From Rhizobium sp. G21 (GTDB lineage: Bacteria > Pseudomonadota > Alphaproteobacteria > Rhizobiales > Rhizobiaceae), in NCBI RefSeq assembly GCF_014158035.1, contig NZ_JACFXW010000001.1:992001-1056000 (forward strand): a stretch of DNA of 64,000 nt, written 5' to 3'. Below are positions 1 to 64,000 of this stretch, in pieces; the first letter of the stretch is position 1, and every line of letters begins with the position of its first letter. The translations under genes and the position numbers were made by a program. The notes beneath the pieces are model-generated. The model saw nothing but the letters and a program-made list of their open reading frames with translations, was not told where the DNA came from and made no database searches.

Positions 1-1
1 A

Positions 2-694
2 GCGCTGTGCCGCATGCGCAACCCCGACGGCTCGATCACCCCGGCCGCAGCCTTTCACGAGGCGACCAAGGATGCGCGGGTGGCGGCCAAACTCACCCGC
101 GTCATGCTCGACAAGGTCGCCGCGGACATGGCGAACTGGAGCGGCATGGGATTGAACGGCTTCAATGTCGGGGTCAACGTATCCAGCGCCGACTTTCACA
201 ACGGCAATCTGCGCAACGGGTTGAACGAGGCTTTCGCCCGGCCCGGAGCCTCTCGCGAGCGGCTGGTGATCGAAATCACCGAATCCGTCTATCTTGACCA
301 ACGCGATCGCGCCATCGCCGACGAAATCGGCCGGTTGCGGAGCGATGGCGTCAAAGTCGCTCTCGATGATTTCGGAACGGGTTTCGCCTCGCTGACGCAT
401 CTGATGTCGATCCCCATCGACACGATCAAAATCGACAAGTCCTTCACCCGCGGCGTCACCGAACCCGGGCCGAGCCGCGTCATCACCGAAGGGCTGGTGC
501 AGATCGCGCAGCGCTTGGGGCTGAAAGTGGTCGCCGAGGGCGTGGAAACGGTCGAACAGGCGGAGCAATGCGTCGAGATCGGCTGCTGTTACGGTCAAGG
601 ATATCTCTATGCCCGCGCCGCGCCTTTCGTGATCGTCACGGAGATGATCCGTCGACGCGCCTTCGATCTGTCGATGTTGCAACGCAGCGCGTAG
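2..694 (+). CDS. EAL-domain c-di-GMP phosphodiesterase, C-terminal part (5' end outside window)
   Basis: The first readable residues in frame 2 are A-L-C-R, so the window opens inside the EAL motif itself and everything upstream of the domain is missing. The rest of the domain is intact. It has the metal/substrate Asn in GVNVSS, Glu in EITESV, the loop-6 DDFGTG, Lys in TIKIDKSF, Glu in VVAEGVET and the terminal YGQGYLYARA. All catalytic positions I can check are present, so hydrolysis of cyclic di-GMP to pGpG is expected. Such domains often follow a GGDEF or sensory domain, which cannot be seen here. The protein ends shortly after the domain. Confidence 0.93.
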   Translation, partial: ALCRMRNPDGSITPAAAFHEATKDARVAAKLTRVMLDKVAADMANWSGMGLNGFNVGVNVSSADFHNGNLRNGLNEAFARPGASRERLVIEITESVYLDQRDRAIADEIGRLRSDGVKVALDDFGTGFASLTHLMSIPIDTIKIDKSFTRGVTEPGPSRVITEGLVQIAQRLGLKVVAEGVETVEQAEQCVEIGCCYGQGYLYARAAPFVIVTEMIRRRAFDLSMLQRSA

Positions 695-800
695 AAATTT
701 TCGCGACAATTCCTCATCCTGCGGGTTACCCATCGCAAGCGAGTCGGCGGCGCTCATAACCGTCTGCAACGCGCCGATCGAGCGAGATCCGAGGAGCATC

Positions 801-1901
801 ATGAAAGCCTACGCCCGCGAAGAATTCATCCTCATCGTGCCGGCGCTCGCCGCGGTCGCGGCATTTTCCGGAGAAAGCTGGTTTCTCGGTCTGGGTCAGG
901 CGGCGAGCCTGATCATGGCGGCGCTGCTGGTGGCGGCGATCGTCATGGCTTCGGTGCGCGTCGCCAAACATGCCGAACACCTCGCCGTGCGCGTCGGTGA
1001 TCCCTATGGCACGATGATCCTGACTTTGTCCGCCGTGGCGGTCGAGGTGATCATCCTCGCGATTCTCATGCTTGATTCCGGCTCCAAGACGCTGGTGCGC
1101 GACACGATTTATTCGGCGGTCATGCTGGATATCAACGGCATTCTCGGGCTGGCGGCGCTGCTCGGCGGGTTGCGCTACGGCGAACAACCCTACAACAATG
1201 ATTCCGGCCGCACCTATGGCGTGATGATCCTGACCGCCATGGGCATTTCCATGATCGTGCCCGAATTCATCCCGGCGGCGAAATGGCATTATTATTCCGC
1301 CTTCACCATCTTCGCGATGGTGACGCTCTATGCGCTGTTCCTGCGCATGCAGGTCGGCCAGCATTCCTATTTCTTCAGCTACGCCTATACATCGTCGGAC
1401 CGCAAGCAGGCGCAGCCCCACGAAGAAGAGCATGATGGCGACGGCGTGCCGATGGCGTTTTCCATCGGCGTCATCATTCTCGGCGTGGTGCTGATCGGCG
1501 CACTGGCCGAGATCATGTCGGCCTTCCTCGATCATGGTCTCGAAGGCACGGGCGCGCCGCCGGCCCTGATGGCGGTGCTGGTGGCGGCGATTTCGGCGGC
1601 GCCGGAAATCCTCACCGCGCTGCGGGCGGCGCTGCGCAACCGGATGCAGGCGGTGGTGAACATCGCCATGGGCGCCTCGCTCTCCACCGTCATTCTCACC
1701 GTGCCGGTGATGGAGGCGATCGCGCTCATCAACGGGCAGCCGCTGACCATGGCGATGACGCCGGTGCAGACGGTGATGGTGGCGATCACGCTGATTGCAG
1801 CCGCCATCAATCTCAATGACGGCGAGACCAACGCCATCGAGGGCATGACGCATTTCGTGCTGTTCGGCGCTTTCGTGATGCTGACCATGCTGGGGCTGTA
1901 G
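801..1901 (+). CDS. chaA: Ca2+/H+ (cation/proton) exchanger, ChaA / y4hA family
   Basis: A 366-residue polytopic membrane protein with about 11 hydrophobic segments. The two CaCA alpha-repeats are visible: the first around residues 72-95 (ILTLSAVAVEVIILAIL, with the acidic residue inside the membrane) and the second around 255-305 (AAISAAPEILTALRAAL followed by GASLSTVILTVP). A charged His/Glu-rich cytoplasmic loop (HEEEHDGDG) separates the halves, as in ChaA. The family exchanges Ca2+ (also Na+/K+ in E. coli ChaA) for protons at the inner membrane. Length and architecture resemble the rhizobial 'ionic transporter y4hA'. The start at 801 has GAGGAGC about seven bases upstream. No operon partner is evident. 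Confidence 0.85.
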   Translation: MKAYAREEFILIVPALAAVAAFSGESWFLGLGQAASLIMAALLVAAIVMASVRVAKHAEHLAVRVGDPYGTMILTLSAVAVEVIILAILMLDSGSKTLVRDTIYSAVMLDINGILGLAALLGGLRYGEQPYNNDSGRTYGVMILTAMGISMIVPEFIPAAKWHYYSAFTIFAMVTLYALFLRMQVGQHSYFFSYAYTSSDRKQAQPHEEEHDGDGVPMAFSIGVIILGVVLIGALAEIMSAFLDHGLEGTGAPPALMAVLVAAISAAPEILTALRAALRNRMQAVVNIAMGASLSTVILTVPVMEAIALINGQPLTMAMTPVQTVMVAITLIAAAINLNDGETNAIEGMTHFVLFGAFVMLTMLGL

Positions 1902-1980
1902 AAGACGGATGAGCGCTTGCGCTGGAAACATCGCGCGCCCATCTGTGTTCTGTCAGTTCCTGAGCCTCGAAAGCCGCCCC

Positions 1981-3447
1981 ATGCTCGATTTCGTCAACAC
2001 CTATGCCGCCCTGCCCGACCGGTTTTATGCCCGGGTTCATCCGTCCGGCGCGCCGAGCCCACGGTTGATCGCCTATAACCGTGATCTCGCCCGCGAACTC
2101 GGGCCGTCCTGGGAAGCCATGGACGAGGCGACGGCGGCGGCGGTGTTTTCCGGCAATCGGGTGCCGGATGGATCGATGCCGATCGCCATGGCCTATGCCG
2201 GGCATCAGTTCGGCGGCTTCTCGCCGCAACTCGGCGACGGCCGCGCCATCCTGCTCGGCGAGACGGTGGACCGTGACGGCGTCAGGCGCGACATCCAGCT
2301 CAAGGGCGCGGGCCGCACGCCCTATTCGCGCGGCGGCGACGGCCGGGCGGCGCTCGGCCCCGTCATCCGCGAATATATCGTCAGCGAAGCCATGCATGCG
2401 CTGGGCCTGCCGACGACGCGGGCGCTGGCGGCCGTCGCCACCGGCGATCAGGTCTATCGCGAGACGTCGCTGCCGGGCGCGGTGCTGACGCGGGTGGCCA
2501 AAAGCCATGTGCGGGTCGGCACCTTCCAGTTTTTCGCCGCACGCGGCGACACGGACGGCGTCAAGGCGCTGGCCGATTATGTCATCGAGCGGCTCTATCC
2601 CGATCTCGCCGGTGAGGCCAATCCTTATCTCGGTCTGCTCCGGCGCGTCGCCGATCGGCAGAGCGCGCTGGTGGCGCGCTGGATGCAGATAGGCTTCATC
2701 CATGGCGTCATGAACACCGACAATTCCTCGATCTCCGGCGAGACGATCGATTTCGGCCCCTGCGCTTTCATGGAGGCCTATGATCCGGCCACCGTGTTCA
2801 GTTCGATCGACCGGAACGGCCGCTACGCCTATCACAACCAGGCCGGCATCGCGCAGTGGAACCTCGCAAGGCTGGCCGAAACGCTGCTGCCGCTGCTCGC
2901 CGATGAACTCGACGCCGCGGTGGAGATCGCCAATGCCGAGGTGCAGCGCTTCGGCCCGCAGTTCACCGGCCATTGGGTGGCGGGGCTCAGGCGAAAGCTG
3001 GGTTTGACGACCGAGCGCGAGGGTGATGAGCCGCTGATCCAGGGGTTTCTAGACCTGCTGCAATCAGGGGAAGTGGATTTCACCCGCGCCTTCCGCCTGC
3101 TTTCGGATGCGGCGGATGGAGGTGACGACCCCTTGCTCTCCCTCTTCGTCGATCCGGATCCTGTCACAGCCTGGCTGACCGAGTGGCGGCAGCGTCATGC
3201 GGGCGAGGAAATCACGGTTGCCGAGCGCGCCGCGGCGATGCGGGCGGTCAATCCCGTCTATATTCCGCGCAATCACCTGATCGAAGAAGCGATCGTGGCG
3301 GCGACGGAGCGGGAGGATTTCGGCCCCTTCGAGCGGCTGCATGCGGTGCTGGCGCATCCCTATGAGCGGAGGGCCGATATTCCCATCCGTTATGAACTCC
3401 CTGCCCGGCCCGAGGAGCGGGTGCTGCGCACCTTCTGCGGCACCTGA
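1981..3447 (+). CDS. selO: SelO/YdiU (UPF0061) protein AMPylase
   Basis: A 488-residue protein of the SelO pseudokinase family, which transfers AMP from ATP to Ser/Thr/Tyr of target proteins and is linked to oxidative stress. Diagnostic blocks are LGDGRAILLGE, KGAGRTPYSRGGDGRAALG, the segment around GLPTTRALAAVATG, and the catalytic stretch GVMNTDNSSISGETIDFGPC. The frame is open from an ATG at 1909, but the family N-terminus (an LDFVNTYAALPDRFYARV-like opening) begins at the ATG at 1981, so I use that start. It lies 79 bp after the exchanger gene on the same strand. No catalytic position appears lost. Confidence 0.9.
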   Translation: MLDFVNTYAALPDRFYARVHPSGAPSPRLIAYNRDLARELGPSWEAMDEATAAAVFSGNRVPDGSMPIAMAYAGHQFGGFSPQLGDGRAILLGETVDRDGVRRDIQLKGAGRTPYSRGGDGRAALGPVIREYIVSEAMHALGLPTTRALAAVATGDQVYRETSLPGAVLTRVAKSHVRVGTFQFFAARGDTDGVKALADYVIERLYPDLAGEANPYLGLLRRVADRQSALVARWMQIGFIHGVMNTDNSSISGETIDFGPCAFMEAYDPATVFSSIDRNGRYAYHNQAGIAQWNLARLAETLLPLLADELDAAVEIANAEVQRFGPQFTGHWVAGLRRKLGLTTEREGDEPLIQGFLDLLQSGEVDFTRAFRLLSDAADGGDDPLLSLFVDPDPVTAWLTEWRQRHAGEEITVAERAAAMRAVNPVYIPRNHLIEEAIVAATEREDFGPFERLHAVLAHPYERRADIPIRYELPARPEERVLRTFCGT

Positions 3448-3509
3448 CCGACGGGAACCTCCCTGCCCCGCCCGGCGTTGTTAGAACGAACCGAACAGGA
3501 GGTTTTCAC

Positions 3510-3884
3510 ATGGACAATGTCGAATCGCAGGTCATTCCCGAACGCGGCGGCAAACAGGGGTATACGGTCGAATTCGTCAGCCCAGCCGGCGACATCGTTT
3601 CCGTCTTCATGCCGAATGGCGATGAAAGCGATCTGAACCGCCTGAACGCCGAAACCCGGGCGCGCCAGGTGATGGCCGAGATCGCCGGCATGGATGCCAG
3701 CCAGTTGCGTGACGTAACCGACAAGCCGGCCTCCGAACGGCTCTCGGCCCGGCATTCCGGCGATACCGGCGAGTTGGAGGACCAATTGCAGGAAGGGCTG
3801 GAAGGATCTTTCCCGGCAAGCGACCCCGTTTCCGCCACCAGCAGCACAGTGTCGGGCAGCGGGCCGAGCTCGAACGCCGCCTGA
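3510..3884 (+). CDS. Conserved hypothetical protein with FPASDP tail
   Basis: A 124-residue soluble protein preceded by a good ribosome site (AGGAGG eight bases before the ATG). The last third contains LEGSFPASDPVSATSS, a short motif I recall from the C-termini of many small uncharacterised alphaproteobacterial proteins. The middle is charged and probably helical. There is no signal peptide or transmembrane segment. I cannot assign a function. It sits between selO and the convergent bd-oxidase operon. Confidence 0.7.
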   Translation: MDNVESQVIPERGGKQGYTVEFVSPAGDIVSVFMPNGDESDLNRLNAETRARQVMAEIAGMDASQLRDVTDKPASERLSARHSGDTGELEDQLQEGLEGSFPASDPVSATSSTVSGSGPSSNAA

Positions 3885-4019
3885 TCAGATCAGCACCGTC
3901 CGGATCGCCAGCCCGACCAGACTGACTGCGGCGACGCCGGCGATCCACAGGCCGAAGAACCAGAGGAGGCGCTTCCCCGCGGAAGCGCCTTTTTCGTTGC
4001 TTTCCAGCCTTTCATCCAT
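3885..4019 (-). CDS. DUF2474 small membrane subunit of bd-type oxidase (CydX-like)
   Basis: A 44-residue protein with one membrane segment (residues about 19-42, LLWFFGLWIAGVAAVSLVGL) and a charged N-terminus. DUF2474 proteins are encoded directly after cydB in cyanide-insensitive oxidase operons and are thought to play the CydX role of stabilising the complex. The ATG at 4019 overlaps the TGA of cydB by one base (TGATG), consistent with translational coupling. Confidence 0.8.
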   Translation of the reverse strand: MDERLESNEKGASAGKRLLWFFGLWIAGVAAVSLVGLAIRTVLI

Positions 4020-5021
4020 CAGTGATATCCTTCTTCCGGATCGACCTTGCCGCGAAACACCCAGTAGGAATAGGCGGTGTAGCAGAGGATCATCGGCACC
4101 AGCACCAGCGCGCCGACCAGCAGGAAAGCGAGGCTCAGATCGGCGCCGCCGCATCCCAGATGGTCAGCGAAGGCGGCACGATGTAGGGATAGAAGGAAAT
4201 GCCGATGCCGGCATAGCCGAGGATGAACAGGCCGAGCGCCGCCAGAAACGGCAGCGTGTCGCGATGCGCCTTCAGCCCGTAGAGCATCAGCGCGAAACAG
4301 CCCGCGACCAGAACCGGCACGATGACGCTGAAGGCGGCGGTCGGCCAGGCGAACCAACGGCTGAGATAGACGTCGCTGAGGAACGGCGTCCACAGGCTGA
4401 CCGCGCCCATGGCGACGAGCGTGGCGACCGCCGAAAGATAAGCCAGCCGCCGCGCCTTGGCGCCGAGTTCGCCATGCGTCTTCATCACCAGCCAAGTGGA
4501 GCCGAGCAGCGCATAGCCGATGACCACGGCGACGCCGGTGGCGATGGAGAACGGCGTCAGCCAATCCCACCAACCGCCGGCATAGGCGCGGTTTTCAATG
4601 CGGATGCCCTGCACCAAGGCGCCCAGCGCGATGCCCTGGCAGAGCGCTGCGGTGAAGGACCCGGCGAAGAAGGCCTTGTTCCAGAAACCCTGCCAGCGAT
4701 GGGTGCGCCAGCGGAACTCGAAAGCGACGCCCCGGAAGATTAGCCCCAGCAACATCAGGATGATCGGCATGTAGAGCGCCGGCAGGATGGTGGCGTAAGC
4801 GAGCGGGAAGACGGCGAGCAACCCGCCTCCCCCAGCACCAGCCAGGTCTCGTTGCCATCCCAGACGGGGGCGACCGAGTTCATCATCACATCCTTGTCGT
4901 GCTTGTCGGTAAACAGCGGATAGAGGATGCCGATGCCGAGATCGAAGCCGTCGAGAATGACATAGGCCAGCACGGCGAAGGCGATAATGGCCGCCCAGAT
5001 GAACGGATAATCAATGGGCAT
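4019..5021 (-). CDS. cydB: Cytochrome bd-type quinol oxidase subunit II, interrupted by two frameshifts
   Basis: Subunit II of the bd oxidase. The N-terminus (PFIWAAIIAFAVLAYVILDG, then WDGNETWLVLG) is in one frame, the central part (LLAVFPLAYATILPALYMPI onward) in a second, and the C-terminus (LAFLLVGALVLVPMILCYTA to VDPEEGYH) in a third. The first break is in a run of five C at 4829-4833 where six restore WLVLGGGGLLA. The second is near 4140-4142, where one extra base gives AAAPDLSLAF. Restored, the protein is about 334 residues, normal for the CIO type. Its ATG lies inside the end of cydA. Two one-base deletions in a core respiratory gene suggest sequencing error more than decay. Confidence 0.8.
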
Positions 5022-6420
5022 GGGCGGGCTCCTTCATCTGCGCCGGGCCGGGATGGATGCCGGCGGAGCGGATCGGCCCGCCGCCGAGATCCGGCATGGG
5101 ATCGCGCGGCAGACGGTGCATCAGCCGGAGGATGTAGAAGACGCCCGCGCCGAAGACGAAGAAATAGACGACGATGAAGGCGATCAGCGAAGCCGCCACC
5201 GCCGGCGCGGCGATCGGCGAATGCGATTCTGCGGTCAACAGATGGCCATAGACTGTATAGGGCTGGCGGCCGACTTCGGTGGTGATCCAGCCGGCGAGCA
5301 CGGCGACGAAGCCCATGGGACCCATGACGAGCGCAGAGCGCAGGAACCATGTATGGGTGGCGAAATCGCCCTTCCAGCGCCGCCACAGGCTGAACAAAGC
5401 CAGCCCCAGCATGGCGAAGCCGAGCGTCACCATCACCCGGAACGACCAGAACACCACCGCCACCGGCGGCTGGCGATCGCGCGGGATCGTATCGAGGCCG
5501 GCGAGCGGGGCGTTGAGATCATGTTTCAGGATCAGGCTCGACAGTTTGGGGATCTGGACGGCGTAATCGACCCGCTGCTCATCCTGATTGGGCAGGCCGA
5601 ACAGGATGAGCGGCGCGCCCTCGGGATGGCTGTCGAAATGGCCTTCCATGGCCATGACCTTGGCGGGCTGATGCTCCAGCGTGTTGAGCCCATGGGCGTC
5701 GCCGGCGAGGATCTGCAAGGGCGCGACCACGGTGATCATACCCATGGCCATCGACAGCATCTTGCGCGAGCGGATCGGCGCATGCCGCCGGAGCAGATGC
5801 CAGGCGCCGACCGCGCCGACCACCAGCGCCGTGGTGAGATAGGCGGCGAGCACCATATGGGTGAGCCGGTAGGGGAAGGACGGATTGAAGACGATGGCCC
5901 ACCAGTCGGTCGGGATGAACTGGCCCTTGTCGTTGATGGCGAAACCCTGCGGCGTCTGCATCCAGGAATTCACCGCGAGAATCCAGGTGGCCGAAATCAG
6001 CGTGCCCACCGCCACCATCAGCGTGGCGAAGAAATGCAGCCCCGGCCCGACCTTGTTGCGGCCGAACAGCATGACGCCGAGAAAGCCCGCCTCGAGGAAG
6101 AAAGCGGTCAGCACCTCATAGCCCATCAAGGGGCCGATGACCGGGCCGGCCTTGTCCGAGAACACCGACCAGTTGGTGCCGAACTGATAGGACATGACGA
6201 TGCCCGAGACCACGCCCATGGCGAAAGCGATGGCGAAGATGGTCTTCCAGAAATCGAAGAGTTCGAGATAGACCCGGTCCTTCGTCCACAACCACAGGCC
6301 TTCGAGCACGGCGAGGTAGCTCGCCAGCCCGATCGAAAAGGCCGGGAAGATGATGTGAAAGGACACGGTGAAGGCGAATTGGATGCGCGCGAGAAGAACC
6401 GCGTCGAATTGGTCAAACAT
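5011..6420 (-). CDS. cydA: Cytochrome bd-type (cyanide-insensitive) quinol oxidase subunit I
   Basis: A 469-residue heme-bearing subunit I of a quinol oxidase that reduces O2 to water without pumping protons. The axial His of heme b595 is visible in FAFTVSFHIIFPAFSIG (about residue 22), and the second His region is RLTHMVLAAYL. The protein is short, with a truncated Q-loop. It carries the block GWITTEVGRQPYTVYG and is followed by a DUF2474 gene. These three traits point to the CioA subclass rather than E. coli CydA. No cydDC transporter genes are linked, which is usual for CIO operons. Transcription runs away from the accessory island. Confidence 0.93.
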   Translation of the reverse strand: MFDQFDAVLLARIQFAFTVSFHIIFPAFSIGLASYLAVLEGLWLWTKDRVYLELFDFWKTIFAIAFAMGVVSGIVMSYQFGTNWSVFSDKAGPVIGPLMGYEVLTAFFLEAGFLGVMLFGRNKVGPGLHFFATLMVAVGTLISATWILAVNSWMQTPQGFAINDKGQFIPTDWWAIVFNPSFPYRLTHMVLAAYLTTALVVGAVGAWHLLRRHAPIRSRKMLSMAMGMITVVAPLQILAGDAHGLNTLEHQPAKVMAMEGHFDSHPEGAPLILFGLPNQDEQRVDYAVQIPKLSSLILKHDLNAPLAGLDTIPRDRQPPVAVVFWSFRVMVTLGFAMLGLALFSLWRRWKGDFATHTWFLRSALVMGPMGFVAVLAGWITTEVGRQPYTVYGHLLTAESHSPIAAPAVAASLIAFIVVYFFVFGAGVFYILRLMHRLPRDPMPDLGGGPIRSAGIHPGPAQMKEPAHAH

Positions 6421-6806
6421 GGCGCCAACTCCTTTTTGTCGCGCCCTCAGGACGGGCGCTTGCTATATTACGCTGGCGTCATGAAATGTGTAGCTGCAAC
6501 TGACGTTTCTCAATTGGACAAGACGCCACGCGGTGTGTCGCCGCAGGCGGAACGGGAGGGGTGGGGATTATTCGGGGGGGATTACCCAGCAGAGCCATAA
6601 GACGCGACACTTAACCTGATGTAAACGCCTTAGTTGCAATCTTTAAACGCGCGCGGTACCGAACAGTATCGAATAGATTACCGTGATTGAAAACGATCAC
6701 TACCGTGCACGGCCTACTGCCCTACGCAACAAATTAAACATGAAAATCGGTTGTGGTGCAGCATTAGGATACAGCATTGATAAACCGTTTCTTTAGGCAT
6801 TAGAAC
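6421..6806. other. Intergenic region at the island's left edge
   Basis: This 386-bp stretch holds the promoter area of the leftward cyd operon and of the rightward three-gene island. Composition changes from GC-rich to clearly AT-rich after about 6600, which I take as the island border. I see no tRNA, integrase, IS end or convincing direct repeat here, and no clear FNR box upstream of cydA. Confidence 0.5.
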
Positions 6807-7214
6807 GTGATCGATCTCCCTCAAAAAGCGTTGAAACGCCGAGCTGGTGAACTCGCCAAAGCTGCAGGTGAAGTGACAAACGAAAACTCTCGTGCTCTGC
6901 TGCTTTTTTATGCCGCCGAATGTGGATTAAAGGCTATATACATGGCAAGAAACGTGTTGCGCACCACGTCCTCGTCGCACTCAGCTAGGGCTGCAACGTA
7001 TTTCGTTCATCGCCTAGATGAACTCATTGTTGAACTAAAAATTCCAGCTTCTACGATTGCACCGCGTCCGGCTAGCTGCGTATTTGCTGGCAAAGCCGTC
7101 CCCGTGGGAGAATTGAACCAAGTTTGGAGATATGGTGGCACGCTTGAAGACCAACCTGCTGTGCTTAAATGGCTGGAAATTTTGGTTGCCTACGTGAAGA
7201 AAGAATTGTCATGA
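6807..7214 (+). CDS. HEPN-like small protein, first gene of three-gene accessory operon
   Basis: A 135-residue, mostly helical protein. The pattern LLLFYAAECGLKAIYMARN resembles the first long helices of HEPN-fold proteins, and RAATYFVH fits the loose R-x(4-6)-H spacing of HEPN RNases, although the residue after Arg is Ala rather than the usual polar one. The region after it (VGELNQVWRYGG) is conserved-looking, but I cannot name it. Its stop overlaps the next start (ATGA), so it is probably co-translated with the ATPase downstream. Base composition is much more AT-rich than the flanking chromosome. The HEPN assignment is an inference from pattern only. Confidence 0.6.
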   Translation: MIDLPQKALKRRAGELAKAAGEVTNENSRALLLFYAAECGLKAIYMARNVLRTTSSSHSARAATYFVHRLDELIVELKIPASTIAPRPASCVFAGKAVPVGELNQVWRYGGTLEDQPAVLKWLEILVAYVKKELS

Positions 7215-8593
7215 CAATTAACGACTCAGGCTCAGCTGCGGTAACGCAGCCACCTATTACGTGGGTGGATGTTGCTCGTCGACTATCTATTTTGGAGCCA
7301 ACTGACCCGCTTTGGAAGTCTAAACCGACAGATTTGCTTCGAGTCGATGTCGATTGGTTGTCGGCTACATTTTATGTTACTGACCTTAATAGCAAAGATG
7401 CAGTGCTATCTTGGCTTGCTGAAATTTTTCCAAGCCGAGTAAATAGTGGCCAACACCTGCTACTCGATGGACCAGGTACCTCTAGTCGATTAGCTATCGA
7501 TTTTGAGGAGATAGAGCAGCATTCTGCACGACCACGTATCAGCCTCGGGAACATTGAGGGCAAGGTTAGCTTTGAAAGCGGAAATTTTCTAAACGCATCA
7601 CGAGCAGTACCACTGATCGCTTGCCATAGTGTCAAGGGTGGCACTGGGAGGACGACAACAGCAATTGCTCTAGCAACGCTTCTTGCGAAACGCACAGTTA
7701 AACCTATACTAGTCGTTGACGCAGATTTAGAGGCACCAGGACTTAGCTATCTGTTTCGGGCAAGTCGTACAGAAGCATTAGTGTCACTGGAAGATGTCGT
7801 AGCTCTGGCACATGCTGAAGGTGACATCGACTATCCGCAAACTGTTGCTTGGACTGCTAACCTTCTGCAGGGACACAGGCTCGGAGAACTCGTTATTCTT
7901 CCACTCAGGAGGATGTTAGGTGAATTGGCCAGCTCTGCTATTCGTGCGGAGCACCTAACATCAGAAAAACGTCCGTTCGCGTTAGCCGACCTTCTTGAAA
8001 AGATTGCGATTACGATAGGTTGCGGTGCCGTTGTTATAGACGTTCGAGCTGGACTTGTGCCTATTGCCGCGCAACTCGTCCTTGATCCTTCGGTTTCGCG
8101 TGTTTTTGTCACTTCATTGGCCGGGCAATCTCTGGAAGCTACGGAAGGATTAATAGCATTTGTGGCAAGAGAGATGCGAAAATCTCAAGTTTCAGCTTCT
8201 CCACCGCTCTTGGTAGTAAATCGAATACCGGGAATATTAAGAGATTTGGGGCAAGATGAAGGAATTCTGGCACCGGTTTTGGAGCAAATCGAAAGAAGTC
8301 TGCTTGCAGAGTACACGCAGGAGGCAGCTCCCGATGAAGCTGTTCTCGACAATGCGGTTGAACTGAATCCTCTATTCGTCGCCAAGCTAGGTGAGGTTAG
8401 TGACCTGCAAACACCTTCCAGTCGCTGGGAGGGATTCTCTAGCCAATTAGCAAGTTCTGGCTTTATACAACGCCTTGAACCACAAATTGAAGCATGGTTG
8501 GACTTAGTATTCGAGGGAAAAGATCAAATTTCGCCTGCGTTGCCCCCCTCCCAACGCAACCTACCGATAGCGTCGATGCTCGAAGGAAGCTAG
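7211..8593 (+). CDS. MinD/ParA-like ATPase with KGGTGRTT P-loop
   Basis: A 460-residue protein. The N-terminal 130 residues match nothing I know. The SIMIBI ATPase domain follows, with the deviant Walker A as SVKGGTGRTTTAIALA (about residue 144), the aspartate motif VVDADLEAPGLSYLF, and a switch-II-like VVIDVRAGLVP. The signature first Lys is kept, but the P-loop Lys of KGGxGK is Arg. The DxRAG switch differs from the DxPPG of partition ParA proteins. This separates it from chromosome/plasmid partitioning ATPases, and no parB or parS is nearby. I place the start at 7211, where ATGA overlaps the upstream stop and a GAAGAAAG ribosome site precedes it. Confidence 0.7.
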   Translation: MTINDSGSAAVTQPPITWVDVARRLSILEPTDPLWKSKPTDLLRVDVDWLSATFYVTDLNSKDAVLSWLAEIFPSRVNSGQHLLLDGPGTSSRLAIDFEEIEQHSARPRISLGNIEGKVSFESGNFLNASRAVPLIACHSVKGGTGRTTTAIALATLLAKRTVKPILVVDADLEAPGLSYLFRASRTEALVSLEDVVALAHAEGDIDYPQTVAWTANLLQGHRLGELVILPLRRMLGELASSAIRAEHLTSEKRPFALADLLEKIAITIGCGAVVIDVRAGLVPIAAQLVLDPSVSRVFVTSLAGQSLEATEGLIAFVAREMRKSQVSASPPLLVVNRIPGILRDLGQDEGILAPVLEQIERSLLAEYTQEAAPDEAVLDNAVELNPLFVAKLGEVSDLQTPSSRWEGFSSQLASSGFIQRLEPQIEAWLDLVFEGKDQISPALPPSQRNLPIASMLEGS

Positions 8594-9984
8594 AAAGTTT
8601 TGCTGCGAACCTAGTTGAGGCGGAGAATGCGGACGAGCCTGTTAATGATCCGCTTATAACACGTCCGATACGGGCACTCGCGATGGAAACTGCGCAGTTA
8701 CCGATTGTGGTAATCGAAGGAGCAAAAGGCACCGGTAAAACACTTACTGCCCGGTTTCTTATAGCTAGATCCACACTAAGTGGACTTGCCCTAAGCGCGG
8801 ATGTTAGCACCCCTAAATTAGACGCCGATCTATTACCCATATTGGGATCTATACAAGCAAGCGAAAAATATTTGGGTGAAATTGATAACGCACGGCGATC
8901 TATTGCTATGAATATGGGAAACGGCGACCCCCAACTTGCTGGAGATAGCCGAGCCTACATTCGCGAGAACTTGCGAAATAACCTTTCTGAACGTGAGTGG
9001 ACTGAAACTTGGCTTGATGTTATAGGTTGGTCAGCAGGAGTAAATCCTGGGAAACAGGGCAGCGGCGCGTTGCTTATTGAACAACTGCGAAAAACCAACA
9101 GACGCATCGTAGCTGTTATAGAGGGGATAGAAGAAACATACGAGTCCATATCTACTCACAGCGTGGCGACGATGTTGCGCTCTGTATTAATTGATTTACC
9201 GATTAAGCTGCGAAGCGAACCGGGACGCCCACTGGGTTTGCTGGTTTTTGCGAGAAGAGACAGTGTAGGCTCTGGTGTCCAACAGAACCTGAACCAGTTC
9301 AGGTCACAGTACAAGGAGTTCGCGCTGACGTGGAATGAAGGCGATGTTCTGGAGCTTGCCGCTTGGATAGCTACCAAATCTGGCGCTTTGAAGTTATGGG
9401 ACCGTAATTTTTCATCCTTGCCTCAGGATGAAAAGGAGCGACTTCTGTTCAAACTTTGGGGGAGGAAGCTTGGTCCAGACGATCAACCAGGACGCGAGCG
9501 TGTGAAGGAAGCATATACAGCTGGATGGGTAATCGCAGCCTTGTCCGACCTACAGGGACGTCTTGTCGCACGTGATTTGGTTCGGTTCTTGCAGTACGCC
9601 GCAGGCATCCCGGTTACGTCGGATTCCTATGCAGAACGACTTCTCGCCCCTTCTGCGTTAAAAGCTGCGATCGGCCCAACTAGCAAGCGCAAAGTCGCGG
9701 AGACAGAAGAAGAAATAAAGGATCTCTCGGCAGTATTTAAGAAATTTCGCGAAGCACAAAACTCAATCAAGGCGCCAATAGACCAAGGAGCCATAACTGA
9801 TCTCCAGCTATCAGCTGAAGATATTGATCTACTTAAACTTCATGGAATAATTTTGGGTGATTCTCCGCCGTATGAGGTGCCTGAATTATTTAGAATGGGA
9901 CTGGGTCTTCGACATGCCGGAGCAAGGCATTCTGTACTTGGCACTAGACGACGGGCTAGGCAGAGGCTGAAGGATACAGGCTGA
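8494..9984 (+). CDS. P-loop NTPase (STAND/AAA-like) of the accessory operon
   Basis: A 496-residue protein with Walker A GAKGTGKT near residue 77, preceded by the strand PIVVIE. A Walker-B-like strand RRIVAVIEGIEE lies near 210, and a sensor-like strand PLGLLVFARRDS near 250. The C-terminal part (about 400-496) looks like a small winged-helix or helical domain ending in an Arg-rich tail. This layout suggests an ATP-driven switch, but I cannot match it to a named family. The only ATG before the P-loop that leaves room for the domain is at 8494, giving a 100-bp overlap with the previous gene. Given the indels elsewhere, a base error near the C-run at 8543-8551 could alter this boundary. Confidence 0.65.
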   Translation: MVGLSIRGKRSNFACVAPLPTQPTDSVDARRKLESFAANLVEAENADEPVNDPLITRPIRALAMETAQLPIVVIEGAKGTGKTLTARFLIARSTLSGLALSADVSTPKLDADLLPILGSIQASEKYLGEIDNARRSIAMNMGNGDPQLAGDSRAYIRENLRNNLSEREWTETWLDVIGWSAGVNPGKQGSGALLIEQLRKTNRRIVAVIEGIEETYESISTHSVATMLRSVLIDLPIKLRSEPGRPLGLLVFARRDSVGSGVQQNLNQFRSQYKEFALTWNEGDVLELAAWIATKSGALKLWDRNFSSLPQDEKERLLFKLWGRKLGPDDQPGRERVKEAYTAGWVIAALSDLQGRLVARDLVRFLQYAAGIPVTSDSYAERLLAPSALKAAIGPTSKRKVAETEEEIKDLSAVFKKFREAQNSIKAPIDQGAITDLQLSAEDIDLLKLHGIILGDSPPYEVPELFRMGLGLRHAGARHSVLGTRRRARQRLKDTG

Positions 9985-10059
9985 ACTGTCAGCTTAAGTC
10001 TGTATCCATGTCTAGGTACGTGCAGACGGGATAACAGGCGAACAAAGCACGGTTTTGCC

Positions 10060-10462
10060 TCAATGAAAATTCCTCCCCGACGGCATCACCTTCCTCGCCA
10101 TCTCGGCCTGCTGCCTCAGATCCTCCTTCAGATCCGGCATTTCCTTGAACAGCGCGGTCACCGCGGCGCCGGGTTTGGCGCGGGTGCGGCTTTCGGGCAC
10201 AGGGCGGCGGACTTCGTCGGCGTTGGCGAGGCTTTCGATCAGGCGGCCGTCGTCTGAGAGTTTGGCGAGGCAGTCGGTGAGGTTTTCGACACTTTCGGCC
10301 ACGACTATGGATGACGCTGTCGGCCTTCTGGACGCGGCCGCGCACGCCCGCCAGCCGCGCGCCCATGACCACGGGCCTGTAGGCCTCGAACACCTTTGGC
10401 CAGACTATGGCGTTGGCGACGCCCGTCTCTTCCTCAATGGTCATGAAGATCACGCCCTTGGC
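10060..10462 (-). pseudogene. Diverged duplicate of the dnaE2 3' end
   Basis: This is a second copy of the last ~400 bp of dnaE2 (compare 13149-13550), in the same orientation, ending in the same SGRNFH-stop. By hand alignment the copies are roughly 93 % identical. The translated differences are mild (for example [13 protein letters not shown] against [13 protein letters not shown]). One extra T at about 10305 breaks the frame after VIH. Homology stops abruptly at 10462, about 40 bp before the end of the AraC-type gene. There is no start and no catalytic domain, so it is a remnant. The divergence suggests it came from a related strain rather than from a recent tandem duplication. Confidence 0.9.
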
Positions 10463-10503
10463 CGAGCTCGCGCGCCTCTCCAAACCCGCCCGCGCCCTCA
10501 CAC

Positions 10504-11583
10504 CTACCGCCTCTTCAGCGACCGCTGGAAATCCTTCACTTCGGTGCGGTAGAGCCAGGATTCGTCATAGCCGATAGGGCCAGAGGTTTCGGGGCCTGCG
10601 GGCGCGGTGTCCGTGGCGCGGAAGCGCTGGCGGTATTGGCTGGGGGTGATGCCCAGCCGGGTCATGAACACTTTGCGGAGATTGGTTTCGCTGCCCAGCC
10701 CCGACAGGCTTGCGACTTCCTTCTGCTCGCGATCGGTGTCTTCGAGCAGGCTGCAGGCATGGCGAAGCCGGGTTTCGGCGACGAATTTGCCGAGCGTCAG
10801 GCCGGTCTGCTCCTTGAAGACGCGCAACAGGCTGCGCGAGCTCATCGCGGCGCGCGCCGCCAGCGTTTCGACGCGCAGGTCGGATTGCGGATTGTCGATG
10901 ATCCATTGCTGCAGCCGGCCGATGGCCGGCAGGTCGGAAAACTGCGCCTTGAGATGCATGCTGAATTGCGACTGGCCGCCGGACCGCCGGAGATAGAGCA
11001 CCATGTGGCGGGCGACTTCCATGGCGAGGGTGCGTCCGCAATCCTCCTCGATCAGCGCCAGCGCCAGATCCATGCCCGAGGACATGCCGCCGGAGGACCA
11101 GACCTTGCCGCTTCGCACATAGATGGCGTCGTGGTCGACATCGACATCGGGATGCAGCCGCGCCAGCTGATCGGCAAACAACCAGTGGGTGGCGAGCTTG
11201 CCCTGATCTGCGGCCCCGAGCGCCGCCAGCACGAAAGCGCCGTTGCAGATCGAACCCACCCTCGTCACCTTTTCAGTGCGGCTGCGCAGCCAGGCGGTGA
11301 TCTCGCTGTCTTTCGACAGAGTGAAGGCGGCGGGGCCGCCGGGGATCAGCAGCGTGTCGACATCCTCGGGCAAACTGTCGAAACTGTGGGTCGGCTGCAG
11401 CGTCAGCCAGGAGCCGGCCGCCGCCACGGGGGCGCCATCGGATGAAAATGTGCCCAGCGTATAGATGCCGTTGCCCGAGATGTAATTGGCCAGCCCGAAG
11501 CATTCCATCGGCCCCGCGACGTCGCTGGCCGACACCCCGGGATAGAGCAGCATGGCGACGGAGTGCTTGGGATGCTGCTTCAT
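10504..11583 (-). CDS. GlxA-family transcriptional regulator (DJ-1/PfpI domain + AraC HTH)
   Basis: A 359-residue protein. The N-terminal ~190 residues form a DJ-1/PfpI (GATase-1-like) domain, with [20 protein letters not shown] and the nucleophile-elbow-like [12 protein letters not shown]. The C-terminal ~100 residues carry two AraC helix-turn-helix units ([20 protein letters not shown] and [18 protein letters not shown]). GlxA-type regulators usually activate amine or amino-acid catabolic genes. I chose the ATG at 11583, preceded by AGGAG five bases away, over an upstream in-frame ATG at 11760. No target gene is obvious. The gene lies between the two dnaE2 tails. Confidence 0.85.
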
Positions 11584-11843
11584 GACGTCTCCTGCGCTGT
11601 CCTGGATCCGGTTAGACACGATTTGACCATTCGGCGATAGTCGCAAGACCAGTTTGCGCGCGATCCTGCCAATCTTCGCAACGATCCCGCCAAACTGCCT
11701 GTCGGCGACTGGGCGCCGCTTCCTGTCAGGGCCGCTTAGCCCTAAGCTTTTCAGCAACATAACAGCAGGTCGACAGGAAAGTGGCGGCAGCGATCATTGT
11801 CGCACGCCGCTGTCTGCCTGCGCCTCGAGGCCGTGGAATCGTC
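11584..11843. other. Intergenic region between AraC-type and RTX genes
   Basis: 260 bp between divergent genes. It must hold both promoters. I recognise no operator for the GlxA-type regulator. Confidence 0.4.
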
Positions 11844-13071
11844 ATGAAGAAATACGCGCTCAACAGCAATATCGCCAATCAGCTGAACATCGCCGAATCC
11901 AATGCGCAATGGACCGTCGCCAAGGGCGTGACGGTGTCGGCCGGCAGCGGCTTTTACGGCATCTATGAATCCAGCGGCTATACCGACAACGCCTTCATCA
12001 TCAAGGGCGTGGTGACGAGCGCACAGCAGACCGGCGGCGGCCTCTATCTGGGCGGCGCGGGCGATGTGGTGACGGTGGCCAGCACCGGCGTCGTCAAGGG
12101 TTCGGTCAGCATTTCGCTCCAGGGCGACGACCAGACCATCAACAATGACGGCCTGCTGAACGGCCAGATCTCGCTGGGCGCCGGCCATTATGAGATCAAC
12201 AATACCGGCACGATCAAATCCAGTTATGCGGGCGTGATCTGAGAGGCGCGACGATGTCGACTTCCACAATGACGGCGTCATCAAAGCAGCGGCGACAGCC
12301 GTATCTCTGACCAATGTCTCCACCACGATTTCGCTCGGCGACAACAGCGTCATCTCCGGCAAATACGGGTTCAGCCGACAGAACGAAGCCGGGCTGGACT
12401 CGAGAACCATCAACAACGGCTCGCTGACCGGCGCGACATTGTCCTTCAGCGGCGACGCCGGCAACGAGACGCTGATCAATCGCGGCAAGATGTCGGGAGA
12501 GATCCGGCTCTACGAGGGCGACGATGTGTTCGACACGCGCGGCGGCGTCTTTGCCGGCGTCGTGTCGGGCGGGGACGGCGACGACAGGTTCTATGTCAAC
12601 AGCCAGAAAATCACCGTCGTGGAATACACGAACGCATCCGATAACGACGTCGACACGGTCTACGCCACCGTCAGCTACGCGCTCAACACCTCCTATGGCG
12701 TGGAAAAGTTGTTTCTGTTGGGAAGCAAGAGCATCAACGGCGCGGGCGACAACAGCGACAACGTCCTTGTCGGCAACAGCGGTCGGAACCGCCTGTCCGG
12801 CCTTCAGGGCGACGATACGCTGACCGGCAAGGGCGGCGCGGACATATTCGTGTTTTCCGACACTTTCGGCGATGACACGATCACCGATTTCAAGAATGGC
12901 GTCGACAAGATCGATCTGTCGGGCTGCTCGGATTTCGCCAACTTCAAAGCGTTGAAATCCGGCCATCTGACATTCGAGAAGGGCGGCGCGCTGATTTCCA
13001 ACAATGACGACACGCTGTTCGTGGCCGATCTCACCAAATCGGAACTCGACGCGTCCGATTTCATGTTCTGA
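11844..13071 (+). CDS. RTX / hemolysin-type calcium-binding protein, frameshifted
   Basis: About 408 residues once one frame change near 12240 is bridged. Without it, translation stops at TGA 12240-12242, and one base fewer restores the reading frame through DDVDFHNDGVI. The N-terminal two-thirds is a run of beta-helix-like units (INNDG, INNTGTI, HNDGVI, INNGSL, LINRGKM). The C-terminal third has glycine/aspartate nonapeptide repeats (GRNRLSG, GDDTLTGKGGAD) and the usual tail ADIFVFSDTFGDDTITDF. There is no N-terminal signal, consistent with type I secretion by a C-terminal signal. No ABC/MFP secretion genes are in the window. The first ATG of the KKYALNSN opening is used as start. Confidence 0.75.
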
Positions 13072-13115
13072 GACCCCGCGGCGGCGGTTTCTCCCTGCCC
13101 GATGCCGTCGCCAAA

Positions 13116-13141
13116 TCGGCAGGCGCGCAAGCGCCTGCCGA
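13116..13141. terminator. Bidirectional hairpin between RTX gene and dnaE2
   Basis: A perfect 11-bp stem (TCGGCAGGCGC / GCGCCTGCCGA) with loop GCAA lies between convergent genes. On the minus strand it is followed by TTT, so it fits best as the dnaE2 terminator, with a weaker role for the RTX gene. Confidence 0.7.
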
Positions 13142-13148
13142 TATTCAT

Positions 13149-16100
13149 TCAATGAAAATTCCGCCCCGACGGCATCACCTTCCGCGCCAGCTCGGCCTGT
13201 CGCCGCAGATCCTCCTTCAGCTCCGGCATTTCCTTGAACAGCGCGGTCACGGCGGCGCCGGGCTTGGCGCGCGTGCGGCTTTCGGGCACGGGGCGGCGGA
13301 CTTCGTCGGCGTTGGCGAGGCTTTCGATCAGGCGGCCGTCGTCAGACAGCTTGGCGAGATGGTCGGTGAGGTTTTCCACGCTTTCGGCCACGACATGGAT
13401 GACGCCGTCCGCCTTCTGGACGCGGCCGCGCACGCCCGCCAGCCGCGCGCCCATGACCACGGGCCTGTAGGCCTCGAACACCTTCGGCCAGACGATGGCG
13501 TTGGCGACGCCGGTCTCGTCCTCGATGGTCATGAAGATCACGCCCTTGGCAGAACCCGGCCGCTGCCGCACCAGCACGAGCCCCGCCACCATGACGCGGG
13601 CGCCATTGCGGACATGGTCGAGATCCATGGCCCTGATAATGCCCAGCCGTTCGAAATCAGGCCGCAGGAACGAGATCGGATGCGCCTTCAGCGACAGCGA
13701 CTGGGTGCGGTAATCATGGATGACATGCTCGCCCTCGGGCATTTTGGGCAGGCAGGCGCACATCCTGTTCATGGGCGAGCAGGTCGGCGCCCTTGTTTTC
13801 AAACAGCGGCAGGCGTTCGGCGGCGCTCTTTTCATCGAGCGCGCGCACGGCCCAGAGGGCGGCGCGGCGGTCGAGCCCGATGGAGCGGAAGCAATCGGCG
13901 TCCGCCAGTCTTTCGATCACGGAGCGGGTCAGGCCCGAGCGCAGCCAGAGATCGCGCACCGACGTGTAACCCTCCCCCTTCGCTCGACCAGCCTGAGCAT
14001 ATCGGCCTCGGCCAGCCCCTTGACCTGGTGAAAGCCGAGCCGGACGGCGAAGCGCGTGCGGATGACGCCGGCCATGGAGCGGTGGCGCGGATGGATGCGG
14101 GCAGGATCGAAAGCCTGCGGCTCGAGATCGCTCGCCCAGTTGGAAAAATTCACATCGGGCTCGCGCACCTCCACCCCATGTTCGCGAGCGTCGCGCACCA
14201 GCTGCGCCGGCGCGTAAAAGCCCATCGGCTGGGAATTGAGGATGGCGGCGCAGAACACATCCGGATGCCGCGCCTTCAGCCAGCAGGAGGCGTAGACCAA
14301 GAGCGCGAAGGAGGCGGCGTGGCTTTCGGGGAAGCCATATTCGCCGAACCCCTCGATCTGCTTGAAGCAGCGCTCGGCGAAATCGGCCTCATAGCCGCGC
14401 GCGACCATGCCCTCGACCATCTTCTTCTGGAAGGTGTGGATAGTGCCGACGCGGCGGAAAGTGGCCATGGCGCGGCGGAGTCTGTCGGCCTCCGACGGGG
14501 TGAAGCCGGCGGCGACAATGGCGATCTTCATCGCCTGTTCCTGAAACAGCGGCACGCCGAGGGTGCGGCCGAGCACCTCTTCGAGCTCCTTGCTGGGATA
14601 GGCGACCGGCTCCTTGCCCTGGCGGCGGCGGAGATAGGGATGGACCATATCGCCCTGGATTGGCCCGGGCCGGACGATCGCCACTTCGATGACGAGATCG
14701 TAGAAGGTTTGCGGGCGAAGACGCGGCAGCATGCTCATCTGCGCCCGGCTCTCGATCTGAAAGACGCCGAGCGTATCGGCGCGGCAGATCATGTCATAGA
14801 CCTCATAGCGCTCCTTGGGGATGGTGGCGAGCGTCAGTTCCCCCTGATAGTGGCGCTTGATCAGGCCGAACGCCTTGGCGATGCAGGTGAGCATGCCGAG
14901 CGCGAGAATATCGATCTTGAGGATGCCCAAAGCATCGAGATCGTCCTTGTCCCACTCCACCTGCGAGCGGCCCTCCATGGCGGTGGGGGTGACGGGGACC
15001 ACCTCGTCGAGCCGGTCGCGGGTGATGACGAAGCCGCCGACATGCTGGGAGAGATGGCGGGGAAAGCCCATCAGGACCGAAGCGTAATCCAGCACGCGGC
15101 GGGTGGTGGGATCTGACGTGTCGAGGCCGGCGGCGCGCGCCTCGCGCTCGTCCAGCGCGGCCGACGACCAGCCCCAGACGGCGCCCGACAGCGCCGATTG
15201 CTGGTCTTCCGACAGGCCAAACGCCTTGGCCGTTTCGCGACCGGCCGAGCGGGCGCGATAGCTGATGACGGTGGCGGCGATGCCGGCGTGCTCGCGGCCA
15301 TATTTGCCGTAGATATACTGGATCACCTCCTCGCGCCGTTCATGCTCGAAATCGACATCGATATCGGGCGGCTCCCGTCGCTCCGGCGAAATGAAGCGTT
15401 CGAACAAAAGATCGGTCAGCGCAGGATCAACCTCGGTGATCCCAATGCAGAAACAGACGGTGGAATTGGCCGCCGACCCCCGCCCCTGGCAGAGAATGCC
15501 TTGCGAGCGGGCAAAGCGGACAATGTCCCAGACGGTGAGGAAATAGGGCTCGTAATCGAGTTCGCGGATCAGCGTCAGCTCATACTCGATCTGACCGCGC
15601 ACCTTGTCGGATACGCCATCGGGATAGCGCGCGGCGGCGCCCTCATAGGCGAGCCGGCGTAGCGTCTCAGCCGGCGTCTCGCCCGGCACGGCCTCGTCGG
15701 GATACTGGTATTTCAGCTCTTCCAGCGAAAAATTGAGCGCGTCGAAGAAGGCGTTGGCGTTGGCGATGGCTTCGGGATGGCGGCGCAACAGCCGGGCGAT
15801 TTCAGCAGGTGATTTCAGATGGCGCTCGGCATGGGCGGCGAGCCGGAAGCCCGCGGCCTGCACCGTGACATGCTCGCGAATGGCGGTGACGACATCGGCG
15901 AGCGGCCGCCGGTCCGCCTCATGCATCAGCGCGTCATTGGTGGCCATAAGCTTGGCGCCGGTCTGGCGGGCGATGTCGGCGAGCGCGTGGTGATGGCGGC
16001 GGTCGAAGCCGTCATAGCGCGGCGTCAGCCCGAGATGGACATGATCGGCGAAGGCCGCGCGCAGGCGGGCGAGCAGGTCCGGCAGGCGTTCGAAATCGGC

Positions 16101-16484
16101 AAGGCCCGGCATGACGGCCAGCATCATCCCCTCGCCCCACTCCAGGAGATCGGCCTCATGCAGCAGGCAATTGGCCTTGCCGCCGCGCTGGTTGCCGAGG
16201 CTGAGCAACCGGCAGAGCCGCCCCCAGGCGCGGCGGTCGCGCGGATAGACGAGAATGTCGGGCGTCTCATCGGCGAAGCACAGGCGCGCGCCGGGCCGAT
16301 AGGCCAGGCTGGCCTCCTTGGCGGCGAGATGCAGCCGCACCACGCCCGCCACCGTGTTGCGATCGGCCAAACCGATGCCCGACAGTCCCAGCCGGGAGGC
16401 GGCTACAGTGATTTCTTCCGGATGGGAGGCCCCTTCCAGAAAAGAGAAATTGCTGCGAAGGCCGAGTTCGCAGAAGCGGATCAT
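13149..16484 (-). CDS. dnaE2: Error-prone DNA polymerase DnaE2 (ImuC), two frame breaks
   Basis: The catalytic alpha subunit of the mutasome for SOS-induced translesion synthesis. The PHP domain opens at [20 protein letters not shown]. The polymerase core shows the block [10 protein letters not shown] and the metal-binding [13 protein letters not shown], both intact. The C-terminal OB-fold region follows. Two breaks occur. A run of five C at 13974-13978 needs six to read [18 protein letters not shown]. Near 13750 a 4-bp tandem repeat (CTGC twice on the minus strand) displaces the frame before [14 protein letters not shown]. Repaired length is about 1111 residues. The ATG at 16484 overlaps the inferred imuB stop by one base. 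Confidence 0.88.
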
Positions 16485-18081
16485 CAGGAAAACACCCCTG
16501 AATGAACCAGCGCGGATCGTGATTTTCGCGCTCATAGAGCCCTTCGCGATAGAGCCAGTAGCGGCGGCCCGCCTCGTCCTCGATGCGGAAATAATCGCGC
16601 GACGGCGCGGTCTCGCCATCGATCCACCATTCGGGCGCGATGCGTTCTGGCCCCTCGGCGCGGGCGACGCGGAAGAAGCTCTTGCGCCAGCGGAAAGTCT
16701 TCGGCGGACCATCCGGCACTTCCGCCGTCGTCTCCACCGGTTCGGGGTAGGTCAGCATACGCAGGGGACGGACGGGCCGGTCGGCGGGCCAGACGGGCGG
16801 CCTCTCCTCCATCGCGAGCGCCGGCATGAAGCGGCCGGCGCGTTCAGGCATATGGCTTTCAAACAAAGCAGGCCGCGTGATCAGGTCGGGACCGAAGCGG
16901 GCGGCCATTTGGTCGATGAACTCCGTGAGACTGTCATCCGTTCGGCCGCGACCGTCGAAATCCGGCTGCGCCTCGTCGAACGGCGCAGACGTCAGTACGT
17001 TGAGCCGGAGCGTCTCGAAACCATAGCCGGCGTCGAGATCGTCCTGGGCGGCAGCCAGCCGGGCGCGAAACAACGCGGCGATGCGGGCAGGATCGCGAAT
17101 GGGCAGCGCCGCGCCGGCGCGGATCGGGAAAACCCTGCCATCGACGCGGAACAGCAGCAATTCGAACAGCTTGCCGCCCTCGCCGCGCGCTTCGAACAGG
17201 CTTTTGAGACTGTCGCCGAGATGGCGGAGCATAGCGAGAATCGCGTCCTCGTCGGCGATCGGCTCCGCGAGGCGCCGTTCGGCGGACAACGTCGCCACAG
17301 GCCGGCGCGGCGAGATCGGCTCCTCCTCGAGCCCGAGCGCCTGATCGAGCCGGAGCAGCAGCTTTGGACCGAAACGGCGGGCGAGCGGCGCACGCGGCTG
17401 GCCGATGAGATCGGCCGCCTGTTTCAGCCCCGCCTTGATCAGCAGCGCCACCGTCTCCTCCTGCAAGCGCAACGCCTTGACCGGCAAGGGCGCGAGCGCC
17501 TCCTCCATGGCCTCGGGCATGACGATGTCGCGGCGGCTGTAACGACACAGCGCCGAAGACAGGCCGGGCGCCGACGAAATCGCCGCCCGCGCCTCGAAGC
17601 CCATATGGAAGAGCCGCGCCAAGAGATCGCCGAGCAGCGCTTTTTCGCCGCCGAACAGATGCGACGAGCCGGTGATGTCGAGGAAGAGGCCGTCGGCGCC
17701 GTCGAGCGCCACCAGCGGCGTGTAGCGGTCGCACCAGTCGGCCACCGCCTCGATCAGCGCGCGATCGGCGGCGGGATCGGCCTCGACCACGTCGAGATCG
17801 GGGATCATGGCGCGCGCCTCGGCCGCGCCCTGGCCGGGCTTCAGCCCCACCAGGCGCGCCTCTTCATCCACCGCCGTCAACCGCACGGCGTTGCGCTGGA
17901 GTGCGGCGCAGACGACGGGCGGATGCTCAGGACGCCCGTGAGAACGCCACGACCTGCCCCATCGGATCCGGGCGAGCCGATCGGTCGCCAGACAGGGAAA
18001 CCAGAGCGCCAGAATCCGCTGGCTGGTCTGCGGGCCGAACAGCGATCCGGCCGGGCTCGATTGCGAGAAAGAGACAGTCAT
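16484..18081 (-). CDS. imuB: ImuB, catalytically inactive Y-family polymerase homolog; frameshift at 3' end
   Basis: A Y-family polymerase relative that lacks catalytic residues in known members and bridges ImuA, ImuC and the beta clamp. The N-terminus [20 protein letters not shown] is typical. The frame runs past the normal end (DPRWFIQG) into dnaE2. Adding one C to the run of four at 16495-16498 gives the ending WFIQGVFS and a TGA that overlaps the dnaE2 ATG as TGATG, matching family organisation. The nearest usable ATG (18081) puts the first ~150 bp inside the end of imuA. Repaired length is about 532 residues. Confidence 0.85.
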
Positions 18082-18848
18082 CGGCGTTCCACTCCAGGTA
18101 AAAGTCGGGCGACAGGGGATTGCGGCTCTTTTCAAGCGTGACATGGAAGACGGGCCGGCCGAGCCCGGCCTCATAGGTCCGGCCACTGGGCATGCGCACG
18201 GGCGAGGACGGCGCGGGGCGAACGAGCAGCCGGCTTTCGGCGCTGGAGGCCTCCTCCCCGCCCCGCTCGCGCAGCAGGAAGACCGGCTTCTTGTGCGCCT
18301 TGGCGCGCAGGCTGATGCGGCGGCTTTCGGTCAGGCCGAAGCGGGCGGGATTGCCATAAACCTCGAAAACCACGGCGGCGAAGGAGGAGACGGTGAGCGC
18401 GGCCTCCGCCACCATCAGCGCATCCTTGAGCTTGCGCGGCGCGGCATGCAGCAGGCCAGCGGGCGGCAGGCCATGCGACATAAGGCCGGGCGCATAGAGC
18501 CTACCGCTTTCGCGCGCGCCCATGGGATCGGCGATCCACAGGATGAGCCCCGGCCCGCGCCCTAGCGCCAGCCGCGACAAGGCCAGCGCAAAACCGCTCG
18601 CCGCGCCATTGTCGGCGGTCGCCTCGGTGCGGATCTCATGCAGCGCCGCCCGCGCCAACCCGCCGCCGAGCGCGGCGTCGAAAGCTTCGGCGCTGGTTTC
18701 CACTCTCTCATAAACACTAGCTGCGGCCGCCCGATCCCAGGCGGCCGCGCGCCATCCGTCCCAGATTAGAGACATCGGCGCTTTCCAGTCGTTCGATCTC
18801 GCTTCGCAGGGCGCACAGGTCCCCACGCGCCAAAGCCGGCTCCGCCAT
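17927..18848 (-). CDS. imuA: ImuA, SulA/RecA-like component of the mutasome; frameshift near 5' end
   Basis: The first gene of the SOS cassette. The expected N-terminus (MAEPALARGDLCALRSEIER) starts at 18848. After about 40 codons this frame meets a TAG, while the body of the protein (AFDAALGGGLARAALHEIRT to [11 protein letters not shown]) continues in another frame. The switch must lie within about 18720-18775, a G/C-run-rich stretch. An in-frame ATG at 18826 would give a complete but atypical N-terminus. The LexA box lies 20 bp upstream of the 18848 start. ImuA binds ImuB and RecA-like partners. Total repaired length is about 306 residues. Confidence 0.8.
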
Positions 18849-18868
18849 GGCGTTGCATCCTCGTTTTT

Positions 18869-18883
18869 GTTCTTGTTATGTTC
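18869..18883 (-). promoter_or_regulatory. LexA (SOS) box of the imuA-imuB-dnaE2 operon
   Basis: GTTCTTGTTATGTTC is a perfect match to the alphaproteobacterial SOS operator GTTC-N7-GTTC. It starts 20 bp upstream of the imuA ATG at 18848, in the position expected for repression by LexA and DNA-damage induction. Confidence 0.9.
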
Positions 18884-18996
18884 CTATTGAATCCAGAAAA
18901 TGGAACGAGAGTCAACGGTCCTAGGCTTCAGACAAGGAGAGATTATTTTCCTAGACTGATTTCAGGAAAATATTAACCAATTCGGGAGGATAACTT

Positions 18997-19491
18997 TCAA
19001 TCCTGGGGAGTGTGATCGGATTGTTTCAACGAGAGGACCAGAGTCATCGGTTGAGTGGCCGTCGCGACGAAGCCATAATGTTCATAAAAGACTTTGGCCT
19101 CAGGCGAAATGGCGTGAACGAGAACGCCGCGAATGCCGAGGATGTGCGCCGCCTGCCTCACGCGCAGAACGGCATCCTGCAAAAGCGCTGCGCCCAGGCC
19201 TTTACCTTGCCATGTTCGATCAATCGCGAGGCGTCCAAGGATGGCCATCGGAACGGGATCGGGCATATTGCGACGCAAGCCGCCTGGCGCTTCACGAAGA
19301 GCAAGCCCGCCTGAAGAAATGCAATAATAGCCGATCACGCGGTCCTGCACACAGCACACATAAGTCCGCGACGCGCCGCTTGCCTGATTGGCGCGGGCGC
19401 GACGACGCAGCCAGTGATTAAGAGCGTCTTGTCCGCAATCAAAAAGCTCGATCTGATGCCGCCCCTCCAGAAGGCTCGGAGACGAGATCAT
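18997..19491 (-). CDS. GNAT-family acetyltransferase toxin (TacT-like)
   Basis: A 164-residue GNAT domain. It has the acetyl-CoA pyrophosphate-binding loop in RTWQGKGLGAALLQDAV (R/Q-x-x-G-x-G/A) and the C-terminal FYEHYGF, both typical of tRNA-acetylating TacT/AtaT toxins. The ATG at 19491 begins one base after the stop of the DUF1778-type antitoxin gene, the standard order for this toxin-antitoxin class. TacT toxins acetylate the amino group of charged tRNA and halt translation. An in-frame start 24 bp upstream is also possible. Confidence 0.85.
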   Translation of the reverse strand: MISSPSLLEGRHQIELFDCGQDALNHWLRRRARANQASGASRTYVCCVQDRVIGYYCISSGGLALREAPGGLRRNMPDPVPMAILGRLAIDRTWQGKGLGAALLQDAVLRVRQAAHILGIRGVLVHAISPEAKVFYEHYGFVATATQPMTLVLSLKQSDHTPQD

Positions 19492-19492
19492 C

Positions 19493-19777
19493 TCAGCCCC
19501 AGGGCTTGGCGACATTCATCAGGCGCGTAAAACCCTCGCCCTCAGGAGCCTTGTCCAGAATTTCCATATAGCGGCGAAAGCTTTCATCATCGACCTGCAC
19601 GAAGGTTTGGTCGAGCAGAGCGTCCTCCGCTGCCCGGCGCGATGCGTCGATCATGAATTCGGAGCGGGTCTTGCCGTTGACGCCCGCCGCTCGATCAATC
19701 AGATCGCTGATATCCTTGCGGATACGCAACTGAATCGGCTTTGTCGTCCCGCTTCGATCCGCTGTGTTGGCCATCAT
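19493..19777 (-). CDS. DUF1778 ribbon-helix-helix antitoxin (TacA-like)
   Basis: A 94-residue protein. The N-terminal ribbon-helix-helix (PIQLRIRKDISDLIDRAAG) binds DNA. The C-terminal half (LDQTFVQVDDESFRRYMEIL) is the toxin-neutralising arm, with the usual tail (FTRLMNVAKPWG). GGAG precedes the tandem ATGs at 19777/19774. It is followed by the GNAT toxin. Confidence 0.85.
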   Translation of the reverse strand: MMANTADRSGTTKPIQLRIRKDISDLIDRAAGVNGKTRSEFMIDASRRAAEDALLDQTFVQVDDESFRRYMEILDKAPEGEGFTRLMNVAKPWG

Positions 19778-19796
19778 CAATCTCCAAAAGATGAGA

Positions 19797-19809
19797 TATA
19801 CATTGTATA
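19797..19809 (-). promoter_or_regulatory. Candidate operator of the TacAT pair
   Basis: TATAC-ATT-GTATA has perfect 5-bp inverted arms, about 20 bp upstream of the antitoxin ATG. RHH antitoxins autorepress through short palindromes of this sort. It could also contribute a -10 element. Confidence 0.5.
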
Positions 19810-19867
19810 CCACGCATCCTTCGACAGAACAATCCGGGCGCTAGATCTGAAGCTTTTCAAGAAAGGC

Positions 19868-20358
19868 TCACTCCTTCTCCGCCTCGATCTGCCGATGGCC
19901 GTGCTCCAGCCGGCCGAGGACGTAGAGCACGAAGAAGGCGGCAGAGGTGACGAAGAGGCCGATCATCCAATGGCCGAAGCCGAGCGCCAGACCGATCGCG
20001 CCGGACAGCCAGAGGCTCGCGCCGGTCGTCAGCCCCTTCACCTCGCCCTTGGAGAGAACGATGGTGCCGGCGGCGAGAAAGGCGACGCCGGCGGTCACCG
20101 CCTCGACGACGCGCAGGGGATCAATCCTGACCGCATCCTGGTCGAGGCCCGGCATATGCACGCTTTCGATGGAGATGATGGCGAAGAGCGCCGCGGCGAG
20201 CGACACCATGATATGGGTCTTGAGGCCAGCCGGCCTATCCTGCGTTCACGCTCCAGCCCGATGACGGCTCCGAAGAGGATCGCGCCGATGAATCGGGCGA
20301 AAATCACCGGATAGGCGATCTGGGTGGGCGGAAACATGTCTGCGACGATCTGGTCCAT
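19868..20358 (-). CDS. MgtC/SapB family membrane protein, frameshifted
   Basis: About 163 residues when one missing base near 20239 is allowed for. The N-terminal part (YPVIFARFIGAILFGAVIGL, ERER) carries the MgtC signature and is in one frame. From RPAGLKTHIMVSLAAALFAI to the charged C-terminus the frame differs. Five hydrophobic segments are visible. MgtC proteins act at the inner membrane in low-Mg2+ adaptation and modulation of F1Fo ATPase. The start is placed at the ATG before DQIVADMFPP. Confidence 0.78.
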
Positions 20359-20679
20359 GGCCCTTAAAAAACCCGAAAACGGATTTCGTTCCGTCACGCC
20401 CAGGTCCAAATTCGCCATCAAACCGTTCGGTGTCGCCTTTTGGCGTTCGCGGGGATCATCGGCAAGCCGATGGAACAACCGTCGCCACCATGACTTATAG
20501 GCGACGGCAGGGCCTCGCCAAGATGAACGCCGGATTAACGCGCTTTTCAGAGGCGGTTCAGTCCGGCGCCATTACAAAACCCTCATACGGAGATTAAGGA
20601 AGACATCCGGATCTCCAGATGAAAATCTCTCACGATTCCAGCAGGGAGCCGGAGAGGGAATACAAGGAAGGACAAAAAC
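20359..20679. other. Intergenic region between mgtC and the second RTX gene
   Basis: 321 bp between divergent genes. No known Mg2+ riboswitch or clear palindrome is apparent to me. AAGGAAGG just before 20680 is the RTX ribosome site. Confidence 0.4.
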
Positions 20680-21675
20680 ATGGCCTATATCTATTACGGC
20701 GACAACGGTCGCGACGACGTCAGCCAGAGCGCAAACCGTCCCTATGACGAGATATACACCCGCGGCGGCAACGACACCATCCATCTGAAGGCCAACAACA
20801 CCTATGTCGAAGCCGGCGCTGGCAACGACTATGTCCACAGCACCATCGAATGGGGCAACGACGTCTATCTCGGCGATGGCAATGACACCTATGTCGGCAA
20901 CGGCTTTTCCGGCGACAGCGACCTTTATGATCGCGTCTGGGGCGGCAATGGAGCCGACACCTTCAAGATTTCCACCTGGGCATCCGATTATTACGGCGAC
21001 GCGGGTAACGACACCTTCTATTCGGTCGGCTTTTATAATCTGATCTCCGGTGGTTCGGGGACCGATACGGTCGATTATTCCCGCCAGAACAGTGATCCGG
21101 ATCTGGCCGGCGCCGGCATCAAGGTCGATCTTTCCCAGGAATACGCCACATCTGGCGACGGCACCGAAGAGGTTCTGTACTCCATCGAGAACGCCAAGGG
21201 CACCAATTACAAAGACACCTTGATCGGTGATTCCGGCGCCAACGGTCTCTGGGGTCAGAATGGCGACGATATCCTCAAGGGTCTCGACGGCAACGACAAG
21301 CTCTACGGCGGCTCGGGCGACGACGACCTCTATGGCGGCAGGGGCCTCGACCGGCTGACCGGCAACAGTGGCGCCGACTTCTTCATCTTCCAGTCGACGT
21401 CGGACAGCCCCAACAACTCCAATCGCGACGTGATCGTTGATTTCAGCCGCTCGCAAGGCGACCAGATCGATCTGATGGACATCGACGCCGTCAAGTCGAG
21501 CAGCCGTGACAACGCTTTCGACTTCATCGGCAGCGCGGCCTTCTCCGACACGGCCGGCGAATTGCGCTATTCCGGCGGCATCATCCGCGGCGACGTCAAT
21601 GGCGACGGCCGCGCCGACTTCTCGATCGAAGTCGACAACATGGCCTCGCTGCGCGCCGGCGATTTCATTCTCTGA
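20680..21675 (+). CDS. RTX / hemolysin-type calcium-binding protein
   Basis: A 331-residue acidic, glycine-rich protein with no N-terminal signal peptide. GGxGxDxLx nonapeptide repeats occur in two blocks, around residues 27-115 (GGNDTIHL, GAGNDYV, GDGNDTYVG) and 175-225 (GQNGDDILKGLDGNDKLYGG). The terminal domain DVIVDFSRSQGDQIDLMDID and final DGRADFSIEVDN, ending in FIL, are typical of type-I-secreted RTX proteins. Repeats fold into a Ca2+-binding parallel beta-roll outside the cell. There is no recognisable enzymatic domain. SD-like AAGGAAGG lies upstream. Confidence 0.85.
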   Translation: MAYIYYGDNGRDDVSQSANRPYDEIYTRGGNDTIHLKANNTYVEAGAGNDYVHSTIEWGNDVYLGDGNDTYVGNGFSGDSDLYDRVWGGNGADTFKISTWASDYYGDAGNDTFYSVGFYNLISGGSGTDTVDYSRQNSDPDLAGAGIKVDLSQEYATSGDGTEEVLYSIENAKGTNYKDTLIGDSGANGLWGQNGDDILKGLDGNDKLYGGSGDDDLYGGRGLDRLTGNSGADFFIFQSTSDSPNNSNRDVIVDFSRSQGDQIDLMDIDAVKSSSRDNAFDFIGSAAFSDTAGELRYSGGIIRGDVNGDGRADFSIEVDNMASLRAGDFIL

Positions 21676-21710
21676 AATCGATTGGCCAAGCCTCATTCGC
21701 CACAGGAACC

Positions 21711-21734
21711 GCCCGCCGCATCGGCGGGCGTTTT
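21711..21734 (+). terminator. Rho-independent terminator after RTX gene
   Basis: GCCCGCCG-CAT-CGGCGGGC followed by G and TTTT, about 35 bp after the RTX stop, and just before the convergent end of the caspase-Sel1 gene. Confidence 0.85.
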
Positions 21735-21738
21735 CGCG

Positions 21739-24700
21739 TCAGGAGTCCCGGCCCGCCAATTTGTCGATCGCCCGCGCCGTCGTCGCGCCGAACACGCCAT
21801 CGAGAGGACCGGAATAGTACCCGCGCGATTTCAACTCCTTCTGCAGACCGCGGCGGAACGCGGCTGAAAAGTCTTTCGCTCCATCCTTCACATCGCGAAT
21901 AAAATCCGTCTCGCCCGCCGCGATACTGGCGACCGCGAGCTCCACGGCCTTGACCGCATCCTCTTCGACGCCGAGACCCTGATCGTAAAGACGCGCGAGA
22001 TTACCCTGGGCGTAGGAACTGCCAGCCTCCCCGGCCTTCTCATACCATTGCGCGGCGAGCTTATAATCCTGCTCGACCCCCTCGCCCGCCTCATAGAGCC
22101 AGGCGAGCGAACCCATGCAATAGGCGTCGCCGCGTTCGGCCCCGGCCTCGTACCAGAGCTTGGCTTCGACGATATCCACATCGGTTCCCACGCCGTTCTG
22201 AAGCGCATAACCGAGCGAGCCGATCGCATTGATTTCTCCCAGTTCGGCGGCGCGCCGATAGGCGCGCAGAGATTCCTTGTCGTCACGCGCGACGCCCAGC
22301 CCCTCGCGATAGAGCCAGCCCATGGCGGCGAGCGCGTTGGGATTGTCCTGGGCGGCAGCCTTGCGATACCATTCGACGGCGGTGCGGTAGTTTCGCGCCA
22401 CCGAGCCGTAACCTTCGCGATACAGCCAGCCGAGCGAAGCCTGGGCGGCGGGATTGCCCTTGGCGGCGGCGGCCTTCAGCATCCCAAATCCCTTGTCGAC
22501 ATCCGCGTCTTCACCTTTGCCATAGATCGACAGCCAGGCGCGGTTGACGGAAGCGAAGCCGTTGCCCATGCCGGCCGCCTTGTCATAGGCCTCGCGCGCG
22601 GCGATGTAATCCTCGCCTGCATCATGGGCGCGACCGAGCATGTTGAGCAGCATGGAATCGTCGGGAGATTCGGCGGCGGCGCGGCCGCAGGCGTCGGTCG
22701 CGGCCTGTATATCGATCTGGGAGAAGTCGACGCCGCCGAAATTCGGCTTCGAGCCCGGCTCGCCGGCAAGCTCGTAACATTGGGCGCTCAGCGTCTGCGC
22801 AGCCTCGCCATCCTCCGCTGAAGCCTTGGCGGACATGTCCGCCTCCGTCTCCGTGCGGGCGCTCTGCATGAGATTGCCCAACCTGCCGGAAGCGCCGACC
22901 GCGCTTTGTTCCTGCTCTTCGTTGACGTCGGGCGCGGTCTCTTCGGCGGAGCTGTCCTGCATGTCCGCTCCGGTCTTGCCGGCGGCAAGATCGTCGATCG
23001 CCTTCGACGTGTCGGCACCAAACTCTCCGTTCGCCTCGCCCGCAAATACGCCCTGTTCCTTCAGGGCCTCCTGGAAGCCTTTGCGAAACAACGGAGAGAA
23101 ATTGTCGGGCGAGGTCTTGAGTTCGCCGATCTTGGCGCTGTCGCCGCGCGAGACGGCGGCGATGGCCCAGCGCACGGCCTCGTCGGGATCCACCGCCGTG
23201 CCGAGGCCCTGGTCGTAGAGGCGGGCGAGATTGCCCATGGCGTAGGCGCTGCCTTCATTGGCGGCCTTTTCATACCAGTAGCGCGCCTCGACATAATCCT
23301 GCTTCACCCCGGCGCCTGTGTCATAGAGAAAGCCGAGGGACGCCATGGAATAAGCGTCGCCGGCATTGGCGCCCTTCTCATACCATTGGCGCGCCTCCTC
23401 ATAGTTGCGCGCCATGCCGAGACCGTTCTGGGCAGCGTAACCGAGGCCCGCGATCGAGGCCATATCGCCGGCCTCCGCGCCGCGCCGGTAATAGTCCACC
23501 GAGCGGGCGTAATCCTGGGAGACCGTCACGCCTTCCCGATAGAACCAGCCGAGATTGCCGAGCGCATTGGCGTTGCCCTTGTCGGCGGCCTGGCGATACC
23601 AGTCAAAGGATTTGGCGTAATCCTGCGCCTGGCCGGCCAGGCCATCGCGATAGATCTGTCCCAGAGAGGCCTGAGCGAAATGATTTCCGGCGCGGGCGGC
23701 GGTCTCGAAGGCCTCCACACCCTTGGCGGGATCGGCGCCGTCGACGGAGCCGTTGACCTGCAGCCAGCCGAGATTGGCGAGCCCAAACATATCGCCGAGA
23801 TCGGCCGCCTCGCGATAACGCTTCGCGGCTTCCACATAATTCTTGTCGGCTTCATAGGCGCGGCCGAGCAAATTGACATAGAGCCCCGCAGACGGCTTCT
23901 CGTTGACCGCCTGGGCGCAAGCGGTCAACGCCCGCTTGGCGTCGATGCGATCGAGATAGACGCCGGCGAAGCCGCGCGCGCCCTGCAATTCGCCGGCCAG
24001 CAGCTGGCAATCACGCTCGGAGGCCGACAACGTATCCGTCGACGAAGCGACCGGAGGCGGCGAGAGTGCGGCGAGCGAAGCCTCCGCCTCGCGCCGGAAC
24101 GGGCTTTGCGGGTAGCGTTCGATAAAGCGCTTGAGGGCTGCGGGATCGGTCGATCCCTTCAACGCCTCCCAGGCGATCTGGTCGGCGGCCGCCTCGGTCT
24201 TGGCCTGCGTCGCCTGCAATTGCTTGATCTTCTTCTCCGCCAGCATGCGATAGACCGGATCGCCGCCATGCTTGGAAATGAAGGCCTCCAGCAATTCCTT
24301 GTCAGCGAGATCCTTGATGTTCTGCCAGTCGGCGGCGGCCGACGCGGTCTCGATCGTCTCTTTATCCTGCGCCGGGCCTGTATTGATGGTGATGTCGATC
24401 TGCTTGATCGACAGAAAGATCTGCGCGCCGCCGAGCGAACCGTAGACGAAGGGCTCCTGCTGGCGGTTGGTTGCCTTCATCACGGCATCGCGCACCTGGC
24501 CGAGCGCGATGCGGATATCGACGCCGGGCTGGGTGATGTAGCGCGCCAGCGCTTCGGCGAAGGGACTGTTGCCGCCTTCGCCATCCAGCGCGACGGTGCC
24601 GGCGCGCGAGGCGTAGGCGACCAGCGTGTCGACGCTTTGCGGTTCGACGCGCGCGAGGCCGCGCGACACAGCGCGCGTGCCGGCCGAGCGCGTCATCGTG

Positions 24701-25188
24701 TCGAGGAAGGGATTGTTGCGGCAGGCGTCGAGGATCATCAGCTTCAGCCGCGTCGCGCCATTGAGCGAGCGCTCGGCGCGAGACAGCGACAGCGCCTCGT
24801 CCTCGACATCCTTGTCGGAGGCCAGCACGGCGTCGATGGGGATGAGATAATTCTCGCCGTTCATCTCCATGCCGTGACCGGAATAATAGAGCACGGCCAC
24901 TTCGGCGCCCTCGGCCTTGTTCTCGAAGGTCCTGAGCGCCTTGCGCATGCCGGCGAGATCGACGTCCTTGGCGACCATGACATCGTCGAAACCCGCTTCG
25001 GTGAGCGTGTTTCGCATCAGTTCGACGTCATTGGCGGGATTGCGCAGCGGTGTGGTCCGCTCGTAATTCTGATTGCCGATCAGCAGGGCCACGCGCCGGG
25101 CGGCCTCGGCCGACCCTTCCGTCGCGAGGAGAAAGACGGCCAAACACAGCCCGAAAAACCACCAGCCCCTCGCCTGAAACCCCGCCAT
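21739..25188 (-). CDS. Secreted caspase-like (C14) protein with two Sel1-repeat modules
   Basis: About 1149 residues from the ATG at 25188, which has AAGGGG seven bases upstream. Four further in-frame ATGs lie upstream. A signal peptide (GWWFFGLCLAVFLLATEGSA) is followed by a caspase domain with the His/Cys dyad in YYSGHGM and LDACRNNPF. Two long tetratricopeptide-like Sel1 arrays then follow (units such as YAKSFDWYRQAADKGNANAL). Each array ends in a similar 40-residue unit (FSPLFRKGFQEALKEQGVFA / FSAAFRRGLQKELKSRGYYS, then G-FGAxT-AID-LA) resembling a peptidoglycan-binding-like helix bundle. It is probably periplasmic. Substrate is unknown. Confidence 0.85.
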   Translation of the reverse strand: MAGFQARGWWFFGLCLAVFLLATEGSAEAARRVALLIGNQNYERTTPLRNPANDVELMRNTLTEAGFDDVMVAKDVDLAGMRKALRTFENKAEGAEVAVLYYSGHGMEMNGENYLIPIDAVLASDKDVEDEALSLSRAERSLNGATRLKLMILDACRNNPFLDTMTRSAGTRAVSRGLARVEPQSVDTLVAYASRAGTVALDGEGGNSPFAEALARYITQPGVDIRIALGQVRDAVMKATNRQQEPFVYGSLGGAQIFLSIKQIDITINTGPAQDKETIETASAAADWQNIKDLADKELLEAFISKHGGDPVYRMLAEKKIKQLQATQAKTEAAADQIAWEALKGSTDPAALKRFIERYPQSPFRREAEASLAALSPPPVASSTDTLSASERDCQLLAGELQGARGFAGVYLDRIDAKRALTACAQAVNEKPSAGLYVNLLGRAYEADKNYVEAAKRYREAADLGDMFGLANLGWLQVNGSVDGADPAKGVEAFETAARAGNHFAQASLGQIYRDGLAGQAQDYAKSFDWYRQAADKGNANALGNLGWFYREGVTVSQDYARSVDYYRRGAEAGDMASIAGLGYAAQNGLGMARNYEEARQWYEKGANAGDAYSMASLGFLYDTGAGVKQDYVEARYWYEKAANEGSAYAMGNLARLYDQGLGTAVDPDEAVRWAIAAVSRGDSAKIGELKTSPDNFSPLFRKGFQEALKEQGVFAGEANGEFGADTSKAIDDLAAGKTGADMQDSSAEETAPDVNEEQEQSAVGASGRLGNLMQSARTETEADMSAKASAEDGEAAQTLSAQCYELAGEPGSKPNFGGVDFSQIDIQAATDACGRAAAESPDDSMLLNMLGRAHDAGEDYIAAREAYDKAAGMGNGFASVNRAWLSIYGKGEDADVDKGFGMLKAAAAKGNPAAQASLGWLYREGYGSVARNYRTAVEWYRKAAAQDNPNALAAMGWLYREGLGVARDDKESLRAYRRAAELGEINAIGSLGYALQNGVGTDVDIVEAKLWYEAGAERGDAYCMGSLAWLYEAGEGVEQDYKLAAQWYEKAGEAGSSYAQGNLARLYDQGLGVEEDAVKAVELAVASIAAGETDFIRDVKDGAKDFSAAFRRGLQKELKSRGYYSGPLDGVFGATTARAIDKLAGRDS

Positions 25189-25307
25189 TTCCATCCCCTT
25201 GCAACAGCAGTCGCGGATAATACGAATGAGCGGCCCGCTTTCAATGCACCCATTTTGGTTTTTTCTCTTCAAACGACTGCATTCGGGATCGACGCAGATC
25301 TTCGAAC

Positions 25308-25321
25308 AGAATATTCATTCC
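25308..25321 (+). promoter_or_regulatory. Near-match to IolR operator upstream of the rpiR-type gene
   Basis: AGAATATTCATTCC differs at one position from GGAA-N6-TTCC, the motif I recall for S. meliloti IolR. It lies 35 bp upstream of the regulator ATG. A separate small inverted repeat (TTCAC-N5-GTGAA) is at 25326-25340. Autoregulation is plausible but unproven. Confidence 0.4.
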
Positions 25322-25355
25322 ATTCTTCACTTTTTGTGAAACGGCAGGATGACGC

Positions 25356-26222
25356 ATGGACGATATGACAAAGGCGCCGCCGCCCGGGATTTCGACGCTG
25401 CGCGCCGCGATGATCGAGCGGAAGGCGGGAATGCCCAAGCGTCTCGCCCAGATCGCCGCCTATTGCCTCGCCAATCCCGACGAGATCGCCTTTGGGACGG
25501 CGGCCAGCATCGCCGGCGCCGCGGCGGTGCAGCCTTCGACGCTGGTGCGGCTCGCCCACCATCTCGGTTATGAGGGCTTTTCCGATCTGCAGCGGATTTT
25601 CCGCGAGCGGCTCAAGGAGAAGACGCTTTCCTATGAAGAGCGGCTCAACATGCTTGAGCAGAGCAACGCCCAGGCGGCGGAAACCGAACTGCTCGGCGGC
25701 TTTCTGACGGCAGCCAGTCAATCGATCAATCGTTTCGCAGCCAGCCTGGAAATCGAGAAACTGGCGCAAGCCACCGAGATCCTGGCGCGGGCCGAAACCA
25801 TCTATCTCATCGCCAAACGCCGCTCCTATCCGCTCACTGCGCATATGGCCTATGCCTTCGGCAAGCTCGGCATCCGCTATGTCATGGTCGCCACGCCCAA
25901 CGGCGTCGAGGCGGAGATGGCGCGGTTTGCAGGTCCGCGTGACGCGGCCTTCGCGGTCAGCTTTTCGCCCTATGCCGCCGACACGATCGCGCAGGCGCAA
26001 TCCTTTGCGGAGCGCGGGACCCCGATCGTTTCCGTCACCGACTCGGTGTTTTCTCCCTTGGCCGCATTCTCCGCCTGCTGGTTCGAGGTGGTGGAATCGG
26101 ATTTCGCCGGCTTCCGCTCGCTGTCGGCCTCCATGGCGCTGGCCATGGCCTTGCCGGTGGCGGTGGCGGAAAAGAGGCGGCGGATGGAACGCGAAAGGGA
26201 TGGATATTCCAAAACGGAATAG
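25356..26222 (+). CDS. iolR: RpiR-family regulator of inositol catabolism (IolR-like)
   Basis: A 288-residue protein with the N-terminal RpiR helix-turn-helix (SIAGAAAVQPSTLVRLAHHL) and a C-terminal SIS sugar-phosphate-binding domain (TIYLIAKRRSYPLTAHMAYA, TPIVSVTDSVFSPLA). It is immediately upstream of, and co-oriented with, iolC, the arrangement of the rhizobial iolR-iolCDEB locus. In that system the repressor responds to an inositol-catabolic intermediate. AGGA precedes the ATG at 25356. The symbol is assigned mainly by context. Confidence 0.8.
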   Translation: MDDMTKAPPPGISTLRAAMIERKAGMPKRLAQIAAYCLANPDEIAFGTAASIAGAAAVQPSTLVRLAHHLGYEGFSDLQRIFRERLKEKTLSYEERLNMLEQSNAQAAETELLGGFLTAASQSINRFAASLEIEKLAQATEILARAETIYLIAKRRSYPLTAHMAYAFGKLGIRYVMVATPNGVEAEMARFAGPRDAAFAVSFSPYAADTIAQAQSFAERGTPIVSVTDSVFSPLAAFSACWFEVVESDFAGFRSLSASMALAMALPVAVAEKRRRMERERDGYSKTE

Positions 26223-26229
26223 AAATTCC
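26216..26229 (+). promoter_or_regulatory. Perfect IolR-type operator upstream of iolC
   Basis: GGAATAGAAATTCC fits GGAA-N6-TTCC exactly. It overlaps the stop of the RpiR-type gene and lies about 70 bp before the iolC ATG. A second overlapping palindrome, ATTCC-AAAAC-GGAAT (26206-26220), shares its left half-site. Confidence 0.6.
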
Positions 26230-26239
26230 ATTTGACTTT

Positions 26240-26263
26240 CATTTGAAATCGTTGTTTCAAATG
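26240..26263 (+). promoter_or_regulatory. Perfect 9-bp inverted repeat upstream of iolC
   Basis: CATTTGAAA-TCGTTG-TTTCAAATG lies between the IolR-type site and the iolC ribosome site. It could be a second operator or an mRNA hairpin. I do not know the protein that would bind it. Confidence 0.5.
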
Positions 26264-26297
26264 CAGCGAATTTGGACCATGCAAGCGGGAGAGAGAC

Positions 26298-28214
26298 ATG
26301 GCGCAAGCGGATGCCAAGACGTTGGACGTGATCACCATCGGGCGGTCTTCCGTCGATCTCTACGGCCAGCAATCCGGCTCGCGGCTCGAGGACATCGCCT
26401 CCTTCGCCAAATCCGTTGGCGGCTGCCCAACCAATATTTCCGTGGGCTCCGCCCGTCTCGGGCTGAAATCGGCGCTGATCACCCGCGTCGGCGAGGAGCA
26501 GATGGGCCGCTTCATCCGCGAACAACTCGAGCGCGAAGGCGTGGCGACCGACGGCATCGTGGCCGACAAGGACCGGCTGACGGCGCTGGTGCTTCTATCG
26601 GTGGAATCCGAAGGCGTGTCGCCGATGATCTTCGTGCGCACCGATTGCGCCGACATGGCGCTCTGCGAAGACGACATCGACGAGGCCTTCGTCGCCTCCT
26701 CGCGCGCCGTGCTGGTGTCCGGCACGCACTTCTCCAAGCCCAACACCGAGGCTGCGCAGCGCAAGGCGATCCGCATCGCCAAGGCCAATGGCGGCAAGGT
26801 GATCTTCGACATCGACTACCGCCCCAACCTCTGGGGCCTTGCTGGCCATGCCGAAGGTTTTGAGCGCTATGTGAAGTCCGACCGCGTCTCGGCGCTGATG
26901 AAATCGGTGCTGCCGGATTGCGACCTGATCGTCGGCACGGAAGAAGAAATCATGATCGCTTCGGGCGCCGACAGCGTGCTCGCCTCGCTCAAAGCGATCC
27001 GCGCGCTCAGCCCTGCGACCATCGTGCTCAAACGCGGCGCCATGGGCTGCGTGGTCTATGACGGCCCGATCAGCGACGATCTGGAAGACGGCATTGTCGG
27101 CCAGGGTTTCCCGATCGAGGTCTATAATGTGCTCGGCGCCGGCGACGCCTTCATGTCGGGCTTCCTGCGCGGCTGGCTGAAGGGCGAAAGCCACAAGACC
27201 TCGGCCACCTGGGCCAATGCCTGCGGCGCCTTCGCCGTCTCGCGTCTGCTCTGCGCGCCGGAATATCCCACCTGGGAAGAACTCAGCTATTTCCTCAAGC
27301 ACGGCTCGAAATTCAAGGCGCTGCGCAAGGACGAGGATATCAGCCATATCCATTGGGCCACGACGCGGCGCAAGGAAATCCCGCTGTTGATGGCGCTCGC
27401 CATCGACCATCGCTCGCAGTTGACCGACATAGCCGACCAGCACAAGGCGCCGCATGCCAAGATCAACGCCTTCAAGCGTCTCGCCGTCGCTGCGGCTGCG
27501 CGCGTCAGCCAGGGCCGCGACGGCTACGGCATGCTGATCGACGAGCGTTTCGGTCGCGAGGCATTCTTCGACGCCGCCAAGAAGGATTTTTCCTGGGTCG
27601 GCCGGCCGGTGGAGCTGCCGGGCTCGCGCCCGCTGCGGTTTGAGTTCTCGCAGGACATCGGCTCGCAGCTGGTGGAATGGCCTGTCGACCACTGCATCAA
27701 ATGCCTGTGCTTCTATCATCCCGATGATCCGGAGGCGCTCAAGAAAGAGCAGCAGCAGAAGCTGCGGGCGCTCTACGACGCCGCGCGCAAGGTCGGCCGG
27801 GAACTCTTGGTGGAAATCATCGCCGGCAAGCATGGCCCGCTCGACGACACGACGATTTCGCGCGCCATGACGGAGCTCTACGCGCTCGGCATCCGCCCCG
27901 ACTGGTGGAAACTGGAGCCGCAGCATTCGGCGACAGCCTGGAAGAACATCGAAGCCGTGATCGCGGAAAACGACGCCTATTGCCGCGGCATCGTGCTGCT
28001 CGGACTCGAAGCGCCGGCCGCCGATCTCGAAAAAGCCTTTGCCGCCACCCGGGTCGCGCCGATGGTCAAGGGTTTCGCCGTCGGCCGCACCATCTTCGCG
28101 CACGCCGCCAATCAATGGCTCGGCGGCCGCATGACGGATGAAGAAGCGATTACCGATATGGCCGGCCGCTTCGAAGAGCTGACAAAGGCCTGGCTGCGCA
28201 CGCGCGGCCTTTGA
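26298..28214 (+). CDS. iolC: 5-dehydro-2-deoxygluconokinase fused to a DUF2090 aldolase-like domain
   Basis: A 638-residue bifunctional-looking protein. Residues 1-330 are a PfkB sugar kinase, with VGGCPTNISVGSARLG and the anion-hole/catalytic VLGAGDAFMSGFLRG. It phosphorylates 5-dehydro-2-deoxy-D-gluconate. Residues 330-638 are DUF2090 (LLMALAIDHRSQLTDIADQH, GFAVGRTIFAHAANQWLGG), a TIM-barrel relative of tagatose/DKGP aldolases. It may perform the next step, cleaving DKGP to dihydroxyacetone phosphate and malonic semialdehyde. The fusion is usual in rhizobia. It is first in the iolCDEB operon. Confidence 0.92.
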   Translation: MAQADAKTLDVITIGRSSVDLYGQQSGSRLEDIASFAKSVGGCPTNISVGSARLGLKSALITRVGEEQMGRFIREQLEREGVATDGIVADKDRLTALVLLSVESEGVSPMIFVRTDCADMALCEDDIDEAFVASSRAVLVSGTHFSKPNTEAAQRKAIRIAKANGGKVIFDIDYRPNLWGLAGHAEGFERYVKSDRVSALMKSVLPDCDLIVGTEEEIMIASGADSVLASLKAIRALSPATIVLKRGAMGCVVYDGPISDDLEDGIVGQGFPIEVYNVLGAGDAFMSGFLRGWLKGESHKTSATWANACGAFAVSRLLCAPEYPTWEELSYFLKHGSKFKALRKDEDISHIHWATTRRKEIPLLMALAIDHRSQLTDIADQHKAPHAKINAFKRLAVAAAARVSQGRDGYGMLIDERFGREAFFDAAKKDFSWVGRPVELPGSRPLRFEFSQDIGSQLVEWPVDHCIKCLCFYHPDDPEALKKEQQQKLRALYDAARKVGRELLVEIIAGKHGPLDDTTISRAMTELYALGIRPDWWKLEPQHSATAWKNIEAVIAENDAYCRGIVLLGLEAPAADLEKAFAATRVAPMVKGFAVGRTIFAHAANQWLGGRMTDEEAITDMAGRFEELTKAWLRTRGL

Positions 28215-28352
28215 GATAAAGACCGGGGCTGCGCCGAAACGCCACGCGGAGGCTGCAGCTCTATTTGATCTCGCCTCTCCCCGAAATTGGGAAGAGGGAT
28301 TAAGACAACGAGGCGCGGGCGCAGACCTGCGAAAGGAATGCGGGAGGATAGC

Positions 28353-30199
28353 ATGGCGAAGACGATCCGGCTGACGATGGCGCAGGCTATCGTGCATTTC
28401 ATGAAGGCGCAGAAGACTGTGATCGACGGCGAGACGCTGCCGATCTTCGGCGGCGTCTGGGCGATTTTCGGCCATGGCAATGTCGCGGGCATGGGCGAAG
28501 CGCTCTATCAGGTGCGCGACGAGCTTCCGACCTATCGCGCCCACAATGAGCAGGGCATGGCGCATGCCGCCGTCGCCTATGCAAAAGCCAGCTTCCGCCA
28601 GCGCTTCATGGCCTGCACGACCTCGATCGGCCCTGGCGCGCTCAATATGGTGACTGCCGCAGGTGTGGCGCATGTCAACCGCCTGCCGGTGCTGTTTTTG
28701 CCGGGCGACGTCTTCGCCAACCGCGCGCCGGACCCGGTGCTGCAGAGATCGAGAATTTCGGCGACGGCACCATTTCGGCCAATGACGCGTTCCGGCCGCT
28801 GTCGCGTTATTTCGACCGTATCACCCGTCCAGAACAGATCATGCCGGCGCTGAAGCGCGCGATGCAGGTGCTGACCGATCCGGTCGATTGCGGCCCGGTG
28901 ACGCTGTCGCTCTGCCAGGATGTGCAGGCCGAAGCCTTTGATTATCCGGAAAGCTTCTTTGCCGAGAAGGTCTGGAGCTTCCGCAGGCCGCAGCCGGATA
29001 CGGATGAGCTGGCCGCCGCCATCGCCGCGATCAAATCCGCCAAGTCTCCGGTGATCATCGCCGGCGGCGGCGTGCTCTATTCGCGCGCCACAGAAGAGCT
29101 GAAAGCTTTTGCTGAGAAGACGGGGATTCCTGTGGCCGTCACCCAGGCCGGCAAGTCGGCGATCGATGAGCGCCATCCGCTATCGATGGGCTCGGTTGGC
29201 GTGACCGGCACCTCCGCTTCCAACGCGCTGGCCGAAGCCGCAGATCTTGTGATTGCAGTGGGCACGCGCATGCAGGATTTCACCACCGGTTCCTGGGCGC
29301 TGTTCAAGGGTGACGGCGTTCGTTTCCTCGGCATCAACACCGCAGCCTTCGACGCCGCTAAGCACAATGCACTGCCGCTGGTGGCCGACGCGAAGGTTGC
29401 GCTCACAGCCATCACCGCCGCGCTGTCCGGCTGGTCTGCGCCGGCCGATGTCAAGACAAAGGCCGAAAGCCTGAAGGCAGAGTGGATGCAGGCGGCGGAC
29501 AAGGCCATGGCGCCCACCAACGCCCTGCCCTCGGATGCGCAGGTAATTGGTGCCGTTGCGCGCAATCGCGCCAATGAGAACTCGGTGCTGCTCTGCGCTG
29601 CGGGCGGCCTGCCGGGCGAACTCCACAAACTGTGGCCCGCCACCAGCCCCGGCAGCTACCATATGGAATACGGCTTCTCCTGCATGGGCTATGAGATCGC
29701 CGGCGGTCTGGGCGTGAAGATGGCGCGGCCCGACGCCGATGTCGTGGTCATGGTCGGCGACGGCTCCTATATGATGCTCAACCAGGAACTCGCCACCTCG
29801 GTGATGATCGGCAAGAAGATCACCGTCGTGCTGCTTGATAACAGGGGCTATGGCTGCATCAACCGGCTGCAGATGGGCACCGGCGGCGCCAACTTCAACA
29901 ACCTTTTGAAAGACGCCTATCACGAGGTGATGCCGGAGATCGATTTCGCCAAGCACGCCGAAGCCATGGGCGCGATTGCGCTGAAGGTCGCCTCGATTGC
30001 TGAGCTGGAACAGGCGCTTGAACAGACCAAGACAAATGACCGCACCACGCTGATCGTGATCGACACCGACCCATTGATCACCACGCAGGAAGGCGGACAC
30101 TGGTGGGATGTGGCGGTGCCGGAAGTCAGCCCGCGCGAAAGCGTCAACAAGGCGCACGAAGCCTATGTGAAGGCTCTCGCCGCCCAGCAGATCGGCTGA
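28353..30199 (+). CDS. iolD: 3D-(3,5/4)-trihydroxycyclohexane-1,2-dione hydrolase, frameshifted
   Basis: A ThDP-dependent ring-opening hydrolase of myo-inositol breakdown. The first 130 codons (RLTMAQAIVHFMKAQKTVID, ThDP Glu in NEQGMAHAAVAYAKA) run to VFANRAPDPVLQ. There one base is missing near 28744: adding C gives VLQQIENFGDGTISANDAFR and joins the second frame from PALKRAMQVL on. The ThDP-binding VMVGDGSYMMLN is intact. Repaired length is 615 residues, normal for IolD. The ATG at 28353 is preceded by GGGAGGA. Confidence 0.88.
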
Positions 30200-30251
30200 C
30201 CGGATCAGTTTACGAGGCTCGATGAGCGCCTCGCTGCATGTCAATGTTTTC

Positions 30252-30270
30252 CCGGAAGTACGACTTCCGG
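30252..30270 (+). repeat. Short perfect inverted repeat between iolD and iolE
   Basis: CCGGAAGT-ACG-ACTTCCGG. It resembles an IolR half-site pair (GGAA...TTCC) but with seven rather than six bases between. It is more likely an intercistronic mRNA hairpin that tunes expression or stability. Confidence 0.6.
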
Positions 30271-30294
30271 ACCAAGACTCTGAGGAGACCTCTG

Positions 30295-31212
30295 ATGAAA
30301 GCCAAACTCGGCATGTCGCCCATCGCCTGGTGGAATGACGACCTTCCGGATCTGAGCGACGACGTGTCGCTCGAGGAATGCCTGCGCCAGTCGCGCACCG
30401 CCGGCTTCACCGGCATGGAAAAGGGCCGCCGTTTTCCCGATGATCCCGACGTGATGCTGCCGATCCTGCGCGCCGCCGACGTGACGCTGTGCGGCGGCTG
30501 GTTTTCCGGCACGCTGACCATCGAGGATCTCTCGGCGAACAAGGACCGCATCGCGCCGATGATCGAGCTGTTCAAGGCGGTCAACGCGCCTTGCATCGTT
30601 TATGGCGAAGTCGGCCTGTCGATCCAGGGCGACCGCTCCAAGCCGCTGGCGACCAAGCCGCGCCTGTCTGACGACGAGATGAAGGTCTATGCCCGCAAGG
30701 TGACCGAGTTCGGCGAATGGTGCGCGGAACAGGGCATGCCGCTGTCCTACCATCACCACATGGCCGCCGTCGTGGAGACCGAGCCGGAGCTCGACGCCTT
30801 CATGAAGAATTCCGGCGAAGGCATTCCGCTGCTTCTCGACGCCGGCCATCTGGCCTTCGCCGGCGGCGACGTGCTGCGCGCCATCGACAATCACCATGCC
30901 CGCATCACCCATGTGCATGTGAAGGACATCCGCCGCTCCGTGGTCGATGGTCTGGACCGCTCCAAGCAGTCCTTCCTCGACGCCGTGGCGCTCGGCGCCT
31001 TCACCGTTCCGGGCGACGGTTCGCTCGATTTCGGCGCGATCGTCCAGCGTTTTGCCGATTACGGCTATGAAGGCTGGTTCGTGGTCGAAGCCGAGCAGGA
31101 CCCGAAGACTGCGCCGCCGCAGAAGATGGCGGAGATCGGTCATGCCGAACTGATGCGCGTGATGACGGCCGCCGGCTATACGGTGGAAACCGAAGGCTTT
31201 CCGAAGGGCTGA
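30295..31212 (+). CDS. iolE: Inosose dehydratase
   Basis: A 305-residue TIM-barrel metalloenzyme that dehydrates 2-keto-myo-inositol to the diketone substrate of IolD. Recognisable blocks are GMSPIAWWNDDLPDL, GFTGMEKGRRFP, the metal-site HHHMAAVVETE, LLLDAGHLAFAGGD, HVHVKDIR and FVVEAEQDP. The ATG at 30295 has GAGGAGA upstream and gives the family N-terminus. An in-frame ATG at 30238 would add 19 residues encoded by the intercistronic hairpin and is less likely. Confidence 0.92.
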   Translation: MKAKLGMSPIAWWNDDLPDLSDDVSLEECLRQSRTAGFTGMEKGRRFPDDPDVMLPILRAADVTLCGGWFSGTLTIEDLSANKDRIAPMIELFKAVNAPCIVYGEVGLSIQGDRSKPLATKPRLSDDEMKVYARKVTEFGEWCAEQGMPLSYHHHMAAVVETEPELDAFMKNSGEGIPLLLDAGHLAFAGGDVLRAIDNHHARITHVHVKDIRRSVVDGLDRSKQSFLDAVALGAFTVPGDGSLDFGAIVQRFADYGYEGWFVVEAEQDPKTAPPQKMAEIGHAELMRVMTAAGYTVETEGFPKG

Positions 31213-31257
31213 GGCGCAAGCGTCGGCCAAACGGCAGAGGACAAAGGGAGCGCGACC

Positions 31258-32055
31258 ATGCCGAAACTGCTGGTGAAACCCAAGGCCGACCACGGCCTCA
31301 TCCATGATGTGACGCCTGAAAGCGCCGGCTGGACCTATGTCGGATTTGCGCTTCATCGCCTGAAGGCCGGAGAAACCGTCTCGGCCAACACCGGCGACCG
31401 CGAGGCCTGCCTGGTCTGGCTGACCGGTAAGGGCAAGGCGACCGCCTCGGGCGAAGATTTCGGCGAGGTCGGCGAACGCATGAGCGTGTTCGACGGCGCG
31501 CCGCATGCGCTTTACGTGCAGGCCGGCTCCTCCTGGTCGGTGACGGCGACGACCGATCTCGAACTCGCTGTCTGCACGGCGCCGGGCGGCGAAGGGTTCA
31601 AGACCAGGCTCATCGCGCCCGGAACGCATCCTCAGTTCATGCGCGGCAAGGGCTCCAATGTCAGGCACGTGACGAATATCATGCCGGAGGACGACGGCGC
31701 GGCCGCTTCGCTGCTGGTGGTGGAAGTGATCACGCCCTCGGGCAACACCTCGTCCTATCCGTCGCACAAGCACGACCAGGACGACCTGCCAAACGAGAGC
31801 TTCCTGGAAGAGACCTATTACCACCGCCTCAACCCGCCGCAGGGCTTCGCCTTCCAGCGCGTCTATACCGACGATCGCTCGCTCGACGAAGCCATGGCGG
31901 TGGAGAATGGCGATGTGACCCTGGTGCCCAAGGGATATCACCCCTGCGCCACCATCCACGGCTATGACCTCTATTATCTCAACGTCATGGCGGGACCGAA
32001 GCGGGTGTGGAAATTCCACAACGCCCGAGAGCATGAATGGCTGCTTTCCACCTGA
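31258..32055 (+). CDS. iolB: 5-deoxy-glucuronate isomerase
   Basis: A 265-residue double cupin that isomerises 5-deoxy-glucuronate to 5-dehydro-2-deoxygluconate, the substrate of IolC. Metal-site histidines and Glu are in YPSHKHDQDDLPNE and ETYYHRL. The C-terminal HEWLLST is also a family trait. The ATG at 31258 follows AAGGGAG. It is last in the iol operon. iolA, iolG and the inositol transporter are not in this window. Confidence 0.92.
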   Translation: MPKLLVKPKADHGLIHDVTPESAGWTYVGFALHRLKAGETVSANTGDREACLVWLTGKGKATASGEDFGEVGERMSVFDGAPHALYVQAGSSWSVTATTDLELAVCTAPGGEGFKTRLIAPGTHPQFMRGKGSNVRHVTNIMPEDDGAAASLLVVEVITPSGNTSSYPSHKHDQDDLPNESFLEETYYHRLNPPQGFAFQRVYTDDRSLDEAMAVENGDVTLVPKGYHPCATIHGYDLYYLNVMAGPKRVWKFHNAREHEWLLST

Positions 32056-32104
32056 CTTGACATTCCGTCTCCTTGGCTCATCTTTAGGAACAAGGAGACC
32101 AGTC

Positions 32105-32341
32105 ATGAAGGTGACGATCGAACAGGCGCAATCCGATCTCGCCCGCCTTATCGAGCAGGCGGCCGAGACAGGGCAGGACGTGACTATCGCGGACGGCGAC
32201 AGGTCGGTCGCGACCATTGTGCCTTGGCCGAAGAAGCGGAAGTTCCATCTGGGCATTCTCAAAGATCAGCTCAAAGGCGACGCGCCGGACTTTCTTGAGC
32301 CAATGAGCGAAGAAGAGTTAAGGCTCTGGGAAGGCGGTTGA
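32105..32341 (+). CDS. Phd/YefM-type antitoxin
   Basis: A 78-residue antitoxin. The Phd N-terminus MKVTIEQAQSDLARLIEQAA and VTIADGDRSVATIVPW make the DNA-binding fold. The C-terminal FLEPMSEEELRLWEGG is the toxin-binding tail. Its TGA overlaps the ATG of the PIN toxin remnant (TGATG). The toxin appears dead, so this is probably an orphan antitoxin. Confidence 0.8.
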   Translation: MKVTIEQAQSDLARLIEQAAETGQDVTIADGDRSVATIVPWPKKRKFHLGILKDQLKGDAPDFLEPMSEEELRLWEGG

Positions 32342-32769
32342 TGGCGTCTTACCTGCCGAATACCCATGTGTGGGCATGGACCACCAATCTGGATCGGCGG
32401 TTACCGGGCAATATCGCAGCTATTATTCTGGACGCTGATATTATTTAGGTCAGCGCGATTTCCGTCTACGAAATCTGCCAGAAAGTTCGAATCGGAAAAT
32501 GGCCTGAGATGGAGCCGTTCACCGACCGTCTCCCGGAGCTTGCCGTCAATCAGGGCGGGCGGATTATTGACCTCAATCCCAGCATTGCGCGAAGCGCCGG
32601 CCTGCTCGATTGGGATCACCGCGACCCGTTCGATCGCATGCTCGCCGGCACCGCGCTGGAGATGGGGCTGCCGATCCTGTCCGCCGACAGCGCGTTTGAC
32701 GAACTGTCGGCTCGGCCGTCCTGGCCTGGGCGCGCATGGGTAACCCATCATCAACCATGCTGGACTTGA
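32341..32769 (+). pseudogene. PIN-domain (VapC-type) toxin inactivated by a nonsense codon
   Basis: The frame reads a PIN domain of ~142 codons, but codon 36 is TAG (32446-32448), between DADII and VSAISVYEICQKVRIGKW. In addition, the first catalytic Asp of the PIN signature (xLDTHxxxW) is Asn in LPNTHVWAW. Later acidic positions (DWDHRDPFDRMLAGTA, LSADSAFDEL) remain. Two independent lesions argue for real inactivation. Reinitiation at the ATG within KWPEMEPF would give only a fragment. Confidence 0.8.
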
Positions 32770-32894
32770 AACCTGTGCCGCAATGGCCCAGTCGACCTCA
32801 AAATCACGCGCTTCGATAAAATTGTAGCAATCCGCTTGAACCTGCCTCAACCCGCCGATGCTATTGTCGTCTTCAACCAGAAAGGAGGATGACC

Positions 32895-33266
32895 ATGCAG
32901 ATCCGGGAGTTCAAGAATTTCAACGACGTTCTGATGATCCAGAATCCGAAGCGCAGCTTCAAGATGCATAAGATAGACCGTCCGGGCACCATCATCCCCG
33001 TCGCGCCGCATCTGCAGATCAAGAAGAAATACAATACCTTGATCGAGAGCATCTCCTGCGGCGGCGCGCTTTTGAATTTCAGTCCCTATATCGACCTGCC
33101 GCGCAATTTCTTCCTGGTGATCATGGGCTCGTCAGAGGAGATCGGCTCGACGATGGTGCGCCGTGAAAAAGATCGCATGATGATCAAATTCAACATGTTC
33201 CTCGACGCGGGCTATCTGCAGACGATCGTCGGCGGCGTGTCGATCGAGGAACTCGAGGCCATCTGA
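32895..33266 (+). CDS. PilZ-like hypothetical protein
   Basis: A 123-residue protein. The C-terminal 75 residues follow a PilZ-like beta-barrel pattern (ESISCGGALLNFSPYIDLPR, FFLVIMGS, MMIKFN). The RxxxR of c-di-GMP-binding PilZ domains is not evident, so nucleotide binding is doubtful. A near-perfect Shine-Dalgarno AAAGGAGG ends six bases before the ATG at 32895. It abuts an earlier ATG at 32889, which is therefore unlikely to be used. It is followed by a second, better PilZ gene. Confidence 0.6.
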   Translation: MQIREFKNFNDVLMIQNPKRSFKMHKIDRPGTIIPVAPHLQIKKKYNTLIESISCGGALLNFSPYIDLPRNFFLVIMGSSEEIGSTMVRREKDRMMIKFNMFLDAGYLQTIVGGVSIEELEAI

Positions 33267-33293
33267 GCCAACTGCAAAGCGACGATATGCCCG

Positions 33294-33317
33294 GGCCGCC
33301 TCGCGCGGCCCTTCTTC
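33294..33317 (+). terminator. Rho-independent terminator after PilZ-like gene
   Basis: GGGCCGC-CTCGC-GCGGCCC followed by TTCTT, starting 28 bp after the stop. The T tract is interrupted by C. Confidence 0.65.
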
Positions 33318-33464
33318 GTTGAAACGGGTGGATTTCGTCCAAAACTCCCGAATTCGCACAGCCCTGTCGCTTAAATCTGGATTCGTTAAAATTCTAAGAC
33401 CGCCCTTGAGGCGGATTAAATGTTTGGGGTGGATTGTCGGGTCATGGAAACAAGGAGTGTGTCC

Positions 33465-33857
33465 ATGGCTGTAGGCGCAGAAGCGACGATCAGCACTGTT
33501 CATGTAGAGCAGGGCCTGGAAGCAAAGAAATTCGAACGATTCATCGTCAATAGACCCGGCGTGGTCTATTCCGTCCTCCCCGGGCTGGCGGGCCTTTCCC
33601 CGCGATCCTGTCAGGTGGTGGACATCTCTCGCGGCGGCGCCTGCTTGCAGATGTTTACGACCATCGGCCTTCCCGATCACTATTATCTTTCCTTCTCGGG
33701 TCTGGCGATCCGCATCGGCTGCGCCGAGGTCCATCGGCTCGACGGCCGCGTCGGCGTGCGGTTCATCAAGCCGCTGCCCGAGGGCCTGTTGTCGAAAATC
33801 GTGCGCGGCGATTTCATCGCCGGCGACAATCTTCCCGGACGCGTTCGTTTTCAATAG
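33465..33857 (+). CDS. PilZ domain protein
   Basis: About 130 residues from the ATG at 33465, which has AAGGAG nine bases upstream. Two in-frame ATGs upstream (33420, 33444) lack this. The PilZ core is VVDISRGGACLQMFTTIGLP, the D-x-S-x-x-G motif being clear, followed by the strand-rich YYLSFSGLAIRIGCAEVHRL and VGVRFIKP. The Arg-rich switch is weak, so c-di-GMP binding is uncertain. Such short PilZ proteins are numerous in rhizobia. Confidence 0.75.
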   Translation: MAVGAEATISTVHVEQGLEAKKFERFIVNRPGVVYSVLPGLAGLSPRSCQVVDISRGGACLQMFTTIGLPDHYYLSFSGLAIRIGCAEVHRLDGRVGVRFIKPLPEGLLSKIVRGDFIAGDNLPGRVRFQ

Positions 33858-33892
33858 GGTGATCCCGATCATGAATCAGGGCTCACACGCAT

Positions 33893-35005
33893 ATGTCGAC
33901 CTTCGAATATTTCACGCCGCTCGTCCGCGATCTTCCGGCCACCATCCCTTTCGTGGGGCCGGAAGCCATCGAACGGAACCGCAATCTCCTCGTCGCGGCG
34001 CGGATCGGCGCCAATGAAAACGGCTTCGGCCCATCGCCGCGGGTGAAAGCGGCGATGGCGGCGGCGATCGACGAGAGCTGGAAATATTCCGATCCCGAGA
34101 ATTTCGCGTTGCGCGAGGCGCTGGCGAACCATCTCGGCCTCGATCGCCATGAGGTCAATGTCGGCGAAGGCATCGATGGTCTGCTCGGAGAGATCGTGCG
34201 GATGACGATCGAAAAAGGCATGCCGGTGGTCACCTCGCTCGGCGGCTATCCGACGTTCAACTATCATGTGAACGGTTATGGCGGGCGGTTGGTGACCGTC
34301 CCCTACAAAGACGACAAGGAAGATCTCGACGGTCTTCTCGATGCAGTGAAGCGCGAAAAAGCGCCGCTCGTCTATTTCGCCAATCCCGACAATCCCATGG
34401 GCAGTTGGCACGACGCCGGGGCGGTTCTCGCTTTCGCCCGCGCCATTCCCGACGAGACCTTGCTGATCCTGGACGAGGCCTATGGGGAGACCGCCCCGCA
34501 AGGCACACTGCCCGCCAATGAAGCGCTGCTCGACCGGCCGAACGTGATCCGCACCCGCACCTTCTCCAAGGCCTATGGGCTGGCCGGCGCGCGCATCGGC
34601 TATGTCATCGCCGCCCGCGGCACGGCCCAGGCCTTCGACAAGATCCGCAATCACTTCGGCATGAACCGTGTCGGCGTCGCTGGCGCGATCGCAGCGCTCG
34701 CGGATCAGGATTATCTCGCCGACACATTGGCGAAGATCGCCGCCGCCCGGGACCGCATCGGCATGATCGCCCGCGCCAATGGTCTTGCTCCCCTACCCTC
34801 CGCGACGAATTTCGTGGCGATCGATTGCCATCGCGACGGGACTTATGCGCGCGCCATCGTCGATGGCTTGATGGAGGAAGGCGTGTTCATCCGGATGCCG
34901 GGCGTGGCCCCGCTCAACCGCTGCATCCGCGTCAGCGTCGGGCCGGAGAGCGATCTCGATCTGTTCGAGAAGGCGCTTCCCAAGGTTCTGGCGAAAATCG
35001 GCTGA
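33893..35005 (+). CDS. PLP-dependent class I/II aminotransferase, HisC-like
   Basis: A 370-residue fold-type-I aminotransferase. The PLP Schiff-base Lys is in RTFSKAYGLAGARIGY. The cofactor Asp/Tyr are in LLILDEAYGE, the Asn in YFANPDNPMGS, and the carboxylate-binding Arg in NRCIRVSVG. It resembles histidinol-phosphate aminotransferase paralogs, but GANENGFGPSP is slightly different from true HisC (LNxNExPxGPSP) and it is not in a his operon. Substrate is therefore open. Confidence 0.85.
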   Translation: MSTFEYFTPLVRDLPATIPFVGPEAIERNRNLLVAARIGANENGFGPSPRVKAAMAAAIDESWKYSDPENFALREALANHLGLDRHEVNVGEGIDGLLGEIVRMTIEKGMPVVTSLGGYPTFNYHVNGYGGRLVTVPYKDDKEDLDGLLDAVKREKAPLVYFANPDNPMGSWHDAGAVLAFARAIPDETLLILDEAYGETAPQGTLPANEALLDRPNVIRTRTFSKAYGLAGARIGYVIAARGTAQAFDKIRNHFGMNRVGVAGAIAALADQDYLADTLAKIAAARDRIGMIARANGLAPLPSATNFVAIDCHRDGTYARAIVDGLMEEGVFIRMPGVAPLNRCIRVSVGPESDLDLFEKALPKVLAKIG

Positions 35006-35123
35006 ACGCTGGCCAAAGAAAAGCCGCGGGCGCTGGGTGAGCGGTCGCGGCTTCAATATTCTGCTGCGTAAACCGCAGTCTTGGTCTTCACGTCTTTTGT
35101 GATGAGCGGCATGCGAATGACGA

Positions 35124-35387
35124 TCAGTGCATCGTCATCCATTCGCGGGCGGCGCGCAGTGCGCGGGCCAATTCCATCTTGGTCATCGACGGGGTCAGTT
35201 CGGCGCGCAGCATGGCGGCGCGTTCGGAGCCTTTGATCGCGGCGATGTTGAGCCATTTGTGCGCAGCGACCAGATCGATGTCGCAGCCCTGGCCCGTGGC
35301 GTACATCAGGCCCATGTCGCAGAAGATGTCGGCCTGGCTTTCGCCGCCCATAGCCGAATTCGAGATGTTCATGTCGTAACGCGCCAT
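35124..35387 (-). CDS. Small Sel1-repeat protein
   Basis: An 87-residue protein with one Sel1-like repeat (MGLMYATGQGCDIDLVAAHKWLNIAAIKGSE compressed into residues 25-55) and a charged helical tail. Similar short proteins are common and conserved in Hyphomicrobiales. I recall no assigned function. AGGGAC lies seven bases upstream of the ATG. Confidence 0.75.
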   Translation of the reverse strand: MARYDMNISNSAMGGESQADIFCDMGLMYATGQGCDIDLVAAHKWLNIAAIKGSERAAMLRAELTPSMTKMELARALRAAREWMTMH

Positions 35388-35834
35388 TGTCGTTGTCCCT
35401 GTTTAAGACGTTGTTTTCTTTTCACCCTGTTTTGCCTTGCATGAAGGCCGGACTGCGCTTGCCTATTCTTTTCGATCGCTCGGCGCTTTCCGTTTTTCGG
35501 CGGCGTTTACTGCCGTCCTTGTTATGGCTCTACTATGCCGAAGGGCTTTGAAAATTCGCCTAAAATGCATCCTTAATTTGCAGCAAACGAAATCCGAACA
35601 GCTGGTAAACTTATGTTTTTCTTAAGTATCCAACCGCCTGCGCTTCTCGGCGAATACGGAAAACTTTACGAAAATTTCAGCCTGCGGTTTTAATCGGCTC
35701 GTAACCATGGAAATCGATCGCGCGTTTTTGCAAGACGCGACTGCTGTTCAGTTTCCTGTTTTCTTCCAGGCAAATCGACGCTACCAATTCCGTGACGAGG
35801 CCTCTGGGACGGCCTTGCAGACTGGGAGGCATGG
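35388..35834. other. Intergenic region without a supported gene
   Basis: This 447-bp, relatively AT-rich stretch lies between divergent genes. It contains an open frame at 35437-35625 with no ribosome site and implausible composition, which I do not accept. Short T-rich and TTAA-containing segments are present, but I see no convincing sigma-70 or regulator motif. Confidence 0.4.
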
Positions 35835-36170
35835 ATGCGCAGATTTTTGACGGCACTTCTGATCATGGCGTCCGCGGGCGCGGCAATTGCGGCGGAACCG
35901 ATCGAGGGCAACTGGAAAACCAAGAGCGGCGAAACCGCCGCGATCGCCAAATGCGGCGGCGCTTATTGTGTGACGCTGAAATCAGGAAAGTTTTCGGGCA
36001 AACGTATCGGCACGATGTCCGGAGCCGGCGCCGACTACAAAGGCGAGATCACAGATCCCGAGAACGACAAGACATATTCCGGCTACGCGACCGTGTCGGG
36101 CGCTTCCATGAAACTCAAGGGCTGTGTGATGGGCGTGCTCTGCAAATCGCAGACCTGGACCAAGCTCTGA
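35835..36170 (+). CDS. DUF2147 periplasmic protein
   Basis: A 111-residue protein with a cleavable signal peptide (RRFLTALLIMASAGAAIAA). The small beta-barrel DUF2147 domain follows: EGNWKTKSG near the start, the G-x-x-YKGEITDPENDKTYSGYA core, and MKLKGCVMGVLCKSQTWTK at the end with its pair of Cys. The family is conserved and exported but of unknown function. A terminator follows. Confidence 0.85.
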   Translation: MRRFLTALLIMASAGAAIAAEPIEGNWKTKSGETAAIAKCGGAYCVTLKSGKFSGKRIGTMSGAGADYKGEITDPENDKTYSGYATVSGASMKLKGCVMGVLCKSQTWTKL

Positions 36171-36188
36171 TCGAGTTCCTCATGCGAG

Positions 36189-36219
36189 GAGGCGGGCCCC
36201 AGAGGGAGCCGCCTCTTTT
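36189..36219 (+). terminator. Rho-independent terminator after DUF2147 gene
   Basis: GAGGCGG ... CCGCCTC with a 13-base loop, followed directly by TTTT. It also lies just before the convergent end of the GST gene. Confidence 0.75.
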
Positions 36220-36223
36220 GTCG

Positions 36224-36924
36224 TTATCGAGCGCGTTGGCCGAAGAGGACTTTCTGCGCTTCCTTGTCTTCGGCGAGATTGGCCTGGCGTTCCCGCTCTT
36301 CCTTGCCCACGGCAATGCCTCTCAATAGCGCGGGGCGCTGATGCAGGCGCTCGAACCAGGCTTTGAGATGCGGGAAGTCGTCGAGATCCTGACCTTGGTT
36401 CTTGTACGGGATCACCCAGCCGATGCAGGCCATGTCGGCGATCGAATAGTCGCCGGCGAGGTAATCGCGATCGGCGAGCCGCTTGTTCATCACGCCATAC
36501 AGACGGTTGACCTCGTTGGTGTAGCGGTCGATGCCATATTGGATCTTTTCCGGCGCATAATTGCGGAAATGATGCGCCTGCCCGGCCATGGGACCGAGCC
36601 CGCCCATTTGCCAGAACAACCATTGGTCGACCTCGACGCGGGCGCGTTCATCGACAGGATAGAACTTGCCGAACTTGCGGCCGAGATATTGCAAGATGGC
36701 CCCGGATTCGAACACCGAGATCGGCGCGCCGTCGGGGCCTTCGGATCGACGATCGCCGGCATCCGGTTGTTCGGCGCGATCGCCAGGAAGGACGGCTCGA
36801 ACTGCTCGCCCTTCGAAATATTGATGTATTTGATCTGGTAAGGGGCTTCGAGCTCCTCCAGCATGATGGTGATTTTCCAGCCGTTGGGGGTGGGCCAGTA
36901 ATAGAGATCGATCGGTGCGGACAT
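36224..36924 (-). CDS. Glutathione S-transferase family protein (YfcG/Nu-like), frameshifted
   Basis: A 233-residue GST once one base is restored. The thioredoxin-like N-terminal half (LYYWPTPNGWKITIMLEELE, NNRMPAIVDP) is in one frame. It shifts at a CCCC run near 36740, where a fifth C gives PKAPDGAPISVFESGAILQY and joins the helical C-terminal half. The T-P-N-G around residue 12 is characteristic of Nu-class disulfide-bond oxidoreductases (YfcG/YghU) rather than conjugating GSTs. GGAG lies upstream of the ATG. Confidence 0.82.
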
Positions 36925-37065
36925 GGGCGTCTCCTTCCTCTGTCTGACGTTAGTTAGTGAGCCGGTTAATGGCCGGCAACCACTCTGAACCGAAAATGAA
37001 CATGAAGGTCAGCGCGGGTTCAGTCACATCTGGTTAGAGTTTTCTCCATCGAAGACGGGAATGGG

Positions 37066-37245
37066 ATGAAGCCTGAGATGAATGCGATCATGATACGCCG
37101 CTTTGCGATCATCTGCCTCGGCGCCGCGCTTTTTGCGATTGGTTTGCAGGTCGCGGTGGAAAATCATTCTCGCGCTCCGCATTTCGCCCAGTTCAATGTC
37201 GAAAGCTGCTCGAACCCGATGAACGCCAGCTGCGGAATTCGCTGA
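37066..37245 (+). CDS. Possible small secreted or membrane protein (59 aa)
   Basis: Starting at ATG 37066, the frame encodes 59 residues. There is a basic N-terminus, one hydrophobic helix (FAIICLGAALFAIGLQVAV) and a polar tail with two Cys (VESCSNPMNASCGIR). This looks like a signal peptide or single-pass anchor. The ribosome site is weak (GACGGGA), and a second ATG at 37078 is possible. It fills the otherwise empty gap between gst and amn. I do not recognise the family. Confidence 0.4.
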   Translation: MKPEMNAIMIRRFAIICLGAALFAIGLQVAVENHSRAPHFAQFNVESCSNPMNASCGIR

Positions 37246-37351
37246 ATCATCCCGCGCAATTGCCCTCATGCCGCGGCGCAGCGTGAAAAATTCGCGGGAA
37301 TGACCGATCCGGGACTGTTCAACTGTCATAAACCGCCTTCTATTATGGCCT

Positions 37352-38854
37352 ATGGCCAAGCGAATCCTTTCTTCCTCCATCCTGAACGTCATCTCTCCGG
37401 AGCCCTTTGAGCAGGCTTCCTTCACCACGGCCGATGAAGCCGTCGACGCGATTGCGTCGCTGTACGAACGCAACACGTCGTTTCTTCGAGCCGCCTTCGA
37501 AAAGATCATTCAGGGCGGCGCCGCCGAAGGCAGATACCGCGCCTTCTACCCCGAGATAAGACTGGGAACGGTTCGCTACGATCATGTCGACTCGCGACTG
37601 CCCTATGGTTTCCTGAGCGAGCCCGGCGAATATTCCACCACCATCACCCGCCCTCTCCTGTTCAAGCACTACCTCAAGACGCAGATCGGGCAGCTTTTGA
37701 AGAATCATGGGCTGCCGGTGATCGTCGCGGAATCGTCGACGCCCATTCCGCTGCATTTCGCCTTCGGCGAAGGCGCCCATATCGAAGCGTCGGTCGGCAG
37801 CACCATCGAGGCGCCGTTGCGCGACCTGTTCGACACGCCCGATCTTTCGACCACCGACGACGAAATCGCCAATGGCGAATATGAGCCGCCGCCTGGCACG
37901 CCGAAGCCGCTCGCGCCTTTCACCGCCCAGCGCATCGATTACTCGCTGGCGCGGCTCAGCCATTACACGGCGACCAAGGCGGAGCATTTCCAGAATTTCG
38001 TGCTGTTCACCAATTACCAGTTCTACATCGACGAATTCTGCGCCTGGGCGCGCCGGCAGATGGCCGAAGGCGGCAACGGCTACACAGCCTTCGTCGAACC
38101 CGGCAATCTTGTCACCTATCCCGGCGAGGACGCGCCGAGCGAAGGCTCGCCCGCCCAGCGGCTGCCGCAGATGCCGACCTATCACATCAAGCGCAAGGGC
38201 CATGCCGGCATCACCATGGTCAATATCGGCGTCGGGCCCTCCAACGCCAAGACGATTACTGACCATATCGCCGTTCTCCGTCCGCATGCCTGGCTGATGC
38301 TCGGCCATTGCGCTGGACTGCGCAATTCGCAACGCCTCGGCGACTACGTGCTGGCGCATGCCTATATGCGCGAAGATCATGTGCTGGACGACGACCTGCC
38401 GGTCTGGGTGCCGATCCCGGCATTGGCGGAAATCCAGCAGGCGCTGCAGGATGCGGTGGCCGAGGTCACCGGCTATGACGGCTACGAGCTCAAGCGCATC
38501 ATGCGCACCGGCACGGTGGCGACGATCGACAACCGCAACTGGGAGCTCCGCGACCAATCCGGACCCGTAAAACGCCTGTCGCAAGCCCGCGCCATCGCGC
38601 TCGACATGGAATCCGCCACCATCGCCGCCAACGGCTTCCGCTTCCGCGTTCCGTACGGAACATTGCTCTGCGTATCGGATAAACCGCTGCATGGAGAATT
38701 GAAACTGCCGGGCATGGCGACCGCCTTCTACAAGAGCCAGGTCAGCCAGCATCTCAAGATCGGGCTTCTGGCGCTCGAGAAACTGTCGGCCATGTCGCCC
38801 GAAAAGCTGCATTCACGCAAATTGCGAAGCTTCTTCGAAACGGCCTTCCAATGA
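37352..38854 (+). CDS. amn: AMP nucleosidase
   Basis: A 500-residue enzyme that hydrolyses AMP to adenine and ribose-5-phosphate in purine salvage. The N-terminal AMP-nucleosidase-specific domain (YPEIRLGTVRYDHVDSRLPY, GFLSEPGEYSTTITRP) precedes a phosphorylase-like catalytic domain (MLGHCAGLRNSQRLGDYVLA, ALDMESATIAANGF). Length matches the family. The last codons overlap the next gene (ATGA), so a methyltransferase is translationally coupled. Confidence 0.92.
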   Translation: MAKRILSSSILNVISPEPFEQASFTTADEAVDAIASLYERNTSFLRAAFEKIIQGGAAEGRYRAFYPEIRLGTVRYDHVDSRLPYGFLSEPGEYSTTITRPLLFKHYLKTQIGQLLKNHGLPVIVAESSTPIPLHFAFGEGAHIEASVGSTIEAPLRDLFDTPDLSTTDDEIANGEYEPPPGTPKPLAPFTAQRIDYSLARLSHYTATKAEHFQNFVLFTNYQFYIDEFCAWARRQMAEGGNGYTAFVEPGNLVTYPGEDAPSEGSPAQRLPQMPTYHIKRKGHAGITMVNIGVGPSNAKTITDHIAVLRPHAWLMLGHCAGLRNSQRLGDYVLAHAYMREDHVLDDDLPVWVPIPALAEIQQALQDAVAEVTGYDGYELKRIMRTGTVATIDNRNWELRDQSGPVKRLSQARAIALDMESATIAANGFRFRVPYGTLLCVSDKPLHGELKLPGMATAFYKSQVSQHLKIGLLALEKLSAMSPEKLHSRKLRSFFETAFQ

Positions 38855-39597
38855 GAGAGCAGGAAGACGACCGGCTGTACAGCGATCCGCGGCTCGTCGA
38901 CTTCTACGATCTCGAAAACGGTTGGGGACAGGATACGCGCTACTGCGCGGAACTGGCCCGCACCGCCGGCTCCGTGCTCGATTTCGGCTGCGGCACCGGC
39001 TTGTTTCTCGCCGGCATCGCCGACGGCAGGCCCATGGTCGGCGTCGATCCCGCGTCAGCCATGCTGGAAGTGGCGCGGCATCGGACGAATGGCGAGCAGG
39101 TGCGCTGGGTCGAAGGCGACATTCGCAGCATCCGGCTGGGCGAGCGCTTCGATCTCGTGACCATGACCGGACATGCCTTTCAATGCTTGCTGACCGATGC
39201 CGACGTAAAGGCGGCGCTCGCCACCATCGCGGCGCATCTCACGCCATCGGGGCAATTCATTTTCGACAGCCGCAACCCCGCCCGCCGCGAATGGGAGGGC
39301 TGGACGCCAGAGGCCTCACGTCGGACCGTGGCCCATCCTGATTACGGCAAAGTCGAAAGCTGGAACGACGTCGCCGTCGATGAAGAGACCGGGGTCGTCT
39401 GCTATGAGACCGCCTATCGTCTGGCATCGGGCGAGACACTCTCGTCCCGCTCGTCGATCCGTTTCATCGATCAGGCGCATCTCGCCGGCCTGATCGCCCG
39501 CGCCGGACTCGTGATCGACGTCTGGCTGGGCGACTGGATAGGCGCGCCGTTCGAGCCCGGCTGCAAGGAAATCATACCGTTGGGTCGATTGGCTTGA
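38851..39597 (+). CDS. Class I SAM-dependent methyltransferase
   Basis: A 248-residue Rossmann-fold methyltransferase with SAM motif I VLDFGCGTGLFLAG, acidic VGVDPASAMLEVAR, and motif IV region FDLVTMTGHAFQ. The C-terminal part has a beta-rich insert. It is translationally coupled to amn. Its 3' end overlaps the convergent lipid kinase gene by 26 bp. The substrate cannot be deduced. Confidence 0.85.
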   Translation: MREQEDDRLYSDPRLVDFYDLENGWGQDTRYCAELARTAGSVLDFGCGTGLFLAGIADGRPMVGVDPASAMLEVARHRTNGEQVRWVEGDIRSIRLGERFDLVTMTGHAFQCLLTDADVKAALATIAAHLTPSGQFIFDSRNPARREWEGWTPEASRRTVAHPDYGKVESWNDVAVDEETGVVCYETAYRLASGETLSSRSSIRFIDQAHLAGLIARAGLVIDVWLGDWIGAPFEPGCKEIIPLGRLA

Positions 39598-40501
39598 GGC
39601 TGGCGTCCGCCGGGGCGATCACCTTCAATTCTCCTGGATGAAGACGAATTTCGACATCGCGCGGCAGTTTCATCAACTCCCCGTCGAGTACGAAATTGGC
39701 GGCTCGATAGAGTTTGGGGAAATGCAGGTCGACAGACTGCGCTTTCATTTCGGTAATGGCGGGATTGGCCTTCAGCCGTCCGCGCAGCACATCGACCGCC
39801 AGTCCCACAGCGCCGGCCGGATCGAGCGGATCGGCGATATAGAAACCGAGATGACCGGTCTTGACGTCCTCTGCAACCAACAGTCCATTCTCGCCGAAGG
39901 GGTTGTTGGACACCGAAATCGCCGAAACCATTCGGTTTTCACGATGGCCGTCGGCGTCGAACTCGATCTCGAAACGCGGCGGGTTGAGCACCGCGCCGAC
40001 CGCCGCGCGGACATTGGCGGCAATCTTGCCGGCGCGCGAGCCATAGCTCATCTGGTTGCGATAGCGCACCATGCGCGCATGCATGCCGGCCGAGAATTGA
40101 TGCACGAAAGCGCGGCCGTTGACGCTGCCGATATCGGCGTCGTCGACGACGCCGTCGGCGAGAACCGGCAGGACCTGCCAGATGTCGAGCGGCAAGCGCA
40201 GCGTACGGGCGAACAGGTTCATCGTGCCTGCCGGAATGACGCCGAGCGGCTTGCCCGCTTTCCAGGCGATGCCCGCGGCCGACGAGATCGTGCCGTCGCC
40301 GCCGCCGGCGATGATCGCATCGACATCGTCACGGCCGGCCGCCTTCTCCAGCGCGGCGCCGATATCCGACCCTTCGACCACCACCGTTTCAAGAACATGG
40401 CTGCGCTCGGCGAAGATCTCCGCCATTTTCGCTTCATAGGCCTTCATATCCGTGGTCCGGAACGTTCCGCCGTCGCGGTTGAGAATGGCTTTGATCTTCA
40501 C
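39572..40501 (-). CDS. Diacylglycerol/sphingosine-type lipid kinase (DAGK_cat family)
   Basis: A 309-residue kinase with the ATP-binding GGGDGTISS, preceded by the NRDGGTF opening and followed by LGVIPAGTMNLFARTL. The C-terminal beta-sandwich includes NFVLDGELM. Members phosphorylate diacylglycerol or related lipids at the membrane (YegS/BmrU type). It is a single gene, convergent with the methyltransferase. Confidence 0.85.
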   Translation of the reverse strand: MKIKAILNRDGGTFRTTDMKAYEAKMAEIFAERSHVLETVVVEGSDIGAALEKAAGRDDVDAIIAGGGDGTISSAAGIAWKAGKPLGVIPAGTMNLFARTLRLPLDIWQVLPVLADGVVDDADIGSVNGRAFVHQFSAGMHARMVRYRNQMSYGSRAGKIAANVRAAVGAVLNPPRFEIEFDADGHRENRMVSAISVSNNPFGENGLLVAEDVKTGHLGFYIADPLDPAGAVGLAVDVLRGRLKANPAITEMKAQSVDLHFPKLYRAANFVLDGELMKLPRDVEIRLHPGELKVIAPADASLKPIDPTV

Positions 40502-40747
40502 GCGTCATCTCCCGTGTGGTCAGCAGGATATAGGCTTGTTTTCCGCGTTTTTAGGAGCGGCCGGCTCAGTAACGCGCAGAACCGACTTTTGATCATTCTC
40601 ATTTTCATTTGCGCCGCAAAATCGCCTTTACCGCAATGCAAAATCTCTATTATATTACTATAACTCATCATCGGACGGCCTGAATCGTCTGCGCCGCTTC
40701 CATTCTCGACATCCGGGTCCCCAAACCCCTTCAGACGGATCTTTACC

Positions 40748-41965
40748 GTGAGCGACGCTGTTTGCACCGATACGATAGCAATACCCGAAGAGGCGCGTGC
40801 GCTGACGCGCTTCCAGATCGCCTTGGTGATCCTGGCGCTCGCCTGCGGCGGCTTCGGCATCGGCACCGGCGAATTCGCCATCATGGGCCTGCTTCCGGAT
40901 GTCGCCAGAACCTTCGCAGTTACGACGCCGGAAGCGGGTTACGTGATCAGCGCCTATGCGCTCGGCGTGGTGATCGGCGCGCCGCTGATCGCGATTCTCG
41001 GCGCCAAGTCCTCGCGCCGCTCCCTGCTCCTGGTGCTGATGAGCGTCTTCGCCGCCGGTAATCTCGCCAGCGCGGTCGCGCCTGATTTCTGGAGCTTCAC
41101 CGCGCTGCGATTCCTATCGGGCCTTCCGCATGGCGCCTATTTCGGCGTCTCCGCCCTGGTCGCGGCGTCGCTGGTGCCGGTTTACATGCGCGCGCGCGCC
41201 GTGGGCTACGTGATGCTCGGATTGACGGTGGCGACGCTGGCCGGCACGCCGGTGATGGCGCTGTTCGGCCAGTATCTCTCCTGGCGGGTGCTGTTCTTCG
41301 CTGTCGGCGGCATCGGCGCGCTGACCGTCACCCTCATCTGGCTCTATCTGCCGCGCGACCGGCCGGCGGCAGGCGCGAGCGTGTCCCGGGAGCTCATCGC
41401 CTTCACGCATCCGCAGGTGCTCCTGACCCTGACGCTGGCCGCGACCGGCTTCGGCGGCATGTTTTCGATCTTCAGCTACATCGCTGGCACTGCGACGGAG
41501 GTGGCGCTGATGCCCGTCTCGATGATCCCCGTGATCATGGTTCTGTTCGGCATCGGCATGAATGTCGGCAATGTCGTCGGTTCGAAATTGGCCGACATGT
41601 CGCTGATGGGCACGATCGGCGGCATGCTAGTGTTCAATGTGGTGGTGATGACCGTGTTCGGCCTGACCGCCGCCAATCCCTATCTGCTCTGCCTGTCGGT
41701 GTTTCTGATCGGCTGCACCTTCGCCGCCGGGCCGGCTGTGCAGACACGGCTGATGGACGTCGCCGCCGACGGCCAGACGCTGGCCGCAGCGTCGATGCAT
41801 TCGGCCTTCAATGTCGCCAATGCGCTGGGCGCCTGGCTCGGCGGCCTGGTGATCGCTTATGGCTATGGCTATGCCGCCACCGGTTATGTCGGCGCGATTC
41901 TGTCCTTCTTCGGCCTGTTCGTGTTCGGCGCGTCCTGGCTTCTCGAAAAACGGGCGGCGCGCTGA
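40748..41965 (+). CDS. MFS efflux transporter (AraJ/YdhP-like DHA1)
   Basis: 405 residues with about 12 transmembrane helices. GTGEFAIMGLLPDVA at the first helix is the DHA1 AraJ/YdhP signature, and motif A-like LGAKSSRRSLLL lies in loop 2-3. The GTG at 40748 is the start that fits the family. The upstream region is AT-rich (TATTATATTACTATAA). Substrate unknown. It ends 10 bp from the convergent lrp-type gene. Confidence 0.85.
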   Translation: MSDAVCTDTIAIPEEARALTRFQIALVILALACGGFGIGTGEFAIMGLLPDVARTFAVTTPEAGYVISAYALGVVIGAPLIAILGAKSSRRSLLLVLMSVFAAGNLASAVAPDFWSFTALRFLSGLPHGAYFGVSALVAASLVPVYMRARAVGYVMLGLTVATLAGTPVMALFGQYLSWRVLFFAVGGIGALTVTLIWLYLPRDRPAAGASVSRELIAFTHPQVLLTLTLAATGFGGMFSIFSYIAGTATEVALMPVSMIPVIMVLFGIGMNVGNVVGSKLADMSLMGTIGGMLVFNVVVMTVFGLTAANPYLLCLSVFLIGCTFAAGPAVQTRLMDVAADGQTLAAASMHSAFNVANALGAWLGGLVIAYGYGYAATGYVGAILSFFGLFVFGASWLLEKRAAR

Positions 41966-41974
41966 AGCTCTCGA

Positions 41975-42444
41975 TCATTCTTCCGGCAATTTCAGCGGTC
42001 CGTTCGCCTTCACCGTGCGGATCGCGAAATTGATCGGATATCGGTGACCTCCGGCAGCGTCAGCAGTTGCTCGGTGAGCAGCCGCTCATAGGCGGCCAGA
42101 TCCTCCACCACCACTTCCGCCAGAAAATCCGCCTCTCCCGAGATCATGTGGCAAGCCACCACCTCAGGCAGCGCCAGAAGCGCATCCTGCAGATTGCCGG
42201 CATTTTCCCGACTATGGCGGATCACCTTGAAGAACACGAACACCGTCAATTCCAGGCCCACGGCGCGGCGGTCGACATCGGCCCTGTAGCCGCGGATCAC
42301 GCCGCTCCCTTCCAACGCCCGTATCCGTCTGAGACACGGCGATGGCGACAGATTGACCCGCGCTGCGATGTCGACATTGGTCATCCGTGCATCCTCCTGC
42401 AGCGCGTCGAGGATCCCGAGATCAAATTCATCCAGTTTAGGCAT
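41975..42444 (-). CDS. Lrp/AsnC-family regulator, frameshifted near the C-terminus
   Basis: A 156-residue regulator after correction. The N-terminal HTH is LGILDALQEDARMTNVDIAA, ARVNLSPSPCLRRIRALEGS. The RAM effector domain follows (FFKVIRHS, VACHMISGEADFLAEVVVED). After VTDIRS a base is missing (about 42043). Restoring it gives the typical ending SNFAIRTVKANGPLKLPEE, with a stop at 41975. It is divergent from the DMT exporter gene, which it may control. Confidence 0.82.
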
Positions 42445-42578
42445 ATTCCACCAATTATCTCCCAGCAGACGCAATATCCTGCGCCATGGCCTTAATTTCA
42501 AGTCACAAGTCGCAAGGACATGCGCGACCGCGCTGGTTTAGTGTCCGAGCATTGACGGTCGGGGCTAGGAGCGAGCGG

Positions 42579-43490
42579 ATGGCGATGGCGGCGGATACGG
42601 CGAAAACGAGTGAAATCTCGCCCTTTACGGGCCGCCTCGCAGCGCTGGCGGTGGTGGCCATCTGGGCGGCGTGGCTGGTGTCGACGCGACATGGAACCGT
42701 CTCGTCGCTCAAGGCCGTCGATCTCAGCTTGCTACGCTACGGCATTCCGGCGTTGATCCTCGCGCCGGTCTGGCTCAGGACAGGTCTCTGGCCGAAGGCC
42801 ACGCCGAAATGGCCGCTCGTGCTGATGATCCTGGGCTCCGGCGCGCCCTTCTTCCAGATCGTGGCCGTGGGCATGCGGGCGACGCCTGCCTCTGCCGCCG
42901 GCGTCCTGCTGCCGGGCGTGATGCCATTGGCGACAGCGCTGATCGGAGTGGCGATCTATCGCGAACGCCCCGACCTGATGCGCTGGTTCGGCATGGGCGC
43001 CATCGCGCTCGGCGGGCTGGTGATGCTGACGTTCGGCGTCGGCGAAGTCGAACTCGGCTGGAGAAGCTATCTGATCCTGCCGTTCTGCGCGACGCTCTGG
43101 GCAATCTTCACCCATGCTTTCCGGCGCTCCGGCCTGACGCCGCTCGAAGGCGGCGCGCTCGTCTGCGTCTGGTCGACGCTGATCACGCTGGCGCTGATCC
43201 CGTTTCTCGGCGTTCACCTGTTTTCAGCCCCGCTCGGCGAAATCGGATTGCAGGTGTTGACGCAGGGCGTCTTGTCTGGCCTCTGCGCCACCCTTCTCTA
43301 TGGCTACGCGATCCGGGCCTTGGGCGGCACGCTTGCCGCCGCCTTTACCGCGGCGACGCCAGCGGCCGCGGCTGTCGGCGGCGGCTTGTTGCTGGGCGAG
43401 CGGATCGGCGCGGCGACGATCGCCGCAGCCGTCATCACCGGTCTCGGCGTGGTGCTCTCGACCGGGCTTCTGTCTCGACGTCAGGCCTGA
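42579..43490 (+). CDS. EamA/DMT-family permease
   Basis: 303 residues with ten transmembrane helices in two EamA halves (ATPASAAGVLLPGVMPLATA and GTLAAAFTAATPAAAAVGGG are the paired signature ends). The ATG at 42579 follows AGGAG. Longer in-frame starts lack a site. It is divergent from an Lrp-type regulator, a pairing typical of amino-acid exporters. Its end overlaps the L,D-transpeptidase gene by 10 bp. Confidence 0.85.
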   Translation: MAMAADTAKTSEISPFTGRLAALAVVAIWAAWLVSTRHGTVSSLKAVDLSLLRYGIPALILAPVWLRTGLWPKATPKWPLVLMILGSGAPFFQIVAVGMRATPASAAGVLLPGVMPLATALIGVAIYRERPDLMRWFGMGAIALGGLVMLTFGVGEVELGWRSYLILPFCATLWAIFTHAFRRSGLTPLEGGALVCVWSTLITLALIPFLGVHLFSAPLGEIGLQVLTQGVLSGLCATLLYGYAIRALGGTLAAAFTAATPAAAAVGGGLLLGERIGAATIAAAVITGLGVVLSTGLLSRRQA

Positions 43491-44098
43491 ATGACCACGA
43501 CCTTGTCGCCGGTGGAGACACGGCTGTAGAGATCGATGACGTCGTGGTTCAGCATGCGGATGCAGCCCGACGACATGGCGTAGCCGATCGATTGCGGCTG
43601 GTTGGTGCCGTGAATGCGGAAGTGAATGTCGTTGCCGCCGCGATAGAGATACATGGCGCGGGCGCCGAGCGGATTGTTCGGGCCGCCCTTCATGCCGCCG
43701 GCCAGCGGGCCGTATTTCGCCGGTTCGCGGCGGATCATGTTTGCGGTCGGCGTCCAGGTCGGCCATTCGGCCTTGCGGCCGACATAAGCGTTGCCGCGCA
43801 GCTCCAACCCTTCGCGGCCGACGCTGACGGCGTAACGGATCGCCCTGCCATTGCCGAGCACATAGTAGAGACGACGGGCGGGCGTATCGACCACGACGGT
43901 GCCGGCGGGCTGGCTGGTGGCGTAATCGACCTCCGTGCGACGCAGTTCCGGCTTGATCTTGTCCAGCGACATGGCGGGCAGCGGATAAGGCTCCGTCGTC
44001 TGCGCGCCGTAATTGGCCTTGTCGTTGGAATGATTGGTCTGGCATCCCGCCAGAAACGCCGATGCGCCGAGAAGGAACGCCCGCCGAGAAACCGCCAT
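43481..44098 (-). CDS. L,D-transpeptidase (YkuD) lipoprotein
   Basis: A 205-residue lipoprotein. A Tat/Sec-like N-terminus (RRAFLLGASAFLAGC) ends in a lipobox with Cys about 19. The YkuD domain carries HFRIHGTN and the catalytic SSGCIRM with its Cys. It crosslinks peptidoglycan by 3-3 bonds or anchors proteins. Length and sequence match the rhizobial family with several paralogs per genome. Confidence 0.9.
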   Translation of the reverse strand: MAVSRRAFLLGASAFLAGCQTNHSNDKANYGAQTTEPYPLPAMSLDKIKPELRRTEVDYATSQPAGTVVVDTPARRLYYVLGNGRAIRYAVSVGREGLELRGNAYVGRKAEWPTWTPTANMIRREPAKYGPLAGGMKGGPNNPLGARAMYLYRGGNDIHFRIHGTNQPQSIGYAMSSGCIRMLNHDVIDLYSRVSTGDKVVVIQA

Positions 44099-44181
44099 CG
44101 AATTGAGTCCTTAATGCCCCGTTGATGCCGCAGACATTAGGAAGATTATGGTTAATGGAGCGTAAAGCAGCGTCGCAAAAG

Positions 44182-44460
44182 TTAACGATCGTCAGGATTT
44201 TGCTGCGAAACGGGGCGGTCCGTTGCATGATACAATTCGGCGTCGGCCGCCAGCCGTTGACTGCTCCTGCGGTCGTCGGACGGTTCGGATCCCATCAGGA
44301 AAGCCGACATGCCGACGCTCAGGAAGAGAAGCGTCGAGAGCAATACCCGCAACGCGTTGACGCGCTCGTCGCCACCACCGCAGGCGGCATAGAAGTCATC
44401 CTCACCCTTCCAATTCGCCGCCATCGTCAGGTTCGCCCAGAAGGCCATACGCGGATCCAT
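44182..44460 (-). CDS. Small hypothetical membrane protein
   Basis: A 92-residue protein. An amphipathic N-terminus (MAFWANLTMAANWKGEDDFY) precedes one transmembrane segment (ALRVLLSTLLFLSVGMSAFL) and a polar tail. GAGGGCGAAG lies upstream of the ATG at 44460. It is divergent from the DGPF gene. I do not recognise it. Composition is consistent with coding. Confidence 0.5.
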   Translation of the reverse strand: MDPRMAFWANLTMAANWKGEDDFYAACGGGDERVNALRVLLSTLLFLSVGMSAFLMGSEPSDDRRSSQRLAADAELYHATDRPVSQQNPDDR

Positions 44461-44628
44461 GTCTTCGCCCTCGCATTTTTTCGATGACGCTGGTCGAATG
44501 CGAGAGGCGAGTTTCGACAGCCTGGCCGCACGACGTCGCAAAAATAGTTTCTCTTTCCCGCCTTTTGCTGTCGAAATGTCCTCGCGCCATTCGACCAGTC
44601 CGCCATCAACCAACCGAGGAACCGAACG

Positions 44629-45012
44629 ATGAAATATCTGCTGCAAGTCTGGCTGCCTGACGGCGTCTTCGATCACATGCCGCAAGACGAGAAGGACAAG
44701 CTCGACCGGGACTCGCTTGCCCACGACGTCATGCTCAAGGAACAAGGACATTTCATCGCCGCAGAGCCCCTGCTCGGGCCTGAGACAGCCGTTTCGATCC
44801 GACACGGAAATGGCGAGATTTCCATCACCGACGGTCCGTTCTGCGAGACCCGCGAGCATCTCGGCGGCTTCCTCGTCGTCGAGGCCCGCGATCTCAACGA
44901 GGCGATCCGATTGGCGAGCGCCGTGCCGGTCGGACGATATGGCGGCATGGAGGTGCGTCCGATCTTCGATCTCGAAGCGCTGGTGGCTGCGCAAACCCGG
45001 GCAGCCGGTTGA
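44629..45012 (+). CDS. YCII/DGPF-domain protein, partner of ECF42 sigma factor
   Basis: A 127-residue ferredoxin-like YCII-family protein with the diagnostic ITDGPFCETREHLGGF. Such proteins are found upstream of ECF42 sigma factors, and are known targets of them. The stop at 45010-45012 is two bases before the sigma-factor ATG, so the pair is an operon. Biochemical role is unknown. Confidence 0.9.
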   Translation: MKYLLQVWLPDGVFDHMPQDEKDKLDRDSLAHDVMLKEQGHFIAAEPLLGPETAVSIRHGNGEISITDGPFCETREHLGGFLVVEARDLNEAIRLASAVPVGRYGGMEVRPIFDLEALVAAQTRAAG

Positions 45013-45014
45013 CG

Positions 45015-46242
45015 ATGGACGACGGCATCGACGCCATCTTTCGTCAGCATTCGCGAAAAGCGCTGGCAAGCCTGATCCGGTTGCTGGGCAGTTTCGACCT
45101 GGCGGAAGAAGCACTGCAGGACGCCTTCCTGCAGGCGGCGAGGCAGTGGCCTGAGAAGGGGCCGCCCGACAATCCCCTCGCCTGGCTGGTGTCGACGGGA
45201 CGGTTTCAGGTGATCGACAGACTGCGTCGTCACAAACGGTTTGGCGAGTTGACGGCTGACGTGACGGACACACTCTACGGAAGCGGAGCAGTCGAGATGC
45301 AGGATGAGCCGGAATCGCTCGCCGACGACGAGTTGCGCCTGATCTTCATCTGCTGCCATCCCGCTCTTCAGCCCGATGCGCAACTCGCGCTGGCGCTGCG
45401 CGAAGTCTGCGGGCTGAAGACCGAAGAGATCGCACGCGCCTTCCTCGTCTCCGCCCCGACCATCGCCCAGCGCATCGTTCGGGCCAAGAAGCGCATCCGC
45501 GATCTGGCTCTGCCCTATGACGTGCCGGACGCCGCCGCGCTGCCGGCGCGGCTGTCGGTCGTCCTGCACGTCGTCTACCTCCTGTTCAACGAAGGCTATG
45601 CGGCGTCGAGCGGCGCGGACTTGATGCGACAGGATCTCGCCGAGGAGGCCATCCGGCTGAACAGGCTGCTGATCGGCCTTCTGCCGGAGCCCGAGGTTCT
45701 CGGGCTTGGGGCGTTGATGCTGTTCCAGCACGCCCGCGCGCCGGCGAGGCGCGGGCGCCGATGGCGACCTCATCCTGCTGGCGGACCAGGATCGACGCCT
45801 CTGGAGACAGGATCTCATCGCCGAAGCAACCGCGCTTCTCGAACGCGCCTGGGCGAGCGGCGAAGTCGGGGCCTATACGCTGCAGGCGGCCATCGCGGGC
45901 GTGCATTCCACGGCGACGTCCAGCGAAGAGACGGACTGGCGTCGCATCGTCGGGCTTTACGATCTGACGCTGCAGGCCGCGCCCTCGCCGATCGCGGCGC
46001 TCAACCGCGCCGTGGCCGTCGCCATGGTCGATGGTCCGGCTGCCGGCCTGGCGCTGGTCGATCGCTTACTGGAGACAGGAGAGCTCGGCGCCTATCATCT
46101 GGCGCATGCCGCCCGCGCCGATTTCCTCCGCCAGCTCGGCGACATCGCTTCAGCTCGGCAAGCATATCGGCAGGCCTTGTCGCTCGCGCGGCTGGATGCG
46201 GAGCGCGATTTTCTCGCACGCCGCATCCGTGAACTCGGCTAA
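45015..46242 (+). CDS. ECF42-type RNA polymerase sigma factor with C-terminal TPR extension, frameshifted
   Basis: About 408 residues after correction. Sigma-70 region 2 (LGSFDLAEEALQDAFLQAAR, NPLAWLVSTGRFQVIDRLRR) and region 4 (LKTEEIARAFLVSAPTIAQR) are followed by the long DUF6596/TPR extension that defines ECF42 (VVLHVVYLLFNEGYAASSGA). One extra G near 45753 ends the frame. Deleting it reads ARRGADGDLILLADQDRRLW through to RRIRELG. There is no anti-sigma gene, as expected, since the extension is thought to control activity. A TTG at 45009 is an alternative start. Confidence 0.85.
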
Positions 46243-46252
46243 CCGAGCCTCA

Positions 46253-47911
46253 TCACATATTCGGATAGACAGGCCCTTCGCCGCCCTGCGGCGGAACCCA
46301 GGTGATGTTCTGGTTGGGGTCCTTGATGTCGCAGGTCTTGCAGTGCACGCAGTTTTGCGCGTTGATCACGAAGACCTTGTCGCCGTCCTTCTCCACCCAT
46401 TCATAGACGCCGGCCGGACAGTAGCGCGAGGACGGGCCGGCAAAAACGTCGAGTTCGGACGACTTCTGCAGCGCCGGATCCTTAAGACGCAGATGGATCG
46501 GCTGGTCTTCCTCGTGATTGGTGTTGGACAGGAACACCGAGGACAGGCGGTCGAAGGTCAGCACGCCGTCGGGCTTGGGATAGTCGATCTTCTTGTGCTG
46601 GGCGGCAGGCTCCAGCGAGGCGGCGTCGGTCTTGCCGTGCTTCAGCGTGAAGGGCGACGTACCGAAGATCTGGTTGATCCACATATCCAGGCCGCCGATC
46701 GCCACGCCGATCGCCGTGCCGAATTTCGACCAGAGCGGCTTGACGTTGCGGACGCGCTTCAGATCCTTGCCGATGTCGCCGGCGCGCCATTCGTTTTCGA
46801 TCTCGATGACTTCGTCATTGGCGCGGCCAGCAGCGATCGCAGCTGAAATCTTTTCTGCGGCGAGCATGCCGGAGAGCACCGCATTGTGGCTGCCCTTGAT
46901 GCGCGGCACGTTGACGAAGCCGGCCGAACAGCCGATCAGCGCCCCGCCCGGGAAGGTCAGCTTCGGCACGGACTGGTACCCGCCTTCGGTGATGGCGCGA
47001 GCGCCGTAGGAGATGCGCTTTGCGCCCTCAAACACGCCGCAGATCGCCGGATGCGTCTTGAACCGCTGCATCTCCTCGAACGGGAAGAGGTAGGGATTCT
47101 TATAGTTCAGATGCACGACGAAGCCGACGGCGACCTGATTGTCTTCGAGATGATAGAGGAACGATCCGCCGCCGGTCTTCATGTCGAGCGGCCAGCCGAA
47201 GGAATGCTGCACGAGGCCCCGTCTGTGGTTTTCCGGCTTGACCTGCCAGAGTTCCTTGATGCCGATGCCGAACTTTTGGGGCTCGCGATCCTTCGAGAGG
47301 TCGTATTTGGCGATCAGCTGCTTGGCGAGCGAGCCGCGCACGCCCTCGCCGATCAGCGTATATTTGCCGAGAAGCTCCATGCCGCGGGCATAGTTTCCTG
47401 TCGGCTCTCCGTCGCGGCCGATGCCCATGTCGCCGGAGGCGACGCCGCGCACCGCGCCGTTCTCATCATAAAGCACTTCGGTGGCGGCGAAGCCCGGATA
47501 GATCTCGACGCCGAGTTCTTCCGCCTTGGTCGCTAGCCAGCGACAGACATTGCCGAGCGAGACGATGTAATTGCCATGATTGTTCATCAAAGGCGGCATG
47601 AAGATATTCGGCAAGCGGATGGAGCCCGCCGGCCCCAGAAACAGGAAATGGTCATCGGTGACTGGGGTCTTGAACGGATGATCCGCCTCGTCGCGCCAAC
47701 CTGGCAGCAGCCGGTCGACGCCGATGGGATCGACCACCGCGCCCGACAAGATATGCGCACCGACTTCCGCGCCTTTTTCCAGCACCACCACCGACAGCTC
47801 GGGATTGACCTGCTTCAGCCTGATGGCGGCGGCAAGACCCGCGGGACCTGCGCCCACGATCACCACGTCGAATTCCATGCTCTCGCGTTCGGGCAATTCC
47901 ATGTCGCTCAT
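46253..47911 (-). CDS. Electron transfer flavoprotein-ubiquinone oxidoreductase
   Basis: 552 residues. An FAD-binding VVIVGAGPAGLAAAIRLK opens the protein. The C-terminal 4Fe-4S cluster is bound by Cys in SSRYCPAG and NCVHCKTCDIKDP. The enzyme passes electrons from ETF (fatty-acid and amino-acid dehydrogenases) to ubiquinone at the inner membrane. I start at the ATG 47911 (SDMELPERESMEFD). The in-frame ATG at 47986 extends 25 non-conserved residues. Often called ETF-QO or etfD/fixC-like. Confidence 0.92.
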   Translation of the reverse strand: MSDMELPERESMEFDVVIVGAGPAGLAAAIRLKQVNPELSVVVLEKGAEVGAHILSGAVVDPIGVDRLLPGWRDEADHPFKTPVTDDHFLFLGPAGSIRLPNIFMPPLMNNHGNYIVSLGNVCRWLATKAEELGVEIYPGFAATEVLYDENGAVRGVASGDMGIGRDGEPTGNYARGMELLGKYTLIGEGVRGSLAKQLIAKYDLSKDREPQKFGIGIKELWQVKPENHRRGLVQHSFGWPLDMKTGGGSFLYHLEDNQVAVGFVVHLNYKNPYLFPFEEMQRFKTHPAICGVFEGAKRISYGARAITEGGYQSVPKLTFPGGALIGCSAGFVNVPRIKGSHNAVLSGMLAAEKISAAIAAGRANDEVIEIENEWRAGDIGKDLKRVRNVKPLWSKFGTAIGVAIGGLDMWINQIFGTSPFTLKHGKTDAASLEPAAQHKKIDYPKPDGVLTFDRLSSVFLSNTNHEEDQPIHLRLKDPALQKSSELDVFAGPSSRYCPAGVYEWVEKDGDKVFVINAQNCVHCKTCDIKDPNQNITWVPPQGGEGPVYPNM

Positions 47912-48086
47912 CTCAAAAACTCCGGCCGGGCGCGCAAATTGGTCGAAGTCTTGTGTCAAATCCGCAAAACCTTGTCGAGCCAGCAAACGACATAAGCCTA
48001 TCTCATTTGCTCATACCTTACTTTGACGTAAACGTAAATTATCGGACAAAAAAATGTTAGAAGAATTGCTGCCATGAACCTGTATA

Positions 48087-48452
48087 TCAATAGGGTCGCG
48101 CCAAATCTGGGAACATGGGGAAATGTTTGAGGTTCAACGTCGCCAACGGCTTTTGCATCGAGATGGCAGTCGACGCGATAACAGCATCTACAAGATCTAC
48201 GCCGTGGCTCGGTCCATAGCGGCGAAGATATTCACCCGCGCGCAAGGAAATATCGAGATCCACGGGCACGCAGGCCATTTTCTCAAACAGCGCGCGGAAC
48301 AGCGTTTCCTCCGACGTCTTGCGGACGCCACGCATGACTTCCACGACAGTCAGCATAGAGATGGCGGGACGCTCATTCTGGTGTAGGAGAAAATTGAGAG
48401 CGGCTTGGTTGCCCCGGGAAACATCAATCAGAATGCAACTGTCGACAATCAT
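48087..48452 (-). CDS. VapC-type PIN-domain toxin
   Basis: A 121-residue PIN ribonuclease with all acidic residues visible: Asp in MIVDSCILIDV, Glu in VVEVMRG, and Asp in GVDLVDAVIASTA. Its ATG overlaps the upstream antitoxin stop (ATGA). VapC toxins cleave tRNA or rRNA. It appears intact. Confidence 0.85.
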   Translation of the reverse strand: MIVDSCILIDVSRGNQAALNFLLHQNERPAISMLTVVEVMRGVRKTSEETLFRALFEKMACVPVDLDISLRAGEYLRRYGPSHGVDLVDAVIASTAISMQKPLATLNLKHFPMFPDLARPY

Positions 48453-48640
48453 GCGCCGTCGGCTCTTGACATTCGCTCGACGAGTTTTCGCCGCTCCTCG
48501 ATGGTTTGTCGGTCCAGGTCATCATGATCCCGCCAGACGCCGAAAACGGCCTGAAGCGCAGACCTCCACTCCGCTGAACCGTCATTTTCTGTCGCGTTTA
48601 TCTTATCGGCGCCGTCTCGGCTTGCAGTCGTACTGGCCAT
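48449..48640 (-). CDS. VapB-type antitoxin
   Basis: A 63-residue protein from the ATG at 48640. The central part (SAEWRSALQAVFGVWRDHDD) and a C-terminal Arg-rich helix (RQTIEERRKLVERM) suit a toxin-binding arm. There is no classic AbrB or RHH motif that I can see. It is identified mainly by its position before, and overlap with, vapC. Confidence 0.65.
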   Translation of the reverse strand: MASTTASRDGADKINATENDGSAEWRSALQAVFGVWRDHDDLDRQTIEERRKLVERMSRADGA

Positions 48641-48784
48641 GCGGAAGATCCTCCGTGTCCTTCGCGCGAAGGTAGTCGCGTTCAGGCTCAGCGTCAAATT
48701 CCCATTGCCATCCCCCTGCCCCTGTGGCATGAGGCGCGCCTTCCGCTGCGGCGCAGCATTTCCCATTTCCGATGGAGTTTTCAG

Positions 48785-50077
48785 ATGGCGACCGCGCTCG
48801 GCCTGGATTTCGGCACCACCAACACCGTGCTCGCGGTCAAGGAAGGCAACGGCTCGCGTTCGCTCACCTTCGACAGCCTCGCCGGCCACACCGACAGCAT
48901 GCGCACCTGTCTGTCCTTCATGAAGGACGGTCGTCTCGGCGCGTCCAAGCTGGATGTCGAAGCGGGCGCCGCGGCGATCCGCGTCTTTGTCGACAATCCC
49001 GGCGATGTGCGTTTCCTGCAGTCGATCAAGACATTTGCCGCCTCGCCCTTGTTTCAGGGCACGCTGGTCTACGCCAAGCGCTTCAGCTTCGAAGACCTGA
49101 TGGAGACCTTCCTCAACCGACTGCGCGATTATGCCGGCGCGGCGCTCGACAGCGGCATCAATCGCATCGTCGTCGGACGGCCGGTCAAATATGCCGGCGC
49201 CAATCCCGATGAAGGCTTGGCCGTCACGCGTTACAACGAGGCGCTAGGCCGTCTCGGCTTTCCGGAAGTGCATTTCGTCTATGAGCCGGTCGCCGCGGCC
49301 TTCTTCTTCGCCGAAAAGCTGAAGCGCGACGCCACCGTGCTGGTGGCCGATTTCGGCGGCGGCACCACCGATTATTCCGTCATCCGCTTCGAAACTGCTG
49401 CGGGCCGGCTGACGGCGACGCCGCTCGGCCATTCCGGCGTCGGCGTGGCCGGCGACCAGTTCGATTACCGCATTATCGACAACCTCGTCTCGCCGGTGAT
49501 CGGCAAAGGCTCGAAATTCAAGAGCTTCGACAAGATCCTCGATGTTCCGACCAATTACTACGCCAATTTCGGTCGCTGGAACCAGCTGTCGATCTTCAAG
49601 ACGCTCAAGGATTTTCAGGACTTGAAGGGTCTGGTTCGCGCCTCGCTCGAGCCGGAAAAGCTCGAAGCCTTCATCGATCTGATCGACCAGGATGAAGGCT
49701 ATCCGCTCTATCAGGCCGTGTCGCGGACCAAGATGCGTCTGTCGGAAGAGGAAGAGACCGAATTCTTCTTTGCGCCGCTCGGCGAGAAGAGCCGCCGCAT
49801 GGTCAAGCGCACGGATTTCGAAGGCTGGATCGCCGACGACCTCAAGGCGATGGAAACCGCGCTCGACGACGCGCTGACCAAGACCGGCATGTCGCCCGGG
49901 GCGATCGACAAAGTCTTCCTCACCGGCGGCACCTCCTTCGTGCCGGCGGTGCGCCGCCTGTTCGAAAACCGCTTCGGCGCCGAGCGCATCGAAAGCGGCG
50001 GCGAACTCCTCTCCATCGCCCATGGCCTCGCCCTGATCGGCGAACGCGAGGACGCGGCGGATTGGGCGGCGCTGTGA
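48785..50077 (+). CDS. yegD: Hsp70-family chaperone (YegD-like)
   Basis: A 430-residue actin-like ATPase with phosphate-1 ALGLDFGTTNTV, phosphate-2 VLVADFGGGTTDYSV and adenosine motif VFLTGGTSFVPAVRRLF. It lacks the long substrate-binding domain of DnaK, as does E. coli YegD. Divergent from the VapBC pair. A 60-bp copy of its 3' end recurs at 50771. Confidence 0.88.
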   Translation: MATALGLDFGTTNTVLAVKEGNGSRSLTFDSLAGHTDSMRTCLSFMKDGRLGASKLDVEAGAAAIRVFVDNPGDVRFLQSIKTFAASPLFQGTLVYAKRFSFEDLMETFLNRLRDYAGAALDSGINRIVVGRPVKYAGANPDEGLAVTRYNEALGRLGFPEVHFVYEPVAAAFFFAEKLKRDATVLVADFGGGTTDYSVIRFETAAGRLTATPLGHSGVGVAGDQFDYRIIDNLVSPVIGKGSKFKSFDKILDVPTNYYANFGRWNQLSIFKTLKDFQDLKGLVRASLEPEKLEAFIDLIDQDEGYPLYQAVSRTKMRLSEEEETEFFFAPLGEKSRRMVKRTDFEGWIADDLKAMETALDDALTKTGMSPGAIDKVFLTGGTSFVPAVRRLFENRFGAERIESGGELLSIAHGLALIGEREDAADWAAL

Positions 50078-50082
50078 GCGGG
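50023..50082 (+). repeat. Direct repeat, copy A (yegD 3' end)
   Basis: Encodes the last residues GLALIGEREDAADWAAL and the stop of yegD. The matching copy B at 50771-50830 reads GLTLIGEREEAADWVAL and stop. The copies flank the insert carrying the Imm45-like gene. Confidence 0.85.
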
Positions 50083-50158
50083 AGTTCATGTTCGTCGGCA
50101 GCGATGAAGCTAGCCGAAAGATAAGGAGTTCCGTAGGTTGCCGGGCAAGGAGGCTCCG

Positions 50159-50512
50159 ATGAAGCTATCAGAATACGCCGCTTCGGAAAATGGAAACACA
50201 TTTTATCACGGAGAACGACTTCTGTTCCCAGGAGATGGGATTATCCATGAGGATTGGCTTGAAGTCATGCTGTGCAAATTTTCGGAGTACGGCGGAGGGT
50301 ATGGTTTCGTCATCTTATCTGGTCGCAAAGCCGGACGCATACTAACAACTCTTCCCAAAGAAGCTGAAACACCCCGACACGAAGCCGTATCGTCCGCTTG
50401 GCTGATAGAAAATTTCAACGAATGGGTGTATGAAGACACAGACATCCAGGATGTTTACGTACTGGAGCAGCCAGATGCTGCCCAGAGTCCGTCAACGGAA
50501 AACGATAGTTAG
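50159..50512 (+). CDS. Imm45-like immunity protein
   Basis: 117 residues from the ATG at 50159, which is preceded by AAGGAGG. The pattern MKLSEY, EDWLEVMLCKFSEYGGGYGF, GRKAGRI and WLIENFNEWVYEDTDIQDVY is what I recall of the Imm45 family of polymorphic-toxin immunity proteins. No cognate toxin gene is adjacent, so this may be an orphan immunity gene. Composition is more AT-rich than its neighbours. Family assignment is from memory of the motif. Confidence 0.6.
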   Translation: MKLSEYAASENGNTFYHGERLLFPGDGIIHEDWLEVMLCKFSEYGGGYGFVILSGRKAGRILTTLPKEAETPRHEAVSSAWLIENFNEWVYEDTDIQDVYVLEQPDAAQSPSTENDS

Positions 50513-50850
50513 AACGGCAAGGATTCTCCCCTACTGGCCGACCATCTAGTATGCCGACGCGGTAATGTGTAGCAAAGTCCCGGCTTTTCATAATCCTTGA
50601 CTACCGCTTCGGTCTAAAGATGACGCACGCCGAGGCCACGCTAGATTTTGTTCGTGAGGTTCGCCGATGACCTCGGCTGAGAGTGGAACCTGAAGGCCCA
50701 AAGCGGCGGAGGTTTTATCCGCAATAGTGATTACCGCAGTATCACGCCAATTAGCGAGGCTAGTGGCCTCTGGCCTCACCCTGATCGGCGAACGCGAGGA
50801 GGCGGCGGACTGGGTGGCGTTGTGAGCGGGGGCTTGCCTCGGTCATCTCT
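50513..50850. other. Gene-free stretch ending in a copy of the yegD tail
   Basis: This 338-bp stretch has no supported gene. Its last part, 50771-50830, repeats 50023-50082 (the final codons and stop of yegD) with about five differences in 60 bases. Confidence 0.75.
50771..50830 (+). repeat. Direct repeat, copy B (remnant yegD tail)
   Basis: Five mismatches to 50023-50082 over 60 bp. Homology ends just after the stop codon. No further yegD sequence precedes it. Confidence 0.85.
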
Positions 50851-51540
50851 CTATAGAGATATATCTGAAAACCCTCGTAGTCGGGGGAGGAATGTTTTTT
50901 TGAAGAGTTCGGCGAAGCAGGATCCGCAATAAGAGGACGCCTCATCGATGTTTTCCGAGAAGTAATTACGCCAAAACTCGTCTTCCCATCCGCCGATTCT
51001 CAATTCGGCGCTATCACTCTTGCGCCTCGAAATAATGACGAAGGGTAGATCCGGGTTGTAAGTCATCCATACAGCCGCGTTACTGTCAAATAAAATATAG
51101 TCATTGTTTCCCCCGCCATCCCGCGCGAGCTCATGGGCTATATCATAGCTAAACATCTCCAACTCCGCCGCCACAAAGTGCCTAGGATCGCAAGAGAAAA
51201 CGTATTTTTTGCGTGATAGAGCCTTGTTGAAAAAATCCTGAATAACATGGGATAATGGGTGATCATGAACATCCTTATCTTCATGTTCATCGATGCTGAA
51301 GGGGATCGCCACATGATTGACGCCATTCACCTCAGGCAACAGAGGCAAGCTCAGGATACGGTCCCATCTTTCTCCTCGAGATAACAAAAGATCAAATAGT
51401 TTGTGATGATCGATCTTGTTTGCCTGCTCCGGATCCAGGAGCTTTACAGACATTGAGGTCAGCCAATGACGAAGCGGCGCATCGCCTTCCTCGTTTTTAA
51501 GCGGGTCATAGGCGTCTTCGTTAAAGAAGGCTCTTCTCAT
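50851..51540 (-). CDS. Hypothetical protein of the yegD-flanking insert
   Basis: A 229-residue soluble protein, acidic and aromatic-rich (WEDEFWRNYFSENIDEASSY, SCDPRHFVAAELEMFSYDIA). It has no signal peptide, membrane helix or motif that I recognise. The size and composition would suit an immunity or toxin-interacting protein like its neighbour, but that is only a guess from context. It starts with the remnant yegD tail at its 3' side. Confidence 0.6.
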   Translation of the reverse strand: MRRAFFNEDAYDPLKNEEGDAPLRHWLTSMSVKLLDPEQANKIDHHKLFDLLLSRGERWDRILSLPLLPEVNGVNHVAIPFSIDEHEDKDVHDHPLSHVIQDFFNKALSRKKYVFSCDPRHFVAAELEMFSYDIAHELARDGGGNNDYILFDSNAAVWMTYNPDLPFVIISRRKSDSAELRIGGWEDEFWRNYFSENIDEASSYCGSCFAELFKKTFLPRLRGFSDISL

Positions 51541-51797
51541 ATGTCAGACTTCCTCATGCTCCCTCGCATACCCATATCTTTGCCGGCTTCGTTTTGCAGA
51601 AACAACCAATAGCAGTGATGGCAATTCTCTGTCATGGTTTCCTTTAAACATTGCAGTGCCGATTTTCGGCCCGGTCATAGGAACAAACCCTCCTCTCCCC
51701 CAAACGCACGCATCGGCTTCGCCGATGGACGGCGCGGACGGAATAGCCTAAGCACCCGGCCGCACGCTACAATCGGCGCGCGCGACGGAGCCTTGAT
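51541..51797. other. Intergenic region, right edge of the yegD insert
   Basis: Between divergent genes. Composition returns to GC-rich from about 51660. I see no repeat, tRNA or IS end. Confidence 0.4.
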
Positions 51798-52957
51798 GTG
51801 ACCAACAGCCTCAAATCGATTTCCAGCCTGCTTCTCACGATCTTCATCGTCATGACCGGTTTCGGGCTGGGCGGCTATATCGTGCAGTTGCGCGCGCTCG
51901 GCGAAGGCTGGACGGCCTATGACATTTCGCTGATCGGCGCGGTTTATTCGCTCGGCTATACGCTCTCGTCCTTCGTCACGCCACGCTTCATCCGCCGCAC
52001 CGGCCATATCCGGGTGTTCTCCGCCTATATCGCGTTGATGTCGATTTCGATCCTGCTCTGCTCGCTCGAGCAGACGCCGCTGTGGTGGATGCTGTTTCGC
52101 GGCCTGTTCGGCTTCGCCATCGCCGGCGGCTACATGATCATGGAAAGCTGGATCAACGAGAAGGCGACCAATGAAAATCGCGGCCTGATGTTTTCGGTCT
52201 ATATGGTGGTGGCCATGGGCGGCTCGATCGCCGGCCCCTATATCGCGGCGCTCGCCGATCCCATGACCACGGTTCTGTTCATCGTCGCCGCCATCCTGTT
52301 TTCGGTGGCGATCTTCCCAATCGCGCTGTCGTCCAGCACCTCGCCCTCCATCCCCACCGAAGCGGGTTTCGATCTCAAGGGACTGTGGACGCGCTCGCCC
52401 GTCGCCTTTGTCGGCACCTTCATCGCCGGCGTCATTTCGGCGGCCTGGGTGAATTTCTCCGCCGTCTACGCCAAAATGAGCGGGCTGAGCGAAACCGGCG
52501 GCGCAAATCTCATCGCCGCCGTCATATTGGGCTCCGTGGTGGCGCAGTTTCCGCTCGGCCGCATTTCCGACCACATGGACCGCCGGCTGGTGATGGTCGG
52601 CTGCGGCGCGTTCGGCATCGTCGCGGCGCTCGCCATGGCGGCGTCGTCAGCCTCGCCCTATTTCGTCTATCTCTCGGGCTTCCTCGCCGGCATGGTGATC
52701 TTCCCGATCTATTCGCTGAATGTCGCGCATGCCAACGATCTCGCGAGCCCGGCGAATATGTGCGGATCTCGAGCGGCATCACTGTGCTCTACGGATTGGG
52801 CGTCGTCGTCGGCCCCCTGGCCGCCGGCCAGGCCATCGCCTTCGGCGGCGCGCCGGGCCTGCCGATGCTGCTGGCTCTGTGTTTCGCGCTCTACGGCGCT
52901 TATGCGGGGCTTCGCTTGCGGCAGCGTCCCGCCGTCATCCCGCCGTCGGACGTTTGA
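51798..52957 (+). CDS. MFS transporter (YcaD-like), frameshifted
   Basis: About 386 residues after correction. Twelve transmembrane helices begin with LLLTIFIVMTGFGLGGYIVQ. WINEKATNENRGLMFSVYMV is a YcaD-family feature, and GRISDHMDRRLVM is a motif-A-like loop. At 52749-52750 one C is missing. Restoring it reads LASPGEYVRISSGITVLYGL and continues to the stop at 52957. The GTG at 51798 is the start. The gene overlaps the convergent EamA gene by 23 bp. Substrate unknown. Confidence 0.82.
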
Positions 52958-53851
52958 CGCCGCGGCGGCTTTCCCGCCAGATGATGAACACGCCGGAGCC
53001 GATGATCACGGCGGCTCCCAGATACAGGGAGGCGCTGAGCGTTTCCCCGAACAGCAAATAGCCCACCGCCGCCCCGCCGATGATTGACGTATACTCGAAA
53101 GGCGCGATGGTCGAGACGTCGGCGTAACGGTAACTCTCGGTCAGAAGGATCTGCGCCACCCCGCCGAAGAAACCGGCCCCCATCAGCATCAGCGCCTGCT
53201 CCCAGCTCATCGCCGGCCAGCCAAAGGGGATGGTAAGAAGCGACAGCAAGGTCGCCGACAGCGAGAAATACAACACGATCGTCGGCGTATTCTCGGTGCG
53301 CACCAACTGCCTGACCTGCACCATGGCGAGCGCCGCCAGCGCCGCGCTCGTCAAGGCCGCGATTGCGCCCGCAAATTCTCCGGCGCTCATCCGCCCCGAT
53401 GTGAACAGATCGAGTTTCGGCCAGAGAATGATCATCACCCCCAAGAACCCCACGGCCACCGCGCTCCAGCGATAGGCCCGAACCGTCTCCCCAGAAGCAC
53501 GGCGCCTGCGATGACGGTGAACAGCGGCAACGCATAGCCGATGACGATCGCCTCCGGCAGCGGCAGATGCACCAACGCGTAAAAGCCGAACGACATCGAT
53601 ATAACGCCAATAAAGCCGCGCTTGAAATGGCCGAAGGGGTTGTCGGTGCGGAAGGCCGAGAGAAATTCGCCGCGCATCGCCAGCCAGGCTAGGATTGCAG
53701 GCATGGCGAAGAGGGATCGAAAGAAGGTGATCTCCCCGGTCGCCAACCCCTTGCCGCCTTCCTTGATCAGGATCTGCATGCAGAGAAACAGCACGATCGA
53801 CAGCAGCTTCATCGTGATGCCGCGCAGCGGATTGGTGACGGTCTTGTCCAT
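52935..53851 (-). CDS. EamA/DMT-family permease, frameshifted
   Basis: About 305 residues with ten transmembrane helices. The first EamA half (EITFFRSLFAMPAILAWLAM, LPLPEAIVIGYALPLFTVIA) is in one frame up to AVLLG. A GGGG run near 53491 then needs one more G to read LGETVRAYRWSAVAVGFLGV and join the second half (TESYRYADVSTIAPFEYTSI). The ATG at 53851 is the preferred start. Confidence 0.82.
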
Positions 53852-54139
53852 GGGATTCGGCTCGGCAGGGCTTGAGTTTCCCACTTGCGCTCATTCGACG
53901 GCCAAGACAAGACGTCGATGGGCAAAATAGCGACGGCTGTGATCATCCCGCCCCAAGAATGATCGCATACGATCGACTGCAAGACAAAGCTGTTCGCATT
54001 TGATACATGTTAACGTTAGATCAGCATTTCACTGAAATACTGCCGCCGGATTTGCGCGCATCGCATGAATTGCAAGCGGGATGAGCGCTTTCGCCGACGA
54101 TCACCATGATGATTCGCGCTTGCAAACCGGGAAGACACG

Positions 54140-56788
54140 ATGGACGCCTCCTCCGGCCAGATTATTCATCTGACAGACTACCGCCCCACAGATTTCGTGC
54201 TCGAGCGCGTCGATCTCACCTTCGAACTCGACCCTACGGCGACGCTGGTGATCCAGCGCTCGCTGATGCATCGCCGCGATGGCGCAGCCGAGGATGCGCC
54301 GCTGGTGCTGGATGGCGATGAACTGTCGCTGAAAGCAGTCGCCATAGACGGCAACGAAATTCCCGCTTCGCAATACGACGTCTCCGATAAACAGTTGGTC
54401 ATCCGCGATCTGCCCACCGGCGTGACGTTCGAGGTCACCATCGAGACCATCATCAATCCGGAAGCCAACACCAAGCTGATGGGGCTCTACCGCACCAACG
54501 GCACCTATTGCACGCAGTGCGAGGCGGAGGGTTTCAGGCGGATCACCTATTTCATGGATCGCCCCGACGTTCTCGGCGTCTACACCATCACCATCATCGG
54601 CGATGGCGAGGCCAATCCGCTCATGCTGTCGAACGGCAATTTTCTCGGCGCCGGTCCCTATGGCGACGGCCGCCGTTTCGCCGCCTGGTTCGATCCGCAT
54701 CCAAAGCCCAGCTATCTCTTCGCGCTGGTCGCCGGCGATCTCGGCGTGGTCGAAGACACCTTCACCACCTTGTCTGGCAACGACGTCGCGTTGAAGATCT
54801 ATGTCGAGCATGGCAAGGAGCCGCGTGCCGCCTACGCCATGGACGCGCTCAAGCGCTCGATGAAGTGGGACGAGGAAGCCTTCGGCCGCGAATATGATCT
54901 CGACATCTTCATGATCGTCGCCGTGTCCGACTTCAACATGGGCGCCATGGAGAACAAGGGCCTCAACGTCTTCAACGACAAATACATTCTCGCCGACCCG
55001 GAAACCGCGACAGACCAGGACTACGCCAATATCGAGGCGATCGTCGCGCATGAATATTTCCACAACTGGACCGGCAACCGCATCACCTGCCGCGACTGGT
55101 TCCAGCTCTGCCTCAAGGAAGGCCTGACCGTCTATCGCGACCACGAATTCTCCGCCGACCAGCGCTCCCGCGCCGTCAAGCGCATCGCCGAGGTCCGCCA
55201 TCTCAAGGCCGAGCAGTTCGCCGAGGACGCCGGCCCCCTCGCCCACCCCGTCCGCCCTGAGATCTACCGCGAGATCAACAACTTCTACACGACCACGGTC
55301 TATGAGAAGGGCTCGGAAGTCACCCGCATGATCGCGACGCTGCTCGGCGCGTCCGATTTCCGCAAGGGCATGGATCTCTATTTCGAACGCCATGACGGAC
55401 AGGCGGTGACGATCGAGGATTTCGTCACCTGCTTCGAGGATGCGAGCGGCCGTGATCTCGGCCAGTTCTCACTCTGGTACCGCCAGTCCGGCACGCCGCT
55501 TGTGTCGGCCTCCGCCGCCTATGACGCGGCGGCCAAGACGCTCAGCCTGTCGCTCGAACAGATGGTCCCGCCGACGCCCGGCCAGCCCAGCAAGCAGCCG
55601 ATGCATATTCCGTTGGCGTTCGGCCTGATCCTGGAAGACGGCTCCGAAGCCAAGCTTAGCGCCGTCACCGGCGGCGAATATTCCGGCGGGGTGCTGCATC
55701 TCACCGATCGCGCCCAGACTTTCGTGTTCGAAGGCGTACCCTCTCGTCCGGTCCTGTCGGTCAATCGCAGCTTCTCGGCCCCGATCAACTTGCATCTCGA
55801 CCAGTCGGCCGCCGACATCGTTCATATCGCCCGTCACGACGCCGATCTCTTCTCACGCTGGCAGGCGATCAACACGCTGGCGCTGCAGGATCTCCTGAAG
55901 GCGGTGCGCGCCGTCCAGGCCGGCGAGACGCCGTCCGCAGGTCCCGAACTGATCGACATTCTCGGCGCAACCTTGGTCAATGAGACGCTGGAGCCTGCCT
56001 TCCGCGCTCAGGCACTGGCGTTGCCGTCGGAATCCGACATCGCCCGCGAGATCGGCGCCAATATCGACACCGACGCTATTCACGAAGCCCGCGAGGGAGT
56101 AATCGGCGCCGCCGCCAAGGCCGCAGCCGGGGCGCTCGCCGATATCCATGCGACGCTAGCCCCCGAAGGTCCGTTCAGCCCCGACGCCGTCAGCGCCGGC
56201 AAGCGCGCCCTGCGCAACGCCGCGCTCGGCTGGCTCGCCTCTGCCGACGGGACGCCGGCGCGGGCCGCAAAGGCCTTCGCCGAAGCCGACAACATGACCG
56301 AACAGGCGTCTGCTCTGACCACGCTCGCGCATCGTTTCCCCGACAGCGCCGAAGCGACCGACGCGCTCGCCGCCTTCGAAAAACGGTTCGGCGACAATCC
56401 GCTGGTCATGGACAAGTGGTTCTCCATCCAGGCCGCCATTCCCGGCGCTTCGACGCTTGATCGCGTCAAGGCCCTCACGGAAAGCCGCCATTTTGCGCCG
56501 AACAATCCCAATCGCCTGCGGTCGCTGATCGGCTCTTTCGCCATGCAGAACCCCACCGGCTTCAACCGCAAGGACGGCGCGGGCTATGCTTTCCTCGCCG
56601 AGCAGATCGTGGCGATCGACAAGCGCAACCCACAAGTCGCAGCCCGTATCCTCACCTCCATGCGCTCCTGGAGGTCGCTCGAACCCGTTCGCGCCAGCCA
56701 TGCGAAGTCCGCGCTGATGGAGATCGATCGGTCGGGGCCGCTCTCTCCGGATGTCCGCGATCTCGTCGATCGCATGCTGAAAGGCTGA
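54140..56788 (+). CDS. pepN: Aminopeptidase N
   Basis: An 882-residue M1 zinc aminopeptidase of the E. coli PepN type, cytoplasmic, removing N-terminal residues from peptides. The exopeptidase motif GAMENKG is near residue 270. The zinc site HEYFHNWTG is near 303, with the third ligand in LKEGLTVYRDHE near 326. The C-terminal DUF3458 region is present, and length is as in the family. Confidence 0.95.
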   Translation: MDASSGQIIHLTDYRPTDFVLERVDLTFELDPTATLVIQRSLMHRRDGAAEDAPLVLDGDELSLKAVAIDGNEIPASQYDVSDKQLVIRDLPTGVTFEVTIETIINPEANTKLMGLYRTNGTYCTQCEAEGFRRITYFMDRPDVLGVYTITIIGDGEANPLMLSNGNFLGAGPYGDGRRFAAWFDPHPKPSYLFALVAGDLGVVEDTFTTLSGNDVALKIYVEHGKEPRAAYAMDALKRSMKWDEEAFGREYDLDIFMIVAVSDFNMGAMENKGLNVFNDKYILADPETATDQDYANIEAIVAHEYFHNWTGNRITCRDWFQLCLKEGLTVYRDHEFSADQRSRAVKRIAEVRHLKAEQFAEDAGPLAHPVRPEIYREINNFYTTTVYEKGSEVTRMIATLLGASDFRKGMDLYFERHDGQAVTIEDFVTCFEDASGRDLGQFSLWYRQSGTPLVSASAAYDAAAKTLSLSLEQMVPPTPGQPSKQPMHIPLAFGLILEDGSEAKLSAVTGGEYSGGVLHLTDRAQTFVFEGVPSRPVLSVNRSFSAPINLHLDQSAADIVHIARHDADLFSRWQAINTLALQDLLKAVRAVQAGETPSAGPELIDILGATLVNETLEPAFRAQALALPSESDIAREIGANIDTDAIHEAREGVIGAAAKAAAGALADIHATLAPEGPFSPDAVSAGKRALRNAALGWLASADGTPARAAKAFAEADNMTEQASALTTLAHRFPDSAEATDALAAFEKRFGDNPLVMDKWFSIQAAIPGASTLDRVKALTESRHFAPNNPNRLRSLIGSFAMQNPTGFNRKDGAGYAFLAEQIVAIDKRNPQVAARILTSMRSWRSLEPVRASHAKSALMEIDRSGPLSPDVRDLVDRMLKG

Positions 56789-56793
56789 CGGAG

Positions 56794-56820
56794 CGCGGCG
56801 GGGTGGTTCCCGCCGCTCTT
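56794..56820 (+). terminator. Terminator-like hairpin after pepN
   Basis: GCGGCGGG-GTGGTT-CCCGCCGC followed by TCTTCC. The stem is strong but the T tract poor. Confidence 0.55.
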
Positions 56821-56922
56821 CCTCCCCCTCTCCGCAGCGCCGCCGAACTCAACCCCGACACCCGAGAGAGCCGCCTATCCGGCTGATTTTGTTCGGCTCC
56901 GGCGATGTCGCCGAAAAAAGCC

Positions 56923-57035
56923 GAGTCGAATAAAGGGGTTAATAAAAGTTTAATCCTGATCTCTGGACAAGCCGATTCGGGGATGATTCATTACGGCAGA
57001 TTCGAGCGAGCGGCGGTCGAATCATCAAAGGAATC
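56923..57035 (+). promoter_or_regulatory. Cell-cycle promoter region: CtrA box and six GANTC sites
   Basis: A perfect CtrA box TTAA-N7-TTAA is at 56939-56953 (TTAATAAAAGTTTAA). Six CcrM sites (GANTC) occur in 113 bp at 56923, 56974, 56985, 56999, 57019 and 57031, whereas about one per 256 bp would be expected by chance. The region drives the histidine kinase gene starting at 57048. Confidence 0.75.
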
Positions 57036-57047
57036 AAGGCGGAAAAC

Positions 57048-59339
<2,292 letters not shown>

Positions 59340-59382
59340 GACAGAAGGCGGAGATTGCTACCTCTTGACCTCTGCCCTCGCA

Positions 59383-59410
59383 TTGACAAAATACGCAATT
59401 TACGTATTTT
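59383..59410 (+). promoter_or_regulatory. Promoter with overlapping operator of the Phd/PemK-like pair
   Basis: TTGACA (59383-59388) is followed after 16 bases by TATTTT (59405-59410). A perfect inverted repeat AAAATACG-N7-CGTATTTT (59388-59410) lies across the spacer, as expected for autorepression by the antitoxin. Confidence 0.7.
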
Positions 59411-59431
59411 TCTCCTATAGGAGAAGTTTCG

Positions 59432-59686
59432 ATGTCTCGTCCTCTGCAGGTTTCAGCAACCCAGTTTTCTCGCAGCTTCGCGCGATATCGGGAAGAGGTC
59501 CACGCCGTCGGCGTGATCGAAGTGACGTCGCACGATCGTGTTGTCGGCGGCTATCTCAGTCCTAAGGAACTCGAACATTACCGCCGTCTCAAGCTCAAAG
59601 AGCGTGAGGTCGTGGCTGTTGAAGATATTGATGACGAACTTCTCGACGCCATAAAGAATGCCAAATACGGCGAAGTATCCGAGTGA
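59432..59686 (+). CDS. Phd/YefM-type antitoxin
   Basis: An 84-residue protein with the Phd-like N-terminus SRPLQVSATQFSRSFARYRE and VIEVTSHDRVVGGYLSP, and an acidic C-terminal arm (VEDIDDELLDAIKNA). AGGAGAA precedes the ATG. The TGA overlaps the GTG of the toxin gene (GTGA). Confidence 0.8.
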   Translation: MSRPLQVSATQFSRSFARYREEVHAVGVIEVTSHDRVVGGYLSPKELEHYRRLKLKEREVVAVEDIDDELLDAIKNAKYGEVSE

Positions 59687-60111
59687 AGACGCCGGCTCCA
59701 GTCCAGGGCCTCGTGATCCGATACAATTACCTTTGGCTGGAAGAAGCACGAAGCGGTCTGACGGAAGGCGTCAAGGATCGTCCCTGCGCAATCGTCATTT
59801 ACGTCTCCCGGACGGGGCGCGCCTCTGTTGTGCCCATAACCCATTCGCCACCCGATCTCGGCCAAGAAGACCTATCCCTGGAAATTCCGGAGGAGGTCTG
59901 CGCATCGATTGGCCTTGATCAGCAGACCAATTGGATACGGTTGGACGAGATGAATTCATTCGATTGGCCAAGCGAGCTTCTCCGTCCCCGCCCTGATAAG
60001 CCAGAGCGATGCGATTACGGCATGATTCCAAAAGAGTTTTACGAGCAGATCCGTGATCACCTCGTCCGACTGGCCGAAGCGCGTCGCATCGCCCGGATTA
60101 ACCGTACCTGA
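59683..60111 (+). CDS. PemK/MazF-like growth inhibitor
   Basis: A 142-residue protein starting at GTG 59683. The beta-rich opening PVQGLVIRYNYLWLEEARSG, then DRPCAIVIYVS, VVPITHSPP and WIRLDEMNSFDWP follow the pattern of the PemK-like growth inhibitors of rhizobia (P-x-x-G-x-I-R, R-P-x-x-V, V-P-I-T-H). Cleavage of mRNA is the family's activity. The gene abuts the convergent glnE stop with no spacing. Confidence 0.65.
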   Translation: MKTPAPVQGLVIRYNYLWLEEARSGLTEGVKDRPCAIVIYVSRTGRASVVPITHSPPDLGQEDLSLEIPEEVCASIGLDQQTNWIRLDEMNSFDWPSELLRPRPDKPERCDYGMIPKEFYEQIRDHLVRLAEARRIARINRT

Positions 60112-63063
60112 TCACTCTGCCTTCACCGTCGCCTTGAAGATCTTGCGCACCTGTGCCGACATGCGCCTGATCTCCGCTTCCAGCACCCGGATATCCGGCG
60201 CTTCGGCGATCTGGCAGATCAGGTCCTTGAGCCCGTCGGGTGCATCAGCAATGATGAAATCCCCCTCGACGCAGAGCCGCGCCATCTGCGCAAAGGCCGA
60301 ATAGAGCCGGAGCGCGGCGATGACCGTTTCGAGATCGGCGGGCTCTAGAAAGGACGGCCCGAGCCGGGCGAGCGTCGCTTCCGTGCCGGGTCCCCGCTCG
60401 ACATCGCCGAGCCCGCTCAACGGCGCGATCAGCGCGAAATATTGCGCGATGAATTCGATGTCGACCAGACCGCCGGCGATCAGCTTGACGTCCCAGACGT
60501 CGCGCGGCGGCTTTTCCTTGTCGATCATCGCCCGCATGTCGGCGACGTCGGTGGCGATCTTGCTCCTGTCGCCGGGCCGCGCCAGCACACGGGCAATGAT
60601 CTCTTCGGCCTTGCCGGCCAGATCTCTATCGCCGCTCACCACCCGCGCCCGGGTCAGCGCCATATGCTCCCAGGTCCAGGCTTCTTCGAGCTGGTATTTC
60701 TCGAAGGCCCGCAGTCGCGTGGCCACAGGACCTTTGTTGCCGGAGGGCCGAAGACGCATGTCCACCTCGTAGAGCACGCCCTCTGCGGTCGGCGCCGATA
60801 GCGCCGCGATCAGCCGCTGCGTCATGCGGGTGAAATAGCGGTTGGCGTCGAGCGGCTTTGGCCCATCCGACACCGCGTCATCGTCATGGTCGTAAAGCAG
60901 GATGATATCGACATCGGAGCCGGCGGTCATTTCGCGGCTGCCGAGTTTTCCCATGCCGAGCACCACGACCTCGCCGCCTGGCAGTTTGCCATGCGCCGCC
61001 TCCAACTCCCGCCTGACAGCCGCCAGCGCCTCCCCGATCACCAGATCGGCGAGATCGGTGAAGGCCGCAGCCGCCGCATCCGCGCCGATCGCATCGGTCA
61101 GCAACCGTACACCGATCAGGAATTTCTGCTCGAAGGCGAAGATGCGGAGACGGTCGAGCACATCCTCGAAATGCACCGCGCCCGACAGAAACGCCGTCAG
61201 CCGTCGTTCGAGATACTCCCGCGTCGGCAATTCCGAAATCAGCGTCGGATCGAGCATGCCGTCGAACACATGCGGCTTGGCCGAAATGATCCGCGCCAGC
61301 CGCGGCGCCGCCGACATGATGGTGGCGATCAGCGACAGCAGCGAAGGATTGGAAGACAGCAGCGAAAACACCTGGATGCCGGAGGGTAGACCGGCGATGA
61401 AGCGGTCGAAATCGAACAGCGCCTCATCCGCCCGTCGCGTCTGGCCGAAGACGCTGAGAATATCAGGCGTCAATTCTGTCAGCCGCTCACGCGCCTCAAC
61501 CGATTGCGTGGCCCTGTAGCGGCCATAATGCCAGCCGCGTATGGCGCGGGAAATATCCTCGGGCCGTTTGAAACCGAGTTGCGCCAGCGTCTTCAGCGTA
61601 TCGGGATCGTCCTTCTGGCCGGTGAAGACGAGATTGCCGGTTTCGCCGGACAGCTTGCTTTCCTGCTCGAACAACCGGGCGTAACGGCGCTCCACCGTTT
61701 TCAGCCGCTTGGTCAGCGCAGAAGAGAACGCGGCCGTATCGGAATATCCCAGCATGAAAGCGATGCGCTTCAGCTCGGCCTCGGACGTCGGCAGGCTATG
61801 CGTCTGTTCGTCATGCACCATCTGAACACGATGCTCGACGCCGCGCAGGAACCAATAGGCCTCGATCAGCTCAGCGCAGGTCTCCCCATCGATCCAGCGA
61901 TTGCTTTCCAACGCATTCAGCGCCTGTTCGGTGCTTTTGACGCGCAATTCGGGAATGCGGCCGCCGGCGATCAATTGCTGTGTCTGGGCGAAGAACTCGA
62001 TCTCGCGAATGCCGCCGCGGCCGAGCTTGACATTATGCCCCTTCACCGCGATTTCCCCATGCCCCTTATGCACATGGATCTGCCGCTTGATCGAATGAAT
62101 GTCGGCGATCGCCGCGTAGTCGAGATATTTGCGGAACACGAAAGGCGTCAACTCTTTGAGGAAACGCTCGCCTGCCTGGAGATCGCCCGCGATCGGCCGC
62201 GCCTTGATATAGGCCGCCCGCTCCCAATTTTGCCCTCTGCCCTCGTAATAGAGGATCGCCGCCTCCACCGGGATCGCGAGCGGCGTCGAACCCGGATCGG
62301 GCCTGAGTCGAAGATCGGTCCGGAACACATAGCCGTCGCCGGTGCGATCCTGAAGTATGCGGATCAGCCGTCTCAGCAGCCGCGCGAATGTCTCCGTCCC
62401 CTCGTCGGGATCGACGAGAATGCCTGCCTCCGGCTCATAGAACACCACGATATCGATGTCGGAGGAGTAGTTGAGCTCGAAGCCGCCGAGCTTTCCCATG
62501 CCGAGCACGATCAGCCCGGACCCTTGCGACGGTTGGCCGGGATCGGCGAGCACCAGCTTGTCGGCTTGCGCGCCCGCCAGCAGCAGATGATCGATTGCCG
62601 CCGCCGTCGCCGCACCGGCGAACAGGCTCAGGCTCCGCGTCGTCTCCGCCGCCGTCATGATCTCGGCGAGATCGGCGAGCGCGATCAGAAAGGCCGCCCG
62701 CCGTTTCGCCTGCCGCAGCGCCGTCATCAACTCGGCCTCGGTCCGCCCGCGCCAGCGCTCACGCGTCTCGGCAATCAACGTCTCGATTTCCCAGGCCGGA
62801 TCGGTTGTCAGGGCTTCGGCCAGAAGACCGGGATTGATGCGGGCGGTGTCGCGCAGAAAAGGCGACAGAGTCATGGCAGCGACCACGAAATCCCGGGCCG
62901 GACTGTCCCCCGACAGAAGCGCCGCGATATCAGGCTGTTCCTTCGCCCAATCCTTGAGATCGGCCAGCGCCGATTTCACCGCCTGCTGCGACAGCGGCAG
63001 GATGGGGTTGGTCGTGAGATCCAAAATGCGCCGCCCCTCCGCGCCGCCGCTCTTCTCCGTCAT
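60112..63063 (-). CDS. glnE: Bifunctional glutamine synthetase adenylyltransferase/deadenylase
   Basis: 983 residues. Two nucleotidyltransferase domains are visible: LIVLGMGKLGGFELNYSSDI with DIDIVVFY near residue 195, and VVVLGMGKLGSREMTAGSDV with DVDIILLY near 710. One removes and one adds AMP on GlnA in response to PII and glutamine. The ATG at 63063 matches the family start. An in-frame ATG at 63111 would overlap the next gene upstream. Confidence 0.94.
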   Translation of the reverse strand: MTEKSGGAEGRRILDLTTNPILPLSQQAVKSALADLKDWAKEQPDIAALLSGDSPARDFVVAAMTLSPFLRDTARINPGLLAEALTTDPAWEIETLIAETRERWRGRTEAELMTALRQAKRRAAFLIALADLAEIMTAAETTRSLSLFAGAATAAAIDHLLLAGAQADKLVLADPGQPSQGSGLIVLGMGKLGGFELNYSSDIDIVVFYEPEAGILVDPDEGTETFARLLRRLIRILQDRTGDGYVFRTDLRLRPDPGSTPLAIPVEAAILYYEGRGQNWERAAYIKARPIAGDLQAGERFLKELTPFVFRKYLDYAAIADIHSIKRQIHVHKGHGEIAVKGHNVKLGRGGIREIEFFAQTQQLIAGGRIPELRVKSTEQALNALESNRWIDGETCAELIEAYWFLRGVEHRVQMVHDEQTHSLPTSEAELKRIAFMLGYSDTAAFSSALTKRLKTVERRYARLFEQESKLSGETGNLVFTGQKDDPDTLKTLAQLGFKRPEDISRAIRGWHYGRYRATQSVEARERLTELTPDILSVFGQTRRADEALFDFDRFIAGLPSGIQVFSLLSSNPSLLSLIATIMSAAPRLARIISAKPHVFDGMLDPTLISELPTREYLERRLTAFLSGAVHFEDVLDRLRIFAFEQKFLIGVRLLTDAIGADAAAAAFTDLADLVIGEALAAVRRELEAAHGKLPGGEVVVLGMGKLGSREMTAGSDVDIILLYDHDDDAVSDGPKPLDANRYFTRMTQRLIAALSAPTAEGVLYEVDMRLRPSGNKGPVATRLRAFEKYQLEEAWTWEHMALTRARVVSGDRDLAGKAEEIIARVLARPGDRSKIATDVADMRAMIDKEKPPRDVWDVKLIAGGLVDIEFIAQYFALIAPLSGLGDVERGPGTEATLARLGPSFLEPADLETVIAALRLYSAFAQMARLCVEGDFIIADAPDGLKDLICQIAEAPDIRVLEAEIRRMSAQVRKIFKATVKAE

Positions 63064-63082
63064 CCGACCTCCTCGGCATTCC

Positions 63083-63757
63083 CTACTGCGCCGCCGACCG
63101 CAACGCCTCAAGGCAGAGGTCGACGGCGACGGGACGCAAATCCTCGAAGGCAGGTTTTACGGCGAGATCGGCGATGACGCCATGGAGAAATTCGGGGCTG
63201 GCGGAAAGCACGGCGCGTTCGGCGCGGCGAACTTCGTCTGGAAATGCTTGGAGCGCCGAAAGCACCTGGCGCCTGTCGGCTCGCCAAGCCGCTGCTATAT
63301 CGAACATGTCGCGCGGCAGGAGCGAGGCTCCTCGAAAGTAGACCTTCTTCGCCAGGATCTCTCCGATCGTCTCCACCCGGGTGGATAGACCGAGCACATC
63401 AAGTCTGCGATGAGGTGCCGTTGTAAGATCGGGACAGGCAATGAAATCAATCTCGCCCGCAGCGCCGAACGACAGCTTGAGAAATCGCACACCATCGCCA
63501 TGATAGGCTGCCAGGCCTTGGACAAATCCGATATTGCCCTTGCCAGGGTCCAGATACGCCAGCAGCTGCGGATCGGGGAGAAAAACATCGATGTCATGAC
63601 TTTCTCGATGGCCTATCTGCAACATCAAGGCCGTTCCGCCACCAAATGACCACCGATCCAGAAAGCCGGCGCGTCCGAGAATTTCATTCGCTTTCAGAAA
63701 CAGGTCTTGCCAACCGCCGCTCAAGCGGCCCGGCCCAGCCATGTCCGGCCCGTCCAA
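63083..63757 (-). CDS. AbiEii/AbiGii-family nucleotidyltransferase (toxin-like)
   Basis: A 224-residue nucleotidyltransferase-fold protein. The active-site motif is visible as FGGGTALMLQIGHRESHDID, with both Asp in HDIDVF, and RDMFDIAAAW follows. Members include AbiE-type toxins that modify tRNA, but many are uncharacterised. It forms an operon with the small gene upstream, which overlaps its start. ATG 63742 is an alternative start. The cognate classical AbiEi antitoxin is absent. It lies just upstream of glnE on the same strand. Confidence 0.75.
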   Translation of the reverse strand: MDGPDMAGPGRLSGGWQDLFLKANEILGRAGFLDRWSFGGGTALMLQIGHRESHDIDVFLPDPQLLAYLDPGKGNIGFVQGLAAYHGDGVRFLKLSFGAAGEIDFIACPDLTTAPHRRLDVLGLSTRVETIGEILAKKVYFRGASLLPRDMFDIAAAWRADRRQVLSALQAFPDEVRRAERAVLSASPEFLHGVIADLAVKPAFEDLRPVAVDLCLEALRSAAQ

Positions 63758-63987
63758 TTGTCGAAGTCAGCTGCAGCCTGAGCAAGGCGCTCATCGGAGA
63801 TGCCGTGCTCCCCAGCAAATTGCCGCTGTAGATCTGCATCGACTTCATAGAGAAAGGAGGCGGCATGTCCCGGCATGGCCTTCATGCGCTTTAGATCGAG
63901 AAGCAGTGAAGCAATCTGTTTCCCGCTGAGCTTGCGGGCATAGGAGGCGTTCACAGTGGCCAAAATCAGCGGTTCGACACTCGCCAT
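63721..63987 (-). CDS. Small helical partner of the AbiEii-like protein
   Basis: An 88-residue protein (LATVNASYARKLSGKQIASL, then LLDLKRMKAMPG). GGAGG at the very edge of the window precedes the ATG at 63987, so the gene is complete. It overlaps the AbiEii-like gene by 37 bp and probably acts as its antitoxin or partner. That role is inferred from operon position only. Confidence 0.65.
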   Translation of the reverse strand: MASVEPLILATVNASYARKLSGKQIASLLLDLKRMKAMPGHAASFLYEVDADLQRQFAGEHGISDERLAQAAADFDNWTGRTWLGRAA

Positions 63988-64000
63988 AGACTTATCCTCC

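Follow-up and report, generated by a model that had tools for sequence, protein, structure and literature searches.

A pair of genes in Rhizobium sp. G21, A and BC, probably forms a horizontally moving operon that acts against phages (or other mobile elements), with a HEPN ribonuclease, A, as putative effector and a double ATPase, BC, as putative NTP-driven sensor and switch. It is a candidate anti-virus system because its relatives occupy known phage-defence spots of other bacteria. The pairing of the genes, the fusion of the two ATPase domains, the motifs, the predicted folds and the hotspot locations are supported by sequence and context, and from these we infer a mechanism in outline. The genes lie in a stretch of 64,000 nucleotides (the window), in which a sequence-only reading had pointed to an AT-rich island of three overlapping genes, resembling an anti-phage or stress module.

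The island and its flanks

The GC content of the island is 48.9% compared with 61.4% for the window, whose lowest-GC 3-kb stretch (in steps of 250 bp) begins at position 7001, and the AT-richness first reported is thus confirmed. The island is bordered by cydAB and by an additional, incomplete dnaE2 3' end, also as first placed; the two copies of the dnaE2 3' end (10060-10475 and 13149-13563) match at 92-93%. Comparison by blastn with three sister species (G655, G656 and G658) delimits a variable segment (Table 1), and at the A-BC site these species have other cargo or none; in one of them the cargo at the window's own site is an OLD/AriA-like ATPase. No other defence genes were seen adjoining the island in the window. 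Membership of a BREX system was considered and rejected, there being no pglZ or pglX among the adjoining genes (cydAB, dnaE2); A-BC is a separate operon with no BREX gene beside it. Read from the ATG at 7211, B has an ATGA overlap with A, and its frame can be extended upstream as far as 7169. The motifs KGGTGRTT, DVRAG and GAKGTGKT are present as originally described.

Table 1. Features of the island, in window coordinates.
Feature	Position	Strand	Remarks
Gene A, HEPN-like, 135 aa	6807..7214	+	GTG start; E38-x3-K42, H68, W107-R108-Y109
Gene B, KGGVGR-variant MinD/ParA-like ATPase	7211..8593 (from ATG)	+	474 aa as ORF 7169-8593; most likely N-terminal half of BC
ORF C, P-loop (STAND/BrxC-like) ATPase, 496 aa, most likely C-terminal half of BC	8494..9984	+	GAKGTGKT
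ORF B/C overlap, 100 bp	8494..8593	+	Poorly conserved linker of single-chain relatives; frame shifts there
Variable segment	6587..10057		blastn vs sister species G655, G656, G658
Extra dnaE2 3' end copy	10060..10475	-	Borders island; copy also in sister species G656

The reading frame of BC

The three open reading frames and both overlaps exist as first described, but the unit probably comprises two genes, A and BC, rather than three, and judging from sequence comparison B and C are very probably halves of one gene. The closest relative found has a single protein of 963 aa; B aligns to its residues 42-463 and C, across a long linker gap, to 452-959. On the profile of the fused family, B occupies positions 6-429 and C positions 440-904. 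BC is a single ORF in 76 of 80 named relative loci; 72 of these 76 fused loci were aligned (kept for ORFs longer than 850 aa and better scores). The 398 genomes yielded 12 other full-length matches, every one of them likewise a single ORF.

The two-frame reading of BC in the window is most likely an assembly indel. In the same assembly dnaE2 is frame-broken: its alignment to a sister species (3,450 columns) shows three frame-changing indels, compared with none in 3,331 columns between two sister species, and cydB is also broken while remaining intact in the sister species; together, the two genes contain five such indels in approximately 5.9 kb, with none between two sister species. It is for this reason that an assembly error is the likelier cause. 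That the window copy is instead a decaying, nonfunctional pseudogene in which the frame change between B and C is real would be compatible with a defence role for the family, and would agree both with the single BC frame of the relatives and with one E. coli strain in which BC is also annotated as two genes. Given the damage to cydB and dnaE2 where sister species have no such indels, and the retention of motifs in A and in both halves of BC, we consider this unlikely.

Predicted folds and motifs of A and BC

Across the family, A measures about 140 aa. Its AF2 model (pLDDT 95.7) has as top PDB match in Foldseek the HEPN protein AF0298 (2hsb; probability 0.98, E 0.12); no match in that list has an E-value below 0.001, and TetR helical bundles are also listed. 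Alignment of A against PDB sequences gave no convincing match (best E 0.045, non-HEPN) and the window's A alone has no Pfam match, but a relative (L035) reaches the cut-off of the Pfam HEPN family, PF05168. E38, K42, H68, R108 and Y109 are invariant in all 94 A sequences aligned, comprising 71 rows (the window and 70 of 72 references, with L094 and L110 excluded for length) and a further 23, from which L041 and L048 were dropped because their ORFs are short, L052 because no A was found there, and L037 as a near copy of L036. The canonical Rx4-6H motif is absent, R108 being invariant while neither the window's A nor the invariant columns have a His at the spacing that the motif requires; A could on that account be non-catalytic. 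All 94 sequences possess Ex3[KR] and an alternative His preceding the Arg, a pattern described for HEPN proteins of the AbiV/AF0298 type in the relevant passages of PMC3710099. A resembles the HEPN-T, AbiV and AF0298 proteins treated there in predicted fold, Ex3K, the extra His in the helix 2-3 region and the motif Arg, and differs from them in its pairing with a MinD-BrxC-like double ATPase and in the window copy's lack of a Pfam match. The model is confidently HEPN-like, in agreement with the sequence-only reading, and the conserved residues follow the pattern of HEPN proteins of alternative-histidine type; A is likely to be an RNase effector, with RNA cutting as its predicted activity.

B matches NF047398, a KGGVGR-variant AAA ATPase family, with E 3.1e-34 and 119 bits, above the curated cut-off of 90, and C scores 32.7 bits against NF047389 (Sll1717-family P-loop ATPase), below the 75-bit cut-off; we found no literature on Sll1717. 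The modelled BC of relative L056 matches BrxC (9zll, E 2.9e-5) and MinD (3q9l, E 5.9e-5), the BrxC match having low TM-scores of about 0.3 by target length. A single-sequence search with B returned only itself among 289 genomes of the class, and no match in genome contigs or plasmids; since such searches were too weak, families and alignments were needed. The P-loop Lys is replaced by Arg in every row of both alignments (19 and 72 rows). Public annotation reads 'ParA family protein' and the predicted fold is indeed MinD/ParA, yet a role for B in plasmid or chromosome partition is scarcely credible, and was rejected on the P-loop Arg, which departs from KGGxGK, and the constant HEPN partner, as the sequence-only reading had already argued from the Arg. 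Further against it, the second ATPase is fused to B, and carriers of B relatives include P4-like satellites and a P2-like prophage.

Relatives, genomic context and proposed function

Among 398 genomes, all 12 with a strong match to A (E<1e-20) have BC next to it downstream in the same orientation, the two matches lying no more than 53 bp apart edge to edge, and A is present in 12 of the 13 genomes with BC, the window included. The genes therefore co-occur elsewhere, and the patchy distribution of the set (13/398), with relatives carried by plasmids, a prophage and satellites, does not suggest a housekeeping system. By record titles the relatives, taken together with three-gene PDC-M28, come from Proteobacteria, cyanobacteria, actinobacteria, Lachnospiraceae and others; loci on viral contigs are full length in only one of 12.

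In locus L216, A-BC are the sole ORFs of at least 80 aa between gpQ and gpA of a P2-like element, and in E. coli all three loci opened (11 were found) have the pair at tRNA-Leu, flanked by P4-like int and psu, with an IS21 adjoining it in one of the three. In E. coli 4/2-1, A is WP_016245208.1 and BC is WP_100774474.1. Both P2 gpQ-gpA and P4 int-psu are published anti-phage hotspots, and HEPN is listed among the domains of uncharacterised P4 cargo, according to the relevant passages of PMC9122126. Three other relatives (L143, L144 and L098) lie inside BREX-2 loci. When the neighbourhoods of 98 relatives (L038-L135) were searched by phmmer with BREX-2 proteins, BREX was found in only one, that of L098. 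The hotspots and the three BREX-2 loci independently support the anti-phage reading, and a defence role for A-BC is likely; the module type first proposed stands, as a candidate function.

Neighbouring genes were scanned with PADLOC using 217 of 277 near genes (113 + 104), all 101 far genes and 110 of 188 ORFs from random regions, leaving out genes of at least 1,600 aa as well as 20 loci that were redundant or at an edge. PtuA, AriA, UzuA, PglW, a type I REase and a DISARM-like methylase were among the matches listed for near genes; far genes and random regions matched defence models too, and some near-gene matches were housekeeping, such as a RecG scored as Cas3. We claim no near/far ratio, because the output counts families rather than genes among the matches listed, with no more than 25 families listed per scan.

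The sequence-only reading recognised no named defence system in the gene set. It does, however, seem to be catalogued already, its best match being PADLOC PDC-M28 (M28A-M28B-M28C), whose components would correspond one to one, and in sequence, to A, B and C; PDC systems are themselves untested candidates according to the relevant part of PMC10855318, and we found no literature on PDC-M28. In the window B (E 1.9e-15) and C (E 4.9e-6) match adjacently and in order, judged by E-value rather than by PADLOC's own thresholds and rules, and A matches PDC-M28A weakly (E 0.038). Among 18 full-length M28B loci, A was found upstream in 17 and C in all 18. The aligned reference rows are nearly all three-gene loci, whereas the window's branch has B and C in one chain, and identity of the window's B and C to these rows is 15-24%. 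Within the three-gene branch long C tails were seen in four loci, and domain scans covered two of these; in one C relative (L047) a C-terminal metallophosphatase matches the models of both DS-8 and DS-9 and precedes a NACHT domain, the arrangement of DS-8, these metallophosphatase systems being described as validated in the relevant part of PMC13092281. The main text of a 2026 BREX survey (PMC12839542) contains none of the terms MinD, SIMIBI, KGG, Soj or Sll1717.

In the mechanism we propose, A would be held together with BC in an inactive state as long as the cell is uninfected; a cue from infection would alter how BC is assembled or its nucleotide state, this change would license A, and RNA cutting by A may then halt the infected cell. 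A broader proposal, that A-BC and the three-gene PDC-M28 form one widespread immune family in which infection is sensed by a MinD-type/BrxC-type ATPase hybrid that then licenses a HEPN RNase whose active site is an alternative His/Arg one, seems to us evenly balanced. We know of no characterised defence system with such a switch, and a literature search found none.

Two other functions were considered. Were A a HEPN toxin and BC its antitoxin, the pair would be an addiction module stabilising mobile elements rather than sensing phages. A dyad of HEPN and ParA/Soj-like ATPase has been postulated as a toxin-antitoxin system; there too a HEPN gene (MAE_18760) lies beside a ParA/MinD-type ATPase, but that HEPN family retains Rx4-6H, unlike A, and the description of the dyad mentions no second ATPase (PMC3710099, passages on the dyad). 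Plasmid-borne relatives would also suit such a module. However, BC has about 900 aa and two ATPase domains, making it larger than any antitoxin known to us, and A-BC recurs in defence-cargo hotspots and inside BREX-2 loci, which leaves the addiction module distinctly unlikely. Alternatively, A may be a non-catalytic adaptor, with the work done by BC, which might, for instance, block phage DNA as a nucleic-acid-binding or BREX-like motor. The lack of Rx4-6H, the position of BrxC as top structural match of BC and the three BREX-2 loci all favour this, but the invariance of A's E, K, H, R and Y fits an active site and L098 is the sole BREX-bearing locus in the phmmer set, so that we judge the adaptor quite improbable. 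An RNase effector governed by BC is the reading that we retain.

The gene model is amended in that the first and the 'second ATPase' are most likely two halves of one protein, and the catalogued candidate PDC-M28 is now linked to a two-gene form in two published phage and satellite hotspots. Since one of these hotspots is an E. coli one, K-12 could serve directly for testing the family. The family also offers a test of the proposed alternative HEPN active site and, if our reading is correct, some proteins annotated as 'ParA family' would be immune switches.

The AT-rich island and its site

Between cydAB on one side and an extra copy of the 3' end of dnaE2 on the other, the window carries an island with a GC content of 48.9%, compared to 61.4% for the window, and it holds the window's 3-kb stretch of lowest GC. 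ORF calls place here a HEPN-like gene (A), a KGGVGR-variant MinD/ParA-like ATPase (B) and a P-loop STAND/BrxC-like ATPase (C), with an ATGA overlap between A and B and one of 100 bp between B and C (Table). The sequence-only reading had described an AT-rich island of three overlapping genes between the cyd operon and a dnaE2 tail; its positions, overlaps, composition and flanks are all confirmed, and the three ORFs stand as such, but B and C are probably not separate genes, given the single BC ORF of relatives.

The cydA–dnaE2 gap is a cargo hotspot in the genus. In one genus-mate (G655) cydA directly adjoins dnaE2 and the site is empty, while two others hold different inserts; hence, the cargo at the window site varies. 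G656 has the window's dnaE2-tail copy and, between this and cydA, a 2.2-kb AT-rich insert encoding a 565-aa AAA ATPase that is OLD/AriA-like and scores with the NsnB, AriA, Old and GajA models. The insert of G658 (1.55 kb) encodes a DUF4291 protein; its 159-aa ORF gave no matches. A regulator and an RTX-like protein are flanked by the duplicated dnaE2 3' end, and G656 has the duplication as well.

Table. Coordinates and gene orders of the island, its site and related loci
Feature	Sequence	Positions	Remark
ORF A	window	6807-7214	
ORF B	window	7211-8593	longest ORF from 7169
ORF C	window	8494-9984	
cydA-dnaE2 gap	window	6587-10057	
cydA-dnaE2 gap	L181	6498-8050	
cydA-dnaE2 gap	L182	6481-8645	
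cydB	window	4019-5021	in pieces
dnaE2	window	13149-16712	in pieces
dnaE2 3' end, duplicated	window	10060-10475, 13149-13563	
BREX-2 locus	L143		pglW-A-B-C-pglX
BREX-2 locus	L144		pglX-A-B-C-DUF6079-pglZ
BREX-2 locus	L098		A-BC between pglX and pglW
BC, E. coli 2018-01-1CC	L232	11665-14336	two annotated genes
Second A-like gene	L228	5972-6738	window's own genome
Two-gene operon	L138	5483-7851	
Two-gene operon	L141	5434-7854	
TIR-annotated protein	L139	5998-8202	
dnaE2-like gene	L036	12060-16573	B. glumae
dnaE2-like gene	L107	4264-7764	

Probable fusion of B and C, and their association with A

B and C of the window are probably a single gene, BC. The closest named relative among the matches listed, from an alphaproteobacterial MAG (L056), is a protein of 963 aa, to which B aligns over residues 42-463 (62% identity) and C over residues 452-959 (60% identity, across a long linker gap); its A neighbour is 51% identical to that of the window. 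Named loci were obtained by searching with the B alignment, and among the best 80 of 345 confirmed, B and C occupy one ORF in 76, lie apart in L066, and no C was found at L080, L133 and L135. In the phylum (398 genomes), a full-length BC match outside the window's genome occurs in 12, always as a single open frame of 935-996 aa; in the family (61 genomes), the window aside, one full-length match was found, and it too is a single ORF. BC is annotated as two overlapping genes in E. coli 2018-01-1CC and as one in the other two E. coli opened.

The split in the window may be real decay of this copy, but the simplest reading is an assembly indel. cydB and dnaE2 are also in pieces through frame changes in the same assembly: alignment with the sister species G658 shows two frame-changing indels over 2,404 columns in cydAB and three over 3,450 in dnaE2, compared to none between G658 and G656 in 2,449 and 3,331 columns respectively.

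A second branch truly has B and C as separate genes. This three-gene branch was sampled as 18 loci with full-length matches to M28B of PDC-M28 (M28A-M28B-M28C), a PADLOC phage-defence candidate and the best catalogue match to A-BC. A was found directly upstream in 17 (the exception is L052). All 18 have C; that of L042 is joined to B, and that of L041 is split in two.

The A profile matches 13 of the 398 genomes at E<=1e-4, 12 of them at E<1e-20. Each of the 12 strong A genes immediately precedes BC in the same orientation, the match edges being separated by 53 bp or less, so the genes grouped by the sequence-only reading do co-occur across genomes. BC is found at full length in 12 genomes, plus the window's two pieces; A accompanies 12 of these 13, and the A profile found none beside BC at G404. 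Weak matches were to G063 and to a second gene in the window's own genome; the latter is weakly HEPN-like (E 2.4e-5) and overlaps a 124-aa ORF, and the stretch around it has no BC match. Among the best 80 of the 345 named loci, an A-like ORF was found upstream in 66 with a profile built only from three-gene rows and the A proteins of B. glumae, Nostoc and the window; a second profile, partly trained on the same loci, raised this to 75.

Features of the two proteins

Window A has no Pfam match. Its AlphaFold2 model, from 71 aligned sequences, is helical and confident (pLDDT 95.7), and the best solved match, the HEPN protein AF0298 (2hsb; probability 0.98, TM 0.52/0.55, E 0.12), upholds the HEPN-like assignment. 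The first 20 structural matches also hold sacsin HEPN, ST0689 HEPN and TetR proteins, and none of the model's structural matches has E <0.001. Nostoc A (L035) scores 22.1 bits with PF05168 HEPN (cut-off 22.0); the remaining A proteins scanned had no HEPN domain match. E38, K42, H68, R108 and Y109 are invariant in all 71 aligned sequences. The same holds for all 23 A proteins added from E. coli, plasmids, BREX loci, a P2-like prophage and the three-gene branch. As described in PMC3710099, AbiV and AF0298-like HEPN proteins have Ex3[KR] and have lost the motif His, with an alternative conserved His in the helix 2-3 insert; A fits this pattern of Ex3[KR] and alternative His. We infer that A is an RNase.

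B scores above the cut-off of NF047398 (KGGVGR-variant ATPase). The signature Lys, Arg for the P-loop Lys, and DxRxG, recognized earlier in the window, do not vary across alignments of 19 and 72 rows, nor does DxD. MinD/ParA-like domains predicted to be inactive are noted in other conflict systems in PMC7159879. C keeps the full P-loop; its Walker-B region is IEGIE in the window, of which the G and last E are kept in the fused family. The top matches of the L056 BC model (pLDDT 88) are BrxC of BREX (9zll, 9zdx), at a TM of only about 0.3 by target length, and MinD/ParA structures.

Genomic contexts and predicted function

In a predicted provirus (L216), no ORFs of at least 80 aa other than A and BC lie between portal and replication genes, which are 99.7% and 98.5% like those of Klebsiella phage Kp4861-1; gpA-gpQ of P2-like phages is presented as an anti-phage hotspot in PMC9122126. 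A BC relative occurs in 11 of 5,426 E. coli genomes (pieces at 68% identity over 47% of the query). In all three opened, A-BC lies between the tRNA-Leu integrase and psu of a P4-like satellite, a site that corresponds to the P4 hotspot of PMC9122126; in L231 this interval also contains IS21. Other relatives lie in BREX-2 loci (Table), follow an Eco57I-type methylase whose end coincides with the start of A (L109), or reside on conjugative plasmids of Burkholderia glumae and Enterobacter, a TIR gene adjoining the latter. C has a long C-terminal tail in L043, L046, L047 and L055, with metallophosphatase and NACHT domains in L046 and L047 (the two of these four that were scanned for domains); the L047 tail scores with the anti-phage models DS-8 and DS-9, and DS-8 is reported as validated against phage in PMC13092281. 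Low-complexity RDLARDWARD-like repeats occur in C of L043, L046 and L055.

Of 12 loci from a viral collection, a single one spans the full length. Searches of deposited phages with two queries yielded one weak partial match for one and nothing for the other. Among the annotated plasmid regions inspected, four (L137, L138, L139 and L141) lack the A-B-C set and have other or partial arrangements. L138 and L141 carry a different two-gene operon, in which an MqsA-type antitoxin gene precedes that of a 619-aa KGGVGR ATPase; in L139 a KGGVGR ATPase domain belongs to a protein annotated as TIR-domain, with two more TIR genes near. B. glumae and L107 also have dnaE2-like genes close to their A-B-C and A-BC sets, respectively, which may be chance.

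The independent contexts of the relatives support the anti-phage reading, and A-BC is likely a defence system, in which A would be a HEPN effector controlled by BC as a double NTPase switch. It is a divergent, probably two-gene form of an already catalogued defence candidate.
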